DNA from: Spongiibacteraceae bacterium | GTDB lineage: Bacteria; Pseudomonadota; Gammaproteobacteria; Pseudomonadales; Dasaniaceae | NCBI GenBank assembly: GCA_028280715.1 | Contig: JANQLG010000050.1 | Coordinates: 62,001 to 126,000, forward strand | Reading direction: 5' to 3' | DNA: 64,000 nt | In this document: in pieces, positions 1 through 64,000 of the stretch | Numbering within the stretch: the first letter of the stretch is position 1 | How the letters are laid out: every line of letters starts with the position of its first letter | Made by a program: the position numbers and the translations under genes | The notes under the pieces: model-generated | What the model was told of the DNA's origin: nothing | What the model saw: only the letters and a program-made list of their open reading frames with translations | The model's database searches: none

Positions 1-1914
1 ATGAATTTGCGATTTGGCATAAGATAAATAAGCTCGAATAGCCGCTGTTATCAATCCACCCAGATCAATAACATCCAATCGAAATGAAATAATTTGTTCG
101 ATTTGATCAAGCTGATTACTTTCGTAAAAATATTCCGCCAGGTAACCGGCCGCAATTGCAGAAGCAATAACATCGTTGCCGACAAAATTTTCTGCTAACT
201 CGTAACCATGCTTTAAGTATTGCTCAGCTTCAGAAAACCTCCCCCTAAGCAATAACACATTACCTGTTAGCACATCATTGTAGGTTTTCACAAAGATATT
301 TTTATCATCAATATGTTGAGCAAGCTGTTGTTGATACGCCGAAGCTGCCTCAAAGTCCATCTCCTGCACAGCACAATAGGTCATAATGTTTTGCAAAACA
401 CCCTGACTCCAGTGACTTAACTCCAACCCCGAATTTAAGGTATTTTTTGCAATTACTGCTGCATCGGCGAATTTTTCATTGTAAGCAGAATTAAGTGCTG
501 TGATAGTTTGCAGTGTGGCGTAAGCCGAATCGGTTAAGAAAATTTCCTCATCATCCAGCCGCCGCTGTAATGACTTCAATCCTTCATCAACTTGTTTTGC
601 TTTAAAGGAGAAAGTTAATGCCCATAGCTCAGCCAGCTGAAGAACAGCTTCATGGTGCTGTGAAAACTTAACACCTAAACCCTTAAGCTGATTGACCCAA
701 TCCTGAAGAGTGTTTAACTCACTGCGTAAAATAAGCTCAACGGCTACCTCTTCGAGGTTCAACAGGATGCCATCAGAATCACTGACAAATAGTCCGTGAT
801 AAACCGCCTCCCGTACATCTTTATTCTTTTGGTACCAAGCCTCGGCCTTGCGATGTAATCGCTCCACTTCTGAAGCTGACGCTTCTTCAAATCGTGATTG
901 CAAATAGGTTTTAAAAAGTGGTTGCAATCTACTTTTTTTCTCTTCGAAACAAGTACTAAAAATTTGCTGATCCTGGAATTCAGCAATCAATTTTTGATCA
1001 ACCTCTAAAAGTTCACATAATTGTTGCTCAAAATAAGTATTCAGCAAACTACAACAATATAAAATCTTTAATGTTTGTTCAGATAACTGCTGACAAAAAG
1101 CGTCATAAAATTCATTCAGCTCCTGCTTAATTGATTCAATAGTCTGCCACTTTTTCGTTGATTTTTTTCCAGGCACCAAACTTAACGCATAGGGCCAACC
1201 CAATGAGCATTCATATAGCTCATGAATATAATTTTCATCCACGTCCAATTGATAAACCGTTTTTAACAGGTCGCGCGTTTCAGACAACGTAAAACGCAAT
1301 TCATCAAAACCAATGGATATCCAGCGTTTCGATTTCAGCGCTTTGATACTGATAGGCAATTTATTTCGACTGGCACAAATCAATTGAAAGTCAGATGGCG
1401 CATTTTCCAATAACAACTCGACAAATTGCCAAATATTGGAATCCTGCAAATACTCACAGCAATCCATGATGATATTTACAGGTTGGTTATACTGAAACAA
1501 CTCATTGCAAAACACTGCCATAGCCAATTGCGGAGGACATTCTCCACCAGCCAACAGTAGAAACTGCAAGCGCTCACCCAAGTCCGGGTAAGTCCTTCTT
1601 AGCGATAATGAAAAAGCGCCGAGGAAACGCTGCAAATTGTTTTCGTTAGATGTAACCGTCAACCAGGCATGGGGACGCCGAATTTTCGTATGTTGCTCCC
1701 AATAAATTTGTGACAGTAATTCCGTCTTACCTGATCCCGGAGGGGCATTAAAACCCACTAGAACAGGATTATCGACAGCAGCCAGCAGTTCGGTGAACCG
1801 AGGTCTATGAAGGGTATTGCGAGAAACGCGAGGAGGTTTCAGCTGGCTATCCAGAATTGGGATAGCGGCACCATCGACACTAGACTCATTACTAGATTCG
1901 TTACTAAGCTCCAA
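1..1914 (-). CDS. MalT-like LuxR-family ATP-dependent transcriptional regulator (partial)
   Basis: An open frame of 638 codons runs off the left edge, so the C-terminus is missing. A Walker A motif (PPGSGKTE, about residues 56-63) and a Walker B-like strand (INIIMDCC, about 145-152) mark a STAND-type NTPase. The rest is helical and repeat-rich, as in the winged-helix and TPR part of MalT. MalT relatives are about 900 residues and end in a LuxR HTH, which would lie outside the window. I chose a TTG start at 1914: an in-frame stop lies three codons upstream, an AGAGG sits about 14 nt before it, and no ATG precedes the Walker A motif. Such proteins are usually cytoplasmic activators responding to a small inducer plus ATP; the inducer cannot be read here. 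Its position next to a fatty-acyl or aromatic-acyl CoA operon is suggestive only. Confidence 0.75.
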   Translation of the reverse strand, partial: MELSNESSNESSVDGAAIPILDSQLKPPRVSRNTLHRPRFTELLAAVDNPVLVGFNAPPGSGKTELLSQIYWEQHTKIRRPHAWLTVTSNENNLQRFLGAFSLSLRRTYPDLGERLQFLLLAGGECPPQLAMAVFCNELFQYNQPVNIIMDCCEYLQDSNIWQFVELLLENAPSDFQLICASRNKLPISIKALKSKRWISIGFDELRFTLSETRDLLKTVYQLDVDENYIHELYECSLGWPYALSLVPGKKSTKKWQTIESIKQELNEFYDAFCQQLSEQTLKILYCCSLLNTYFEQQLCELLEVDQKLIAEFQDQQIFSTCFEEKKSRLQPLFKTYLQSRFEEASASEVERLHRKAEAWYQKNKDVREAVYHGLFVSDSDGILLNLEEVAVELILRSELNTLQDWVNQLKGLGVKFSQHHEAVLQLAELWALTFSFKAKQVDEGLKSLQRRLDDEEIFLTDSAYATLQTITALNSAYNEKFADAAVIAKNTLNSGLELSHWSQGVLQNIMTYCAVQEMDFEAASAYQQQLAQHIDDKNIFVKTYNDVLTGNVLLLRGRFSEAEQYLKHGYELAENFVGNDVIASAIAAGYLAEYFYESNQLDQIEQIISFRLDVIDLGGLITAAIRAYLSYAKSQIH

Positions 1915-1984
1915 GACCGACTACAACCTCTTTTTATTTTAAACAGGTGAGTTCGGAGTATAGACACGCTGAACCTAAAAAAAA

Positions 1985-2012
1985 ACAGCCTCAGAGCAAA
2001 CTCTGAAGCTGT
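1985..2012 (-). terminator. Rho-independent terminator of the acyl-CoA operon
   Basis: The arms ACAGCCTCAGAG and CTCTGAAGCTGT pair 11 of 12 positions around a CAAA loop. On the minus strand the stem is followed by an uninterrupted U tract (A run on the plus strand at 1977-1985). It lies about 50 nt beyond the stop of the acyl-CoA dehydrogenase gene. Confidence 0.8.
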
Positions 2013-2064
2013 CTTTTATTTGCCCGAAATAATGGACAACGGCGATACTGAAGCTAACGCTTGA

Positions 2065-3318
2065 TTATAACTTCTCGGGATTAACCAACATCGAGCCGCC
2101 TTTAACAGCTAGCATTTCGTTACAACCATCAGCAATCATACCGGCGCGAGCATCACGTAACAGTTTCTCCATCGGATACTCTTTGGTCATACCGTTGCCA
2201 CCAAAGATTTGCAACGCGTCAGAACATACTTCGAAGCCTAATTGAGTAGTGGTAACTTTGGCAGCGGTAGAACCCTGCAGCGCAGGCGTTTCATGGCTGG
2301 CATTGTACTCAAGAGTTCTTCTGATCAATGCACGAGACGCTTCAACCTTGCGGAACATATGGAACAAGCGATAACGAACGCTTTGGTGTTTGATGATAGG
2401 CACACCACCGGCTTTACGCTCATGCGCGTAATCCAGCGCTAATTCAAAAGCGGCACGCGCATTACCCAACCACATGATCGCTACCATTGGGTTGGCAATA
2501 GACAATACTTTGTAAGCATATTCTTCGTAAGTGTCTGGGCCTGCCAGAACGTTAGCAATGGGCACTTCGACATTATCGAAATACAGTTCGGTCTGGTTCA
2601 GCGTACGCACACCCATTTTTTCCAGCGGCTGACCACGGGTTATTCCAGGTGAATCCAGTGGCACGATCACGGCCACGCCAGGTTTGGTCACACCATCTAC
2701 CTCTGCATGACAGAACAAAGCACAAACCTGTGCAGTGAAGCCGCCTGAAATCCACGCTGACTTTTGACCTTGAACAATAACTTTATCGCCTTCAATCTTA
2801 GCAACACAATTTGGTCGACCATAGGTGCCATTGCTGCCGTAAGTTGGCTCACCGCCATAGTGCAATGCGCCATTGGCATCTAGCATATCAGTACCATGGT
2901 CTGGCTCAGTAATACCCCAACAGCCGGTTTTAAAACTGTCACAATACTTGGCCATTTCCATGTTGCCCGCCAGTAGCGAGAACATCACTGGGAATTGCTT
3001 AGTCAAAATTTGACAGGCCAACCCACAGTCACCCCAGGCCAGCTCTTCTGACGCAATCGCCAGCAGCTTAACCTGTTCAACAGGGTCCATGTCTACCATA
3101 TCTGTCAGGTTCAAACCGAGAGACTCAGCCTTCTCAATCACATCCCAAAGCTCTGAATCCTCAGCAGCCATCTCTTCAGCCGACAGCTTGTCAAGACGCA
3201 AACCTGCGGGACGCATTACTTCTTCAGCAAACTTGTGACAGTTATCCTGAACCGCTTGCTCCAATTCGTTTAAAGGTGCTTCCAAACCGCTGACAGGAAG
3301 CTCAATATATTTAGCCAT
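2065..3318 (-). CDS. acyl-CoA dehydrogenase family protein
   Basis: This 417-residue flavoprotein should introduce an alpha,beta double bond into an acyl-CoA, passing electrons to ETF. The FAD-side motif CWGITEPDHGTD (about 133-144) and the C-terminal QIFGGNGMTKEYPMEKLLRD region are typical of the family. Where medium-chain enzymes carry the catalytic Glu (IYEGT), this protein reads IADGCNEM, with Asp at about residue 397. The base may thus be Asp, or it may sit on another helix as in isovaleryl-CoA dehydrogenases. The ATG at 3318 is chosen because GAGGT lies 6 nt upstream; an upstream extension of 12 codons lacks this. It is the last gene of the thiolase-ligase-dehydrogenase operon, 119 nt after the ligase gene. 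Confidence 0.88.
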   Translation of the reverse strand: MAKYIELPVSGLEAPLNELEQAVQDNCHKFAEEVMRPAGLRLDKLSAEEMAAEDSELWDVIEKAESLGLNLTDMVDMDPVEQVKLLAIASEELAWGDCGLACQILTKQFPVMFSLLAGNMEMAKYCDSFKTGCWGITEPDHGTDMLDANGALHYGGEPTYGSNGTYGRPNCVAKIEGDKVIVQGQKSAWISGGFTAQVCALFCHAEVDGVTKPGVAVIVPLDSPGITRGQPLEKMGVRTLNQTELYFDNVEVPIANVLAGPDTYEEYAYKVLSIANPMVAIMWLGNARAAFELALDYAHERKAGGVPIIKHQSVRYRLFHMFRKVEASRALIRRTLEYNASHETPALQGSTAAKVTTTQLGFEVCSDALQIFGGNGMTKEYPMEKLLRDARAGMIADGCNEMLAVKGGSMLVNPEKL

Positions 3319-3437
3319 AGTCCATACCTCACTCAGATACTTACAACGTACCAATCATCGTTATTATTAAAAACCAGAGCCTACAGACTTTGGTTCATTT
3401 TTTAAAAATTAGTTTCAGCTTAAATTAACTAACCAGC

Positions 3438-5033
3438 TTAACGTGAAAACACATTGCCCTTGCCAGCATCGTAATCTTCCACCAAAAATCGTTCCTGGGG
3501 TTTCTCAGAAGCGGTTTTTGGAATCTCGTTCACTACCTGAATGTGATCAGGAATATAGTTTTTCTCCAAACGGCCTTCGCAATAGGCAAAGATTTCATCG
3601 GTAGAAAAACTTCCACTATCGGTAGGAACAATAGCAGCAACAATATCGCGCTCACCGGGAGCAAGACCAGGTGTTGCTACACCGTATATAAAGACATCAT
3701 CTACGCTGTCACATTCGGCCAGTTCTTTTTCCAGAATTCCAGGGCTGATGAAATCACCATTTTTGCGAATACCGCCACCTTTACGGAACAGGAAGTACAA
3801 CCAACCTTCTTCATCCTGATAACCAATATCACCCATTCGTAACCAACCACCAGCAACTTTCTTAGTCGTGGCTTCTTCATTTTTGAAGTATTTAACGTTC
3901 GGCGTAGAGCCATCGGTGTTTTGGAAAATCAATTCACCAGGCTCGCCGGCAGCCACTTCATTGTCATCTTCATCGACAATCTTGCACACCATACTGGCGG
4001 GAGGCTTGCCGATTGAACCGATAGGTCCAACACCGGGAGGATTGGCAGAGAAACCACCTTCCGCCGCACCGTAAAATTCATAAATTTCCAGATTAAAACG
4101 CTCGGCAAAAGCATTCCAGATTTCCTTCGGCATGCCTGCACTGATCACCAACCTGACCGGGTTATCCGAGTCATTGTCTTTTGCGGGCTCGCTGTAAATA
4201 GCATTCGTCATACCACCCAACAAATTAAATATCGTACATCCGTACTTGCGGGTGATATCCCATAAACGCGACTTGGTAAATTTCTGGCTGATAACACAGC
4301 GCATACCTGCATATAGGCTGCTGCCAAGTGTTAACAGCTGCGCATTGGCGTGAGTCAGAGACAGACCAGTGTACGGCCTATCTTGTTCATTCAAACCAAA
4401 CAATTGATAAGCCATCGCAGCTACACCCATACGGCTGTACGGACTCAGGATAGCCTTCGGATCACCAGTAGTTCCTGAGGTAAACAACATTTGCATCGGC
4501 ATTTCGGGATCATTAGCAGCAATCGGTAACTCTTCAACTTGATCGTCATAAATCGATTGCAGGCTTTTAACCTTTATTTTTCCAGGGTTGATATCCGCAG
4601 GAATATCGTCAATCACCCATAACCACTCCAGGTTTGGTAGCTCGTCAGCAATTTCCAACACGGCGGGCAAGCTAAAAGCACTGACTACTGCACCACGGCA
4701 TTCGGTAAAGTTCAGCATATAACTGAGCTTGGCACCTTTACTACGTGGATCAATGGGAACGAATACGGTAGCTGCAATAGAGGAACCCACCATCGCATCG
4801 ACAAATTCAACATGGTTATGCATAAAAATGGCAAAGCGATCCTCTGCCTGCATACCTTCCTTTAACAATCCATTCGCTACCTTTTGGCCGTTATCCCATA
4901 ACTGCTGATAGGTTCTAACAGTTTCAATATATTCTCGATCAGGGCCAATCTCTACAAAAGTAGCCACATCCAGATCAGGATTCTCGGCTACATGTTTTTT
5001 TATGATATGACCTAAAATAAAATCTGTACTCAT
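3438..5033 (-). CDS. AMP-forming acyl-CoA synthetase (ANL superfamily)
   Basis: This 531-residue enzyme should activate a carboxylic acid to its CoA thioester using ATP. The phosphate-binding motif LFTSGTTGDPKA lies at about 183-194. The hinge-region motif RMGDIGYQDEEGW, the NGDFISP segment and the C-terminal catalytic lysine in PKTASEKPQ (Lys511) are all present, so the enzyme looks active. Overall character resembles the CaiC/long-chain and aromatic acid ligase branch, but the substrate cannot be told. It lies 20 nt after the thiolase stop, so the two are almost certainly co-transcribed. With the thiolase and dehydrogenase it forms a short beta-oxidation-like route in which the hydratase and hydroxyacyl-CoA dehydrogenase steps are not local. 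Confidence 0.88.
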   Translation of the reverse strand: MSTDFILGHIIKKHVAENPDLDVATFVEIGPDREYIETVRTYQQLWDNGQKVANGLLKEGMQAEDRFAIFMHNHVEFVDAMVGSSIAATVFVPIDPRSKGAKLSYMLNFTECRGAVVSAFSLPAVLEIADELPNLEWLWVIDDIPADINPGKIKVKSLQSIYDDQVEELPIAANDPEMPMQMLFTSGTTGDPKAILSPYSRMGVAAMAYQLFGLNEQDRPYTGLSLTHANAQLLTLGSSLYAGMRCVISQKFTKSRLWDITRKYGCTIFNLLGGMTNAIYSEPAKDNDSDNPVRLVISAGMPKEIWNAFAERFNLEIYEFYGAAEGGFSANPPGVGPIGSIGKPPASMVCKIVDEDDNEVAAGEPGELIFQNTDGSTPNVKYFKNEEATTKKVAGGWLRMGDIGYQDEEGWLYFLFRKGGGIRKNGDFISPGILEKELAECDSVDDVFIYGVATPGLAPGERDIVAAIVPTDSGSFSTDEIFAYCEGRLEKNYIPDHIQVVNEIPKTASEKPQERFLVEDYDAGKGNVFSR

Positions 5034-5053
5034 CGTCTTCGCCTATTGCCTTC

Positions 5054-6289
5054 TTATATTTTAAGAACACTAACTACCATAGCGCCCGCGTCTTCACCGA
5101 CGTAGCCACCACCATTTTCAGCCAAAGCTACTTTGGCCCCCTCAACCTGACGATCACCACAATTGCCACGTAGCTGTTCAGTCAACTCAAAAATCTGTGC
5201 AAGACCGGTTGCTCCGATAGGGTGACCTTTACGCAATAAGCCACCCGAAGTATTCACAGGCACCTTGCCACCGAGTTTAGTTTCTCCTTCCTCAGTGAAA
5301 GGGCCTCCATCACCATAAGGACACAGACCCAGGTGCTCAATACACAAAATTTCCGATGGTGCTGAAGCATCGTGCAATTCAACGACATTAACCTCTTCGG
5401 GGCCAATACCTGCTGCCTCATAGGCTCTGCGAGAAGCTATTTCTGTTACCGTCTCTTCAGTATTTTCGTCGTAATCAAAGCCGCTCATGATCACTGTTGA
5501 CGCCACTTGGACCGGATGACTAATACCTAATTCACGCGCCTTTTTCTCACTCATGACAATCGCTGCTGCTGCGCCATCACCAATGGGAGAACACATAGGC
5601 AAGGTCAGGGGATAGCAAATCTCTGGTGCTGCCAGTACTTCTTCTACAGTTAAACACTGTTGATATTGCGCTCTAGGGTTCAAGCTGCCATGGAAGGAAT
5701 TTTTTGCTGATACTGCTGCATATTGCTCACGAGTCGTGCCATATTTATGGGTATGCTCTGCCGCCCAGGTAGCGTAGATATCCATAAATAGAGAGCGCTT
5801 GCTACCTGCGCCTTCTGCGTCACGTTGCACGCCGGCTGCATCCATACGCTTGTCCAGATTTTCAGACAGCTTGTCGATACCCAACACATCTACTGCACCA
5901 GTGAAAACAGAAAAAGTTTTTTGCTTGTCTTCTGAATACAGTTTTTCATAGCCGCAAGCCAACACAATATCGTAAGCTCCCAACTCAACCATCATAACGG
6001 CTTGATTAAATGCAGTGGCAGCTGATGCACAGGCATTCTCTGTATTAATCACGGGAATACCGCCAATACCCATCTCCCTGGCAATAACCTGCCCGGGAAC
6101 ACATACTTGCCCAGTAATCACCCCCGCAGCAGCGTTACCCATGTAGGCTGCCTGCAATTCTTTACTTTCTATGCCCGCATCAGTAAGTGCTTGCTGAATT
6201 GCTTCACCCGCAAGCTCTTTGATTGAGCGGTCAATAAATTTACCGAATTGGGTCATACCAACGCCGGCAACAACGGCTTTTGTAGTCAT
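5054..6289 (-). CDS. thiolase family protein (SCP2/SCPx-type acetyl-CoA acyltransferase)
   Basis: This 411-residue protein has the thiolase nucleophile in the context NTENACASA (Cys87), the GGLLRKGHPIGATG segment carrying the active-site His, and a C-terminal glycine-rich ENGGGY. The short SCP2-type layout, rather than the FadA type, is common in sterol and aromatic side-chain degradation operons. Such thiolases often travel with a DUF35 OB-fold/Zn-ribbon partner; none is present here. An AGGAAA ribosome site precedes the ATG at 6289. It is the first gene of the operon, and the promoter should lie in the 469-bp gap to the TetR gene. Thiolytic cleavage is the likely direction given the ligase and dehydrogenase beside it. 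Confidence 0.87.
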   Translation of the reverse strand: MTTKAVVAGVGMTQFGKFIDRSIKELAGEAIQQALTDAGIESKELQAAYMGNAAAGVITGQVCVPGQVIAREMGIGGIPVINTENACASAATAFNQAVMMVELGAYDIVLACGYEKLYSEDKQKTFSVFTGAVDVLGIDKLSENLDKRMDAAGVQRDAEGAGSKRSLFMDIYATWAAEHTHKYGTTREQYAAVSAKNSFHGSLNPRAQYQQCLTVEEVLAAPEICYPLTLPMCSPIGDGAAAAIVMSEKKARELGISHPVQVASTVIMSGFDYDENTEETVTEIASRRAYEAAGIGPEEVNVVELHDASAPSEILCIEHLGLCPYGDGGPFTEEGETKLGGKVPVNTSGGLLRKGHPIGATGLAQIFELTEQLRGNCGDRQVEGAKVALAENGGGYVGEDAGAMVVSVLKI

Positions 6290-6758
6290 AAAATTTCCTG
6301 AGTCAGTACTGAAGTTGGCGGCATATTAAAACACCAATAAGCCTTACATCCAAACTTTGTGGATATCAATCACATTGATACAAATATGACAGCATATAGC
6401 CAATTCAAGCCCTTTTTGAGCGGACTCACAAAGACCAAGCACCATAAATGCGTCATCTTTTATCCAAACCACGCAGTTTACCGATAACAACACCCAGAGG
6501 AACTTTCTTTAGTGAGGGTTGGGTCAAGTTATTGACCAAATTACGTCATTAACCTAACCCAAACTATCATCAGCTGCCGGTTTCATAGAGCTTGTAGACT
6601 GGCCGTTCTACTCTGCAGACTACCACCAGGATAGAGACTAACACCCTAACAAAAATGGCCCAGGCTTATTTGCCTAGGCCACCTCCTTTAATCGCTGTTT
6701 AATTGAGTTTGAAGCTTAAAATTGACCTACTCAAATCTGTGTCTTGTATTTACCGAGA
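6290..6758. other. intergenic region with two candidate operators
   Basis: No convincing gene is seen. Two perfect short dyads stand out: TATCAA-N5-TTGATA at 6364-6380, 75 nt upstream of the thiolase gene, and GGTCAA-N4-TTGACC at 6522-6537. Either could be the target of one of the two TetR proteins next door. The spacing and 6-bp arms fit TetR-type sites, but both are seen only once in the window. A terminator for the TetR gene lies at the right end. Confidence 0.4.
6657..6680 (-). terminator. Rho-independent terminator after the first TetR gene
   Basis: On the minus strand GGCCTAGGC and GCCTGGGCC pair with one wobble around an AAATAA loop, followed by ATTTTTG. It lies 79 nt past the stop at 6759. 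Confidence 0.7.
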
Positions 6759-7445
6759 TCAAGCTACAGGCACAACCTGCTCTTCTCTAGCTCTAACAAG
6801 TACATTATCAATTAGGGCCTTTATAGTGTTGAAGTACAGTTTCTCAATATATCCTTTATCATTGGTAATATCGTTCGCCTCCATTGCCTGCTTCTGCTTG
6901 GAGTTTGTTGCCATTAGCGGACGAGTACCGAGTACAACCACTTTCAGCGAATGGAAAAAGCTTGCCGCCAAATCTTCGGTGATTTCTTCAAAAATTGATT
7001 TAAGTAGACTGACCAGTAACTTGGTCTGAGTAAGGTAGGCTTGTTGACTGTTGGCCAGGGCTTCTCTGGGCGCTTTTTCTTGTATTATGGTGTATTTAAG
7101 TGGGAGTAATTTAACTAACCGCTGATGCCGCGACTGCACTTCCACCCAAAGGCGAGCGAAGGTTTCTGAGTCCAACCGGTCATTACCCAATGTTTGCTTA
7201 AGGTCTAAAAACCACTTTTCTGAGTCACGCCTAATCAACTCAAGAAAAATTTCCTCTTTACTACCAAAATATTTGTAAAGATTCGAGCGGGTAAATTCAG
7301 CTTCACGAGCAATCATTGCAAGGTTGATTTTCTCAAAGTCCTTATGCTCAAAAAGCCTGGCAGTTGCTTCAATAATTTCAACAATACGCACTTCTTTTTG
7401 TTCTGGAGTCCTCGCACGCTCCCAGCTTGCAGTCGCTACTGACAT
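6759..7445 (-). CDS. TetR/AcrR family transcriptional regulator (paralog A)
   Basis: This 228-residue regulator has an N-terminal helix-turn-helix (INLAMIAREAEFTRSNLYKY, about residues 41-60) followed by SKEEIFLELI, the classic TetR pattern. The C-terminal ligand domain has no recognisable specificity. The ATG at 7445 is preferred over a GTG three codons upstream because a purine-rich AAGGGTGG lies 6-8 nt before it. It is a close paralog of the next TetR gene, with nearly identical recognition helices, so both may bind the same DNA. The AATAAGAGAC motif upstream of both supports this. Its position between the acyl-CoA operon and the TonB receptor suggests it senses a CoA-thioester or acid intermediate; that is inference. 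Confidence 0.88.
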   Translation of the reverse strand: MSVATASWERARTPEQKEVRIVEIIEATARLFEHKDFEKINLAMIAREAEFTRSNLYKYFGSKEEIFLELIRRDSEKWFLDLKQTLGNDRLDSETFARLWVEVQSRHQRLVKLLPLKYTIIQEKAPREALANSQQAYLTQTKLLVSLLKSIFEEITEDLAASFFHSLKVVVLGTRPLMATNSKQKQAMEANDITNDKGYIEKLYFNTIKALIDNVLVRAREEQVVPVA

Positions 7446-7509
7446 GTCACCCACCCTTAACTATTCAATAAAACTATGAACTAGAGATGTAGCTCAAACA
7501 GGGCTCAAC

Positions 7510-7553
7510 AATAAGAGACAACTAGACTCCTGTCAAGAGACTCGAATTCTCTT
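7510..7553. promoter_or_regulatory. candidate TetR operator region upstream of paralog A
   Basis: The segment starts with AATAAGAGACAAC (7510-7522), which matches the first 10 bases of both arms of the large inverted repeat at 8499-8545. It also contains the dyad AAGAGA-N7-TCTCTT at 7535-7553. It sits 65-108 bp upstream of the paralog A start. Confidence 0.45.
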
Positions 7554-7645
7554 AAGTAGGACCGCGAGTTTCCTTTGCCAATAAAATGCAGTGGGTTTTA
7601 ATTAGAGAAATGGGCTTTTCAGTAATGGAATACCGTTATTCCAAA

Positions 7646-8356
7646 TCAAGAGACTGACTGAAGCGAAGCCTCTTTAGCTCGATCCAATACACTCTCAATT
7701 AATGCCTTCGTACAGTAAAAGTACTGCTCCTGAAAATACTCTGTATCGTATTTCATACCACAGGCTATCATGGCCTCTTTCTGACGCGTATTGAAGGTCA
7801 AATAAGGATAAGATCCTATCGAAAGGGCTGCCTGCGCAATAAGGAAATCTCCGGCCAACTCCTCCGTCAAACCGTCAAATAAAGACACCAACAACTTCAA
7901 CACGTAACCAGCTTCTTCCAGATAGGTTTTTTTAAGAGCTATAAGGCTATCCAGCGAGGCATTCTTTTCCAAAACGGTATACATAATGGTATGTAGCTGA
8001 GTTAGGCGGGTATGACGCAGCTGCACCTCCATCCATTCGCGGGAAAACATATCCGTGTCTACACTACGCCCCTTGAAGGTTTTCTCAAGATCTTTTCGCC
8101 ACTTCACGCGATCCAGCTTTATTAACTCAAGAAAGATTTCTTCTTTACTGGCAAAATATTTGTAAATATTCGAACGGGTAAAATTGGCCTCTTTGGCAAT
8201 CATGGCCAGATTGATGTCATCCACATCGAGATTTTTGTACAGTCGAGCTGCAGCCTGAACAATCTCTGCTATCCGCTCGTTTTTTTGTTCTTCACTTCTT
8301 GCTCTTTCCCAACTACCTACGACCACTACTCGCCATCCTCTATCCACACCCAACAT
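7646..8356 (-). CDS. TetR/AcrR family transcriptional regulator (paralog B)
   Basis: A TetR protein of up to 236 residues; its HTH segment INLAMIAKEANFTRSNIYKY differs from paralog A at only four of twenty positions. The recognition helix TRSN(I/L)YKYF is shared. The ATG at 8356 has no good ribosome site. A GTG at 8326, with AGAGGA about 9 nt upstream, would give the same N-terminal layout as paralog A (xxxxSWERAR) and may be the true start. Divergent from the TonB receptor gene at 8589, it is the obvious local candidate to bind the repeat between them. The tandem TetR pair probably arose by duplication. Confidence 0.87.
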   Translation of the reverse strand: MLGVDRGWRVVVVGSWERARSEEQKNERIAEIVQAAARLYKNLDVDDINLAMIAKEANFTRSNIYKYFASKEEIFLELIKLDRVKWRKDLEKTFKGRSVDTDMFSREWMEVQLRHTRLTQLHTIMYTVLEKNASLDSLIALKKTYLEEAGYVLKLLVSLFDGLTEELAGDFLIAQAALSIGSYPYLTFNTRQKEAMIACGMKYDTEYFQEQYFYCTKALIESVLDRAKEASLQSVS

Positions 8357-8407
8357 TAAGGATTATTCATCCAGGGCATTAACCTTTATTAACCTTATGA
8401 TCATATT

Positions 8408-8438
8408 TTGGAATCCTTTGCCACAACTGATATATAAT
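8408..8438 (+). promoter_or_regulatory. candidate promoter of the first TonB receptor gene
   Basis: TTGGAA at 8408-8413 is followed after 17 bp by TATATA, or after 19 bp by TATAAT (8433-8438). Transcription from here would give a leader of about 145 nt that contains the 8499-8545 inverted repeat. Confidence 0.35.
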
Positions 8439-8498
8439 CGCCGCCAATTTCCATGGCCAACCATAATTCCAACCATATCAGCCATAACAACAACTGAC

Positions 8499-8545
8499 AA
8501 TAAGAGACGACGTGATTCTTGATAAAAGTCACCTCGTCTCTTATT
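8499..8545. promoter_or_regulatory. 17-bp inverted repeat before the TonB receptor gene
   Basis: AATAAGAGACGACGTGA (8499-8515) and TCACCTCGTCTCTTATT (8529-8545) pair at 16 of 17 positions around a 13-nt loop. No T run follows, so it is not a normal terminator. It ends 43 nt before the receptor start. The AATAAGAGAC half-site recurs at 7510 upstream of TetR paralog A, which favours a protein-binding operator; a leader RNA hairpin is the alternative. Confidence 0.6.
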
Positions 8546-8588
8546 ATGCGAGAAATTATATACCTCTACATATAAGGCCTATTATTCA

Positions 8589-10751
8589 ATGAGACAGCAC
8601 TGGAAACCTCACCCGAGAAAGTCAAAGCAATCTCTTTCTCGCTTGGCGATTTATACCTCTATCGCGCTATCAGCAACATGCCCCCTCGCTGCGATAGCTC
8701 AGACCAATACTTTAGAGGCCGGTGTAGAACTGCTCGATAACGGATCTACCACTAAGTACCTGCCGGTATATTTCAACAAATACAACGCGATAAACGCCCG
8801 TGAAGTATTGCGAAGAATTCCTGGTGTTGCCGATTTAATCCCAACCAACAACAACGTTGATGACACCCGCGGCTTTGGCTCAGGAGGCGACCAGATACTG
8901 ATCAACGGTAAAAGGCTATCAGGCAAATCCAATAACCTCGCAACCAGCCTTGAGCGCATTCAATCAAAAAACATAAAAAGCATAGAGGTAATTCGCGGTA
9001 CGCGTGAAGGCCTGGACGTACGCAGCGACGGCCTTTTGGTGAATATCATTTTGGACGAAAATGCCGGCGGCAGCGGCACCTGGGAAGCAAACGCATGGTT
9101 CATGGAAGGCCGCGACAAATTAGATGGTAACGCTAAACTCAATTACTCCGATAGTTTTAAATCCATGCAATACCAACTTGCACTGGAATACGGCCCCTGG
9201 AATAGCGCCAGCGACAGGCAGCACCACGACACCAGAACTGCACCTGACGGTACAGTTTTTCAAAAGAGAAGAGAGAGCCGCCCAGACGATACAGACAACT
9301 TATCTATTACCGGTATCGGTAACATCGAACTATCGGGAGGCCAAAAGCTCGACCTTAACTTCCAATACTCTGATAATCGCCAAATCTTTAATGGCGATAA
9401 AGATATATTTGACCTAGACACCAACACTGGTGAGTTTCCGCTATCTTCCACTGTTTTTGAAGATAGAGATGTTATCGGTGATGAATGGGAAGTGGGTGCT
9501 TTCTACTCTTTGCCTGTCTATAGCGGCAAACTCAATACACGATTTATCTACACCAGAAAAAATGAAGACTCCGATAAGATCGTTACCACCTTACCCGTCA
9601 ATGGAACTGATTTTATTAGCAATATAGAAAGACGCGATACAAGAGCATCGGAACTGGTTTTAAGAAGCTCATACTTATTCCAGTTAAGTGACTCCCAAAC
9701 ACTGGATACGGGTATTGAGGGCGCTCGTAACACGCTTGACTCTGCAGCAGAGAAGTTTACTGGTACTATCAGCGGCCTAACAGAGGTGGATCTCGCCATT
9801 GGTGAATCGACGGTATCGGAAAACCGGGCCGAAGTATTTGCCACACATACTACCAATGTCTCTGATGCTGACACGTTAGAACTATCTTTGAACTGGGAAT
9901 ACTCAAACATCAGACAAAAAGGGTCGGGGACAGACTTATCCAGACATTTTGACTTCCCCAAACCGCGGATAGCATTCACACACGATTTTAATGACGCCAA
10001 CCAATTAAGACTAAAAGTAGAACGGACTATCAGCCAGTTGGACTTCGCTGAATTCTCGGCCTCCTTTGACGAAGACAATGAAGACGTCAGTTCAGGCAAC
10101 CCAAATCTATCACCCGAGAAAACCTGGGAATATGAAGCGACTTTTGAACACAGGCTGGATAACAATCGCGGCCTTGTTTCTCTAAAAGGCTTTTATAAAG
10201 ATATTACAGACCACATTGACTTGATTGCGGTAGGCAACGGCTCTGCCACAGGTAATATTGGTGATGCATCAGTGAATGGTTTTGAAGTTAAGGCCAGCAG
10301 CAACTTATCGGACCTCGGTATAAGTGAAGCAACTGTAGATATCACTTATACCTATCAGGACACAGAGGCCACTGATCCTTTTTTGGGTATCAAAAGGCCA
10401 ATAAAAGACGAGCCTCGACACAGAATTTTCCTCACCTATCGGCAAGATATCAGCAAGTGGGGCTTCTCATACTGGTTTGACGCAGAATGGCAAAGCACCT
10501 TTTATGAATATCGCCACAACGCCATACGCGAAAATGACTGGGAAGTACCAAGGGTTAACTTTTCATTAGAGAAAAATATTACTAGAAGCCTATCCTTTTG
10601 GATGACAATAAGGGCCTCGCTTGATAATACTCGTTTCCGTGACAGCGAAGTATATTCAGGTAATGTTGCTGATGACCAACTCCTCTTTATCGAAGAAAGA
10701 AGAGAACAGTTCCCTCGTGAATTCATTGTCGGCTTCCGCGGAAGCTTTTGA
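8589..10751 (+). CDS. TonB-dependent outer-membrane receptor
   Basis: This 720-residue protein has a basic N-terminus, a hydrophobic signal peptide ending near AIAQ (about residue 38), a plug domain (about 50-155, with DQILINGKRLSGK and IEVIRGTREGLDVRS), then a long stretch of alternating beta strands and a terminal Phe (GFRGSF). The plug reads IRGTREGLDVRS instead of the usual RGPQGTLYG, so it belongs to a branch distinct from the other two receptors here. It should import a substrate across the outer membrane using TonB energy. The substrate is unknown; divergent TetR genes and the nearby acyl-CoA operon hint at a hydrophobic carboxylic acid or its precursor. The ribosome site is weak (AAGG about 13 nt upstream). 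Confidence 0.87.
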   Translation: MRQHWKPHPRKSKQSLSRLAIYTSIALSATCPLAAIAQTNTLEAGVELLDNGSTTKYLPVYFNKYNAINAREVLRRIPGVADLIPTNNNVDDTRGFGSGGDQILINGKRLSGKSNNLATSLERIQSKNIKSIEVIRGTREGLDVRSDGLLVNIILDENAGGSGTWEANAWFMEGRDKLDGNAKLNYSDSFKSMQYQLALEYGPWNSASDRQHHDTRTAPDGTVFQKRRESRPDDTDNLSITGIGNIELSGGQKLDLNFQYSDNRQIFNGDKDIFDLDTNTGEFPLSSTVFEDRDVIGDEWEVGAFYSLPVYSGKLNTRFIYTRKNEDSDKIVTTLPVNGTDFISNIERRDTRASELVLRSSYLFQLSDSQTLDTGIEGARNTLDSAAEKFTGTISGLTEVDLAIGESTVSENRAEVFATHTTNVSDADTLELSLNWEYSNIRQKGSGTDLSRHFDFPKPRIAFTHDFNDANQLRLKVERTISQLDFAEFSASFDEDNEDVSSGNPNLSPEKTWEYEATFEHRLDNNRGLVSLKGFYKDITDHIDLIAVGNGSATGNIGDASVNGFEVKASSNLSDLGISEATVDITYTYQDTEATDPFLGIKRPIKDEPRHRIFLTYRQDISKWGFSYWFDAEWQSTFYEYRHNAIRENDWEVPRVNFSLEKNITRSLSFWMTIRASLDNTRFRDSEVYSGNVADDQLLFIEERREQFPREFIVGFRGSF

Positions 10752-11061
10752 TTTGCATCAAGACATCAGCGACTAGTCATATAAGGTGGCGGAAAGTTAA
10801 GACTCGAAAGTGACTTTCCGCCAAACACGACACACACGCAACATATTGAATTAAAAGAAAAATATCAATAAATCCAGCTTTAAACAGATAATTTTTAATA
10901 TTAAAAAATGGTAAACCCGCACGTATAACCATCCGTTTACTTCCCCCACCTTTTCACCTAGCATAGCGCCCCACATTACAAGAAATCATTGAAGTCTATC
11001 GCGCAAAAAACAGCGCCAGCTAATCGATGAAACAGCAAACACACATACGAGGTAGCTAGGA
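10752..11061. other. intergenic gap with a hairpin and no gene
   Basis: A perfect 10-bp dyad GGCGGAAAGT / ACTTTCCGCC (10788-10797 and 10813-10822, 15-nt loop) stands 37 nt after the receptor stop. It lacks a U tract, so it is either a Rho-dependent or processing hairpin. The remaining 240 bases are AT-rich and hold no recognisable gene. Confidence 0.5.
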
Positions 11062-11853
11062 ATGAGTACTACTGCAGAAACCAAAATAGCCTCATCTAAC
11101 GAAGGCTTAAACAAATACAGTCCACTGGTTGTAGCAGGTGGCGCATTGCTACTGGCATCACCCTACATGCTGGAGCTGATCTCAGCGGGTTTACAATGGC
11201 TAGGCGGCAATGAGTCTTATAAAGCTTTTACCGAAGGTGAATCTCTACGCAACACCAACGTTGGGTTTAATCTGGTATTCGCAGCGTTAATGATGCTAGC
11301 AGGTTGTTTAATGCAGATTACACGCGTCCTTATGCCCAACTCTGGCATCGCCACTCGCGGGCTCCAAACATTAACCGGATGGATAGTGACACTTTTTGCC
11401 ACCGGTTACTTAATTTTCCAAAGTTTCTTTATCAGCACTGGTGAACACCTAGGTTTGATGGGTTTGAGCATCCACAGCGGCAGTGCCTACTGCATCGTAG
11501 CTTACTTTGTCGTTTATCGCTTTTTTGAGAGCCGCTCCAAAGGTGATGCACTCTATGAAGAAATGTTCCGCAATCAACTATTTGTTCTTGCTGTTGGACC
11601 GTTTATGTTCCAGGTAGCTTACGGCATCTGGTTTGCGCTACTCGGCCACGGTGCAGATGGCACATACACTCAGCAATTAATCATCACTTTTGGTTACTAC
11701 CTGCTGCCATTATTAGGTATTTATAGCTACTCAACGTTACTGAAAAGTGAATCAGGCAACACCGGCTTTATCATCGCTGTTGTTTGTCTTGCATTGATTG
11801 TATTGGGTACTTTTGGCTACGCAGGCTCTTCAGTACAACCAGCTGTTCTATAA
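11062..11853 (+). CDS. conserved membrane protein of unknown function, about 7 TM
   Basis: A 263-residue protein with a polar N-terminus (about 20 residues) and seven hydrophobic segments at about 22-42, 70-90, 104-126, 136-155, 172-193, 203-222 and 234-255. No catalytic or binding motif is recognised. A glutamate and two histidines lie around the loop STGEHLGLMGLSIHSG, between and within segments 3 and 4. AGGTAGCTAGGA precedes the ATG. It stands alone with its own terminator between a TonB receptor gene and a cytochrome c5-like lipoprotein gene, so a link to envelope redox or uptake is possible but unproven. I do not recognise the family. Confidence 0.6.
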   Translation: MSTTAETKIASSNEGLNKYSPLVVAGGALLLASPYMLELISAGLQWLGGNESYKAFTEGESLRNTNVGFNLVFAALMMLAGCLMQITRVLMPNSGIATRGLQTLTGWIVTLFATGYLIFQSFFISTGEHLGLMGLSIHSGSAYCIVAYFVVYRFFESRSKGDALYEEMFRNQLFVLAVGPFMFQVAYGIWFALLGHGADGTYTQQLIITFGYYLLPLLGIYSYSTLLKSESGNTGFIIAVVCLALIVLGTFGYAGSSVQPAVL

Positions 11854-11885
11854 AACTGACTACAGAAAAACGTTAATTTCGAGAG

Positions 11886-11920
11886 AAAGCCACAGCTAAC
11901 TTGTTAGCTGTGGCTTTTTT
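11886..11920 (+). terminator. Rho-independent terminator after the 7-TM gene
   Basis: A 12-bp perfect stem (AGCCACAGCTAA / TTAGCTGTGGCT) with a 4-nt loop is followed by six T residues. It lies about 35 nt after the stop at 11853. Confidence 0.9.
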
Positions 11921-12054
11921 GCATCTGCCAAGAACGCTATTCAATATATGTTTTTAATTATATTAACCGTTTTTTACATTAACCAACCTTCACGACAGTG
12001 CTTATCTCGTTACATTAAAATTAGACCAGCATTAAAACCTTCATAAAAACAGCA

Positions 12055-12417
12055 ATGCCAATACGTCAATTAAAACCTATTTTCTTTCTATTCTGCTTAT
12101 ATTTAATGGGTTGTGACTCTCCCGAAGAGCCTTACCCAATTGGTAAAGATGTATACAATCGTACCTGTCGGTACTGCCACAATACCCTGTTTGGCTACAC
12201 ACCGGGAATTGGCGATGTAGCAGCATGGGAAAGTAGAATTCAGCAGGGCTTACCTACACTGATTAATCACGCCATTTCTGGCTATGGACGCATGCCAGCC
12301 AAAGGAGGCAATACACAATTTACAGAACAGGAAATCGAGGAAGCCGTTAAATTTATGGTTTCTAAAGTAGCCACTATTAACGGAAATGAATTAGTAATTA
12401 AAGAAACTGAAGAATAA
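12055..12417 (+). CDS. c-type cytochrome lipoprotein, cytochrome c5-like
   Basis: A 120-residue protein with a short hydrophobic leader and a lipobox (LMGC, Cys20), so it is probably a lipid-anchored periplasmic electron carrier. One haem site, CRYCH (Cys38, Cys41, His42), is visible. A distal Met ligand in GYGRMPAKGG (Met80) is the signature of the cytochrome c5 branch. The length fits a single haem domain. The ribosome site is poor. It is flanked by an orphan membrane protein gene and a TonB receptor gene, with no terminal oxidase or dehydrogenase beside it. It could accept electrons from a periplasmic oxidoreductase encoded elsewhere. Confidence 0.8.
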   Translation: MPIRQLKPIFFLFCLYLMGCDSPEEPYPIGKDVYNRTCRYCHNTLFGYTPGIGDVAAWESRIQQGLPTLINHAISGYGRMPAKGGNTQFTEQEIEEAVKFMVSKVATINGNELVIKETEE

Positions 12418-12643
12418 ACTCTTGATATTTCGAGACACAAATCTGACGTTTAAAGCGCAAATCCATTTTTACATTGAAATAAACAGATCTTAATCAAAGC
12501 ACCTTCCGGTTTTACTTGAGAAGTAACAAGCCAACCCTTTACAATCTTTTTCGCATAATTGATTTAATCCAAGGAGACCCGAGAAACGTAATAATCATTT
12601 AACGTTACTAACCACACATAATATTTAATAAAAGGAAAGCGTT

Positions 12644-15103
12644 ATGAGACAACTATATAAGCACCTAATAGCCATCGGCATAACGCCCTTGGCAGCAGCA
12701 ATATCCACCAATCTGCATGCTCAAAACACTCAGCTAGAAGAAGTTGTTGTAACCGCCACCAAACGTGCTGAAAACCTGCAAGAAGTACCTGTAGCGGTAA
12801 CCGCTATGACGGCCGAAATGATGCAGGAGCGCGTTATTTTTGAAACCTCAGACTTGATGGGCACCGCACCTAACCTGCAAGTCACCTCTGCCTATTCAAC
12901 AACCCAGCCAAACTTCAGTATCCGCGGCATCAGTGTTGCCAACGAATTCAGTGCTGCTACAGCTTCTCCTGTGGGCGTATATGTGGATGAGGTATATCAA
13001 ACATTCCGCGCATCCCATGGTCAGCAACTTTATGACCTGGAACGTCTGGAAGTTATCCGCGGACCGCAAGGCACGCTATTTGGCCGTAATACTACTGGTG
13101 GTGCGATAAGCTTCGTCACCAAAAAACCAACATTGGAAGGTGGCACTTCTGGCTACATCACTGGCGGTATAGGTAACTACGATGCAGTTAATGCGACAGG
13201 CGCGTTAGATGTTACGCTTTCCGATAGTTTTGGCGTTCGATTTGCCGGTACTGTTAAGCAGGCCGATGGTTATACTGAAAATCCCATTGATGGCAAAGAC
13301 TACGGCGAAACTGACTCAGAGGCTTTTCGCTTATCCGCACTCTGGCAACCTAGTGATGATTTAAGTGCCCACTTCAAAATTTACACAGCAGAGAATGATG
13401 CTCTAGGTGACTTGCCCTATGGCATTGGTTACTTTCCAAATCAAACCAATATCCTGGGTTTCGGCACTCGCTTAGCTGGTGGCGGTGGTGCTCAACTTGA
13501 TGAGGACCAAGTCGAATCTGATTCCGGCAACCGCTACTACACCAAGTCTGATGGCTTCTCTATGACATGGGAATGGGTGCGTGGTGACTTCACCTTCACG
13601 TCGATTACCGGTTACGATGAAAATGAATATCGACTAAACCCTTTCGATTGTGATGGCACCGTATTGGATCTTTGTGCCATCAAATATGATTCTGATAGCG
13701 AGAGCTTCAATCAGGATTTCCGGGTTACTTACACAGATGACAAATTAAAATTTGTCGGCGGTTTGTACTTTGGCACCGAAGAAGTGAAAACACGCAATAC
13801 CCCAGACTTTTTCGGGCTACTCAATCCAGCAATTCCCGACAATTTATTTAATCCTATCTTGGGTGCTATTGACCCAAGTAACCCTGCTTTGGGTGTACTA
13901 CCCGCTGATGGTGCTTGCTCACCTTTAATTGTCAATCCTAATGGATTTATGGATACCCGAACTTTCTTTGAATTCCTAGGCTTGACCGCTGGTTGTACTG
14001 CAGCAGGGGCTCCACCATTCACTTCCATCCTGGCTGACCAGCGTTTTACTATCGAACGCCCATCACAAGCAATTTATGGGGAAGTGTCCTACGACTTTAG
14101 TGCCGAACTTACCGTAACCCTCGGCCTTCGCTACACCCATGACGAAGTAGAACTGAAAGATGCCCGTACCATTATCTTCAGTGAAGACGGCGTAGCCCGA
14201 GCCACTACTATCCCCTATAGTTTTCCGGCCGATTTAACTCTGCCAGCTGTTTCTGAAGATGAAGAAAGTGATGAAATTACCGGTCGCCTGATTGTCGATT
14301 ACCGCTTTACTGACAACATTATGGGCTATGCCAGCTACAGCCACGGTTATCGTGCCGGTACCTATAATGCTCTGGCCTACCAGGATATCAATCAGATTTT
14401 CTATCTTGAACCTGAGATCGTCGATGCCTATGAGCTGGGTATTAAATCCCGATTTATGGATGATCGTGTGCAATTGAACGCAGCACTATTCTACTCAGAC
14501 TACGAGAATCAACAGATTGCAGAAATTGTTGGCACCACATCATTCCTTCGCTCTGCTAACGGCGAACTATCAGGACTTGAAGTAGAATTGGTTGCATTGC
14601 CAACCTCAACTCTGGAAATCAGAGCCTCTCTGGGCTTACTGGAATCCGAATACGATAGCAACCAACAATTTACACCCACCGGTTTAGACATTGGAGGTAA
14701 TGACTTTCCAAATGCTCCGGACGAAACCTTTATCGCCGGTTTCACCTGGGACGCCTGGTCGAGCAATCAAGGTACTTTATCCATTTCAGCTGAAGCGAAA
14801 TACATGGGCGAATACGTATTCGATCCCTTTGGCGACTATGAAGGCAATTACCCTGGCGGTTCAGCCGATACCGGTAGTGGATTTGCTGCTTCTGCAGAAT
14901 TAGCCGAAGGTAACCCGGACTATTGGACCTACGATGCCCGTGCTACCTTTGAAGGCGCTAACTACTCAGTCAGCCTGTGGGGTAAAAACCTGAGCGACGA
15001 GTTTTACTATGTGTATGGCTTGAACCTTAATGCTTTCGGCCAAGACTACTTCACTCGTGGTATGCCTCGCACTTACGGCTTAGAAGTTACTTATAACTTC
15101 TAA
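12644..15103 (+). CDS. TonB-dependent outer-membrane receptor
   Basis: An 819-residue receptor with a signal peptide cleaved near NLHA (about residue 26) and a TonB-box-like EEVVVTATKR just after it. A full plug follows, with IRGPQGTLFGRNTTGGAIS (about 144-162), then a long barrel ending in EVTYNF. The EEVVVTAxKR and RGPQGTLFGRN features are those of the large family abundant in marine gammaproteobacteria. Barrel loops hold several Cys residues (FDCDGTVLDLC, PADGACS, TAGCTAAG), which could form extracellular disulfides. AAAGGAAAG lies 6 nt before the ATG. The xdhC-cmoA-mocA block lies downstream in the same direction, but a hairpin separates them. Confidence 0.9.
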   Translation: MRQLYKHLIAIGITPLAAAISTNLHAQNTQLEEVVVTATKRAENLQEVPVAVTAMTAEMMQERVIFETSDLMGTAPNLQVTSAYSTTQPNFSIRGISVANEFSAATASPVGVYVDEVYQTFRASHGQQLYDLERLEVIRGPQGTLFGRNTTGGAISFVTKKPTLEGGTSGYITGGIGNYDAVNATGALDVTLSDSFGVRFAGTVKQADGYTENPIDGKDYGETDSEAFRLSALWQPSDDLSAHFKIYTAENDALGDLPYGIGYFPNQTNILGFGTRLAGGGGAQLDEDQVESDSGNRYYTKSDGFSMTWEWVRGDFTFTSITGYDENEYRLNPFDCDGTVLDLCAIKYDSDSESFNQDFRVTYTDDKLKFVGGLYFGTEEVKTRNTPDFFGLLNPAIPDNLFNPILGAIDPSNPALGVLPADGACSPLIVNPNGFMDTRTFFEFLGLTAGCTAAGAPPFTSILADQRFTIERPSQAIYGEVSYDFSAELTVTLGLRYTHDEVELKDARTIIFSEDGVARATTIPYSFPADLTLPAVSEDEESDEITGRLIVDYRFTDNIMGYASYSHGYRAGTYNALAYQDINQIFYLEPEIVDAYELGIKSRFMDDRVQLNAALFYSDYENQQIAEIVGTTSFLRSANGELSGLEVELVALPTSTLEIRASLGLLESEYDSNQQFTPTGLDIGGNDFPNAPDETFIAGFTWDAWSSNQGTLSISAEAKYMGEYVFDPFGDYEGNYPGGSADTGSGFAASAELAEGNPDYWTYDARATFEGANYSVSLWGKNLSDEFYYVYGLNLNAFGQDYFTRGMPRTYGLEVTYNF

Positions 15104-15118
15104 AACGTCTCTTAATAT

Positions 15119-15155
15119 CGGGAGATAATTCAACCCCCTGTTGTCTTATCTCCCG
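15119..15155 (+). terminator. hairpin after the second TonB receptor gene
   Basis: A perfect 10-bp dyad CGGGAGATAA / TTATCTCCCG with a 17-nt loop begins 15 nt after the receptor stop. No U tract follows, so it may be a Rho-dependent or 3'-stabilising structure. Confidence 0.5.
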
Positions 15156-15259
15156 GTTCACATCTCAATCAAATCCCGATGTACAATTGGTAATATCTCA
15201 GCTGCGTTTTTTTATCGTATGCTAACGTTATTACTCGTGTTTTTAGTTGGTCACACATT

Positions 15260-16210
15260 ATGCGCACTCAAGACTATGAAGTTCTTTCTCATGCTCACCA
15301 ATGGCTGCAGCAAGGCGATAAGCCCTGGCTTTGCACCATTGTTAAAGCGATAGGTTCATCACCCAGGCCTATCGGCTCCATGCTCTCCTGTCTGGAAAAC
15401 GGCTTGCAAACCGGCTCCTTGTCTGGTGGTTGTGTTGAGGACGATTTGCTTGAACGCTTACATAACCAACAAATTCCCAACGACAAACCATTAGTTGTCG
15501 AATACGGTGTCACCCCCGAAGAAAATGAGCGATTAGGCCTACCCTGCGGTGGCCGCCTTTATATCCTGGTTCAACAATTAGATGAAGGTGACTTGCCTTG
15601 GCTGGATGAAATTATTAACGCGATGAATGAACGAAAATGCGTCATCCGCCACCTCGATATCAACAGTGGCAAATCGACTATTAAACCGGTTGAACACTTT
15701 GCCACTTTGTCTTTTGATGAAAGCTCACTACAACAGTGCTATGGCCCTCGCATGCGTATGCTACTGGTGGGAGCAGGACAATTAGGCCAAAGCATTGCTG
15801 AGTTGGCACTGGCAATGGATTATGAAGTACTGGTCACAGACACTCGTGAGAACATGTTAGCGCAATGGGAAGGCCCAGAAGTGTCTTTAATACAGGGCAT
15901 GCCGGACGACGTAGTATTACAAAATGCCGCCGATAAATTTTCTATCGTGATTACACTGACACACGACCCACGTATTGATGATATGGCGTTGATGGAAGCG
16001 TTGAAAACTGATGCCTGGTATGTCGGCTCATTAGGCTCTCAGCGAACCACAGACAAACGCTTAGAACGATTAAAAACATTGGGCCTGGAAGACGAACATA
16101 TTGCCAAACTGCATGCGCCCGTTGGATTAAAAATTGGCAGTAAAACGCCTATCGAGATTGCTGTTGCCGTAATGGCAGAGCTGACTCAACTGCGACGCCA
16201 GGCACAATAG
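15260..16210 (+). CDS. XdhC/CoxI family molybdenum-hydroxylase maturation factor
   Basis: A 316-residue protein with the N-terminal XdhC domain (SSPRPIGSMLSC, SLSGGCVEDDL) and a C-terminal Rossmann domain (LLVGAGQLGQS, about residues 170-180, then GSLGSQRTTDKR and LHAPVGLKIGSKTPIEIAVA). Family members bind molybdenum cofactor, help sulfurate it and insert it into xanthine dehydrogenase-type enzymes. It heads a tight same-strand group with the CmoA-like and MocA-like genes. No large molybdenum hydroxylase subunit, 2Fe-2S subunit or FAD subunit lies in the window, so the client is encoded elsewhere. The ATG at 15260 precedes the conserved domain by a normal distance. Confidence 0.88.
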   Translation: MRTQDYEVLSHAHQWLQQGDKPWLCTIVKAIGSSPRPIGSMLSCLENGLQTGSLSGGCVEDDLLERLHNQQIPNDKPLVVEYGVTPEENERLGLPCGGRLYILVQQLDEGDLPWLDEIINAMNERKCVIRHLDINSGKSTIKPVEHFATLSFDESSLQQCYGPRMRMLLVGAGQLGQSIAELALAMDYEVLVTDTRENMLAQWEGPEVSLIQGMPDDVVLQNAADKFSIVITLTHDPRIDDMALMEALKTDAWYVGSLGSQRTTDKRLERLKTLGLEDEHIAKLHAPVGLKIGSKTPIEIAVAVMAELTQLRRQAQ

Positions 16211-16267
16211 AAAACTATTGCGAATTATTTTTTAAAACAGCACTGAAAATATAAGACGGTTTGAGCC

Positions 16268-17017
16268 ATGAATCGGAATCGTGATGAACTTTTTAATAAC
16301 GACGAAACGAGTGACAGCGACTTCCAGTTTAATTCAGAAGTTGCGGCAGTCTTTGATGACATGCTTGCTCGCAGTATTCCTTTTTATCAGGAACAGCAGC
16401 ATTTAATTAGCACTATTGCCAGACAATTTTATGTGCCAGATACGCGCATCATCGACCTGGGCTGCTCCACTGGAACAACATTAACCAACCTGGCACTCAC
16501 TATTCCTGAAGCCAAAGAACTTATCGGTTATGACAATTCAGAGCCGATGCTCGATAAAGCCAGAAACAATATCAACAGCTCCAAACTTGAAGACCGCATT
16601 ACACTTCGCTGCGCTGATTTAAATAACGACCTGACAAACATCGACCTTAGTAACAGCAGTGTTGTAACGCTATGTTGGACTTTACAATTCATCCGGCCAT
16701 TAAAACGTGATTTATTAATTAAAACTATTTACGACAACATGGCCAATGGTGGAGTATTAATCATTACGGAAAAAGTGCTGACTAATGACTCCAATATGAA
16801 TCGCTTTTTTATTGATTTTTATTACGATTTCAAACGTAAAAACGGTTACTCTGAGGACGAAATTAATCGCAAACGCGAAGCGCTGGAGAATGTACTAATC
16901 CCTTACCGTTTTGATGAAAATTTTGAACTCTTTAGACGCAACGGTTTCGATATTGTCGAAACTTTTTTTCAGTGGTTCAATTTTGCTGGCATCCTTTGCG
17001 TTAAGCGTGCTTCCTAA
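16268..17017 (+). CDS. CmoA-like carboxy-S-adenosyl-methionine synthase homolog
   Basis: A 249-residue class I methyltransferase fold whose length and whole-length sequence follow E. coli CmoA. It has FNSEVAAVFDDMLARSIPFY near the N-terminus, SAM motif I IIDLGCSTGTTL (61-72), and YDFKRKNGYSEDEINRKRE with Arg203 at the place of CmoA Arg199, the residue that holds the carboxylate of carboxy-SAM. The end FQWFNFAG matches CmoA WFQCFNFG. CmoA converts SAM plus prephenate to carboxy-SAM, which CmoB uses for tRNA wobble uridine. No cmoB lies beside it here; it sits 57 nt after xdhC and 11 nt before mocA. It may be the housekeeping CmoA displaced, or a paralog recruited to another task. Confidence 0.75.
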   Translation: MNRNRDELFNNDETSDSDFQFNSEVAAVFDDMLARSIPFYQEQQHLISTIARQFYVPDTRIIDLGCSTGTTLTNLALTIPEAKELIGYDNSEPMLDKARNNINSSKLEDRITLRCADLNNDLTNIDLSNSSVVTLCWTLQFIRPLKRDLLIKTIYDNMANGGVLIITEKVLTNDSNMNRFFIDFYYDFKRKNGYSEDEINRKREALENVLIPYRFDENFELFRRNGFDIVETFFQWFNFAGILCVKRAS

Positions 17018-17028
17018 ACTTTAATCAC

Positions 17029-17649
17029 ATGCCATCAACACAATATACTCCATCACTCGACATCCCCATATTATTGCTGGCAGCCGGGCAATCGAAACGT
17101 TTTGGCCAGGAAAATAAGTTACTTGCCAAAATAAATGGTATTCCTTTATTACAGCACACCCTAGAAACGCTTAAACAAATCAACGATAACATTTGGGTTG
17201 TCACTAATGGAAAAGAGGACTTCTCCCAATCTATACTTGACGGTTGTCACACTGTAATCTGCGAAGATGCCCATCTCGGCATGGGGCATTCGTTAGCCGC
17301 TGGCGCAACGGCTATTTTGGAAAATAATTCCCGCGCACCTGCACTGATGATAGCCTTAGCCGATCAGCCTTTGGTTACAGCACAAAATTATCAGCAACTG
17401 CTCGACCGATATAATATCAACCAATGTTTGGTGGCATCCCGCTATCATGAGTCACTGGGGGTACCGGCAATTTTTCCACTTACCGCAGCCATGCAACTGA
17501 AATCCTTAACGGGCGATATCGGTGCCAGAAAAATTATTCGTCAATATACAGATCAAATAGACATTGTAGATATGCCCAATGCCGAACAGGATATCGATAC
17601 ACCTGAAGATTTGTTGTCTATTCAACAGCAGACGGCGAACAACAACTAA
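17029..17649 (+). CDS. MobA-like/MocA-like NTP transferase
   Basis: A 206-residue nucleotidyltransferase with the opening signature LLAAGQSKRFGQENKLLA (about 16-33) and LADQPLVTAQNYQ (about 108-120), typical of MocA/MobA. MocA attaches CMP to molybdopterin-molybdate to give MCD, the cofactor form used by xanthine dehydrogenase-type hydroxylases. The xdhC gene upstream supports MocA rather than MobA. The start lies 11 nt after the CmoA-like gene, so the three genes are probably one transcript. Its last four bases overlap the stop end of the convergent TetR gene. The ribosome site is weak, so translational coupling is likely. Confidence 0.82.
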   Translation: MPSTQYTPSLDIPILLLAAGQSKRFGQENKLLAKINGIPLLQHTLETLKQINDNIWVVTNGKEDFSQSILDGCHTVICEDAHLGMGHSLAAGATAILENNSRAPALMIALADQPLVTAQNYQQLLDRYNINQCLVASRYHESLGVPAIFPLTAAMQLKSLTGDIGARKIIRQYTDQIDIVDMPNAEQDIDTPEDLLSIQQQTANNN

Positions 17650-18347
17650 CCACAAACTTCCCTGAAACCGGCGGCGACAAAGGGAATCATTCGAGTATAG
17701 GCAGCATCAAAATCTGAAGACAAACATTTGCCACCCGACAGGCGATCAATACGCCCTGTTTGTGCGAAGGTCAGCGCCAGCGCTCCAGACATATAGTGAT
17801 AACACCAATGAATTTCTTCATCCTTGGCCTTGGGAAACACTTTTTTCAACGCCTCAATAAACTCACCTACTCGTTTGTCGAAATTTTCCTTCATCAACTG
17901 CTCATTCCATACCGGAGATGTCATCACATAAGCCAGCAATGCCATATAATTTTTCCAACCGGGGTCGCGGCTTTCCTGAGCAAATTTTAACGGCAGCAGA
18001 AAAGCTTCGATAATTTGCTCAAGGGTTTGTGTTTGGCCTTTTTTTAATTTCTTTTCGTTTTCACGAAGTAACTCACGGCGAGTATTACTCAACGATTCAG
18101 CGCGACGATTGAAAACGGCATAAAACAGATCGAGCTTTTTGCCAAAGTGATAATTCGCTAGCGCCACATCCACTTTAGCCCCCGTGGAAATTTGACGCAT
18201 AGTCACCCCATCGTAGCCATGCAGGGCAAAAAGTTCTTCTGCGACATCCAATATCCTTTCACTTTTTTCCCCCGTACCTCTTTTGCCTGTACCTTTCTTA
18301 CCTGCACCTTTGCTACTGGTGTTACTGCGCGCACCACTCCCGGCCAT
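17646..18347 (-). CDS. TetR/AcrR family regulator, likely controlling the symporter and third TonB receptor genes
   Basis: A 233-residue TetR protein with an HTH at VTMRQISTGAKVDVALANYH (about residues 49-68). A basic, low-complexity N-terminal tail (KGAGKKGTGKRGTG) precedes the HTH and may add DNA contacts. AGAGGT lies 6 nt before the ATG. The gene is divergent from the sodium:solute symporter gene, and the gap between them contains TTCAAC-N4-GTTGAA. The same site occurs twice before the third TonB receptor gene, so this protein is the natural candidate for binding it. The effector is unknown, probably the transported compound or a derivative. The gene ends convergently on mocA with a 4-bp overlap. 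Confidence 0.88.
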   Translation of the reverse strand: MAGSGARSNTSSKGAGKKGTGKRGTGEKSERILDVAEELFALHGYDGVTMRQISTGAKVDVALANYHFGKKLDLFYAVFNRRAESLSNTRRELLRENEKKLKKGQTQTLEQIIEAFLLPLKFAQESRDPGWKNYMALLAYVMTSPVWNEQLMKENFDKRVGEFIEALKKVFPKAKDEEIHWCYHYMSGALALTFAQTGRIDRLSGGKCLSSDFDAAYTRMIPFVAAGFREVCG

Positions 18348-18431
18348 ACTTACCTCTTGTCTAATGTCTCAACTGTATCTACACAACCGCTATCTTATTA
18401 CGGCTAAGGCAATAACAAAAATAAATGGCAG

Positions 18432-18460
18432 TTGATAATTCAACGTTTGTTGAATATAGT
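18432..18460 (+). promoter_or_regulatory. promoter with embedded operator, symporter gene
   Basis: TTGATA (18432-18437) and TATAGT (18455-18460) are separated by exactly 17 bp. The palindrome TTCAACGTTTGTTGAA (18439-18454) fills positions 2-17 of that spacer. A repressor bound here would block RNA polymerase directly. The start codon lies 38 nt downstream. Confidence 0.75.
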
Positions 18461-18498
18461 ATTGCCAATTCCACCCATATAATAAGAGGGGCGCTGTC

Positions 18499-19932
18499 GT
18501 GTCAGTGGAAATCTTTAAATATCTTGTCACTGCCGGCTACGTATTGCTGGTGTACTGGCTGTCCTGGATAGGCATGCGCAGAACGAAAGACATTCGCGGT
18601 TTTTCTATCGGCAACAAGGACATGAGTCCCTATCTGATCGGTATCACACTGGCTGCCTCCATTGCTTCTACTGCCACCTTTGTAATTAACCCGGGCTTTG
18701 TCTACGTTCATGGCATATCGGCTTACTTCCACTACGGCATTGCCGGTTCATTGGGAATTCTCTGTGCCTTTTTAACGCTGTCGCGAGGTTTTCTTCGTTT
18801 AGGTGAGGAGAAACAGGCGCTTACCATTCCCGAATGGATTTACCATCGCTATCAACATCGCGGTTTTAGTCTGTTTTTTGCCTTTATTAACCTGCTCTCA
18901 ATTACCTTTGTAGTGTTGATTTTGGTGGGATGTAGTTTATTAGTCACAGGGCTATTTCCCGTCGACCAGAAAACCGCTCTGATCATCGTACTGCTGTTTG
19001 TCTTTTCTTATGTGCTAATGGGAGGCACCTACGCTCACGCCTACACCAATACCTTGCAAGGCATCATGATGATGCTGGTCACTGTAATTCTGTTCGTAGA
19101 GGGCTTGCACTATTTTGAAAATGGCGTAATGGAATCATTACGTTCTGTCGGACAATCCTATGCATCTATTTTCAATCGTGACAGCAATCTTTATTACAGT
19201 TTTTTCTCTGTCTTCGGCAGCGGTTTTATCATTACCTTTGCATTGATGCTGCAGCCTCACATTCTGACCAAAGTGCTTTACCTGCGCAACGAAGGCGATA
19301 TCAATAAATTTATTGGCACCACCGTTGTCGTCGGTACACTCTTTACCCTGATTTTAGTTACTGGGATCTACGCGCGTTTAGCCGGGCTGGATATCCCTGA
19401 ACAGGACACAGTAGTCAGACAATATCTATTGCACGAATTTAGCGGTAGCCCCTTAGGCAACCTGTTATTAACATTTATATTTATTACGCTGTTAGCCGCC
19501 GGTATGAGCACACTGGACGGCATACTGGTCTCGCTATCCGCCATGGTAGTCAACGATATCGTCACCCCCCTTACAGGCAATAGACACCGGGGCCTGGCTT
19601 GGTCACGCTGGGTATTAATCGTCGTCGGTATTATCGGACTAATGCTTGCATGGAACCCGCCACCACTGATTGGGCTATTTGCACAAAAAGGCGTGTACGG
19701 ATTAGCTGCCGCCTCGGCTGCGCCTATTCTGTTTGGCATTTTGTATCGAGGTACAATGCCCCTGTGGTTAATTGCCGGAGCATCCTTTGCTGGTTTGGCG
19801 ATACACTTTTATCTCAACCTTTTTGCAGGAGTCATTAATCCTGCAGTTTCAGCCAGTTACGCTATTTTAGTGTCGTTAGCGATGACAGGAACCGGCCTAA
19901 TTTTCAGTCGCAGACTGAAAACCTCTACATAA
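18499..19932 (+). CDS. sodium:solute symporter family protein (SSS)
   Basis: A 477-residue polytopic inner-membrane protein with about 13 hydrophobic segments and SSS-family features. These are the YWLSWIGMRRTKDIRGFSIG start, a glycine-rich helix after LAASIASTATFVINPG, and a late AAGMSTLDGILVSLSAMVVN segment carrying the Ser/Thr residues that bind Na+ in this family. It should import a small organic solute with sodium. A GTG start at 18499 is chosen because AGAGGGG lies 7 nt upstream. It shares its spacer-embedded operator with the third TonB receptor gene, so an outer- and inner-membrane route for one compound, under one TetR regulator, is the best reading. The substrate is not evident. Confidence 0.88.
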   Translation: MSVEIFKYLVTAGYVLLVYWLSWIGMRRTKDIRGFSIGNKDMSPYLIGITLAASIASTATFVINPGFVYVHGISAYFHYGIAGSLGILCAFLTLSRGFLRLGEEKQALTIPEWIYHRYQHRGFSLFFAFINLLSITFVVLILVGCSLLVTGLFPVDQKTALIIVLLFVFSYVLMGGTYAHAYTNTLQGIMMMLVTVILFVEGLHYFENGVMESLRSVGQSYASIFNRDSNLYYSFFSVFGSGFIITFALMLQPHILTKVLYLRNEGDINKFIGTTVVVGTLFTLILVTGIYARLAGLDIPEQDTVVRQYLLHEFSGSPLGNLLLTFIFITLLAAGMSTLDGILVSLSAMVVNDIVTPLTGNRHRGLAWSRWVLIVVGIIGLMLAWNPPPLIGLFAQKGVYGLAAASAAPILFGILYRGTMPLWLIAGASFAGLAIHFYLNLFAGVINPAVSASYAILVSLAMTGTGLIFSRRLKTST

Positions 19933-19947
19933 TTTTTAAAAAAACCA

Positions 19948-20002
19948 TTGACTTTTCAACAAACGTTGAATATTGTCACTCCAAATTTCAACGAATGTTG
20001 AA
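19948..20002 (+). promoter_or_regulatory. promoter with two operators, third TonB receptor gene
   Basis: TTGACT (19948-19953), a 17-bp spacer and TATTGT (19971-19976) form the promoter. Operator 1, TTCAACAAACGTTGAA (19955-19970), occupies spacer positions 2-17, exactly as in the symporter promoter. Operator 2, TTCAACGAATGTTGAA (19987-20002), lies 32 bp further on, about three helical turns, just past the expected start of transcription. Confidence 0.78.
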
Positions 20003-20047
20003 TTTAGGAAAAATATAACAATAAGCTATCAATACAGAAGGTGACTT

Positions 20048-22378
20048 ATGATGATCACAACGCTTACAAAGAAAAAGCTTGCTGTTTCCATTTCATTAGC
20101 CAGTGTACTGACATTACCCTCAACAGCTGCATTTGCTCAAAGTGGCGCAGGCATGCTGGAAGAAGTGGTAGTAACCGCACAAAAACGCGAACAGAACCTG
20201 CAGGAAGTTCCAGTATCCATCACCTCCTATAGTGCTATTGAGCTGGAAAGCAAAGCCATTACCACCATTATCGATCTGGAAAAGAGTTCACCTAACACCC
20301 AGTTCCGCGCCAGCCGCGCCACCAACTCAACTCTAACAGCTTATATCAGGGGTGTTGGTCAACAAGATCCTCTATGGGGCTTTGAGCCTGGCGTTGGCGT
20401 TTACGTCGATGATGTTTATTACGCCAGACCTCAAGCTGCAGTACTCGATGTATTTGACGTTGAGCGCATTGAGGTGTTGCGCGGCCCCCAAGGAACACTG
20501 TACGGAAAAAATACTGTCGGCGGTGCAGTGAAATACATCACCAGGAAGATGGATGGCGAAGCTTCAGGAAAAGTTACATTAGCTGCAGGCAGCTATGGTC
20601 AACAGGACATTACTTTATCCGGCCAATTGCCTATTATTGAAAACCAACTGTATATCGGAGCTGCCATTGCCAAGCTGGATCGCGATGGCTATGATGATGT
20701 AAAAACCGGTTACGACATTACCACAGGTGAATTTAGTAGTAGTGAAGAAAACTACAACAAAGATGTCACTGTTAGTCGCATAAGTATCGAATACACACCA
20801 ACAGATCGACTTTTTTTTAGAATTGCAGCCGACAAAACCGACGATGAATCAAACCAGCCCTGTGGCACGCAATCCAACCAAACGCTCTTAACACATCCTG
20901 CAACAGGCGAATTATTTTTAGCTTCAAATGACCCCTATGATTCAGCCTGTGGCACCAGCCATAAATCCAATGTTGAAAATGAAGGTTATTCAATAACAGC
21001 TCAATATGATGTAAATGATGCCATCTCGCTCAAATATATTTATGCTGATCGTGAGGGCGAAACTCAACAATTCATCGATTTTGAAGGCACACCCCTCGAT
21101 GCCTTCGATGTGCCAGCTTCTTATACAGATGAACAGGAATCGCACGAGCTTCAAATTAATTTCAACTCAGGTAGATTAGCTATCGTGGGTGGGATTTACT
21201 ATTTTGAAGGCAACTCGGCGGGTGCTTTCGATGTTGTACTAAACGGCGCGCTAGCAGACCCTACCACCGTACCACCAACGCTAGACCCATTTATGGATGG
21301 AACGCATTTCGATCTGGCCATTGGCGGGGATGTTGATACAGAAAGTTTATCCGGCTATGTCAATGGCAGTTTTGAGCTAACACAGGCTTTCACTCTAACC
21401 GCTGGAGTAAGATTCACCGAAGACGAAAAAAATTCTAATATACAACGCTTTTCGTACATCACCACCAATTCTTTTCCCTATACCACAACGCAAGGTACCG
21501 GTTTTACTTTCGGAGATCCCGATGATGACACCTTACTTGGCGTAAGCACAGATATCACTGATAACGAAGCCAAAGATACATGGAATGAAGTCAGCCCTTC
21601 GATAAAAGTCGATTGGAAAATGAATGACAACATGATGTTCTACATCAGTTATGCAGAAGGCTTTAAGTCAGGTGGTTTTGATATGCGCGGTAATGCTGCC
21701 ACTAACCCCAATGTTGCCGATGGTTATGATCCTGAGATCGTTGAAACATGGGAAGTGGGTATGAAATCCCAATTACTGGATGATCGTTTGCGTTTAAACA
21801 TTACATTATTCGATATGGACTATGAAGATATGCAACTCACGGTACAAACAGCGCAGCCTGCACCGATCTTCTTTTCCTCTGATGTGGTTAATGCAGGTAC
21901 AGCTGAAATTAAGGGCTTTGAAGTGGAAGCACTGGCACAAATTACGGAAGGCTTCAGCACAACCTTTATGGCTGGTTATATGAACGCAGAACTAATCGAA
22001 GTTATTTCTGCTGGCGTGGATGTGTCAGACTCATGGGAAATGTTGAACGCCCCCGAATGGACAGGCCAACTGGGATTCAACTACGATATCAATCTGGGTA
22101 ATAATGGCAGCCTGAATCTCAACACTGCCGTTTCCTATCGCGATGCTACACGCAACTTCAACAATGTGACCTGTAGTTGTGATCAAAACAAAGAATATAC
22201 CGTCTGGGATACCAGCGCCAATTGGTATTCAGCCGATGACAAATGGACTGTTAGCCTGTTTTTGAAAAACCTCGGTAACACTCATTACAAAACAGGTGGC
22301 TATAATCTAGGTTCCGGTGAATTAGCCTTTTATGGCGCGCCCCGAACAATAACTGCCAGCGTATCGTACAACTTTTAA
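20048..22378 (+). CDS. TonB-dependent outer-membrane receptor
   Basis: A 776-residue receptor with a signal peptide ending at AAFAQ (about residue 30), then EEVVVTAQKREQNLQEVPVS, a plug with LRGPQGTLYGKNTVGGAVK (about 142-160) and a barrel ending VSYNF. Extracellular loop cysteines occur at QPCGTQ, SACGTS and VTCSCDQ. AAGGTG precedes two adjacent ATG codons; I used the first. The promoter carries two TetR-type operators, so it is repressed unless an inducer is present. Downstream lie an alpha/beta hydrolase and an enoyl-CoA hydratase family enzyme, which could process the imported compound. Confidence 0.9.
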   Translation: MMITTLTKKKLAVSISLASVLTLPSTAAFAQSGAGMLEEVVVTAQKREQNLQEVPVSITSYSAIELESKAITTIIDLEKSSPNTQFRASRATNSTLTAYIRGVGQQDPLWGFEPGVGVYVDDVYYARPQAAVLDVFDVERIEVLRGPQGTLYGKNTVGGAVKYITRKMDGEASGKVTLAAGSYGQQDITLSGQLPIIENQLYIGAAIAKLDRDGYDDVKTGYDITTGEFSSSEENYNKDVTVSRISIEYTPTDRLFFRIAADKTDDESNQPCGTQSNQTLLTHPATGELFLASNDPYDSACGTSHKSNVENEGYSITAQYDVNDAISLKYIYADREGETQQFIDFEGTPLDAFDVPASYTDEQESHELQINFNSGRLAIVGGIYYFEGNSAGAFDVVLNGALADPTTVPPTLDPFMDGTHFDLAIGGDVDTESLSGYVNGSFELTQAFTLTAGVRFTEDEKNSNIQRFSYITTNSFPYTTTQGTGFTFGDPDDDTLLGVSTDITDNEAKDTWNEVSPSIKVDWKMNDNMMFYISYAEGFKSGGFDMRGNAATNPNVADGYDPEIVETWEVGMKSQLLDDRLRLNITLFDMDYEDMQLTVQTAQPAPIFFSSDVVNAGTAEIKGFEVEALAQITEGFSTTFMAGYMNAELIEVISAGVDVSDSWEMLNAPEWTGQLGFNYDINLGNNGSLNLNTAVSYRDATRNFNNVTCSCDQNKEYTVWDTSANWYSADDKWTVSLFLKNLGNTHYKTGGYNLGSGELAFYGAPRTITASVSYNF

Positions 22379-22516
22379 CATCCGGTGGCCTCGTTTGTCA
22401 GCACCTATGTAGTCGACTTTTACATCCTCAAGACTTATTTTATGTAGGACATAAGTAATTGGTAGTAGTACATAGATAGTAATACATAGGTAGCTGGCTT
22501 TTTTAGAGTTTTATTA

Positions 22517-23404
22517 ATGTCTGTACACACTCATTCCGAATTCCAGGATTTTTGGTTTTCCACCCAGGACGGCTTATCATTATATGCCCGCGACTATCCG
22601 AATAACCGCGCCACACAAACCGTTATTTGTATACCAGGACTGACCAGAAATTCAGCCGACTTTGCCGATCTCTGCACACTTTTATCGAGTCAATTTCGTG
22701 TACTCGCCGTTGAGCTTAGAGGCCGAGGAAAATCAAATTACGACCCTAAACCGGAAAATTATTTACCCGCCACCTATGCTAACGATATTGTAAAGTTATT
22801 AGATGATCTGGATCTGCAGTCGGTTATTTTAATTGGGACATCACTCGGCGGCCTGGTATCAATGATCGCTTCTGCCATGCGCCCTAATCGTATCGACAAG
22901 ATCATTCTTAATGATATTGGCCCTGAAATTAATACCGAAGGCTTAGAGCGGATCAAAGAATATGTCTGTGATCCAGAAACAGTGACAACCTGGTCACAAG
23001 CCATTGAAAAAACTCGAAGCATTCTTAAGCGAGAATACCCGAAGTTTTCTGAACGAGATTGGGAAGCCTTCACCCGCAACCTTTATCGCGAAGATAATGA
23101 CGGACGCCCTGTCCTAAACTACGACCCAGCAATTGCTGTTCCAATGAAAAATGTAGCCTCATCAGACGTTACGGGAGACCTATGGCCAGTGTTTGATTTA
23201 ATCAAGCACCTTCCCATTCTGGTTTTTCGCGGCTGCCACAGTGACATTTTGTCTACTGAATGTGTTAGAAAAATGCGCAGCAAAAAGTCCGATATAAAGA
23301 CAGTAGAAATTACAGACTGTGGCCATGCACCACTATTGACTGAAGCTGAAGCTATTACCGCTATCACTCAGTTTCTAAACCTATACACTAATAGCGAGAA
23401 ATAA
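22517..23404 (+). CDS. alpha/beta hydrolase
   Basis: A 295-residue alpha/beta hydrolase with an oxyanion-loop stretch VICIPGLTRNS (about 36-46), the nucleophile elbow GTSLGG (Ser109), an acid residue likely in FRGCHSDILS and the catalytic His in CGHAPLL. No signal peptide is present, so it should act in the cytoplasm on an ester, lactone or similar bond. It follows the third TonB receptor gene after 138 nt and precedes the hydratase-family gene by 75 nt. All three are on the plus strand and could be one operon induced together. The catalytic triad is complete; the substrate is unknown. Confidence 0.85.
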   Translation: MSVHTHSEFQDFWFSTQDGLSLYARDYPNNRATQTVICIPGLTRNSADFADLCTLLSSQFRVLAVELRGRGKSNYDPKPENYLPATYANDIVKLLDDLDLQSVILIGTSLGGLVSMIASAMRPNRIDKIILNDIGPEINTEGLERIKEYVCDPETVTTWSQAIEKTRSILKREYPKFSERDWEAFTRNLYREDNDGRPVLNYDPAIAVPMKNVASSDVTGDLWPVFDLIKHLPILVFRGCHSDILSTECVRKMRSKKSDIKTVEITDCGHAPLLTEAEAITAITQFLNLYTNSEK

Positions 23405-23479
23405 CATCTCGAATATTTTACTCAGATACAGTTAGAATTGGCGTTTGTAAGCTAATCAACGCGTTTATTACAAATAATA

Positions 23480-24601
23480 ATGACTGACTCTGTACTATTT
23501 GAAGAAGTTTCTAGCAATGGCCAAAATGCCATTGGTGTCATTCTGCTAAATTCAGAAGCAACACTTAATGCCATTGATCTGCAGATGACCGATCAGATAA
23601 TGGAACAGCTTATTAGCTGGCAAAACAATGATCGTATTGTCGCTATATTTATTCACAGTTCGGGTGAAAAATCTTTTTGTCCCGGTGGAGATATTCAGCA
23701 GATCTATCACTCAATGGTCGAGCAATCAGCGAGTAACTGTGAATATGCTGAGGAATTTTTTATTCGCTTTTATCGTCTTGTCTACTTCGTCCACACCTAT
23801 TGCAAACCCACTATCGTATGGGGTAACGGTTATGCAATGGGCGGAGGCCTGGGTGTATTGGCAGGATGCAAACACCGTATTGCCACCGAAAATACTTGTA
23901 TTGCTATGCCAGAAGTCCGCATAGGGCTATTCCCCGATGCAGGAGGCAGTTATTTCCTCAACCGTATGCCCGGCTATTGCGGCAGATTTTTAGCCCTCAC
24001 CGGCATCAGCATCAACGCAACCGATAGTATCTATTCAGGTATCACCGATTATTTTATCAGTACAAACAAGAGGTTCGAAATCCTAACTGCATTAACAAAG
24101 ATTGATTGGCAGCGAGATAAAAACATGGACGATACCAGCATAAAACAACTGCTGTCATCATTTCAGGAGCAACACAAAGAACAAGACCAACAAAATCTAC
24201 CGACAGCGAAATTAAAATCTCATCGCCATATTATCGACCAGCTTTGTCAGGGTGACGATGTGAATATGATAATTCAACGCATCAGTAACTACATTACCAA
24301 TGATGAGTGGATGATAAAAGCGCAAAAGGGATTAAGCAAAGACTCGCCACTTGCCATTAAATGGATTTTTAAACAACTGCAATTAACTGCCAACTGTTCT
24401 TTAAAACAGGTATTTGAAAAAGAAATGATTCTGGCTACAAATATTGTCCATCATGGTGAATTCGCAGAAGGCATCCGCGCATTAATTATCGAGAAGGATC
24501 AACAACCCAATTGGAAGTTCAAATCATTAGACCAGGTACAAGATCGGGATATTGACCCATTGTTTCAAGCACCTTGGGCGTCCAATCCTTTATTCGCATA
24601 A
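23480..24601 (+). CDS. enoyl-CoA hydratase/isomerase family, 3-hydroxyisobutyryl-CoA hydrolase-like
   Basis: A 373-residue crotonase-fold protein. The stretch KSFCPGGDIQQIY, the oxyanion-hole region GNGYAMGGGLGVL and MPEVRIGLFPDAGGSYFL are those of the long 3-hydroxyisobutyryl-CoA hydrolase branch, which has an extra C-terminal helical region; the length fits. The known enzyme hydrolyses 3-hydroxyisobutyryl-CoA in valine breakdown, but paralogs act as hydratases on other acyl-CoAs. Here the genomic setting is catabolic (receptor, symporter, hydrolase), so a role in side-chain breakdown of the imported compound is as likely as valine use. The start ATG follows AATAATA without a strong ribosome site. 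Confidence 0.8.
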   Translation: MTDSVLFEEVSSNGQNAIGVILLNSEATLNAIDLQMTDQIMEQLISWQNNDRIVAIFIHSSGEKSFCPGGDIQQIYHSMVEQSASNCEYAEEFFIRFYRLVYFVHTYCKPTIVWGNGYAMGGGLGVLAGCKHRIATENTCIAMPEVRIGLFPDAGGSYFLNRMPGYCGRFLALTGISINATDSIYSGITDYFISTNKRFEILTALTKIDWQRDKNMDDTSIKQLLSSFQEQHKEQDQQNLPTAKLKSHRHIIDQLCQGDDVNMIIQRISNYITNDEWMIKAQKGLSKDSPLAIKWIFKQLQLTANCSLKQVFEKEMILATNIVHHGEFAEGIRALIIEKDQQPNWKFKSLDQVQDRDIDPLFQAPWASNPLFA

Positions 24602-24642
24602 TTTCAGCTGTCATTTATACTTGCTGCAAATAAGCAGTATCT

Positions 24643-25107
24643 CTAAAGAGACTCCAGCTGAAAAGACCACCAATGCTCTGGCCTGGATTGTGGCTCCCGA
24701 CTCATCTTTTCTGCTCTCGCTTGCCAGGCTATATCCAATAGCGCTTCATCCTTTAACTGCTTAAGCGTAACGGGGTATAGTTTATCGCCCATTCGAATCA
24801 CAGCCTGAGGGTTATTCAGCGCCATCGTTGACCAGACTTTTCCTTCACATCGCATACAACTGATAAAAAGTTCCTGGTTCGCTGACATGCAATTTAAATT
24901 AATAGAATGCGGCCGCCAACTGTTAACCTGTAGTTGACATAAAGGCACGGTATTCGCAAAGGACCAGTCAGTAACGGGTTCCTTTATTTCCTCTCCCCAC
25001 AACCATAAGCCTGGCGTACGCTCACAAGGGCAAACTGCACTAAAAACCGTGATGGATAAAACTAAAACAACAACTACAGCGGCAGATAGTTTGGTTATTA
25101 ACGTCAT
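24643..25107 (-). CDS. secreted or membrane-anchored protein, possible split-barrel (PNPOx-like) fold
   Basis: A 154-residue protein with an N-terminal membrane segment ending near SAVCPC and a soluble domain. AAGGAGG precedes the ATG. The order VTDWSF, then PHSINLNC, then ELFISCMRCEGKVW, then NNPQAVIRMGDKLY, then LLDIAW parallels the lipoprotein gene at 46595-47059 (QDWTT, PYSVNLW, VLYVHAGD, NPNVRMLFGENIY, RVTDQEEF). I read both as one family with a flavin-reductase or deazaflavin nitroreductase-like barrel; this is inference from pattern only. It is a single gene convergent to the hydratase gene, with photolyase divergent upstream. Several Cys residues would be exposed to the periplasm. Confidence 0.6.
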   Translation of the reverse strand: MTLITKLSAAVVVVLVLSITVFSAVCPCERTPGLWLWGEEIKEPVTDWSFANTVPLCQLQVNSWRPHSINLNCMSANQELFISCMRCEGKVWSTMALNNPQAVIRMGDKLYPVTLKQLKDEALLDIAWQARAEKMSREPQSRPEHWWSFQLESL

Positions 25108-25343
25108 AGCGTTAGCCTCCTTAAGCTGTCATTGTGATGCGTTACAAATGAAATATCAGGTAACTTTTTTATGGACTTGTAGACTTGTGATTTTGTGGAT
25201 ATATAAATGACCCTAATGACTATCTTTAATAGTATTGCATATGATCGTATTATTCTCATTAACTGGATTAAGAAAAGCTCCAGTCATCCAATAGATATTA
25301 CCCAATGTATAAGTACTATTGGTTAACTACTTTGGGTTAAGAC

Positions 25344-26759
25344 GTGACTTCAACAACACTGGTCTGGTTCCGACAGGATTTACGATTAAGGGATAACCCT
25401 GCTCTTGCTCACGCTGCAGCATCTGGTAGCGTTATACCTGTTTATATTGTCGATGATACACATGCACAGCAGTGGCAGCCAGGTAGCGCCAGTAATTGGT
25501 GGCTGCATCAGTCACTGTGTGCTCTCAATGAATCTCTCAATGGCAATTTGCTTTTCTTTAAAGGCGATCCACTACAGATCATTCCCGATATTATCAGTCA
25601 AACCCAAATTGAACAGGTAGTGTGGAATCGCTGTTATGAACCCTGGCAAATTCGACGCGATAAAACCTTGAAAGCACAGCTACAGAATGTGGGTATTCAG
25701 TGCCAAAGTTTCAACGGCAATTTATTATGGGAACCTTGGCAGTTGACCAAACAAGATGGCTCACCCTACAAGGTTTTTACTCCTTTTTATAAAAAGTGTT
25801 TACAACATCAAACACCGCGCTTTCCAGTGCCAAAATCAGAAAGCATTCAGTACTATCATCACACATTATCATCTCTACCGTTAGCTGAGTTAGCGCTGAT
25901 GCCATCAATTAATTGGTATCAGGCCTTTACTAAACACTGGCGCCCAGGTGAAGAAGGGGCTGGTTTTATTCTCAGTCAGTTTCTCAATAATAATATTGCC
26001 GACTATGCCAATAATCGCAATATACCTTCAGTGAACGGCACTTCGTGCCTGTCAGCCCATTTACATTTTGGCGAACTGTCGCCACATCAAGTGTGGTACG
26101 CAGCAGAGCAAATAACAGCAGCTGATGTAGAGCAGTGCGAGCCATTTCGACGTCAGTTGGTTTGGCGCGAATTTTCTTATTATTTGCTCTATCACTTTCC
26201 GAGTTTTCCTGAAAAAAATTTTAACGCACGCTTTGATCACTTTCCCTGGAGTAAGGACGACAATTTACTGATCGCATGGCAACAAGGAAAAACGGGGATT
26301 CCCATTATCGATGCGGGCATGCGTGAACTGTGGCAAACCGGTTATATGCATAACCGGGTACGGATGATTGTCGCTTCATTTTTGGTAAAAAATTTATTGC
26401 AGGATTGGCGTGAAGGCGCGGCCTGGTTTTGGGATTGTCTGCTGGATGCGGATCTCGCCAACAACAGTGCCAGCTGGCAATGGGTTGCCGGCTCAGGGGC
26501 AGATGCAGCGCCCTATTTTCGTATTTTTAATCCGGTATTACAGGGCAAGAAGTTTGATCCTGACGGTGAATATGTAAAAAGATTCTGTCCAGAACTTGGT
26601 TCGTTGCCATCTAAATATATTCACAATCCCTGGGAAGCCTCTGCAGATTTTTTGCAACAACATCATATTCTTTTGGATCAGACTTATCCATCACCCATAG
26701 TAGACTTGAAGCAAAGCCGTCAACGAGCCCTAGATGCCTTTCACCAAATCAAACAGTAA
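25344..26759 (+). CDS. phrB: deoxyribodipyrimidine photolyase
   Basis: A 471-residue photolyase of the class I CPD type. The N-terminal antenna domain opens with TTLVWFRQDLRLRDNPAL. The FAD-binding C-terminal half contains WREFSYYLLYHFP, GKTGIPIIDAGMRELWQTGY followed by MHNRVRM, and WQWVAGSGADAAPYFRIFNP, all diagnostic. The enzyme uses blue light to split cyclobutane pyrimidine dimers. The start is GTG at 25344; no ATG fits before the conserved WFRQDLR. Such a gene fits life in sunlit water. The next gene, a YceI protein, is on the same strand 72 nt later and may be co-transcribed. Confidence 0.95.
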   Translation: MTSTTLVWFRQDLRLRDNPALAHAAASGSVIPVYIVDDTHAQQWQPGSASNWWLHQSLCALNESLNGNLLFFKGDPLQIIPDIISQTQIEQVVWNRCYEPWQIRRDKTLKAQLQNVGIQCQSFNGNLLWEPWQLTKQDGSPYKVFTPFYKKCLQHQTPRFPVPKSESIQYYHHTLSSLPLAELALMPSINWYQAFTKHWRPGEEGAGFILSQFLNNNIADYANNRNIPSVNGTSCLSAHLHFGELSPHQVWYAAEQITAADVEQCEPFRRQLVWREFSYYLLYHFPSFPEKNFNARFDHFPWSKDDNLLIAWQQGKTGIPIIDAGMRELWQTGYMHNRVRMIVASFLVKNLLQDWREGAAWFWDCLLDADLANNSASWQWVAGSGADAAPYFRIFNPVLQGKKFDPDGEYVKRFCPELGSLPSKYIHNPWEASADFLQQHHILLDQTYPSPIVDLKQSRQRALDAFHQIKQ

Positions 26760-26831
26760 ACTATTGATTGAGTTAAATCCTGTAACGCATTAGCCTTACG
26801 CAAATAATAACGTCTTAATCAGTTTTTTCTT

Positions 26832-27512
26832 ATGCAACGTATTTCATCACATTACTTCATACCACTCATATTGTTGTTAGTCATCGCAACAGCAACCAAC
26901 GCTGAACAACAGTACCGCGTTATACCCGAAGAGTCTGCAGTTTATGTCTATACGGAGAAAGCTGGATTAGCCGGTTTTTTAGGTCATCGGCATTTAATTT
27001 CGCTGCAGGGCATTGAAGGCCATGGCAAGCTTTCGGAGCAAAGTATACACGCCGAATTACGCTTTTATCCGCATCAGTTTGTAGTTGATGATCCTGTTAT
27101 CCGCCAGCAACAGCAGGATAAAAAGTATCAAGGCGTATTGGCTGAATCAGCCATTACTGGAACGCGCAAGAATATGCTTGGCAATAAGTTATTAGATGCG
27201 GAGCACTATCCGAACATTGACGTTGCTTTGGATTGCCAACAACTCGAATATGATCAGCCACTCAAACAAAATCAGTACCAATGCAATACGCAAATCACGA
27301 TCAAAGGGCAATCCTTCAGCCACTCGATCAAAGCTATAGCGACCGAAGATGACAACGGGTTATCTGTATCTGCTCAGTTTAGCCTCAACCATCAAGACTT
27401 AGGTTTAACACCTTTTTCCGCTGCGGGCGGATCGCTGAAGGTCGCGCCACCATTAACATTCAATGCACAGATTGTCGCTAAGCATAGTGCTGCAAACACA
27501 CAAAACGAATAG
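26832..27512 (+). CDS. YceI-family periplasmic protein
   Basis: A 226-residue protein with a clear signal peptide (ILLLVIATATNA, cleaved near residue 25) and a YceI-like lipocalin barrel. It shows YRVIPEESAVYVYTEKAG at the start of the mature part, a middle GTRKNMLGNKLLDAEHYPNI and the late SLNHQDLGLTPFSAAGGSLK. YceI proteins bind isoprenoid or other amphiphilic lipids in the periplasm; the role is mostly unknown. It follows the photolyase gene on the same strand and ends 24 nt from the convergent epmA gene. No ribosome site is obvious. Confidence 0.85.
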   Translation: MQRISSHYFIPLILLLVIATATNAEQQYRVIPEESAVYVYTEKAGLAGFLGHRHLISLQGIEGHGKLSEQSIHAELRFYPHQFVVDDPVIRQQQQDKKYQGVLAESAITGTRKNMLGNKLLDAEHYPNIDVALDCQQLEYDQPLKQNQYQCNTQITIKGQSFSHSIKAIATEDDNGLSVSAQFSLNHQDLGLTPFSAAGGSLKVAPPLTFNAQIVAKHSAANTQNE

Positions 27513-27536
27513 AACAGAGCCTACTATCAATCGGCT

Positions 27537-28520
27537 TTAAGCGCGCCCCACAGGAAAAAAGATCACATCGTCAATAGTATGCACTTTTAATAACAACATC
27601 AGTAAACGATCAATACCTAAGGCAACGCCACTGCAAGACGGCAAACCGTGCTCCATCGCTGCCAATAAAAATTGATCGCTTGCAATAGTAGGACGTTGTA
27701 ATTGTTCGCGCATCTGCTGATCTTGATTAAAGCGCCTACGCTGCTCAGTTACATCATTCAATTCAAAATAACCGTTGGCCAGCTCCACGCTATCGATATA
27801 CAACTCAAAGCGTCTGGCTATTTCCACGCCCTGCTGATTCGGTGACAGCTGTGCCAGAGCACTTTGACTCGAAGGATATTCAATAACAAAGACTGGGGCT
27901 TTAATACCTAAGGTTGGCTCAATAACTTCCGCCAATAACAGGTTCAGCCAGTCATCTTTATTGTCACTATCCATCTGCACATCGATGTATTGCCTGGCCA
28001 CTTTTTGCAGAGAGCCAACATCAATACTATGCGGATTAATTTGCAGATGCTGTTCAAACAAGGAGTGATAGGTCACTTTTTCAAAGGCCGGCCAATTAGC
28101 ATTCAAGGCCCTCAATAAACCTTCAATTTCTTCCATCAACTGATGATCATCGAAGTCAGGGCGATACCATTCCAATAGGGTAAATTCGGGATTGTGACGC
28201 CGGCTGGCTTCCCCCTTGCGAAAAGCCTTGCAGATTTGAAAGATGGGACCAGACCCTGCCGCTAACAGCCGCTTCATGGCGTACTCGGGAGATGTCTGCA
28301 AATAAAAAGGTGATGACCCTCCCAATGGATTTTGTGCCGTGATGGCCTGCATGTGAGGATCTGTAACTGAGTAATGTGCTAACAGCGGTGTTTCCACCTC
28401 CAACACATTGCGATCAGAGAAAAAACTGCGAATAGCAGCTAGTAGTTTGGCCCGCGCATTGATGTTGGCAAACGTCGCTGTTGGCTGCCAGTTTTTTTCT
28501 TCGAAGAATGAATCATCCAT
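27537..28520 (-). CDS. epmA: EF-P lysine lysyltransferase EpmA (GenX/PoxA)
   Basis: A 327-residue paralog of the class II lysyl-tRNA synthetase catalytic core, lacking the anticodon-binding domain. Class II motifs are visible: FYLQTSPEYAMKRLLAAG, FRKGEASRRHNPEFTLLEWY and the motif 3 SGVALGIDRLLMLLL. EpmA attaches beta-lysine to Lys34 of elongation factor P. The neighbours make the case complete: efp lies 37 nt upstream on the same strand and epmB diverges beyond it. I use ATG 28520; a TTG three codons upstream is possible. The ribosome site is weak, so translation may depend on the efp transcript. Confidence 0.95.
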   Translation of the reverse strand: MDDSFFEEKNWQPTATFANINARAKLLAAIRSFFSDRNVLEVETPLLAHYSVTDPHMQAITAQNPLGGSSPFYLQTSPEYAMKRLLAAGSGPIFQICKAFRKGEASRRHNPEFTLLEWYRPDFDDHQLMEEIEGLLRALNANWPAFEKVTYHSLFEQHLQINPHSIDVGSLQKVARQYIDVQMDSDNKDDWLNLLLAEVIEPTLGIKAPVFVIEYPSSQSALAQLSPNQQGVEIARRFELYIDSVELANGYFELNDVTEQRRRFNQDQQMREQLQRPTIASDQFLLAAMEHGLPSCSGVALGIDRLLMLLLKVHTIDDVIFFPVGRA

Positions 28521-28557
28521 AGTGAACAATCAGGCAGCCAACCTATTTCGTAGAGGA

Positions 28558-29127
28558 TTAACCCTTGGCGCGACTAACATACTCTCCTGTGCGAGTATCG
28601 ATACGCAATACTTCACCCTCTTCGATAAATAGGGGAACTCGAACCACCGCACCTGTTTGTAAGGTTGCCGGCTTGCTGCCACCTTGGGCGGTATCACCCT
28701 TCAAACCAGGATCGGTTTCTGTGACTTCAAGTTCCACAAAATTAGGGGGAGTGACTGACAACGGCGCGCCGTTATAAAGCGTGACTTCACAGCGGTCTTG
28801 CTCTTTTAACCATTTGCCCGCTTCACCAACTGCATTGGCGTCAGCCTGACATTGCTCGAAGGAATCCGGATCCATAAAGTGCCAGAATTCACCATCGTTG
28901 TAGAGGTACTCCATTTCAGTATCAACCACATCGGCGCCTTCCAGAGATTCACCCGATTTAAAGGAGCGCTCCCAAATACGACCGGTTTTTAAATTGCGAA
29001 ATTTAACCCGATTGAAAGCCTGACCCTTACCGGGGCGGACGAATTCATTTTCTACGATGGAACAAGGGTCTCCATCTACCATTAATTTCAAACCATTTTT
29101 GAATTCGTTTGTAGAGTATGTAGCCAT
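28558..29127 (-). CDS. efp: elongation factor P
   Basis: A 189-residue protein, the usual length of EF-P, with three barrel domains. It relieves ribosome stalling at polyproline stretches. Lys34 in RPGKGQAF is the residue modified by EpmA/EpmB, and both enzymes are encoded alongside. The C-terminal [20 protein letters not shown] is typical. The 319-bp gap to epmB contains the promoter and a small hairpin in the leader. Confidence 0.97.
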
Positions 29128-29446
29128 TCTGTTTTGCGCCTCGCTCCGACATTACGCCTTAACTTTAAAATCATTTGGCTCACATGCGAGCCAATGGTTG
29201 CTATAAATTACTATTTGCTAAAAATGAATTATCTATCCTATCAAGTTAATCCAATCAAGGTAGCACCACCACGCCACCACGGTAGCCCACTTTAAGATAA
29301 AAAGTGGCTGGCGATTATACAGGAGCGCGGATTGGATGGTAACCATACAACCGTAAGCGGAAGTAACTGCAACATTTATTTCCTGCACTGCCCTTTGCTA
29401 CACTGCGACTCCATCACGCTAAGCGTATTTTCGGAGCTGTCACTGC
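29128..29446. other. divergent efp/epmB intergenic region
   Basis: No gene is seen. A perfect 7-bp dyad TTGGCTC-N6-GAGCCAA (29175-29194) lies 48 nt before the efp start, inside the likely efp leader. A weaker hairpin with arms CACTTT / AAAGTG lies near 29290-29310. Both promoters should be here, but I could not assign clear -35/-10 boxes. Confidence 0.4.
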
Positions 29447-30466
29447 ATGCCACCCAAAGCGTTACTTTCTACTATCCACAAAGAGGTGAGTTGGCAGCAG
29501 GCACTCTCTGATGTGATCACGGATTACAGCGAATTACTGGAAATGCTACAGCTAGATCATCAGCAGGCCCCGCATGCGCTAATGGCTGAAAATGAATTTC
29601 CTCTGCGCGTACCTCGCCCTTTTGCTGAGCGCATGGAACCGGGCAACTGGCAGGATCCACTACTACAGCAAGTATTGCCACTTGGTAAAGAACTAGATTA
29701 CCAACCCGGCTTTCAACAAGATCCACTACAGGAAAAAGCCAGTAACCCACTGCCTGGATTAATTCATAAATACCAAAGCCGAGTATTGATGGTTGTGAGT
29801 GGCGGTTGTGCTATTCATTGCCGTTATTGTTTTCGTCGTCACTTTCCCTATGCCGACAATAATCCTGGCAGACAACAATGGCAGGCAGCGCTGGATTACA
29901 TCCGTGGCAATATCGAAATCAACGAAGTCATTTACAGTGGTGGTGACCCACTGGTTGCCAGCGATAAGCTGCTGGCCGATCTAACCCGAGAAATAGCTAC
30001 CATTGAGCATGTGAAGACACTACGCATTCATAGCCGTTTGCCAGTGGTCATCCCTCAGCGAATCAATGATCAGTGCCTGAACTGGCTAACTGCAACCCGA
30101 TTACGACCCGTTTTAGTTATTCACAGTAATCACGCTAACGAAATTGATGAAGCAGTTGGCTTCAGGCTTAAAATGCTAGCAAATCAAGGAGTTACAGTTC
30201 TTAATCAAACCGTGCTATTGGCGGGAATCAACGACGAGCCAGAAATACTCGCCAAACTTAGTGAGCGCCTACTAGATTTTCAGACCCTGCCCTACTACCT
30301 TCACCTACTGGATCGCGTACAGGGGGCAGCTCATTTTGATGTTTCTGAGCAAAAAGCCGTAGCGATTACTCGACAACTACTAACCCTACTACCAGGCTAT
30401 TTAGTACCGAGATTGGTAAAAGAGGTACCCGAGGCCAAATCAAAATTACCCATCGCCGTTTTTTAG
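29447..30466 (+). CDS. epmB: EF-P beta-lysylation protein EpmB (lysine 2,3-aminomutase)
   Basis: A 339-residue radical SAM enzyme. CAIHCRYC (Cys121, Cys125, Cys128) binds the 4Fe-4S cluster, and EVIYSGGDPLVASD and the late LPYYLHLLDRVQGAAHFDV, which holds PLP and substrate contacts, mark the lysine 2,3-aminomutase family. The short length without the long oligomerisation tail fits EpmB, which makes (R)-beta-lysine for EF-P. It is divergent from efp and epmA. The ATG follows a GGAGCTGTCACTGC leader. Confidence 0.95.
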   Translation: MPPKALLSTIHKEVSWQQALSDVITDYSELLEMLQLDHQQAPHALMAENEFPLRVPRPFAERMEPGNWQDPLLQQVLPLGKELDYQPGFQQDPLQEKASNPLPGLIHKYQSRVLMVVSGGCAIHCRYCFRRHFPYADNNPGRQQWQAALDYIRGNIEINEVIYSGGDPLVASDKLLADLTREIATIEHVKTLRIHSRLPVVIPQRINDQCLNWLTATRLRPVLVIHSNHANEIDEAVGFRLKMLANQGVTVLNQTVLLAGINDEPEILAKLSERLLDFQTLPYYLHLLDRVQGAAHFDVSEQKAVAITRQLLTLLPGYLVPRLVKEVPEAKSKLPIAVF

Positions 30467-30634
30467 TGACTCAATCATCATTTTGACGGCTAGAGGATGT
30501 CTTTTAAGTTCATCCAACCCCTATATGGCAATTCTGATATATACTGAAAATCATAGGGTTAGGAAGCTTTCCTAACAAAACCAATGAGTTAATAAGCTCT
30601 CTTTCAATATGGGCTGCAAAGCAAGCACGATTTA

Positions 30635-32443
30635 ATGACAGCAGAAGATACCATCAGACTGCGAATTCCTCGCCAGGACCTCGATCAAAGTAGCTATTTT
30701 GGCAATAGCCTTGATGAGGTTTCATCATGGTTATCAACATTGCCAATGGCTAACCTTGGCCAGAGCACACGCCAAATTTATCAGGCAATCTCAGAACTCA
30801 ATCGTGTACGTATGCTACCCAATGCTCGTTTGGATATGCTGGAATTACTGCGCGGCGCTGTTTATCAAGTCAGTCAGGGGTTGAATAAGCACTATCTGAA
30901 TCAGCCCATCGTTTTACCTGAACAGGCCCGCAAGATAGCCGAATTAGCTCATACACTGCATTTACAGCTGGCCACTGGCTACACCATTGTCGCCACACAT
31001 ACTGCAGCTCTGGGAAAACGCTCTGGCCAGAATCGACCTGAATCGCTAATCGCTAAGGCAATCTTTCGCGCCATCACTGAGCACACGCTAAACATGCGGC
31101 GGCACTTTCAGCTATACCAACCAGTAAAACACAATGTGTGGAGCACGCTGCACCAACTCTACCTATTGGCTAAACAACATAAACTGATGGACCACTCCAT
31201 CGAAGATACCAAATGTGGTGACGGCAGCATCCAAAACAATTATCTGCGAGCGCTATTGATAGGCTGTTGCCAACCGAATCAATTACGCCAGGAAGATTTT
31301 CACTGTCTATTTAAGTTGCTTACTGGGTGGGCCAACCTCTGCTACTTACAACCGGTTTCTGACGCTACGCTATTTGCTATTAATCCCGAAGACGACAAGC
31401 CTCCTGTGTACAGTGAACTCTATCAAGCAGATATTAATCCACTGTGGATAGGCCTTAACACGCTCAAACTAACCCACCGATTAAAGGAGCTGAGAGATAC
31501 AGCGAACCCTGCAGCCGATAAAATCGTTATACAGAATCAATCCTTTTCCAGAGACCTATTGAATCACTTGATTCTCTCATGGAGTACAGTCAGTAGACGC
31601 AATTACATGCGCTTGGAAAATAACGATACGCTAGATCTATGCATTGGGCTCAGTAGTGCTCACCATTTTGTCTCTGGAGAATTAAGCTTCGAAGCTTTAG
31701 TGGAAAAACGTGGTGCCAAAACCTATACCATGCAACAGGAAAATCCTTTTCTTAAAACTCCGCCGCCTATTAGACGTCAGAAGGACGTGTGGGATAGCCC
31801 TTATCAATCCAATGTTGGTGATACCAAGGTCGCACTTGAGTCAATCGAATTTAATATGCGCAACAATGAAGCTCGCATGGGTAACGATACAGAAAAGAGC
31901 AAATACACTAGTCATGATGTCGCCATAATCAACTCCAGCGCGCATGGCTATTGCGTAGCATGGCCGGAAGGAGTGGAAGCGCAAATCAAGACCGGTGAGA
32001 TTGTGGGAATTAAAGAGTCACACTCTCACAACTGGAACATCGCTTGTATCCGCTGGGTTAGTCACGAGAGCTCTCAAAAAACACAATTAGGACTGGAGCT
32101 CATTAGCCCCAGTGCTGCTCCCTATGGAGCAAGAATCATTCATAAAAAAGGGCAACCCACAGAGTTTACGCGCGTTCTTATTCTGCCTGAAGTTACAACC
32201 ACCAAACAGCCCGTCACTATACTGACACCTAAAGTACCATTTCGGACAGGTATGAAAGTTATCCTCAACCAACGTGCAAAAGAAGTACAAATTCAATTGG
32301 GAAGAAAAGTAAATACGTCAGGAGCGTATAACCAATTCGAATTCAGTCGCATATCAACTACATTATCCGCTACCAAAGAAGATAAGCCTTCTTCAGAAGA
32401 TGAAAATCTTGATGATTTTGATTCAATCTGGGGAAATTTATAA
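30635..32443 (+). CDS. PilZ-like domain protein next to fimX
   Basis: A 602-residue cytoplasmic protein without signal peptide. The first 300 residues look all-helical. In the C-terminal part RNYMR (322-326) fits the PilZ RxxxR motif and NSSAHG (433-438) fits NxSxxG. Together they would bind cyclic di-GMP, but they are about 107 residues apart instead of the usual 20-35, so an insertion separates them, or one match is chance. Sequence after 438 (GIKESHSHNWNIACIRW) reads like PilZ beta strands. It precedes fimX, a degenerate c-di-GMP receptor for type IV pili, and I recall a similar pairing in Pseudomonas. A function as a c-di-GMP-responsive partner of FimX is inference. The ribosome site is weak. 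Confidence 0.65.
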   Translation: MTAEDTIRLRIPRQDLDQSSYFGNSLDEVSSWLSTLPMANLGQSTRQIYQAISELNRVRMLPNARLDMLELLRGAVYQVSQGLNKHYLNQPIVLPEQARKIAELAHTLHLQLATGYTIVATHTAALGKRSGQNRPESLIAKAIFRAITEHTLNMRRHFQLYQPVKHNVWSTLHQLYLLAKQHKLMDHSIEDTKCGDGSIQNNYLRALLIGCCQPNQLRQEDFHCLFKLLTGWANLCYLQPVSDATLFAINPEDDKPPVYSELYQADINPLWIGLNTLKLTHRLKELRDTANPAADKIVIQNQSFSRDLLNHLILSWSTVSRRNYMRLENNDTLDLCIGLSSAHHFVSGELSFEALVEKRGAKTYTMQQENPFLKTPPPIRRQKDVWDSPYQSNVGDTKVALESIEFNMRNNEARMGNDTEKSKYTSHDVAIINSSAHGYCVAWPEGVEAQIKTGEIVGIKESHSHNWNIACIRWVSHESSQKTQLGLELISPSAAPYGARIIHKKGQPTEFTRVLILPEVTTTKQPVTILTPKVPFRTGMKVILNQRAKEVQIQLGRKVNTSGAYNQFEFSRISTTLSATKEDKPSSEDENLDDFDSIWGNL

Positions 32444-32655
32444 ATGTCAGCGCCACACTCCGCATGGTGTAACAATAGCATTGTCAAAGGAAAAAAGGCT
32501 TCATTTCACAACTAGCCCGATGAAATAGAAGCATTTTCAGTAATAAACGCCCAAGTAATGTGCATAGGGTGAAAATTACCTTAATATAAGTGATTAATTA
32601 CCAATTAACTGGTACCTTCGCACCCGGTAACTGGTTCACGGAAGCTGTAGGACTA

Positions 32656-34743
32656 ATGGCTAGAAAAAGCACTATTAAATTATTGTTAATCAATGAGTCA
32701 GCCAATGAAGGTGAACGTATCATCAGCCTGTTCAGAAATGCAGGCCGGGTAGCTCGTGCAGAACGCCCAAAATCTATGGAAGAACTAAGCGTCATGTTAC
32801 AGGAGGAATCCTGGGACCTCGTTATTGCCAACCAGCGCCACTCTGAAATTAACCCGCAACAGTTGCTGGAACAGCTCAGCAAATCCAAACTTACTCTTCC
32901 TGCACTTATTGTTGCCGATGAAAACGAAGCATTAACCTTACTGGAAGCGGGCGCAGCTAATGTAGTAAACCCTGAACAAGATGAGCGTTTAATTCAAGCC
33001 GCTTTTAGAGAACTTCAACATATTGAAACTTACCGCGAACTAGAACTGGTCAAAGAAAAACTGGATGATGCTGAAGAACGTTGCGCATTACTCTTAAATG
33101 AATCGCAGGATGCCATCGCCTATGTTGCAGATGGCATGATCATTAATGCCAACAACTTGTTTTGTGCGCGTTTTGGCTATGAAGAACCAGACGACCTCGA
33201 TTGTGCCACTGTGATTGACCTTATCGATGAAAGCAATCACGAACTTTTCAAAAACACATTAAAAGCTCAAACCAACAATAAGGAAGGCTCTTCGCAACTT
33301 GAATTTTCCGGTATCAAACAAAATGGCGAACAATTTAAAGCTAGCATGCAGTTAAGCAGCGCAGTACTGGATGAAGAAACGTGCATTCAAATCACCATAC
33401 GTGACAATAGCAGCTCGTCATCAAACCAGAATGACAATAAGCAAGATCATGACCCCGCAACAGGGCTCTACAGTCAAAGTTATTTTCTGTCTCAATTAGC
33501 AGCCTGTAGCCAACTGACTACTTCCGGCTCCAAAATCAGCTCACTATTGTTTATTGGTATCGATAAGTTTTCCACCATTCGACACCGCTATGGCATCAAT
33601 CAGGCTGAACAGATTGTCCTCGACCTGGCAAAATTCATTCAGGACAATACCAATGATGACCATAAGCTCGCTCACTATTGCGATGACAGTTTTACTTTAC
33701 TACTCGATGACACAGGAATAGAAAAAGCCAAAGAATTTGCTGATTCATTGCGTGAAAAAATTGAGCAACATATTATCGATGTAGAAAGTCAGTCACTTCA
33801 GTGCACAGTCAGTATTGGCTTAGTACTACTTGACAGCCAATTACAAGCAGAGCCTAAACAATTAATCGAATATGCATTTAACACTTGTGAAAGTATCCGC
33901 CAGCAAAATGACAATACTGGAACGGGCAATGCGTCTGCCGTCTATATTCCCATTAAAGAGAAAAGAACATTGGGCAGCGCCAGTAATGATGCCGACCTTG
34001 ACGCCTTCCTGGAAGAAGCATTGGAAGATGGCCGTTTTTTCTTAAAATTTCAGCCTATTGTCAGTTTGCGCGGTAGCAGTGGTGAACACTATGAAGTGGT
34101 CACCTTAACGCAAGACGAAGATGGCGAAGAACAATCCACCGATGAACTCATCAACAGTCTGAATTTTACTGAAGCCAATACGCGGCTGGACCGCTGGATT
34201 ATTCTCGAAGCTACAAAGCAGTTAGCCTCACATATTGAGGATGGCACAGACACGCGACTCTTTATTAACTTAACCACCAACGCGCTAAAAGATGACAGCT
34301 TGATCCCATGGCTGGGGGTCGCATTAAAAGCGGGTGGAATCCCCGCCAGCGCACTAACATTCCAATTTACTGAAAATGATATTATTGATTACCTGAAAGC
34401 AGCTATTAGTTTTTCAGAAACCATCCACAACTTAGGCTGTAAACTATCAATTGCTGAATTTGGCATCATTGATGACCCAATTAAGAACCTTAAGCAGGTT
34501 AACGCCAACTTCACTAAGATGGCAGAACAATATACTGATCAATTGCAATCAGGTGGTGATTCTCAAGCACTTAAAACAATGATCGGTAGTATCAATGAAA
34601 ATGATGCCAAGGCGATCATTTGCAGAGTAGAAAATGCCGCCGCATTAGCACAATTATGGCAACTGGGCGTTGATTATATTCAAGGCGAATACTTGGCCGG
34701 TGCATCCACAGGTATGGATTACGAATTCACCGACATTGCGTAA
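32656..34743 (+). CDS. fimX: FimX-like REC-PAS-GGDEF-EAL protein
   Basis: A 695-residue protein with the FimX order: receiver-like domain (about 1-125), PAS (about 145-250), GGDEF (about 275-420) and EAL (about 445-695). The start MARKSTIKLLLINESANEGE parallels Pseudomonas FimX, so I used ATG 32656 (GTAGGA 5 nt upstream) and not the GTG 22 codons earlier. The GGDEF signature is replaced by HYCDDSF and EAL by EVV, so it should neither make nor cut cyclic di-GMP but may bind it. FimX places type IV pilus assembly and twitching. The convergent serB and the upstream PilZ-like gene match the Pseudomonas layout as I know it. Confidence 0.87.
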   Translation: MARKSTIKLLLINESANEGERIISLFRNAGRVARAERPKSMEELSVMLQEESWDLVIANQRHSEINPQQLLEQLSKSKLTLPALIVADENEALTLLEAGAANVVNPEQDERLIQAAFRELQHIETYRELELVKEKLDDAEERCALLLNESQDAIAYVADGMIINANNLFCARFGYEEPDDLDCATVIDLIDESNHELFKNTLKAQTNNKEGSSQLEFSGIKQNGEQFKASMQLSSAVLDEETCIQITIRDNSSSSSNQNDNKQDHDPATGLYSQSYFLSQLAACSQLTTSGSKISSLLFIGIDKFSTIRHRYGINQAEQIVLDLAKFIQDNTNDDHKLAHYCDDSFTLLLDDTGIEKAKEFADSLREKIEQHIIDVESQSLQCTVSIGLVLLDSQLQAEPKQLIEYAFNTCESIRQQNDNTGTGNASAVYIPIKEKRTLGSASNDADLDAFLEEALEDGRFFLKFQPIVSLRGSSGEHYEVVTLTQDEDGEEQSTDELINSLNFTEANTRLDRWIILEATKQLASHIEDGTDTRLFINLTTNALKDDSLIPWLGVALKAGGIPASALTFQFTENDIIDYLKAAISFSETIHNLGCKLSIAEFGIIDDPIKNLKQVNANFTKMAEQYTDQLQSGGDSQALKTMIGSINENDAKAIICRVENAAALAQLWQLGVDYIQGEYLAGASTGMDYEFTDIA

Positions 34744-34758
34744 TGATAAAAATGCAGA

Positions 34759-35970
34759 TCATTGCGAGTGACGATCACCGATCCCTAGCAAATACAAAAT
34801 ACCATCAAGTCCTAACGTGGAAATCGATTGCTTGGCTGACTCTTTAACTATTGGTTTGGCTCTGAAAGCAATCCCCAACCCAGCCGCATTCAACATAGGC
34901 AAATCGTTAGCACCATCACCAACAGCGATAACCTGTTCTAGCGCAATGCGCTCTTGATTAGCAATTTCCTGCAACAACTCAGCTTTACGTTTGCCATCAA
35001 CGACTGTACCAGTCACATTACCGGTGACTTTGCCATCAATAATTTCCAACTCGTTGGCATAGACGTAATCAATGCCTAACTGTTGCTGCAAATATTGACC
35101 AAAATAGTTAAAGCCACCACTGAGTATCGCTGTCTTATAACCCAAGCGCTTCAAGGTCGATACCAGTTTTTCAGCGCCCTCGGTTACCGGCAGATTTTTC
35201 GCAATATCTGCCAATACCTTTTCATCGAGCCCTTTTAATAGAGCAACCCTTGCCGTAAAACTTTCGATAAAATCCAGTTCGCCTGCCATAGCACGTTCAG
35301 TAATAGCTGCAACCTGCTCTCCGACACCTGCAGCTTTCGCCAGCTCATCAATGACCTCTGCTTCGATCAATGTTGAATCCATATCGAAGGCAACTAACCG
35401 GCGGTTGCGGCGAAACATATTATCTTCCTGGAAAGCTACATCGATATCGAATTCACTGGCCAGTTCCATTAACTGGCTGCGAAAAGCATCACTATCCTGC
35501 ACACTTCCTCTTACAGAAAATTCAACACAGGCTTTGGTTTGTTGCTGTAAATCATCTAACGGAATTCGCCCCGACAGACGATCCACCCGATCAATATTCA
35601 AGCCATTGGCAGAAACCACTTTTGTCACACCAGCCAGATGCTCAGCTGTAATCATTCTAGCCAGCAGCGTAATAATATAACGCGGCTTACCCTGTCCCAT
35701 CACCCACTGCTCATAATCTTCAACATCAATGGGGGTGAATCGCACGGTTAGCCCCAGTTCATGAGTGCGAAATAAAATATCCTTTAATACCGGCGATGTG
35801 CCTGAGGTGGAGGGAACCTGAACCAAAATACCAAGTGACAAGGTATCGTGGATCACCGCCTGCCCAATATCCAAAATATTGACCTCGTAGTTAGCCAGAA
35901 TCTCCGTCACACTAGATGTCAGGCCCGGCTTGTCATCACCGGCAATGTTGATCAAAATTATTTCTTTCAC
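34759..35970 (-). CDS. serB: phosphoserine phosphatase
   Basis: A 403-residue HAD phosphatase with an N-terminal region of two ACT-like modules (about 1-170) and the catalytic motif VAFDMDSTLIE (about 194-204, nucleophile Asp and acid Asp). KTAILSGGFNYF gives motif II and AVGDGANDLPMLNAAGLGIA gives motifs III/IV. It makes serine from phosphoserine. The longer form with tandem ACT modules is usual in Pseudomonas relatives. The start is GTG at 35970 with AGGA about 6 nt upstream. It converges on fimX with a 15-nt gap and diverges from the AhpA-like gene. Confidence 0.95.
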   Translation of the reverse strand: MKEIILINIAGDDKPGLTSSVTEILANYEVNILDIGQAVIHDTLSLGILVQVPSTSGTSPVLKDILFRTHELGLTVRFTPIDVEDYEQWVMGQGKPRYIITLLARMITAEHLAGVTKVVSANGLNIDRVDRLSGRIPLDDLQQQTKACVEFSVRGSVQDSDAFRSQLMELASEFDIDVAFQEDNMFRRNRRLVAFDMDSTLIEAEVIDELAKAAGVGEQVAAITERAMAGELDFIESFTARVALLKGLDEKVLADIAKNLPVTEGAEKLVSTLKRLGYKTAILSGGFNYFGQYLQQQLGIDYVYANELEIIDGKVTGNVTGTVVDGKRKAELLQEIANQERIALEQVIAVGDGANDLPMLNAAGLGIAFRAKPIVKESAKQSISTLGLDGILYLLGIGDRHSQ

Positions 35971-36235
35971 TCGTAATCCTATTTATAAGACCCTATTTGC
36001 AAGAGCTTACTTAGCAAGAAAGAGGCTCTATACCTCCTTAATGGGCGACTATTGTAACGGCAGCTCACGCTGGCTCCAACCACACTTTATGTTAAGAGAT
36101 AAAAGTAAAACCCCAAGCCGTAAAGTATCGTTTATACTAAACACTGGTTTAACACTAGCAGACTCGACGGCTTTGAACATATTGACCAAAACCGACACAT
36201 AATAACTATTAAATAAAGACCATCTCACAACAACC

Positions 36236-37483
36236 ATGTTTCAACGCTTCTGGCTGCTGCCTCTGGCACAAAAAATTGCTTCTATAACAGCCTGCCTGTG
36301 TTTGCTCAGTGCCTGCATTCTGGTAGTTGCCAGTCATCAGGGCCACCGCTCACTGATCAACCAGGCCAGCGCGCTATTCGGTGAAAGCCTGGTTGAAAAA
36401 CTGGCCTTCGATGCCAGCACTGCGCTAATACAAGATGACAAATTGAGCTTGCAATCACTGCTAAAAGAGTTGATTGAAAGCCCGATGATTTCGCGCGCCG
36501 TTATTTATGACATTGAAAATCAGCCTGTTGTGGAAGCCGGAGAACCCTCTGACGGTTTGTCATTTTCTGCATCGATTACGTTCCAAGACAGCATTGCCGG
36601 TTACGCAGTTGTTTTTTTTCAATCTGAAACACTAACGACCGCTGCAACGTCCTTAAGCTGGCAGCTATTTGGGCTGTCCTTTTTACTGAGTGCATTGGTA
36701 TTTATGATCAGCTTACCACCTGGTCGGCATCTGGCAGCCATCATCAAAGACTTAACATTAATTGCCGCCACACCTATTAAAAAAAGACGAGGAATCACTG
36801 CTACAGCCTATCGCGGGCAGGACGAATTAAAACAACTGGCATTCGCCGTGCAAAACCCTCCTAAAGATTCGGTGACCGCCACCACGCAATATTTACCTAA
36901 CGGACAATATGCATTACTCACTATCAAGCTACTTGACCTACAATCAGAATTGCAGCAGCAATCGGTTAACACAGTATCAAAACGCATGAATGTTTTTATC
37001 AAACAATTAAAAACTATCTGCGCGCTATATGATGGCAAAATGGAAGTCAGCCGAGAAAATAGTTTAAGTGTTATTTTTAGCGCCGAGGACGACGAAGGCA
37101 ATTATCCATTTCGCGCAATATGTAGCGCGTTTCTCATTAAACAATCGCTTACAAATCAGCCGGAATACTTTGATATCAGTATAGGTATCAGCGAAGGGCT
37201 CAATACTCTTGCTAATGCCGACCCTTCTTTAGCAAAACAGGCAACTATTAGTCGCAGCCTAGAAATTGCAACTGCAGCACAACACAGTATTGGCATCAGC
37301 CAACGTTTGTCAGCACACACTAGTATTAGCGGCAAGATCACTACGTCGGCCCTAGAATCAGATACCGCTTTGGACGCAATACTACAGTGCGTCCGCATCG
37401 ATACAATTAACCCACCCTATGATGAACTGTTAGACAAGCAATCAAAAAAATTGGGCGCTCAATTCAGTGAAACCATACACTAA
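36236..37483 (+). CDS. AhpA/YtjB-family membrane protein with a degenerate cyclase-like C-terminus
   Basis: A 415-residue protein with an N-terminal membrane helix (about 13-34), a periplasmic region (about 35-140) with the [21 protein letters not shown] segment, a second helix (about 142-162) and a cytoplasmic tail. Genes of the YtjB/AhpA type sit divergent to serB in enterobacteria and Pseudomonas, as here. The tail reads like a class III cyclase fold that has lost its metal-binding Asp residues ([34 protein letters not shown]), so enzymatic activity is unlikely. It ends with a 4-bp overlap on the convergent parC. Function is unknown. Confidence 0.65.
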
Positions 37484-39741
37484 TCGTTAACCACTTCCAT
37501 TCTATCAACCTTTTGGAAGCCTCTTGGCAACTTGTGACCGCGTCGACCACGCTCTCCCATATAATGATCCAGCTCATTAAATTTTAAATTGAGATAGCGC
37601 TTACCAGCATAAATACGTAACGTATCTTTCTGATTGACTACAGCGATAGCGACGACAAATTCTTCCCGTGACTCAACACGAGAGGTGGGAATAGAAATAA
37701 TTTTGTTACCTTTCCCGCGCGACATCACCGGCAAATCGGAAAGCGGGAACAACAACATGCGACCTTCATTGCTTACTGCCACGACAAAACTACCGTCAAC
37801 AACACCTTCACTAACAATGCCGGGTGACAATACTCGCCCACCCTTGGGCAATGTGAGAGCTGCCTTACCTGATTTATTTTTGGTATAGAGGTCGCCCAGC
37901 TTTACTACAAAACCATAACCGGCATCGGAGGCCAACAGAAATAAATCGTCTGCAGCGCCCATCATCAACCCCTCAAAACTCGCACCAGAAGGAGAATTGA
38001 TGCGTCCGGTCAATGGCTCACCCTGACCGCGGGCCGAAGGCAAAGTATGTGCAGCCACGCTGTAGGCCTTGCCAGTTGAATCAAGAATTACCGTAGTCTG
38101 ATTTGATTTACCCTTTGCGGCCAAATGAAAGCCATCGCCCGACTTATAATTCAAACTCTGGGGCTCAATATCATGCCCCTTTGCGGAACGTATCCAGCCT
38201 TTGGAGGAAAGTACCACCGTCACCGGTTCCGTCGTCATTAATTCTTCTTCGCTAAAGGCTTTGGCATCGCTACGGGCAACGATCATTGAACGACGATCAT
38301 CGCCATACTGTTCAGCGATTTCCTGCAGTTCTTTTTTCATCAGCGTTTTTAAGCGTGCAGATGAGTTGAGAATTTTTTCCAGATTTTCCTTTTCCTGCTC
38401 CAGTGCTTCTTCTTCCTCACGGATTTTCATCTCTTCCAGACGTGCCAACTGACGCAATTTGGTTTCGAGAATATATTCCGCCTGCATTTCGACCAGATCA
38501 AAACGCTTCATTAGAATCGGCTTGGGACTATCTTCCTCCCGAATAATACGAATCACTTCATCGACGTTTAGGTATACAATCATCAATGCCGCTAATCGCA
38601 TTAAACGTTCTTCGACCTTTTGCAAGCGGTATTGCAAACGACGACGTGTTGTTTCGGTTCGAAACTGCAGCCACTCACGCAAAATTTTGTCGAGAGTTTT
38701 AACTTCCGGTTTACCATCAATACCAATCATATTGAGATTAACGCGATAGGTTTTCTCAAGATCGGTGGTGGCAAACAAGTGCCCCATCATGGCTTCGATA
38801 TCGACGCGGTTGGAACGTGGAATGATAACTAGGCGCGTCGGATTTTCATGATCCGATTCATCGCGAAGATCCGCCACCATCGGCAACTTTTTCGCCTGCA
38901 TTTGTTGCGCAATTTGCTCCAGCACTTTCGAACCCGACACCTGGTGCGGCAATGCGGTCACCACCACATCACCACTATCTTTTTGCCAAACCGCGCGCAT
39001 CCGGATACTGCCACGGCCAGATTGGTACATATCCATGATATCCTGCTTCGGAGTGATAATTTCTGCTTCGGTGGGAAAATCCGGCCCCTGCACAAATTCA
39101 AATAAGTCCTGCAAACCAGCCTTGGGCTGTTCCAGTAAATGGATACAGGCCTGAACCACTTCACGTAAATTATGTGGAGGAATATCGGTGGCCATACCCA
39201 CCGCGATGCCAGTTGTGCCATTCAGTAATACCGTTGGTACTCTCGCCGGCATGACCTTGGGTTCATCCAATGTGCCATCAAAGTTTGGCTGCCAGTCTAC
39301 AGTGCCCTGACCCAATTCAGACAAGAGCAGCTCTGAAAAGGGGGCCAGCTTGGATTCGGTGTAACGCATCGCCGCAAAGGATTTCGGGTCATCGGTAGAC
39401 CCCCAGTTGCCCTGACCATCGACCAAGGGATAGCGATAGGAAAAATCCTGCGCCATCAACACCATGGCTTCATAAACTGAACTATCACCGTGTGGATGGA
39501 ACTTACCAATGACATCACCCACCGTGCGCGCCGACTTTTTATATTTGGCACTGGCCTTTAGCCCTAGCTCACTCATGGCGTAAACAATACGCCGCTGCAC
39601 CGGTTTCAAGCCATCGGCAATATTCGGCAAAGCCCGATCCAAAATAACGTACATGGAGTAATCCAGGTAGGCTTTTTCGGTATAGGTTTTAAGGGAAATC
39701 TGTTCAACACCGTCAGCTGAGATATTGAGCTGGTCTGACAT
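37480..39741 (-). CDS. parC: DNA topoisomerase IV subunit A
   Basis: A 753-residue type IIA topoisomerase subunit that, with ParE, decatenates daughter chromosomes. The active-site Tyr127 lies in AAMRYTES, preceded by [15 protein letters not shown]. Ser87 and Glu91 correspond to E. coli Ser80 and Glu84, so the quinolone-resistance region is of the susceptible type. The length, with a short C-terminal beta-pinwheel, distinguishes ParC from GyrA, and no GyrA box is seen. parE is not in the window. Confidence 0.95.
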
Positions 39742-39940
39742 GGTTAGGAATCCATCAACAATTTATTAATAAAAATATCGTCGGATTATCCCTTAGATAT
39801 CAGCCAGTTACCAGCAGCTAATAAGGATATTGCGCAGTCTTTTTAAGGGTAATTACCTAGTTTCAAAAGAGGCTGGTGATCATATACTGATTTTTAAGTC
39901 AGTCGCCCAAAGCCACTGGATTCCAACATCAGGAGAGAAT

Positions 39941-40189
39941 ATGTCCTCATCAGAGAATGTCGTGCAACTTGAGCAATTCAAGAGACAAAATGATCAACAA
40001 TTGATTGATGATATCGGCGCCAGAGCTTTCCTTTTTATTCGCGACGAGGCCGACACGCTAGGCGTTCCAGTTAAAGATGTCATTGTAGAGCACATGCTGG
40101 GATTGGCCCTGGTTATGGGCGCAGTGGAAGGCAAGGACGAAGTAAAGAAAGTTCTGGATAAAATAGGCAAACAGTTAAATTGCGTTTAG
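39941..40189 (+). CDS. small conserved hypothetical protein (82 residues)
   Basis: An 82-residue soluble protein, probably helical, with no recognised family. The ATG at 39941 is chosen because AGGAGA lies 4-9 nt upstream; a 37-codon longer frame starting at 39830 has no ribosome site. Features are VVQLEQFKRQNDQQLIDDIG, RDEADTLGVPVKDVIVEHML and a Lys-rich end. It lies divergent from parC and convergent to a K+ channel gene. Real expression is likely from the ribosome site and coding character, but no function can be given. Confidence 0.6.
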   Translation: MSSSENVVQLEQFKRQNDQQLIDDIGARAFLFIRDEADTLGVPVKDVIVEHMLGLALVMGAVEGKDEVKKVLDKIGKQLNCV

Positions 40190-40240
40190 CCCCTTCATAT
40201 CTCAACCAACAAGCCTGACTCTACATTCAAGTTTCAACAA

Positions 40241-40615
40241 TCAATTAGCGTTTGGTGATTTATAACCCGCTTCATCCAAGAGCTGTTGCGCCTGTTCAAG
40301 ATTTTGATGCTGAATAAATGCTGACGATGAAGCCTGCACTGCCAACGAAACCAAAATCCCGGTAAATATCACGCCAACAAAGGCAATCATCACCGAAAAA
40401 AAACGCGATATGGGTTTAAGCGGACGAATATCTCCATAGCCAACCGTCGTTGCAGTAATAAACGCCCAGTACACACTATCTCCTGGTCGCCAGCCCTCTC
40501 GATGACCAACCACCAACCCAAGCACCACAACCACACTGGCGAGAAACAACAACAGCGGCATCGCCATATAAATCAGCACAAAAAATATTTTGATAAACGC
40601 AATAGTGAAGTCCAT
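40241..40615 (-). CDS. two-TM potassium channel family protein
   Basis: A 124-residue protein with two membrane helices (about 8-36 and 72-95) around a pore loop carrying TTVGYGD (56-62), the K+ selectivity filter. VYWAFITATTVGYGDIRPL is a canonical pore helix plus filter. It would assemble as a tetramer. There is no RCK or cyclic-nucleotide domain; the tail after the second helix is only about 30 residues. Ligand gating is therefore not evident. Confidence 0.88.
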   Translation of the reverse strand: MDFTIAFIKIFFVLIYMAMPLLLFLASVVVVLGLVVGHREGWRPGDSVYWAFITATTVGYGDIRPLKPISRFFSVMIAFVGVIFTGILVSLAVQASSSAFIQHQNLEQAQQLLDEAGYKSPNAN

Positions 40616-40696
40616 GCCGTACCCTAATTATTTTTACTACCCACTCACGTTAAACAAGATTGAATAACATCCCCCAAACCACACTACTAACGCACG

Positions 40697-40891
40697 CTAA
40701 ATTGCTTGCACTTTTTTCTTGCCGCACCGAATACACTCTGAAACTGTCACCAAGCGCCCCTGCTTAACATCAAACTTCTGCTTAGTCACAATTTTCCATT
40801 TATGATGGCCCTGACGGCACAGGGTATTACCTTTGCTTTTTGCAGATGTCGCCTTGCCAGCAGGCTTTTTAAAAGGAAGAATTTCAGCCAT
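40697..40891 (-). CDS. small Cys/His protein, possible zinc ribbon
   Basis: A 64-residue basic protein. LCRQGHHKW near the middle and ECIRCGKKK at the C-terminus provide Cys/His and CxxC ligands for one zinc. The ATG at 40891 is preferred because GGAG lies about 7 nt upstream; the ATG four codons earlier lacks this. No family is recognised. A nucleic-acid-binding role would fit the charge and the ribbon, but this is a guess. Confidence 0.6.
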   Translation of the reverse strand: MAEILPFKKPAGKATSAKSKGNTLCRQGHHKWKIVTKQKFDVKQGRLVTVSECIRCGKKKVQAI

Positions 40892-41063
40892 ACTCTGCTC
40901 CATGATCGATCTTGCTATTAGTGCATGTTAATAAAACCTGCGTCAAGCGGCTTCACCCCTTACCAGCGCCTTATATTGTCCTGAGTTGTTAAAATCAGTA
41001 CTATTTGCCACCCATTTCCCCTTTCCAAATCGCGACACCAGTACAGATCCAAGCAGAATATCC

Positions 41064-41546
41064 ATGAACATCAGCCATAATAAAGTCGTTTCCTTTCACT
41101 ACAGTTTGTCAGATGATCAGGGGCAAATGCTGGAAACGAGCCGCACCGGTGACCCGACATTATTTCTGGTCGGCGCCAATAATGTGCTACCCGGCCTTGA
41201 GCAAGCATTACTGGGAAAAGAAGTTGGCGATAAAGTCGAGGGCACTTTAGAACCTCATCTAGCGTATGGCGTTAGAAACGAGAATAAAACAGACCGTATT
41301 TCTGCCAAATATCTTAAACACGAAGACAAACTAACCCCAGGTAAAATAGTCCGTATCAATACTGACAAGGGCATGAGAACAGCCACCATCATCAAGATAG
41401 GAAAGTTTTCAGTCGATATCGATCTCAACCATCCGCTGGCGGGAAAAACCATTACCTTTGATGTAGAAATCGTTGATATAAGAGAAGCCACGGCAGAGGA
41501 AATTGCCCATCGCCACGCTCACGGTATTGGCGGCCATCAGCACTAG
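41064..41546 (+). CDS. FKBP-type peptidyl-prolyl isomerase, SlyD-like
   Basis: A 160-residue FKBP with the SlyD layout: VVSFHYSLSDDQGQMLETS at the start, LFLVGANNVLPGLEQALLGK, then an inserted flap domain, ending in FDVEIVDIREAT and a His-rich tail (HRHAHGIGGHQH). The flap acts as a chaperone and the tail can bind nickel or other metals. SlyD proteins help fold proteins and deliver nickel to hydrogenase or urease. The tail here is shorter than in E. coli SlyD. I start at ATG 41064, where the conserved domain begins; a 26-codon longer frame has no supporting signal. Confidence 0.88.
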   Translation: MNISHNKVVSFHYSLSDDQGQMLETSRTGDPTLFLVGANNVLPGLEQALLGKEVGDKVEGTLEPHLAYGVRNENKTDRISAKYLKHEDKLTPGKIVRINTDKGMRTATIIKIGKFSVDIDLNHPLAGKTITFDVEIVDIREATAEEIAHRHAHGIGGHQH

Positions 41547-41666
41547 CCATACTTTTAATAACCAGGGAAAGAAGATGATAAAATTTTAGGCCCCAAAGTT
41601 ATTAATAAAAACATAAGTCCTGAATAAACTATGACATAATAACTCACCACATCAGGACACAATAAA

Positions 41667-42539
41667 ATGCCGGCAGTAATGCAAATAACCGCTATGTGTA
41701 AATTGCTTTTATCCGTCACGCTCACCGGTATAATTTTATTCGCATTTTCTCAACCTGCATGGTCTGATCCCGCCATAGAAACACGTAAGCGACTACTGGA
41801 AAATCAGCGCAATATGCTTCGCCTGGAACAGGAAAAACAGTTATTTGAAAAGGAACTACAGCTGACACTGACCCGGCAACGGCTAACCAATGAATCACTT
41901 CAGGGTGAGATCGATACAATAAATAACTACATCAAATTATTAGATACTGTTATGGATAATGTGTTGGGTACGATATCTCGACAGCGGTTATTGTTGAGTA
42001 CTATGGAACGTGGAGCGGCTCCCAGCACGCTGGACATGGCGCTAAATAAAGCCTTAAAAGTGAACCTCTCTGACCTATCAGAAAAGCTTGCAAATAATGA
42101 AGACGCGAGAGATGAAATTGTTAGCCTGCGCCTTATGCTGAAGGAACAAGCAGGAATTGGCAATCGACTCATCAATGCCGATAACACAATACCCTACGCC
42201 GCTGAACAGCAATTGGCAGAAGAAGAGTATTTACGCCTACTGGAATTAATCAGCAATAGCTCAGGCGAGCCGGCAGAAGATAAAAACATCACCATAACCG
42301 GTTTTATCGACAACCAACCGGTTATTCGCGAGAGAACATTGAGCTATCTGGGGCAACATCAATACCATATGGAAACCACCGTCAATCAAGGAAAAATGAC
42401 CTTTACTATAGACGGGCGCCCCTGGCATATGACAATTGATCCTGAAGATAATCAATCCACTTATGTGGTCATTTACGATATGACCAAAACAGATCAACCT
42501 CGTTTAGTGATATTTAATAAAGCGCTTTTGGTCGAATAA
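41667..42539 (+). CDS. periplasmic coiled-coil protein of unknown function
   Basis: A 290-residue protein with a signal peptide (about 1-32, cleaved near AWS), a strongly charged helix likely to form a coiled coil (about 36-85, ENQRNMLRLEQEKQLFEKEL), a second helical stretch and a C-terminal beta-rich domain (about 205-290, with GFIDNQPVIRERTLSYLGQ). I do not recognise the family. The layout, helical rod plus small beta domain, recalls periplasmic adaptors such as the TonB-system coiled-coil proteins, but no partner gene lies here. It stands between slyD-like and TPR genes with its own spacing. Confidence 0.6.
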   Translation: MPAVMQITAMCKLLLSVTLTGIILFAFSQPAWSDPAIETRKRLLENQRNMLRLEQEKQLFEKELQLTLTRQRLTNESLQGEIDTINNYIKLLDTVMDNVLGTISRQRLLLSTMERGAAPSTLDMALNKALKVNLSDLSEKLANNEDARDEIVSLRLMLKEQAGIGNRLINADNTIPYAAEQQLAEEEYLRLLELISNSSGEPAEDKNITITGFIDNQPVIRERTLSYLGQHQYHMETTVNQGKMTFTIDGRPWHMTIDPEDNQSTYVVIYDMTKTDQPRLVIFNKALLVE

Positions 42540-42565
42540 TCAATTGCCAGGGAAACTTTGTTAAT

Positions 42566-43129
42566 TTAATTCTGGTTAGGTAACTCTGCCAAACGTTCGG
42601 TCGCTTTGCTCCATTCGGGGATTAGCTCCAAAGCGCGCTGATAATCCTGCTGAGCTTCAGAAAAGCGTTGCAACTTTTCATAGGCCATACCGCGATTTAA
42701 ATACAACGATGCATCTTCACTGTTGATTTCAATAGCCTTGTTATATTCCTTGACCGCCTCTTCGATATAACCCGACATGTACCACAAATTCGCGCGGTTA
42801 CCGTAGGCAGCTGCCATATTAGGAGACAGCGCTAACGCCTTATTGTAATCCTGCACCGCTTCCTGCAGCTGGTCATTGGCAACACGTAAAATACCTCGAT
42901 TGACATAGGTTGCTGCTTTGTCGTGACCGGTTAATGTTTCCTTTTCTAGTGATAATGTACATTCCTCAATGGCCCCTTCATCGCCCATACCTAAACGTGA
43001 AACCTGCACAGCTGCCATATAACAACGACGAGCATGATCTCCCCCACCAAAAATCATTTCTGCAGAATAGGCAACACCAGAAGATAAACAAAAAGCCATT
43101 AAAAAGAGGCTGGTTATAGTTTTATTCAT
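42566..43129 (-). CDS. periplasmic TPR-repeat protein
   Basis: A 187-residue protein with a signal peptide (TSLFLMAFCLSSGVAYSA, cleaved near residue 23) and three or more TPR units in the second half: AATYVNRGILRVANDQLQEA, AAAYGNRANLWYMSGYIEEA, ASLYLNRGMAYEKLQRFSEA, each 34 residues apart. TPRs bind protein partners. The ATG at 43129 is chosen from GGGAG about 6 nt upstream; a longer frame adds 13 codons without support. The partner is unknown. It is convergent to the coiled-coil protein gene, 26 nt apart. Confidence 0.8.
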   Translation of the reverse strand: MNKTITSLFLMAFCLSSGVAYSAEMIFGGGDHARRCYMAAVQVSRLGMGDEGAIEECTLSLEKETLTGHDKAATYVNRGILRVANDQLQEAVQDYNKALALSPNMAAAYGNRANLWYMSGYIEEAVKEYNKAIEINSEDASLYLNRGMAYEKLQRFSEAQQDYQRALELIPEWSKATERLAELPNQN

Positions 43130-43362
43130 AGCAAGCTCCCATTGATGATTTAATGGAACATCTGACATTAGTTAAACATAAATTTTCCTATCTGGCGCGC
43201 TTCATTACTGTAAATTAATTGGCCTCTTAATTTAAGGACGTAATAGGCCGCAGCGCTTCTTTGCCGAAACGAGCAATTCGAGTGAGTATTAGAGGAATCA
43301 GCGCCGCACAATACGGCGCAATAGATAGGAAAATATAAATCCCTTTATTTCAAACGCGAAAT

Positions 43363-43845
43363 TTAGGAAGCACCCTTTTCCATTTGTGATTGAATATAAT
43401 TTTGCAGACCAATCTTATCGATCAATCCCAGATGCTGCTCCAACCAGTAAATATGATCCATCTCAGTATCATCTAATAGACCTTCCAGAATTTCTCTAGA
43501 AACGTAGTCCTTTTCTTCTTCACAAACGGCAATAATGCTTCTCAAACTCTCTGCAACTTTTCGCTCTGCCGCCAGATCATTTTCCAGCATTTCTTTTACA
43601 TCAGCACCGACATTAATCGGTTCTCTGGATGCTGTATCTGGCGTGCCCTCCAAAAACAGAATTCGCTCGATGAGTTTTTTTGAGTGATCTAACTCCTCTT
43701 CAAACTCATGCGACAGTTTTTCATGCAGTTTGCTAATACCCCAATCCTCATACATTTTGGAATGGGCCAAATATTGATCCATGGAAGTTAATTCCAGAGT
43801 CAATTGCTTATTTAACAGGTCGATGACCTTAGTTACACCTTGCAT
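43363..43845 (-). CDS. bfr: bacterioferritin subunit with intact ferroxidase site
   Basis: A 160-residue ferritin-like protein. The di-iron ligands Glu18, Glu51, His54, Glu94, Glu128 and His131 are all present (numbered in this protein), so it should oxidise Fe(II). Position 52, the Met that binds haem between two subunits, is Leu. It stores iron and may form a mixed 24-mer with the neighbouring subunit, which has the opposite pattern. It lies 2 nt after that gene in the same operon, so the two are made together. Confidence 0.93.
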   Translation of the reverse strand: MQGVTKVIDLLNKQLTLELTSMDQYLAHSKMYEDWGISKLHEKLSHEFEEELDHSKKLIERILFLEGTPDTASREPINVGADVKEMLENDLAAERKVAESLRSIIAVCEEEKDYVSREILEGLLDDTEMDHIYWLEQHLGLIDKIGLQNYIQSQMEKGAS

Positions 43846-43847
43846 AA

Positions 43848-44318
43848 TTAATCCTCCATCATCGACTGTAGATAATTTTCAATACCGGTATGTTGAATCA
43901 AGAACTGCTGCGCCTCAATCCAATCCACATATTCTTCTTCGTCTTCGAGAATATCTTCTAGCAGATCACGACTCACATAGTCGCTGTGCTTTTCACACAA
44001 TGTGATCGCGTCTCGCACCAATGTAATCTGTTCCATTTCCAGATCCAAATCACACTGCAGCATTTCTTCGGTTTTCTCACCAATTCTCAACTTTCCCAGG
44101 TCTTGTAAATTGGGCAGCCCTTCCAAAAAAAGAATACGTTCAATCAGGTCATCAGCCTGTTTCATATCTTTGATCGATTTTTTATAAGCTTTTTCATTGA
44201 GCTCTTCCAATCCCCAATTCCGATACATCCGCGCATGGAGGAAGTATTGATTAATTGAAGTCAACTCATGAAAAAGTACTTTATTTAATACAGCTAATAC
44301 ATCGCTATTACCTTTCAT
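43848..44318 (-). CDS. bfr: bacterioferritin subunit with haem Met52 but degenerate ferroxidase site
   Basis: A 156-residue bacterioferritin. Haem ligand Met52 is kept (KDMKQ). Of the di-iron ligands Glu18 and Glu94 remain, while Glu51 is Asp, His54 is Gln and the second His (about 130) is Tyr, so it is probably not a working ferroxidase. Such specialised pairs of haem-type and ferroxidase-type subunits are known in Neisseria and Magnetospirillum. GGAGG precedes ATG 44318; nine upstream in-frame codons are ignored. This is the first gene of the operon and ends 2 nt before the other subunit gene. Confidence 0.9.
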   Translation of the reverse strand: MKGNSDVLAVLNKVLFHELTSINQYFLHARMYRNWGLEELNEKAYKKSIKDMKQADDLIERILFLEGLPNLQDLGKLRIGEKTEEMLQCDLDLEMEQITLVRDAITLCEKHSDYVSRDLLEDILEDEEEYVDWIEAQQFLIQHTGIENYLQSMMED

Positions 44319-44706
44319 TGCACCCCTCCCGGCTATTTTGCGCAACGCAATTCTCTAACTATTAATTGCTATAAAAAATTAGTTGCCTAGTGTTACTTTG
44401 CTGTTAAACAAGGATCACTTTCAATTGCGCAAAAAATACCACTTATGCATCGACTTTTAAAGAAAAATTTCCTTATTTTTCAGAAAGTTATAATAATATT
44501 GATAAGCGATCTTATTTGCTTTTAGAGTACTACTTCGCTCATTGTATTAGCTGTCAGTTACGGATAGGTTCGTGATAAAACTCACGCATATAAAAAAACC
44601 AGCCAGTCCGCCGGTTTTTCACTAAATATTTTTAAGAACAACTTTAGAACTACTTTAAAGAGCTACCAAATTTAAGGAAAGAAAATATTAAGACGCATAA
44701 TCAACG
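44319..44706. other. gap between bacterioferritin and EF-hand genes
   Basis: No gene is recognised. AT-rich sequence around 44488-44506 (ATAATAATATTGATAAGC) weakly resembles a Fur box but is not convincing. A terminator of the EF-hand gene lies at 44594-44619. Confidence 0.4.
44594..44619 (-). terminator. Rho-independent terminator of the EF-hand gene
   Basis: AAAAACCAGC and GCCGGTTTTT pair at 9 of 10 positions around a 6-nt loop. On the minus strand a run of T follows the stem. It lies about 90 nt after the stop at 44707. Confidence 0.7.
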
Positions 44707-45099
44707 TTACACTCGAACGTCTACAAGCCTTGTTTCTTCAGTATTTGACTGAACTTCATTTAATGTTGAAATCGCTATCCGGTTTTCAGAAACAGAAGCA
44801 ATAATCTGATCCATACGACTAGCCAATTGCGCTACTCCTAAATCTTTACGCAATGAAGCTTCAGCATCTTGCTCGAACTTATTGTCTATATCTGCAGTTG
44901 TAACAATCCCATCCTTGTTAACATCAAAATTATCAACCTGTGGCGTATTAGGCTCAGCTGTCTCCAAAATCGGAGCCTCCTTAAACCTGACCAGGTCATC
45001 AAAGGTCACACTGCCATTTTCATTGACATCCAAATTTTGCGCCCTAGTATCCAACCTTGGCGCGGGGAAACTGTTAACACTTGATACTTCGATAGCCAT
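44707..45099 (-). CDS. small EF-hand (dockerin-like) calcium-binding protein
   Basis: A 130-residue protein without a signal peptide or membrane helix. Two 12-residue calcium loops are visible: DVNENGSVTFDD (24-35) and DVNKDGIVTTAD (59-70), each ending in Asp rather than Glu, as in dockerin-type or prokaryotic EF hands. A C-terminal helical part (about 80-130) follows. AGGTAGTG precedes the ATG. There is no cohesin protein in the window. The function is unknown. Confidence 0.75.
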   Translation of the reverse strand: MAIEVSSVNSFPAPRLDTRAQNLDVNENGSVTFDDLVRFKEAPILETAEPNTPQVDNFDVNKDGIVTTADIDNKFEQDAEASLRKDLGVAQLASRMDQIIASVSENRIAISTLNEVQSNTEETRLVDVRV

Positions 45100-45443
45100 G
45101 TCACTACCTGTTTACTATTCTGTGCTCTCTTAAAATAGTTTAGCGGATCAACCTGTTACTTTAAGAATTTAAAATTATAAATATTTAACATTGATAACTT
45201 ATTGTCGTTAGAAAACTATCGAAAGAAATCTGACTTAAAGTCCAAAAATCAATAACTGCTTTATTTACATAGAGTTAGTATCATACTACAGCAATAGCTC
45301 TAACGTCGGAGCCTCAGTATCCTCAATGTGAATTATTGCTATTTTCAATAGTAATTATTTCAATAATTAAGCTAATCACTTTTTAATAAAAGTACTGCAT
45401 TCAGGTTTTGTTACTTCAGAAAATCCATGTATATTGAGCGCCG
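45100..45443. other. intergenic region, no recognised element
   Basis: A 344-base AT-rich gap between the divergent EF-hand and YheT-like genes. It should hold both promoters. No convincing dyad, gene or RNA was found. Confidence 0.4.
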
Positions 45444-46433
45444 ATGAGCCAATTCAACTCTATAAGACATAGCACCTATCAATACAGCCCACCAGCAGGG
45501 CTGCGCAATGTTCATATCCAAAACATTATGGCCAATGTCGGCGTAAGAAAGTGGAAAATTCGATACAAGACCCGACAACTCAGAGCTACCGCCCAGGAAA
45601 TTATTTTAGATTGTGGCAACAAAACAAAATTGTTAGGGCACTACAACCCTGCCGAAGATCAACGATCACTAATCATTCTACTGCATGGATGGGAGGGCTG
45701 CAGCGAATCCTCCTACGTGCTTTCTGCGGCACAGACATTATCTTTACAGGGACATTCGATTTTTAGATTGAATTTTCGCGATCACGGCAACTCGCATCAT
45801 TTAAATCCTGAGATTTTTCATTCGGCCCGACTTTCAGATGTAACCGGCGCCCTTGAAACAATCGTTCAGCAATTCCCTCACGAAAAAATACAATTGGTAG
45901 GATTTTCTTTAGGTGGGAACTTTGCATTACGCTTAACAATTAATGAGCCAAAACATCAATATCAGTTGCACAAAACTATTGCCATATGTCCGGTAATCTG
46001 CCCCAAAGATACTATGCATTCGCTGAGTAATGGTGCACGTATTTATGAACAGTATTTTGTTCGTCGATGGAAATCTTCTCTTTTCAAAAAAAGTGCATGC
46101 TTTCCCAACTACGACTATCAGAACTTTTTAAATGAAACAAAAACACTACAGCAAATGAACGACTATTTGGTGCCGCGTTACACGCCCTATTCAGACACCA
46201 ATACCTATCTTGATGCCTATACTATTGCTGAAGATCAGTTGGCCAATCTTGATACACCAACAACGATTATTGCCAGCGAAGATGACCCTATCGTTAGTGC
46301 AAGCAAATTACCAACCCATCTTAATTCTGACAAACTGGATATTATTCTTACCCGCCACGGCGCACATTGTGCGTTTCTCAAAAATTATCAATTGGAAAGC
46401 TGGGTAGACGATCGTCTTAGGGAATTATTGTAG
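45444..46433 (+). CDS. YheT-family alpha/beta hydrolase
   Basis: A 329-residue hydrolase with the oxyanion segment LLHGWEGCSESSY, the nucleophile elbow GFSLGG (Ser about 157), the acid in ASEDDPIV and the catalytic His in HGAHCAFL. The PPAGLRNVHIQNI opening is that of the YheT/Abhydrolase-2 group (COG0429), enzymes thought to act on esters of small lipids. No signal peptide is seen. It is monocistronic in appearance and followed by 161 bp with no clear gene. Confidence 0.82.
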   Translation: MSQFNSIRHSTYQYSPPAGLRNVHIQNIMANVGVRKWKIRYKTRQLRATAQEIILDCGNKTKLLGHYNPAEDQRSLIILLHGWEGCSESSYVLSAAQTLSLQGHSIFRLNFRDHGNSHHLNPEIFHSARLSDVTGALETIVQQFPHEKIQLVGFSLGGNFALRLTINEPKHQYQLHKTIAICPVICPKDTMHSLSNGARIYEQYFVRRWKSSLFKKSACFPNYDYQNFLNETKTLQQMNDYLVPRYTPYSDTNTYLDAYTIAEDQLANLDTPTTIIASEDDPIVSASKLPTHLNSDKLDIILTRHGAHCAFLKNYQLESWVDDRLRELL

Positions 46434-46594
46434 ATTTCCACAATCATCAAAATTGGCTTTATGGATCACATCAATCGACGTTATTGTGCAGGCACCATCC
46501 AGCTAAGCACATACTACAAAACACTGGCAGGATACATCGGCACCAAGATTACGTTTACGCGCATTCCTGACCAGGAAGAATTTACTAAATGAGA

Positions 46595-47059
46595 TTACGA
46601 CTCACGGGCTACCAACCGGAAAAGATAAATCTCTGAAATATTCTCATTCCGAGGACGATTGCCATACTTCTCCTCATAGGGTACAGCAAAAGCATTAAAC
46701 TCTTCCTGATCTGTAACCCGCTCACCGCGCAGCTCATAGATATTCTCACCAAAAAGCATTCGGACATTGGGATTCACTTCTATATGCTCAACCCAGGTCG
46801 CACGGTTATCGCCGGCATGTACATAAAGCACAGAGCCCATACCGATCACCCATAGGTTGACGGAGTACGGATCATCGGGATTGGTTTCCAGTTTGATAAT
46901 TTCTTGCTGCGCCAGGGTGGTCCAATCTTGCGGTGCTGAAGTGACCGAGCCACTGAGCGCACCACTCGAAAAGGGCAGATACTCCATACAACCTGACAAA
47001 AACAACACAACACTTACCATAAGTGTCTTAACAAGCCATTTGTTTTTCATTTTATTCAT
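46595..47059 (-). CDS. lipoprotein, possible split-barrel (PNPOx-like) domain
   Basis: A 154-residue protein with a lipobox (FLSGC, Cys24). The soluble part has QDWTTLAQQE, PYSVNLWVIG, VLYVHAGDNRATWVEHIE, NPNVRMLFGENIYELRGERV. This order matches the membrane-anchored protein at 24643-25107, so the two are probably paralogs. The pattern resembles the pyridoxamine-phosphate-oxidase/deazaflavin nitroreductase barrel, which would make it a periplasmic flavin- or haem-binding protein; this is inference. ATG codons at 47059 and 47050 are both possible. It lies upstream of nothing on its strand, convergent to a hydrolase gene. Confidence 0.6.
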   Translation of the reverse strand: MNKMKNKWLVKTLMVSVVLFLSGCMEYLPFSSGALSGSVTSAPQDWTTLAQQEIIKLETNPDDPYSVNLWVIGMGSVLYVHAGDNRATWVEHIEVNPNVRMLFGENIYELRGERVTDQEEFNAFAVPYEEKYGNRPRNENISEIYLFRLVARES

Positions 47060-47161
47060 CCAACAGTTGATGCACAGGAAATACCAAGCCCTTTATTACA
47101 CTGTATTTGCTCCTAAAATGAAATGAGCAGTTTTGAATAAACCATTAACTACTATCCGTAA

Positions 47162-47779
47162 TTAAGACACCGCCTTCACGGCCTCAATATTACCCACAGA
47201 CTGAAACTGCAACTGAGCCACCAGACTACTAACCACCGCCTGTAGCCGATCCTGCAATACATCGCCGACCAGCTGCCCCTGTTGATCAAATGCCTGATGT
47301 GCCGAGGGGACAGCTAACTGCTGAGGCATAACCAAACTGCCCAGACTAGTCAAAATATCCCGCAAATGAGCCAATCCACGAATACCACCCAAACCTCCCG
47401 GGGAAGTGCTCATAATAGCCACTGACTTACGATCAAAATCCGGAGCATAGTTGCTCTCTGAATCAGGCCGCGACAGCCAGTCCAACGTATTTTTTAACAC
47501 AGCCGTCAAAGAACCATTGTATTCCGGGCTGGCAATAATCAAGCCGTCGGCCTGGGACAGCAATTGTCGCAATGCAACTAACGCAGCAATCGGCTGACCC
47601 TGAGCCTCCCTATCTTCTGAAAATAACGGCAATTCATAATCACTCAACTGAATGACTGTCATTTCCGCTCCAGCTGATCTGGCCGCTCTAGCCGCATTCT
47701 CCACTAGTTGCTGATTCCAGCTGTCTTTACGTAGACTACCCGATAACGCAAGAATGTATGGCTTACTGTTCTTTTGCAT
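47162..47779 (-). CDS. NADPH-dependent FMN reductase family protein
   Basis: A 205-residue flavodoxin-fold enzyme. The FMN phosphate loop reads [14 protein letters not shown] (about 13-26) and the second FMN-binding stretch [20 protein letters not shown] (about 87-106). These are the signatures of the ChrR/ArsH/SsuE-like quinone or chromate reductase group. It reduces FMN, quinones or metal ions with NADPH. The LysR gene diverges from it 119 nt away and is the likely regulator. It is probably a stress or redox-cycling protection enzyme. Confidence 0.88.
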
Positions 47780-47898
47780 GATTCACCTTCCACCTAATTT
47801 GCAATTCAATTGTTACTGCTAAAACACGTCATTACCTAAACAATGAAGCCAGTTTGCCACTTATAAATTTGAACAAAAACAGAATAAATGCAAAACTT

Positions 47899-48867
47899 AT
47901 GTGCATGAAAGCACAATCAAAGACCAGCAACATCAAGGGCAAAAAAGCGGCTTCGAAGACTCAGCTGAAAGCCAAGCTTCAGGCCAAGTTCCAAGATTGG
48001 AGCGATATGCATTTTGCCTTTCAGGTAGCACGCCTGGGCACACTGTCAGCAGCCGCTGAAGTGCTGAATGTACATCATTCCACCGTACTGAGACGAATCG
48101 ATGCATTGGAACAGCGACTGAACACTCACCTGTTTCAACGCCATGCAAGAGGCTACACCCTGACCGAAGCCGGACAATTAATGTTAGCTACTGCATCGCG
48201 TGCTCAGGAAGAGTTTGATCGACTTGTAGGGCAATTAGCAGGAATTGATGATCAGCTGACCGGCACGCTGGTAGTAACTACAGTCAACACTCTATCGCTT
48301 CACCTGACCCCCATTCTGGCAAAATTTCAGCAGCAGCATCCCGAAATTCGAATGGACTATGTCGCCGATTCCCGCATTTTTAAACTGGAATATGGTGAAG
48401 CCCATGTCAGCATAAGGCCAGGTGCCAAACCTAAAGATCCAGACTATGTAGTCCAACATCTACGCACCACCCCTTCGACTCTCTACGCCTCCCCACGATA
48501 CATCAAACAATTCGGCGGCATGAAAGATCAGCATGACATTGCCGGGCATCGTTTTATTACCCATATCATGCAATTAAGTAACATTCCTATCATTGACTGG
48601 CTGTCAAAACATATTCCAGCTGAACAGGTTTATTATCGAGCATCAGACTTCAATACTATGATTGATGCAGCAGAATCCGACATAGGAATAACGCCTATCA
48701 ATTGCTGGTTAGCCGAGAATAACCGCAAGCTGGTGCCGTTATTTCCCCCACCCAAAGAATGGAATACAGAATTGTGGCTAGTCACTCACCGCGACATACA
48801 TCGCACACCAAAAGTGCAAGCATTAACACAGTTTCTCAAGGAAATGATTAGGGAAAACAATAAATAA
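47899..48867 (+). CDS. LysR-family transcriptional regulator
   Basis: A 322-residue regulator with a basic N-terminal extension (KKAASKTQLKAKLQAKF) and then the HTH GTLSAAAEVLNVHHSTVLRR, followed by a substrate-binding domain ending near the stop. I start at ATG 47899; a longer frame begins at TTG 47854, with no ribosome site. It is divergent from the FMN reductase gene and likely activates it in response to a redox-active compound. The 3' half has left a decayed copy downstream (48905-49660). The 24-bp sequence just after the stop is repeated at 49661. Confidence 0.88.
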   Translation: MCMKAQSKTSNIKGKKAASKTQLKAKLQAKFQDWSDMHFAFQVARLGTLSAAAEVLNVHHSTVLRRIDALEQRLNTHLFQRHARGYTLTEAGQLMLATASRAQEEFDRLVGQLAGIDDQLTGTLVVTTVNTLSLHLTPILAKFQQQHPEIRMDYVADSRIFKLEYGEAHVSIRPGAKPKDPDYVVQHLRTTPSTLYASPRYIKQFGGMKDQHDIAGHRFITHIMQLSNIPIIDWLSKHIPAEQVYYRASDFNTMIDAAESDIGITPINCWLAENNRKLVPLFPPPKEWNTELWLVTHRDIHRTPKVQALTQFLKEMIRENNK

Positions 48868-48881
48868 GCGACAGCATTTTC

Positions 48882-48905
48882 TATCGATTAAAACTATTTT
48901 TATTG
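48882..48905. repeat. 24-bp direct repeat, copy 1
   Basis: This sequence, beginning TATCGATTAAAA, lies 15 nt past the LysR stop and is identical over 24 bp to 49661-49684. The pair flanks the orphan FecR-N gene and a decayed LysR fragment. Confidence 0.9.
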
Positions 48906-48930
48906 CCCAAAATCTAAAGATCCAGACTAT
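48905..48930 (+). pseudogene. short LysR remnant (fragment A)
   Basis: A 17-nt perfect match CTAAAGATCCAGACTAT (48914-48930) to the LysR coding sequence at 48431-48447, with the preceding few bases also similar (TGCCCAAAAT versus TGCCAAAC). It appears to be the upstream piece of the same decayed copy seen at 49484-49660. Confidence 0.55.
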
Positions 48931-49004
48931 ATCCAGGTCGAAATTGATTGAACTTCATCGGTTCAAGCCCCCAATAAAGGCTGTTCTACACAATATTTAC
49001 TTCT

Positions 49005-49032
49005 AAAATGATACGATACATCGTATCATTTT
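49005..49032. promoter_or_regulatory. perfect 13-bp palindrome upstream of the FecR-N gene
   Basis: The arm AAAATGATACGAT (49005-49017) and its exact complement (49020-49032) are separated by only AC. The site is followed by TTTTGTT. It is long and GC-poor, more like a regulator site (or a weak terminator) than a coding feature. It lies 123 bp before the orphan anti-sigma-like gene. Confidence 0.6.
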
Positions 49033-49154
49033 GTTACTTCAATACATTAAGCAGTCATCATAAAAAGAAATGGTCAAGGGGCTAAGCGCCATTTTGATGA
49101 TCAACGATGTGATGTTATCTATTTCAAATGTGCATGCTGAGGTACAGCTGTAAA

Positions 49155-49442
49155 ATGAAGAATATTGTTAGTTTTCCTGATGCAGCAGTGGTTAAGAAGG
49201 AAGCCGCCCACTGGATTGCACGACTGGACGGAGACGAAGAACTCTCGCCCGTTGAGCGTGAATCATTACGTAAATGGATCCATACCAGCCCTGCCCATCA
49301 TCAAGCTCTGTATGATGCAGCTGAATTATGGGGAAATCTAAATATCCTAACTGAACTTGCACCGCAGTCGACTGACAATAAAACGAGTGGATCAGCTACC
49401 GCAAACAGCACTGAAACTGCCTCTGAAAGTAACGAGCTATGA
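49155..49442 (+). CDS. orphan FecR-N-domain (DUF4880-like) protein
   Basis: A 95-residue protein consisting almost only of the short N-terminal domain of FecR/PupR-type anti-sigma factors: AHWIARLDGDEELSPVERES, LRKWIHTSPAHHQALYDAAE, LWGNL (about 15-65). The periplasmic sensor half and the membrane helix are absent; a Ser/Thr/Asn-rich tail follows. The domain normally binds an ECF sigma factor, and no sigma gene or TonB receptor is adjacent. It may be a free-standing sigma-binding protein or a truncated remnant. ATG 49155 is used (GAGGT about 11 nt upstream); a longer frame starts at 49128. It lies inside a decayed LysR copy, so it was probably inserted. Confidence 0.65.
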   Translation: MKNIVSFPDAAVVKKEAAHWIARLDGDEELSPVERESLRKWIHTSPAHHQALYDAAELWGNLNILTELAPQSTDNKTSGSATANSTETASESNEL

Positions 49443-49483
49443 ATAACAGTCGAAATCACCGATATTTAAGACAATTGTTGTAC

Positions 49484-49660
49484 GTGCAAAACTAAATAAC
49501 TTTATGCGACACAGGAAGGTTATTGAATTGTCTGTCCATCAGATGTTTATAGTCCTGCCGTTAGAATATCTTCGGATCTCAACATCCTCATTGATGCCGC
49601 AAAATTCCACATAGAAATAACCCTTATCAATTGCTGATTAGTCAAAAATAACCACAAATT
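49484..49660 (+). pseudogene. decayed LysR 3' fragment (fragment B)
   Basis: From 49590 to 49657 the sequence aligns without gaps to the LysR gene at 48661-48728 with 56 of 68 identical bases (my count). Weaker similarity extends left to about 49484. In the LysR frame it reads IDAAKFHIEITLINC then a stop (TGA) where LysR has Trp. The last LysR stretch is deleted, and the copy joins the repeat of the LysR 3' flank at 49661-49684. It is a pseudogene piece. Confidence 0.8.
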
Positions 49661-49684
49661 TATCGATTAAAACTATTTTTATTG
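49661..49684. repeat. 24-bp direct repeat, copy 2
   Basis: Identical to 48882-48905. It is the relic 3' flank of the decayed LysR copy and sits 70 bp before ppk1. The 310-bp stretch 49443-49753 otherwise holds only the decayed copy. Confidence 0.9.
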
Positions 49685-49753
49685 ATGGAAACCACTTTTA
49701 TCTTCAGAAGCTATGATAATAATGTGTGTTCCAGAGAATCACACTGACACAGA

Positions 49754-51808
49754 ATGATGAAAAGTAACGATCGATTTATAGCAAAAGAATTGAGTTGGCT
49801 AGCATTTAATGATCGCGTGCTGCAAGAGGCGGCTGATCCGCGAAACCCTATTGTCGAGCGCGTACGATTTTTAGGTATTTTCTCTAACAATCAAGATGAA
49901 TTTTTTAAGGTCCGCGTTGCTGACGTTCGGCGCGCTGTGAAACAAAAGGAAAGACACGGGGTTTCTGGCGAGGACAAAAAACTACTCAATCGAATACAGG
50001 AAAAAATATCTCAGCTGTCTTCGAAATTTGACACCATTCTGGAAGAGGTCCTGCAGCAGCTGGAAGCTAAGAAAATATTTTTCCTGACGCCTGACACCCT
50101 ATCCGAAAAACAAGGGAAATGGTTAATCCACCACTTTCAGGAAAATATTCTGCAAAATCTGGTACCCATTTGGATACAAGCGGACACCGATCTTGATAAG
50201 CACCTCACCGACGAAGTGTCTTATCTGGTCGTTGAAGTTAAAAAAAACAGCGATCGACGTTACGCCATTGTCGATATTCCAGACAGCGTTCCCAGGTTTA
50301 TCAACATCCCCCCTGACAGGGGCCATGCTCGCAATTATTTTATGATGGTCGATGAAGTTATTCGCTTCAACCTGAATGAAATTTTTATACCCTTTGTCGA
50401 CTTTGACAGCATTCAGGCCTGGTCCATGAAGTTTTCTCGCGACTCAGAGTACGAGCTCGAAGATGATCACGACCTCAGCTATATGGAAAAACTTAACCTT
50501 GGTATGAAACAACGATTAACCGCCGAACCAGTTAGATTAAGTTACGACCGAACCATGCCAGGGGAACTGGTTGAACTGCTACGTGAACGTTTAGGCATTG
50601 AAAGTGTTGACAGTATTATAACAGGAGGACGCTACCGAAACTTCCGTGATTTTATCAGTTTTAAAGCACCCGGAAAAAAATACCTTGAACACAAACCCAT
50701 GCCGCCACTACCTTGCCATCATCTCGATCAACATCGCAATATTTTTGAAGCCCTGGATGAAAACGATGTCCTACTCTGTTACCCCTACGACCGCTTCAGT
50801 TATTTTACCGAATTCGTACGCCAGGCCGCCTTTGACCCTGCTGTTGTCGAAATAAAAATTAATGTCTATCGTGTTGCACCAGATTCAAAAATTGTTGATT
50901 CACTTATTGATGCCTCGCGAAATGGCAAACAAGTGACCGTTAATGTTGAATTACGTGCACGTTTTGACGAAGAACACAATCTTGAACTGACAGAGCGCCT
51001 TAACGACGCTAACATCAAAGTAACGCTCGGCATTTCCAATTTGAAAGTTCATTCAAAACTGTTTGTCGTTTCGCGCAAGGTAGATGATGACATTAAACGC
51101 TATGCTGTGGTCAGCACTGGCAACTTCAATGAGAACACCGCCAGAACCTATACTGATTTCGCCTTATTTACCTCCCATCAGGGTATTTGCAAAGAAGCCG
51201 ATAGCGTTTTTCAGTTCATTGAAACCAGTTACAGGCACCCGAAACTAAAACACCTTTGGCTATCGCCTTTAACAACGCGTTCAACGATTCTAAAAAAAAT
51301 CGATCGCGAAATAGATAATGCCAACCAAGGCATTAAGGCGAGTATTAAGTTAAAACTCAACAATCTGGTCGATGAAGAAATTGCTGATCGCCTGTATCAA
51401 GCCAGTCAATCCGGCGTGACTGTTGACATGATTGTACGTGGCATGTGCTGCCTCAAACCTGGCATAAAAGGGCTGAGTGAAAATATCAGAGTAACCAGCA
51501 TTGTTGATCGTTTTCTGGAACATACTCGCCTGGCAATATTTGAAAATAATGGTAACCCTGAAATTTTCATTTCATCAGCAGACTGGATGGTCAGAAACCT
51601 CGACTATCGTATAGAAGTTACCTGCCCTATATATGACCAAGACATTAAGCAACGCCTAATTGCCATTATGGACATCCAACTTGCCGACAATCAAAAAGCT
51701 CGAATCATTGATGACTCACTGGAGAATCAATATGTAGCACGGGGAAACAAACGAAAACTTCGTTCACAGGAAAGTATTTATTACTATTTACAGCGTGAAA
51801 AAAATTAA
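49754..51808 (+). CDS. ppk: polyphosphate kinase 1
   Basis: A 684-residue enzyme that polymerises the gamma phosphate of ATP into polyphosphate. The N-terminal domain starts FIAKELSWLAFNDRVLQEAA. The autophosphorylated histidine is in NLKVHSKLFVV (about His433), and a second His lies in FLEHTRLAIF (about His589). NGNPEIFISSADWMVRNLDY matches the C-terminal PLD-like domain. The length equals the family norm. The two ATG codons at 49754 and 49757 are both possible. The gene stands alone; no ppx lies next to it. Confidence 0.96.
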   Translation: MMKSNDRFIAKELSWLAFNDRVLQEAADPRNPIVERVRFLGIFSNNQDEFFKVRVADVRRAVKQKERHGVSGEDKKLLNRIQEKISQLSSKFDTILEEVLQQLEAKKIFFLTPDTLSEKQGKWLIHHFQENILQNLVPIWIQADTDLDKHLTDEVSYLVVEVKKNSDRRYAIVDIPDSVPRFINIPPDRGHARNYFMMVDEVIRFNLNEIFIPFVDFDSIQAWSMKFSRDSEYELEDDHDLSYMEKLNLGMKQRLTAEPVRLSYDRTMPGELVELLRERLGIESVDSIITGGRYRNFRDFISFKAPGKKYLEHKPMPPLPCHHLDQHRNIFEALDENDVLLCYPYDRFSYFTEFVRQAAFDPAVVEIKINVYRVAPDSKIVDSLIDASRNGKQVTVNVELRARFDEEHNLELTERLNDANIKVTLGISNLKVHSKLFVVSRKVDDDIKRYAVVSTGNFNENTARTYTDFALFTSHQGICKEADSVFQFIETSYRHPKLKHLWLSPLTTRSTILKKIDREIDNANQGIKASIKLKLNNLVDEEIADRLYQASQSGVTVDMIVRGMCCLKPGIKGLSENIRVTSIVDRFLEHTRLAIFENNGNPEIFISSADWMVRNLDYRIEVTCPIYDQDIKQRLIAIMDIQLADNQKARIIDDSLENQYVARGNKRKLRSQESIYYYLQREKN

Positions 51809-51843
51809 ATAAAGCAAATTAACAAGAAAAAATCAGCCTTTCA

Positions 51844-52656
51844 CTAGTCATCTTTATCAGCTTCTGAAATCAAATCTTCCATAATCTTATGGTATCTCTG
51901 CTGAGTAAAAAATTCCTTTGCCACAGCTTCCCAAACATCTCTATTTTTAGCAACAATAGAATCATCACGATACCAAAGGTAGGCCTTAACATATCCAATA
52001 TGCACTTCATGAAATTGATTTACATCTATTCCATAATATTTAGCCTGATACTCTAATGAAGGTCTGATACCAATCACACCGTCCACCCTACCACTCATCA
52101 ACATTTGAATAAACTGATCACTACTCTTATAGACTTCCACACTAAATGCGCTATTACGTAATCGTCTTTCCATGCCCGGAGTTGTCGCCAATGTAAATTC
52201 CTTTTTCGTATCAAGCCCGGCAATGGGATTATCTTTTTTAGACCATAAAATATTTTCTCCGACGACATTAGGAGAAAGACGCTCAATGTCAGGCCGAGCC
52301 TCAAGATTAGAACCGCTTATCATAATATCCGCTTCGCCGTTAAAGAGATATTGCAAGCCCCGTCGCCCAATAACATTTATATATTGGATCTGAATACTCG
52401 GATCGATTAAATCAACATAGGGCCGCAGGAGTGTAGGATAGTAACCTTGTGGTTTATTATTAGCATCACGCCAAAACCAAGGAGGACTGCTAGGTACCGC
52501 AATGATTATTTGTTTTTTGTTAGTAGAAACATCTTCAGTTTGATTAAGCTCGGCAAAGCACGTCAAAGAAATGGGTATCAAAAATAACAAACCAACAATA
52601 GCTCTAACGGCCGGATGGGTTAACAACTTATCGATTAGGTACTGACATACTGTCAT
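51844..52656 (-). CDS. periplasmic solute-binding protein family 3-like
   Basis: A 270-residue protein with an N-terminal hydrophobic stretch (about 17-35) and a family 3-like binding domain: IIIAVPSSPPWFWRDANNKP, QYLFNGEADIMISG, TTPGMERRLRNSAFS and SSDQFIQMLMSGRVDGVIG. It lacks a lipobox. No transport permease or ATPase is nearby, so it may be a free signal-detecting binding protein or part of a two-component sensor system elsewhere. The start ATG has no good ribosome site. It converges with ppk1, 35 nt apart. Confidence 0.75.
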   Translation of the reverse strand: MTVCQYLIDKLLTHPAVRAIVGLLFLIPISLTCFAELNQTEDVSTNKKQIIIAVPSSPPWFWRDANNKPQGYYPTLLRPYVDLIDPSIQIQYINVIGRRGLQYLFNGEADIMISGSNLEARPDIERLSPNVVGENILWSKKDNPIAGLDTKKEFTLATTPGMERRLRNSAFSVEVYKSSDQFIQMLMSGRVDGVIGIRPSLEYQAKYYGIDVNQFHEVHIGYVKAYLWYRDDSIVAKNRDVWEAVAKEFFTQQRYHKIMEDLISEADKDD

Positions 52657-52785
52657 TTTTATTAGAATTTAGCTCAAGGGATAAAGATAGAATAACACTT
52701 ATTTTAATCAAGCATCTACAGAAATTATGCCGAATACTATTTGTTAAAAGCACTATAAATTAACAATGAAGAGCAGTTTTATGAA

Positions 52786-53490
52786 TCAATGCTTTCCTTT
52801 TATGAATCGTAAAAACAACCCCGAAGCAATACCTGCTGAAGCAAAAATCATACACATCACCATAATTTGATAACGCGCAGCAATCAAAGGGGAAACACCA
52901 GAAAGTATTTGGCCAGTCATCATTCCTGGCAACGAAACCAAACCTACTGCAAATAAAGAATTTACTACCGGTATCAGGGATGCATTAAAGGCAATAGCGC
53001 GAGCATTCTGATAATTCTCACTACGTTCATACTCTGAAAAAAAACGCTCTGCCGCCAGGCTCACGCTAGTCATAGCATTGGCGAACACCATACCACCCAA
53101 AGGAATCATGTATTGAGCAGAAAACCATGGCTCTATGACTAGTACAATTTGACTCATCATTCCAAGAGAAAAACTACCGCTTAACGCAATGGCTGCACAG
53201 GCATAAACGTAAAGCCGTTTACGATGAGTTTCTATTGTATTCAGTGCAATCCAGCTGGAAACCGTAATCATTACCAGCAACACTAACAACACAACCCAGG
53301 GAAGATTGGTCTCCAATAAATAGGCAAGAAAATAACCGACTGTCAGTAACTGCACCAGCATACGCGCTAACGCATAACTTGCATGCTTATAATTCAACGA
53401 CCAGCGAACATAAATCATTAACACAACAGCTACTGGCACAAAGGCAAACACCAACCGTGCCAAATCGACAGTTTGAATACTGTCGCTCAC
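52786..53490 (-). CDS. FetB/UPF0014-like membrane protein
   Basis: A 234-residue integral membrane protein with about six helices; LVSLPGMMTGQILSGVSPL followed by AARYQI is the signature of the UPF0014/FetB family. FetB pairs with the ATPase FetA to export iron in E. coli. No FetA-like ATPase gene adjoins, and the downstream gene is a binding protein on the same strand after 129 nt. It starts with GTG 53490 (AGGT 8 nt upstream). It is the last gene of the TVP38-ArsM-ElbB run, 50 nt after elbB; co-expression with redox/arsenic genes is notable. Confidence 0.8.
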   Translation of the reverse strand: MSDSIQTVDLARLVFAFVPVAVVLMIYVRWSLNYKHASYALARMLVQLLTVGYFLAYLLETNLPWVVLLVLLVMITVSSWIALNTIETHRKRLYVYACAAIALSGSFSLGMMSQIVLVIEPWFSAQYMIPLGGMVFANAMTSVSLAAERFFSEYERSENYQNARAIAFNASLIPVVNSLFAVGLVSLPGMMTGQILSGVSPLIAARYQIMVMCMIFASAGIASGLFLRFIKGKH

Positions 53491-53540
53491 AGCAATACCT
53501 GTTGTTGAAATTGATTATTCAACCACACGCAATCAATCCA

Positions 53541-54194
53541 TTAAGATGATAAATCCAGCACCGACTGAACACACTGCTCGATGCCCGCAGCTGCTTCGCT
53601 AACCGCACCAGCTAACATATAGGCAGGCGTTGTGACTAATTTGTTAGCTTCATCAACAATCGCTTCATTGACTGGACAAACCACATGCTCAGCCCCCATT
53701 GATTCAATCGCCGCAGCGGTTTCGGCATCGGTACCAATGGTACATTTTACGCCGTCACCAAAAATCGCTGCTGACATAGCAGGAGCAATACAAATAAGCC
53801 CGATAGGTTTTTCAGTCTTGTGCATGGCTTTGGCAAACGCAAGGAAGTCAGGCTGCACGGTCAATGCAGGCCCTTTGACAGCAAAATCAGACAGGTTTTT
53901 CGCTGCACCAAAACCGCCTGGCACGATTAAGGCATCAAAATCGGCAACAGCAGCTTCGGTCAGGTCTTTGATATTGCCTCGCGCAATACGTGCCGCTTCC
54001 ACCAACACATTACGCGTTTCATTCATCTGTTCACCGGTTAGGTGGTTGATGACATGCATTTGATCGATATTCGGGGCGAAGCACTGATATTCTGCACCGG
54101 CTTTTTCCAAGGCTAATAAAGTCAGTACAGCCTCATTAATTTCTGCCCCATCGTAAACACCACAACCGGCTAAAACAACTGCAACTTTTTTCAT
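53541..54194 (-). CDS. elbB: ElbB-like glyoxalase / DJ-1 superfamily protein
   Basis: A 217-residue protein, the same length as E. coli ElbB, with the opening KKVAVVLAGCGVYDGAEINE, a Cys nucleophile elbow ICIAPAMSAAIFG and IVPGGFGAAKNLSDFA. ElbB is a glyoxalase-type enzyme linked in older work to isoprenoid metabolism. GGAGGTG precedes ATG 54194, so that start is used; a 5-codon upstream extension is ignored. It follows the methyltransferase gene by 63 nt in the same run, an association I have not seen described. Confidence 0.9.
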   Translation of the reverse strand: MKKVAVVLAGCGVYDGAEINEAVLTLLALEKAGAEYQCFAPNIDQMHVINHLTGEQMNETRNVLVEAARIARGNIKDLTEAAVADFDALIVPGGFGAAKNLSDFAVKGPALTVQPDFLAFAKAMHKTEKPIGLICIAPAMSAAIFGDGVKCTIGTDAETAAAIESMGAEHVVCPVNEAIVDEANKLVTTPAYMLAGAVSEAAAGIEQCVQSVLDLSS

Positions 54195-54257
54195 GGCATT
54201 CACCTCCATTTAATATTCTGACAATTTAATATTCTGATAATGTATTTAAGTATACCT

Positions 54258-55379
54258 TTAACAACAGGCCTCGCTGGTGCCTGTGCCCACATGCTGCCCA
54301 CCTTTGGTTTCAGAAGCAGGACGCTTGGTACCAGCCGGCAAGCAAAAACAGCCTTTATTGTGTTCCTCTGCTGGGCTGATGCAAACAAAATCTTTGGCAT
54401 AGGGGCCAGTTTGAATCAGCTCAAAGGTACGTCTGGATACGGCTATTCGCTCACCTCTGGGAAAAACATTCCCCAGATCATCTACCACTTCACTATAAGG
54501 TCCTCTGTACAAAATCGCTTGACCAGCATCATATAAATTATCTTTAGCGGGTTTGGTCGCCAATAACGTGACTGAACGAAATTCTATACCTTCCACCACT
54601 TGCCAGGGTTGATCATCCCATTTGTCATAGCCAACTCCCACAAAACCAGCAGACAAAAAGGCATCGAGAAACTCCTTCTCTTCAAATGCTCCGGAAATAC
54701 AACCACTCCACAAGGTAGGATCATCCTGTAATGACTGAGGTACAATTTCATCACTGATAATATCGGAAATGGCAACACGTCCGCCGGGTTTTAACACCCG
54801 AAAAATTTCTTCAATCATTTGTTGGCGATCTTTTTTATCCACCAGATTTAATACGCAATTGGAAATCACCAAGCTGACACTGTTATCAGCAATCATCGGC
54901 TCTGTTTGACGCTGTTGTTGTTTCCAATGCTCCAGTTTTTTTAGATCTTCAGTCGTCTCAATAGGGTTATCTTTAAGTTGCTGCTCTAATTTTTCAACCT
55001 GTAGCGCCAGATCCTGGATATAACCCTTTTTGAATTCTACGCGATTACCACCTAACACATCGGCCATAGCTGATTGATGCTTGCGCGCCAATGCCAGCAT
55101 CTCATCCGTCATATCGACACCGATTACTTTTCCCTGTTCACCTACGAGCTGCGCCGCCATATAACAAATCTTTCCTCCACCTGAACCCAGATCCAACACC
55201 ACATCACCTTCGCGCACATAACGGGATGGATCGCCACAACCATAATCACGCTCAATGATTTCTTGTGGAAGAAGCTTAAGTAATGACGTGTCGTAATCGA
55301 CGGGACAACATAATGCCTCTTGACGCTCCTTGGCACCTTCAGCATAACGCTCGCTAACATTGGTTTCTACAGATGACAT
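54258..55379 (-). CDS. arsM: ArsM-like arsenite methyltransferase with C-terminal extension
   Basis: A 373-residue class I methyltransferase with SAM motif VVLDLGSGGGKICYMAAQLV (61-80). Cys48 (DYGCGDPS), Cys165 (VISNCVLN) and Cys217 (LWSGCISG) match the three cysteines that hold As(III) in ArsM enzymes. Cys24-Cys25 form another pair. A charged insertion (about 121-150) and a C-terminal extension of about 90 residues ending in EACC set it apart from the short ArsM. Such longer forms are known from arsenosugar clusters in marine bacteria, but no arsS gene is in the window. AAGG lies 8 nt before the ATG. It follows the TVP38-oxidoreductase gene by 30 nt. Confidence 0.82.
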   Translation of the reverse strand: MSSVETNVSERYAEGAKERQEALCCPVDYDTSLLKLLPQEIIERDYGCGDPSRYVREGDVVLDLGSGGGKICYMAAQLVGEQGKVIGVDMTDEMLALARKHQSAMADVLGGNRVEFKKGYIQDLALQVEKLEQQLKDNPIETTEDLKKLEHWKQQQRQTEPMIADNSVSLVISNCVLNLVDKKDRQQMIEEIFRVLKPGGRVAISDIISDEIVPQSLQDDPTLWSGCISGAFEEKEFLDAFLSAGFVGVGYDKWDDQPWQVVEGIEFRSVTLLATKPAKDNLYDAGQAILYRGPYSEVVDDLGNVFPRGERIAVSRRTFELIQTGPYAKDFVCISPAEEHNKGCFCLPAGTKRPASETKGGQHVGTGTSEACC

Positions 55380-55409
55380 AAAACAACCTTCTACAAACTA
55401 TTAACTGAA

Positions 55410-57551
55410 TTAACGACGAAAACGGTGAAATGATTCAACCCAACGCAACAATTTTTCCGGCTGGTGGGCGCGTTTCCAATTACCAGCAGCGTATTTATTC
55501 GCTTCATTGAGGGTAGGATAAATATGGATAGTACCGAGAATTTTGTTCAAGCCTATGCCATGCCGCATAGCAAGAATATATTCAGCAATTAATTCGCTGG
55601 CATGGTAGCCAACAATGGTAACGCCAAGAATTTTATCCTTACCGGGTACGGTCAGCACTTTGACAAAACCGTGTGCCTCACTGTCAGCAATAGCACGATC
55701 GAGATCATCAATATCGTAGCGCGTGACCTCATAGGCAATATTTTTCTCTTTCGCTTCTTTCTCATTCAACCCTACACGCGCTACTTCCGGGTCACAAAAA
55801 GTCACCCAGGGGATCACCGAATAATCGGCCTTAAACTTTCTGAACATACCAAAAAGTGAATTCACCGCCGCATACCAGGCCTGGTGAGAAGCCACATGAG
55901 TAAATTGATAGGGGCCGGCTACATCACCACAGGCATAAATTGTCGGGCAGTCGGTCCGAAGATATTCATCTACAGCTACCGTGCCATTAGGTGACAAATT
56001 AATACCGACATTTTCAAGGCCGATATGCTCTGTATTAGCCTGCCGGCCCACAGCCAATAATAAATGGCTACAGGGAAGAATAATCTCATCACTGTTATTG
56101 AGACTAAGTCGAAGCGTTATATTTCCCTCTTGCTTTTCTATTCCGACTATATGCGTTTGCGAAAGCACGCGAATATCATCGCGCTCAAATTGCCGCATAA
56201 CCTCTGTTACGACATCCGGATCTTCCTTGGGTAATAGCTGGCTACGGACAATCATCGTCACATCTTTTCCAAGCCGCTTAAAGGCCTGCGCCAGTTCGCA
56301 CCCTATGGGCCCACCGCCGATTACTACTAAATGTTCTGGCAAAGTTTGTAATTGCCAAATGGTATCAGAGGTAAAGTAATCAACCTGGTCAAGGCCCGGA
56401 ATATCTGGCACCGCTGGCCGACCGCCACTAGCAATGACAATATTGCGCGCAGTAATTAATTGTTCACTACCATCAGAAGCTTTTACCGCAACTTCCCAGG
56501 GCGACTGGATGCGGGCTTCTCCCTGCACACAATCGACACCCAACTCAGTGTAACGCTCCACAGAATCATGCGGCTCGATGGTCTTGATAATATCCTGAAC
56601 ACGCTGCATCACAGCGGGAAAGTCCACTTCTCCTGACACATTGCGTAAACCGTAGTCAGGTGCACGATGGAGATAGTGATTAATACGGCTGGAACGAATA
56701 ATCGCTTTGCTCGGCACACATCCGGTATTCAGGCAGTCTCCACCCATCTTATGTTTTTCTATTAAGGTGACTTTTGCCTTAACAGCAGCAGCAATATAAG
56801 CAGAAACCAGCCCGGCAGACCCTGCACCAATCACTGCCAAATTGGTATCAAACCGGTTCGGTTTTTTAAATTGTGAGAGCACTCGACGACGACGCAGTAG
56901 AGAAGCCAGTCCCTTTGCCACCCAGGGAAACAAGGCCAACAACAAAAAGGAAATAATCAATGGCGCCGATAAAATGCCACTAACACTATCGATTTGAGCC
57001 AGTTGTGTTCCGGCATTCACATAGACGGCCGTACCGGCCAGCATTCCAACCTGACTCACCCAGTAAAAAGGCCATGCCTTTATCGGCGTCAATGCCATCA
57101 CCAGGTTAACAACAAAAAATGGAAAAATCGGCACCAAGCGAAGACTAAATAGATAAAAGGCGCCATCCCTCTCGATGCCTCTGTTAATAGCTCCCAGATA
57201 AGTAGCAAATCGTTGCTGCACCCAGTCACGCAACAAACTACGGGCGATGAGGAAGGCCAGAGTTGCTCCAATTGATGACGCAAAGGAAACCAGTAACAGC
57301 CCCCAACCAAGGCCAAATATGGCTCCACCTATCAGCGTCATTACTGCCGCACCAGGAAGCGACAAAGCCGTCACAACTACATAGATAATAAAAAACAACC
57401 CCGAGACCAACCACGGCGACTGCTCTCTATAGGCAAAAATGTTCTGTTTTTGCTGGTTAAAGTAGTCAAGACTCAGGTACTGCCCGCCATCCAAATAGAA
57501 AAAACTGCCGACACCTATGATCAGCAAAGCAAGAATCAGGATTCGCTTCAT
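55410..57551 (-). CDS. TVP38/DedA-type membrane domain fused to a pyridine nucleotide-disulfide oxidoreductase
   Basis: A 713-residue fusion. Residues 1 to about 222 form a TVP38/TMEM64 membrane domain (helices at about 5-20, 50-75, 80-105, 135-155, 160-180 and 195-215, with FSLRLVPIFPFFVVNL). Residues about 235-713 form an FAD enzyme of the mercuric reductase/dihydrolipoamide dehydrogenase class: AVIGAGSAGL (239-248) and the redox-active pair GDCLNTGCVPSK (Cys273, Cys278). A NAD(P) site VVIGGGPIGCELAQAF and HIYPTLNEA, with the C-terminal His-Glu pair, follow. AAAGGT precedes the ATG. It heads the run with ArsM, ElbB and FetB-like genes. The electron acceptor is unknown. Confidence 0.87.
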   Translation of the reverse strand: MKRILILALLIIGVGSFFYLDGGQYLSLDYFNQQKQNIFAYREQSPWLVSGLFFIIYVVVTALSLPGAAVMTLIGGAIFGLGWGLLLVSFASSIGATLAFLIARSLLRDWVQQRFATYLGAINRGIERDGAFYLFSLRLVPIFPFFVVNLVMALTPIKAWPFYWVSQVGMLAGTAVYVNAGTQLAQIDSVSGILSAPLIISFLLLALFPWVAKGLASLLRRRRVLSQFKKPNRFDTNLAVIGAGSAGLVSAYIAAAVKAKVTLIEKHKMGGDCLNTGCVPSKAIIRSSRINHYLHRAPDYGLRNVSGEVDFPAVMQRVQDIIKTIEPHDSVERYTELGVDCVQGEARIQSPWEVAVKASDGSEQLITARNIVIASGGRPAVPDIPGLDQVDYFTSDTIWQLQTLPEHLVVIGGGPIGCELAQAFKRLGKDVTMIVRSQLLPKEDPDVVTEVMRQFERDDIRVLSQTHIVGIEKQEGNITLRLSLNNSDEIILPCSHLLLAVGRQANTEHIGLENVGINLSPNGTVAVDEYLRTDCPTIYACGDVAGPYQFTHVASHQAWYAAVNSLFGMFRKFKADYSVIPWVTFCDPEVARVGLNEKEAKEKNIAYEVTRYDIDDLDRAIADSEAHGFVKVLTVPGKDKILGVTIVGYHASELIAEYILAMRHGIGLNKILGTIHIYPTLNEANKYAAGNWKRAHQPEKLLRWVESFHRFRR

Positions 57552-58082
57552 ATACTACCTTTATTGTTATAAGCCTTCACTATTAACCAAAGGACCGTAC
57601 CATACCATCGAGACCAAACATAGACCTTCAGACGCTGAGCATAGTTCCTTCAGCTCGCACCTTTACACAGACTAGAAACATGAATTACGTGATCAGCGGG
57701 GTTTGTCAGCACTAACTTTATTACTAACTGCTCAGCTTATCGCAATTGTTTTATTCCGAGTAGATTTATAGCCTTAATAACTAGCCACCGGCTATTTACG
57801 CCAAATATCTGCCCCTGGATTCAAATCAAAGCAAATAAGCTCACAAGAAGTAAAGACACCTAAAAACACTTTTTGTATTTTCCTCCAGTTACTGCTCACA
57901 CTAGCTTTTTCAGCTCAAAAGTGAGTGGTATGATGGCTCCCTCGTCGCAATAGGCGACACCTTTAAATATTTAATTTAGGCCCCATAACTGGTGCTTAAT
58001 GAACGCTATGAGTGATTTTGGGAATAACGACCCTCGCATATAGTCTTTCCTAACGCTGTACCTAAATAACTGGAGAAAAACC
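57552..58082. other. 531-bp gap before trxA, no gene seen
   Basis: No protein or RNA gene is recognised. An extended -10, TGGTATGAT (57926-57934), with TTTTTC 17 bp upstream could start a trxA transcript near 57941, giving a leader of about 140 nt. The promoter of the minus-strand TVP38 gene should lie in the left half of the gap, but no clear boxes were found. Confidence 0.4.
57926..57934 (+). promoter_or_regulatory. candidate extended -10 promoter of trxA
   Basis: TGGTATGAT contains an extended -10 (TGN-TATGAT). The -35 match (TTTTTC, 57906-57911) is poor, as is usual for extended -10 promoters. It lies 149 nt before the trxA start. Confidence 0.35.
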
Positions 58083-58409
58083 ATGAGCGACAATATCGTT
58101 CACGTAACCGATGCATCTTTTGAAGCCGATGTGCTAAACGCCGATACTCCCGTACTGGTAGATTTTTGGGCTGAATGGTGTGGCCCCTGTAAAATGATTG
58201 CCCCAGTATTAGCCGAGATCGCAACCGAATACGAAGGCAAAATCAAAGTCTGCAAAATGGACGTGGACGCCAATACTGAAACCGCTCCCAAGTTCGGCAT
58301 TCGAGGTATTCCAACCCTGATTATCTTCAAGGGCGGCAATGCAGAAGCCACTAAAGTTGGTGCTCTTTCAAAAACACAGCTGATGGAATTTATTGAAAGC
58401 ACGCTATAA
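58083..58409 (+). CDS. trxA: thioredoxin 1
   Basis: A 108-residue thioredoxin with the active site [15 protein letters not shown] and the cis-Pro loop [15 protein letters not shown]. It is the general disulfide reductase of the cytoplasm. TGGAG lies 8 nt before the ATG. The pairing with rho downstream is a known gammaproteobacterial order. Confidence 0.97.
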
Positions 58410-58427
58410 ACCCTATTAAGCCCTGTC

Positions 58428-58502
58428 AGCCCTATTCAAGTGACTAACTAATCTATATGGACCTTAAATTAAAATAAGGACCATAAAAATGTGAATAGGG
58501 CT
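58428..58502 (+). repeat. nested inverted repeats between trxA and rho
   Basis: The outer arms AGCCCTATTCA (58428-58438) and TGAATAGGGCT (58492-58502) are perfect 11-bp complements 53 nt apart. Inside lies a second dyad ATGGACCTTA / TAAGGACCAT (58457-58466 and 58475-58484; one mismatch). Neither is followed by a U tract. It could be a trxA 3' structure, a rho leader control element or a small MITE-like insertion. Confidence 0.7.
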
Positions 58503-58667
58503 AGACGCGCCATCACTTCAGTGTTACATTTGGCTCAATTGCGATTCCCGCAGTACTCATAAAACCAATCAGAACCCCTTTTTCTAAATCTTTAAAAAAA
58601 CCTTTGCGTGTTCGCGCATCCGATCCAATCACATTCATTACATCTATAAAGTACTTCTAATAATCCT

Positions 58668-59927
58668 ATGAATTTAACCGACTTAAAAACCAAACCTACC
58701 CAAGAACTCTTAGACATCGCCAAGGAAATCGGCCTCGACAACATCGCCAGGCAACGCAAACAGGACATTATTTTTTCTATACTTAAACGTCACGCCAAGA
58801 GCGGAGAAGACATCTATGGTGATGGCGTGCTGGAAATACTGCAGGATGGTTTTGGTTTTTTAAGAAGTGCTGATTGCTCATATCTTGCGGGGCCTGACGA
58901 TATTTATGTTTCACCCAGTCAGATCCGACGCTTCAATCTGCGCACAGGCGACACCATCTCCGGAAAAATTCGCCCCCCAAAAGACGGCGAGCGCTATTTT
59001 GCCCTGCTAAAAGTTAGTGAAGTTAACTATACGCAACCGGAACAATCCAAGAACAAGGTTCTATTTGAAAACCTGACACCTTTATTCCCCGATGAGCGAT
59101 TGATTCTGGAAGCAGGAAACGGCTCTACTGAAGATTTAACTGGCCGTATCATCGACCTGACATCGCCACTCGGAAAAGGTGTACGCGGCTTGATTGTTGC
59201 GCCACCCAAAGCCGGTAAAACTCTGATGCTGCAAAACATTGCCCAGAGTATTATTCGCAATAATCCTGAATGTTATGTCATTGTTCTCCTGATCGATGAA
59301 CGTCCTGAGGAAGTCACCGATATGCAGCGTTCGGTACGTGCAGAAGTCGTTGCCTCAACCTTTGATGAACCACCAGCACGTCACGTACAAGTCGCCGAGA
59401 TGGTTATCGAAAAAGCCAAGCGCCTGGTTGAGCACAAAAAGGATGTTGTGATTTTATTAGACTCGATCACCCGTTTGGCTCGTGCCTACAACACTATTGT
59501 TCCCTCCTCCGGCAAAGTATTAACAGGTGGTGTGGATGCACACGCACTGGAACGTCCTAAGCGCTTTTTCGGTGCCGCTCGTAATGTTGAGGAAGGAGGA
59601 AGCCTATCCATTATTGCAACAGCACTGATTGATACCGGTTCAAAAATGGATGAAGTTATTTACGAAGAATTTAAAGGCACCGGTAACATGGAATTGCATC
59701 TCGATCGCAAAATTGCCGAGAAGCGCGTTTACCCTGCCATTAATATTCGCCGCTCAGGCACACGCCGTGAAGAACTGTTAACGGGTGAAGAAGAACTGCA
59801 ACGCATGTGGATATTGCGCAAACTGCTGCACGGCATGGAAGACCTACCCGCCATCGAATTCCTGCTGGATAAATTGAAAGACACTAAAACTAATGAAGAA
59901 TTCTTCATGTCGATGAAGAGAAAATAA
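58668..59927 (+). CDS. rho: transcription termination factor Rho
   Basis: A 419-residue hexameric RNA helicase. It has the N-terminal helical domain, the cold-shock-like RNA-binding domain ([20 protein letters not shown]), a Walker A ([10 protein letters not shown]), a Walker B ([16 protein letters not shown]) and the lower Q-loop region, all as in E. coli Rho. The length is that of the family. The 258-bp region before it carries the nested repeats, plausible sites for its own attenuation. Confidence 0.98.
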
Positions 59928-59971
59928 TCAGCAATTAATCACTAACAGTTTAAAAAAGGCGCCGAGCATCT

Positions 59972-61438
59972 ATGCAATATAAAGACCTGCGCGACTTTAT
60001 TGATTACTTGGAAAAACAAGGTGAGCTTATTCGGATAACCGAACCAGTTGATCCTCGCCTTGAAATGACCGAAATCAGTGATCGGATATTACGCAACGCA
60101 GGCCCAGCGCTTTTATTTGAAAACCCCATCGGATTTTCCACACCAGTGCTCACCAATCTGTTTGGCACCGAACACCGTGTTGCCCTCGGCATGGGACAGG
60201 AAGACATCCACAAATTACGCGATGTAGGCGAACTGTTAGCTTATTTACGCCAACCGGACCCGCCAAAAGGCTTAAAAGATGCTCTGGATAAAGCGCCTAT
60301 TTTTAAGCAAGCGCTAAACATGGCACCCAAACACATTAAAAAACCCGCCTGTCAGCAAAACATTATTGAGGGTGATGATGTCAATTTATATCAACTGCCT
60401 ATCCAAACTTGCTGGCCCGGTGATGCAGGCCCTTTAATTACCTGGCCATTAGTCGTTACACGAGGACCGAACAAAGAACGGCAGAACCTCGGCATTTATC
60501 GCATGCAATTAATCGGCAAAAACAAGCTTATTATGCGCTGGCTTTCCCATCGCGGAGGCGCCCTGGACTTTAAAGAATTCCAGCAACAAAACCCCGGTCA
60601 ACCCTATCCAGTTTCAGTTGCTCTCGGCGCAGACCCAGCAACCATTTTAGGCGCAGTGACGCCAGTGCCGGACACATTAAGTGAATACGCCTTTGCCGGT
60701 CTGCTTCGCGGCAGCAAAACTGAACTGGCAAACTCTATCAGCAATGATTTACAAATTCCCGCCAGCGCTGAATTTGTTTTGGAAGGCTATATTGCGCCTG
60801 ATGAAATGGCAGATGAAGGCCCCTTTGGTGACCACACTGGTTATTACAACGAGGTAGAACGCTTTCCTGTGATGACGGTGACGCATATTACCCATCGTGA
60901 CAATCCTATTTATCACAGTACTTACACGGGCCGTCCACCCGATGAACCCGCTATTTTGGGCTTGGCATTAAACGAAGTATTCGTGCCTATTTTGCAAAAG
61001 CAGTTTCCAGAAATTACTGATTTTTATTTGCCGCCCGAAGGCTGCTCCTATCGTATGGCGGTGGTGACCATGAAAAAACAATATCCTGGTCATGCTAAAC
61101 GCGTGATGATGGGTGTATGGTCTTTTCTGCGCCAATTTATGTATACCAAATTTGTTATCGTTACCGACGATGATGTCAATGCGCGCGATTGGAAGGATGT
61201 GATCTGGGCAATGACTACGCGCATGGACCCAAGCCGCGATTGCATATTTATTGAAAATTCGCCTATCGACTATTTGGATTTTGCTTCACCTGTTTCCGGG
61301 CTCGGTTCAAAAATTGGTTTTGATGCCACCAACAAAACCGGCGGCGAAACAACCCGCGAATGGGGCCAGCCCATAGAGATGGATGGAGACACTAAACAAC
61401 GCGTCGATCAGCTGTGGGATCAACTCGGGCTTAGTTAA
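59972..61438 (+). CDS. ubiD: 4-hydroxy-3-polyprenylbenzoate decarboxylase UbiD
   Basis: A 488-residue member of the UbiD decarboxylase family, which uses prenylated FMN for the decarboxylation step of ubiquinone biosynthesis. Typical stretches are [40 protein letters not shown], the [17 protein letters not shown] region and [20 protein letters not shown] (prFMN site with conserved Glu residues). It begins 44 nt after rho. hemW starts immediately after its stop codon. ubiX, the flavin prenyltransferase, is not in the window. Confidence 0.95.
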
Positions 61439-62599
61439 GTGGACACAAGCCTGTTGCAGCTGCCACCACTGAGTTTATACATTCACATCCCATGGTGCGT
61501 GCGTAAGTGCCCCTACTGCGATTTTAATTCTCATCAAGCCGACGCCATTCCTGAACAAGACTATGTGCGGGCGTTAATTTCTGACCTTGAATTTGAATTG
61601 CCATTTGTTCAAGGTCGACCACTGCAATCTATTTTTTTTGGTGGTGGCACTCCTAGCTTATTTTCTGTCGATTCGATTGTCACCATTCTTAACGAAGCTG
61701 AAAAACGTATTCCTTTTGCATCGGATATAGAAATCACTCTGGAAGCTAATCCCGGCACTGCAGAACAAGCTAAATTTTCTGGCTATCGGGCAGCCGGCGT
61801 TAATCGTTTATCGATTGGTGTGCAAAGTTTTAATGATGCTCAGCTTCAATCCTTGGGACGCATCCATTCATCCAATGAAGCCATTGCCGCCGCAAAGATG
61901 GCCGTAGCGGCAAACTTTAATAATTTCAATATTGACTTAATGCACGGCCTTCCCAAACAGTCTCAAAAAAGCGCACTCAGTGATTTACAACAAGCCATCG
62001 ATCTCAATCCAACACACCTTTCCTGGTATCAGCTCACGATTGAACCCAATACAGCTTTTTACAGTGCACCGCCAATACTTCCACCCGATGATGAGCTTGG
62101 CGATATTCAGCAAGCGGGCGAACAACTACTTGCAAACAACAATTATCAGCATTACGAAATTTCTGCCTATTGCCAGTCTAATAAAGAAGCCAAGCATAAC
62201 CAGCATTATTGGCTGTTTGGCGATTTCATAGGCATTGGTGCCGGTGCGCATGGCAAGCTAACCAATATCGCTACCGAAAATATTTCCCGACGCTGGAAGA
62301 CCCGAGCACCGCAACACTATTTAGCAGTTAACCAACAACGTTTAGACAATCAATTTCTCGCAGGCGAAAAACTCATTGAGAAAAGTGATTTGAGTTTGGA
62401 GTTTATGATGAATGCTTTACGGCTGCAGTCTGGCTTTTACATATCAACCTACGAACACACCACCGGGCTTCAGTTCAACAATATTGAAGCAACCATAAAC
62501 TCTTTAATTTCCCAACAGCTCCTGCAGCGTGAATCCAATATCATCAGACCAACACAAAAGGGGTTTCTGTTTTTAAACGATGTGCTGGCCGCATTTTAA
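61439..62599 (+). CDS. hemW: radical SAM haem chaperone HemW
   Basis: A 386-residue HemN-like radical SAM protein. The cluster motif is HIPWCVRKCPYCDF (CxxxCxxC), with no HemN CxxxCxxCxC, so it is the HemW branch, which carries haem to enzymes rather than making it. FGGGTPSLFS and EANPGTAE follow. The start is GTG 61439, directly after the ubiD stop with no gap, so translational coupling is likely. I see no better ATG before the HIPWC motif. Confidence 0.92.
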   Translation: MDTSLLQLPPLSLYIHIPWCVRKCPYCDFNSHQADAIPEQDYVRALISDLEFELPFVQGRPLQSIFFGGGTPSLFSVDSIVTILNEAEKRIPFASDIEITLEANPGTAEQAKFSGYRAAGVNRLSIGVQSFNDAQLQSLGRIHSSNEAIAAAKMAVAANFNNFNIDLMHGLPKQSQKSALSDLQQAIDLNPTHLSWYQLTIEPNTAFYSAPPILPPDDELGDIQQAGEQLLANNNYQHYEISAYCQSNKEAKHNQHYWLFGDFIGIGAGAHGKLTNIATENISRRWKTRAPQHYLAVNQQRLDNQFLAGEKLIEKSDLSLEFMMNALRLQSGFYISTYEHTTGLQFNNIEATINSLISQQLLQRESNIIRPTQKGFLFLNDVLAAF

Positions 62600-62694
62600 A
62601 CACACCAAAATTCGTTCTATAGACAATTGTTGCCCTAGCAAGCTGTGGTATCCTTACCGTCCTATTTTTTTAAGGCAGACTGAAGGTACTAACA

Positions 62695-64000
62695 ATGCCC
62701 AGATACCGCTCTAAAACATCAACAGCTGGCCGCAATATGGCGGGCGCTCGAGCGCTTTGGCGCGCTACGGGCATGAAAGATGATGATTTCCAAAAGCCGA
62801 TAATTGCTGTGTCCAATTCCTTTACCCAATTCGTTCCCGGCCATGTGCATCTGAAGGACTTGGGTCAGCTGGTTTGTCGAGAAATCGAAGCAGCTGGTGG
62901 TGTAGCCAAAGAATTTAATACCATCGCTGTCGACGATGGCATCGCGATGGGACATGATGGCATGCTGTACAGCTTGCCATCACGCGATATCATTGCCGAT
63001 TCCGTTGAGTATATGGTCAATGCTCACTGTGCTGACGCACTGGTCTGTATTTCCAATTGTGACAAGATAACCCCTGGAATGCTGATGGCCGCCATGCGTC
63101 TCAACATTCCTGTAATTTTCGTTTCTGGCGGCCCAATGGAAGCCGGTAAAACCAAGCTAGCTAATCAAAAACTGGATCTTGTCGACGCTATCGTTATCGC
63201 CACAGATGATAGTGCTAGTGACGAGATGGTGGAAGAATATGAACGCTCTGCCTGCCCAACCTGTGGCTCCTGTTCTGGCATGTTCACCGCTAACTCCATG
63301 AACTGTTTAACTGAGGCTCTGGGCCTTTCATTACCCGGTAACGGCTCTACCCTGGCTACTCATGCCGATCGCGAATCTTTATTTTTAGAGGCTGGCCGCA
63401 GAATTGTCAGCATCACTCGTCGCTATTATGAGCAAGATGACGAATCTGTATTACCTCGCAACATAGCCAATTTTGAGGCTTTCGAAAATGCCATGAGCCT
63501 GGATATTGCAATGGGCGGCTCGACCAACACCATTTTGCACTTACTGGCCGCAGCCCAGGAAGGTGGTATTGATTTCACTATGTCCGATATTGACCGCTTA
63601 TCTCGTCGTGTACCTCAGCTCTGTAAAGTCGCGCCAAATACTCCTCTCTATCATATGGAGGATGTGCATAGAGCCGGCGGTGTTTTAGGCATATTAGGTG
63701 AACTGGACCGCGCTGAGTTACTTCACAACAATTTACCAACTGTATACAGCGACAGTATGAAAGCCGCTCTAGCCGAATGGGATATCATGCAGACTGACAA
63801 AGAAGAGGTTAAGCAGTTTTATCAGGCAGGACCTGCCGGCATCCCTACTCAAACCGCTTTTAGTCAAAGTACCCGCTGGCCCTCTTTAGACAGTGATCGT
63901 GAAGAGGGCTGCATTAGATCCATTGAACATGCCTATTCCACAGAGGGCGGTCTGGCTGTTTTGTTCGGCAATATTGCTGTCGATGGCTGTGTTGTCAAAA
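62695..64000 (+). CDS. ilvD: dihydroxy-acid dehydratase IlvD (partial)
   Basis: The first 435 codons of IlvD are visible. The enzyme dehydrates 2,3-dihydroxy acids in valine, leucine and isoleucine biosynthesis and carries an Fe-S cluster. Cluster cysteines occur in [11 protein letters not shown] and [11 protein letters not shown]. The usual length is about 610 residues, so the C-terminal third lies beyond the window. AAGG lies 8 nt before ATG 62695. Confidence 0.96.

Follow-up and report, generated by a model that had tools for sequence, protein, structure and literature searches.

In polysaccharide utilisation loci, an outer-membrane receptor is combined with a polymer-cutting enzyme and a dedicated regulator. 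The locus proposed here would follow the same working scheme with a polyester as the polymer, but the SusD-like partner of polysaccharide utilisation loci was not seen at it. Poly(3-hydroxybutyrate) (PHB) is a polyester that is widespread in nature and is also sold as a biodegradable plastic, and its depolymerases are well studied. A TonB receptor for a lignin-derived aromatic has been reported (PMC6874591), and the proposed locus, with a polyester as its polymer, can be likened to it. Alcanivorax sp. 24 is a marine polyester degrader with a PHB exoproteome, for which importers of 3-hydroxybutyrate and 3-hydroxyvalerate have been proposed; these are substrate-binding components of membrane transporters, and the text contains none of the words TonB, symporter and TetR (PMC7187450). 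Among regulators, the TetR-family protein PhaD has been linked to PHA (PMC7204398) and PhaR regulates intracellular PHA (PMC12542648); both act on storage-polymer genes, whereas the regulon described here would comprise import genes and, in relatives, a secreted depolymerase. No description of the passage of PHB oligomers through the Gram-negative outer membrane, or of their sensing, was found in the literature searched, which included parts of PMC7830162, PMC13372988, PMC7187450, PMC7204398, PMC10882806 and PMC13253662, nor did this partly available literature contain the operator, the regulon or the polyester link presented below.

Operators and promoters of the TetR, symporter and receptor genes

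The window (the whole stretch of 64,000 nucleotides analysed, from a Spongiibacteraceae bacterium) contains the following features around three copies of the palindrome TTCAAC-N4-GTTGAA.

17646..18347, minus strand: TetR-family repressor gene, PsrA-like (TetR_N + TetR_C_30; PF00440 45.4 bits, cut-off 24; PF17939 118.7 bits)
18432..18460, plus strand: symporter promoter TTGATA-17-TATAGT (promoter scan; register conserved in relatives)
18439..18454: operator 1, TTCAACGTTTGTTGAA (exact pattern match; site kept in 37/37 loci)
18499..19932, plus strand: sodium:solute symporter gene with a GTG start, divergent from the TetR gene (PF00474 107.6 bits, cut-off 22.8)
19948..19976, plus strand: receptor promoter TTGACT-17-TATTGT (promoter scan; TTG in register at 21/24 distinct first sites of relatives)
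19955..19970: operator 2, TTCAACAAACGTTGAA (exact pattern match; downstream sites in relatives)
19987..20002: operator 3, TTCAACGAATGTTGAA (offset by +32 bp from operator 2; double site recurs in 28/37 loci)
20048..22378, plus strand: TonB-dependent receptor gene (plug PF07715 64.3 bits, barrel PF00593 137.2 bits, both over cut-off)
22517..23404, plus strand: alpha/beta hydrolase gene (domain match; homologue beside receptor, ligase or symporter in many relatives)
23480..24601, plus strand: ECH_2 (3-hydroxyisobutyryl-CoA-hydrolase-like) gene (domain match; membership doubtful)

The sequence-only reading that drew attention to this locus proved accurate in its description of the DNA: the palindrome matches exactly at all three positions, it fills positions 2–17 of both 17-bp promoter spacers when the register is followed base by base, operator 3 starts 32 bp past the start of operator 2, and the domain scores bear out the TetR_N plus TetR_C_30, SSF and TonB receptor gene calls. 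In the symporter promoter, TTGATA (18432–18437) and TATAGT (18455–18460) flank a spacer at 18438–18454; in the receptor promoter, TTGACT (19948–19953) and TATTGT (19971–19976) flank a spacer at 19954–19970; and operator 2 reads as the exact reverse complement of operator 1. A search for the operator as text in papers returned nothing relevant among the matches listed.

The palindrome occurs three times in the window versus never in 100 dinucleotide shuffles, and the whole genome (3,834,263 bases) holds only these three exact matches, all at the TetR/symporter/receptor locus, whereas the reversed pattern, used as a control, matched once. Sites with one mismatch are common by chance (24 further ones in the genome), which is the one point in favour of reading the palindromes as chance occurrences; three exact sites at a single locus, their absence from the shuffles and their conservation across the loci examined led us to reject that reading, to which we assign next to no probability. 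The one-mismatch sites themselves look like chance, because 23 of the 24 fall inside mechanical ORFs of at least 60 aa. Each of them was placed in a search for further regulon members in this genome and none was accepted: the sole site outside ORFs (L098) has no -35/-10 in register, and the one with the best-looking core (G000:C4:49012) lies inside an ORF.

Promoter hexamers by themselves are poor evidence, a hexamer scan of 17000–24000 having found 21 promoter-like sites against 15.4 expected; the register at the operators is convincing because it is conserved in relatives. An operator of a TetR protein within a promoter spacer is ordinary. From this register we soundly infer that repression would act by a direct block of RNA polymerase: since the operator is the spacer itself at both window promoters, a bound dimer should exclude the polymerase from the symporter and receptor promoters. 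The second receptor site would span roughly +5 to +20 of a transcript predicted to start near 19983, so placed that another dimer, bound about three turns of the helix further on, would cover the transcript start and should tighten repression.

The proteins encoded at the locus are assigned at the family level. The symporter scored 95.9 bits against the stricter model TIGR00813, below its cut-off of 184, and had no match among PDB sequences; the receptor reached no substrate-subfamily cut-off among the models listed. The alpha/beta hydrolase has no signal peptide as judged by eye, and the 138-bp gap before its gene suggests that it is probably part of the receptor's transcript. Membership of the ECH_2 gene in the module is doubtful, with no match at 1e-10 in loci L012–L043. 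Upstream of the TetR gene, the region 12055–17649 encodes a cytochrome c, a second TonB receptor and XdhC-, CmoA- and MocA-like proteins (CmoA-like 234.9, cut-off 193.3) and looks like a molybdenum-hydroxylase maturation cluster.

Conservation of the operator and its association with the TetR gene

Related loci were collected from a TetR search of genome contigs (29 loci), from whole genomes of the same family and order and from fetched neighbourhoods. The conservation set comprised 37 loci, namely the window and 36 loci with a symporter and distinct symporter promoters; copies of retained loci (L012–L014, L054, L063, L070 and L079–L081) were left out, as were loci with no symporter match in the available stretch (L068, L072 and L038–L043) and L025, which begins inside the TetR gene. 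The site was found in all 37 symporter promoters at no more than one mismatch, the opposite of the loss in gene-keeping relatives by which the earlier proposal could have failed. Across these loci, the half-sites carry a mean of 1.99 bits of information, the N4 core 0.88, the upstream flank 0.13 and the downstream flank 0.22; because the flanks are near random while the half-sites are almost invariant, common descent alone was rejected as an explanation. The core is usually R-NN-Y, with exceptions such as TTCAACTCTTGTTGAA in L015. A TTG stands in the -35 register in 31/37 loci versus at most 3/37 at any of 31 other offsets, and TAnnnT follows the operator directly in 27/37 symporter promoters.

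The downstream arrangement also recurs. At least two sites lie within 420 bp downstream of the symporter in 28/37 loci, with a single spacing of 29–34 bp, most often 32, in 25 of these 28 (20, 63 and 21+30 in the other three), and TTG is in register at 21 of the 24 distinct first sites. At the most common spacing of 32 bp, the two sites are roughly three turns of the helix apart, and two dimers could therefore share one face of the DNA. Nine loci have no downstream double site. In L021 and L066 the contig ends before the receptor-site region is reached; in L034, L036 and L037 the gene after the symporter is that of the hydrolase, not of the receptor; L057, L064 and L067 have the receptor elsewhere, with the sites standing before it there. 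In L028, the receptor is downstream of the symporter and has no site, which counts against the regulon. Receptor sequences differ widely between loci (36–75% identity to that of the window).

Among more distant loci, L039 (a Hyphomonas MAG) and L041 (an alphaproteobacterial MAG) carry the site between the TetR gene and an MFS transporter gene and again before a TonB receptor gene, the MFS transporter thus taking the symporter's place under the operator; no operator was found in L040, L042 or L043. Two loci differ in gene content or integrity: in L031 (4452–5883; gamma proteobacterium NOR5-3) the symporter match is split in two, and the gene may be broken or misassembled, and L064 (12138–14018) encodes, between symporter and receptor, a protein that matches sulfotransferase and methyltransferase domains. 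Cultured strains with the module include Zhongshania antarctica DSM 25701 (L018) and Spongiibacter marinus DSM 17750 (L019).

To relate the site to the regulator, genomes of the order with a TetR match at E <= 1e-50 were taken as TetR-bearing (27 of 293). An exact site is present in 23/27 TetR-bearing versus 76/266 TetR-lacking genomes (Fisher p 1.1e-8, relatedness ignored). The TetR-bearing genomes together contain 61 exact sites, of which 58 lie in the module, two at the depolymerase gene of G140 and one is unexplained; this last site (G012:C5:9855–9870), the single match outside the module and the depolymerase locus, has the N4 TTCG and not R-NN-Y. The 76 TetR-lacking genomes with a site would be expected if the sites belonged to another regulator and the neighbouring TetR protein had a different target. 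However, the sites accompany the TetR gene in 23 of 27 genomes; in G001, where the TetR gene lies apart from the symporter, it keeps its own site; and the four TetR-bearing genomes with no exact site all belong to one genus (f44), whose diverged TetR protein (50–54% identical) goes with a variant site. In six TetR-lacking genomes chosen for having several sites, the 19 sites were scattered and none was paired. We regard a different regulator as very improbable. With the conserved sites, the promoter register and the TetR co-occurrence, the earlier suggestion that the TetR, symporter and receptor genes constitute one regulon is strongly supported by these genome comparisons, and we take the regulon to be near certain.

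The reversed control pattern was itself notable in these counts: AAGTTG-N4-CAACTT occurs 7, 13 and 11 times in G080, G179 and G218, which belong to one genus (f36 g59), versus 0–2 times in the other genomes of the table, and may be the site of a separate regulator or a repeat.

With regard to carriage by viruses and plasmids, a TetR profile search of viral contigs found no relative, and a search of plasmids found two distant homologues (35–41%) with no operator at up to one mismatch and without the module as such.

The TetR protein and known regulators

The predicted structure of the TetR protein (pLDDT 85.5) consists of helices only and is closest to NicR2 (TM by query 0.73–0.75) and PA3006 (TM 0.72). 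NicR2 (5fgl, 5fhp), a TetR regulator of nicotine degradation, is the nearest solved fold, but it shares only 25–26% identity with the window protein and its substrate is different. PA3006 (2fbq) is PsrA of Pseudomonas. PsrA is also the best NCBIfam match, yet the score of 100.6 bits against NF053516 is far from the curated cut-off of 300; the window protein and PsrA have in common the TetR/PsrA-like fold and sequence and the stretch NYHFG. We conclude that the protein is PsrA-like but, by sequence, not PsrA. The sites of PsrA, given in PMC3510223 as (G/C)AAAC-N2-4-GTTT(G/C), for example CAAACAAGTGTTTG, share the inner AAC-N4-GTT with the window operator, whereas the half-site is TTCAAC in the window and its relatives; the window operator therefore agrees with PsrA sites on the inside (AAC/GTT), differs on the outside and does not match the PsrA motif.

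A fatty-acid switch of the PsrA type, in which the TetR protein would sense fatty acyl-CoA and the module would take up fatty acids or lipids, draws on this kinship in family match and fold and on the acyl-CoA ligase genes in the modules of many relatives. The shortfall in the PsrA score and the differing operator argue against it, as do the depolymerase genes found under the operator (below). We consider such a switch improbable. PsrA itself governs a broad fatty-acid regulon, in contrast to the three sites at a single locus in the window's genome.

Depolymerase, ligase and dehydrogenase genes beside the operator

In G140, both exact sites outside the module stand upstream of a depolymerase gene, facing it with the promoter TTGACA-A-TTCAACAAACGTTGAA; the encoded protein (685 aa) contains an Esterase_PHB domain and appears by eye to have a signal peptide. 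In G001, a depolymerase gene with the promoter TTGACA-G-TTCAACAACTGTTGAG adjoins the symporter gene. In the four f44 genomes, the gene for the TetR homologue adjoins that for a 55–58% homologue of the depolymerase, and two variant sites, for example TTCAACGCTTGATGAG and TTCATCGGATGATGAA, are paired in the promoter of the latter gene; upstream of this gene (L074–L077), TTCATC-N4-GATGAA is seen beside a TTCAAC-type site, and the half-site seems to have shifted together with the diverged TetR protein. A flavin monooxygenase-like (FMO-like) protein is encoded divergently from an operator-bearing depolymerase gene in L058 (7841–9703).

A class-wide TetR search, made after the PHB idea had formed, gave homologues in 6/369 genomes, five of them outside the order. 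Two of these, G546 and G641, which belong to the same genus, each have at a single locus a depolymerase gene, two operators, the TetR gene, an operator, the symporter gene, two operators and the receptor, ligase and hydrolase genes; the two sites before the depolymerase gene are 32 bp apart, with spacers of 17 and 18 bp. Three other, more distant class-level homologues (39–46%) have neither module nor site, apart from weak receptor- and ligase-like matches in one.

All five depolymerases tested pass the 150-bit cut-off of NF050058, a short-chain PHA depolymerase model marked hypoth_equivalog (G140 174.4, G206 (L074) 177.6, G001 165.4, G546 167.0 and G641 166.5), their secretion being judged by eye only. 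A depolymerase over cut-off occurs in 7/27 TetR-bearing versus 24/266 other genomes (Fisher p 0.014, relatedness ignored), a weak association because four of the seven genomes belong to one genus. In six of these seven, a depolymerase gene carries the site or the variant pair. The seventh, G231, has two depolymerase genes within about 12 kb of the TetR gene, the nearer about 3 kb from the hydrolase gene, with no site at up to one mismatch, nor at two with a good -35.

Genes for further metabolism accompany the module. In six loci (L023, L029, L031, L032, L033 and L035), neighbour clustering revealed an AMP-forming acyl-CoA ligase gene flanked by the receptor and hydrolase genes; L030 has the ligase gene next to the receptor, where the contig ends, and L038 has it flanked by the TetR and hydrolase genes. 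Cluster members in L019 and L020 stand apart. In L054 and L081, the counterparts have just 25% identity. Other loci contain more ligase genes, with a separate operator before ligase and hydrolase in L067. An SDR gene lies beside the TetR gene in L015–L021, and 5/7 module SDRs tested pass the cut-off (307.05) of the 3-hydroxybutyrate dehydrogenase model TIGR01963 (L019 343.6, L055 347.1, L079 353.1, L071 363.2 and L073 361.0), those of G546 and G641 failing it and being FabG-like. Searches of the window's own genome found nothing for PF10503, nothing above the NF050058 cut-off and no match to the ligase closer than 30%; the 3-hydroxybutyrate dehydrogenase of this genome (336.1 bits) is encoded on another contig, with no exact operator there. 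These results count against the PHB explanation given below.

The operator before relatives' acyl-CoA ligase and hydrolase genes and PHB-type depolymerase genes offers a candidate for the solute that the sequence-only reading had left unknown. Judged on such gene contexts, a link of the regulon to PHB is likely, and we lean towards the explanation that this is the regulon of a PsrA-like TetR protein for an extracellular polyester, most likely poly(3-hydroxybutyrate), importing its oligomers and monomers. The regulon could instead be real and serve another ester or hydroxyacid, such as feruloyl or other aromatic esters or other hydroxyalkanoates, with the depolymerase-like proteins as its esterases. 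PF10503-type proteins include feruloyl esterases, one of which is the esterase's second PDB match; the best solved relatives of the ligase are fatty-acyl- and feruloyl-CoA synthetases; 20 of the 27 TetR-bearing genomes, including the window's, have no depolymerase over cut-off; and the variability of the receptors points in the same direction. The passing scores of every esterase tested on the short-chain PHA depolymerase model and of most module SDRs on the 3-hydroxybutyrate dehydrogenase model speak for PHB instead, and we consider another substrate unlikely, though it is the rival that we take most seriously.

In the PHB explanation, the dimer of the PsrA-like TetR protein would bind TTCAAC-N4-GTTGAA, usually with an R-NN-Y core, until released by a substrate-derived ligand, for which a 3-hydroxyacid or its CoA thioester is our guess. 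A secreted depolymerase, in some relatives, would make soluble oligomers; the TonB-dependent receptor would bring these PHB fragments through the outer membrane into the periplasm; the Na+ symporter would carry small acids inwards across the inner membrane; any remaining esters would be cleaved in the cytoplasm by the hydrolase; and 3-hydroxybutyrate dehydrogenase, acyl-CoA ligase or both would pass the products to central metabolism. As a complete polyester-utilisation locus, in which a TetR switch with operators in promoter spacers governs depolymerisation, TonB-dependent import of 3-hydroxybutyrate oligomers, Na+ symport and intracellular hydrolysis and activation, and in which lineages with no depolymerase, such as the window's, scavenge oligomers released by others, the scheme is put forward tentatively, at slightly less than an even chance. 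For the window's own organism, our best guess is that it scavenges soluble products made by others.

If this is true, the operator would serve as a genomic marker of organisms that use PHB and its breakdown products and would point to the receptor, symporter and hydrolase genes by which these products are used, and the locus would be for polyesters what polysaccharide utilisation loci are for polysaccharides.
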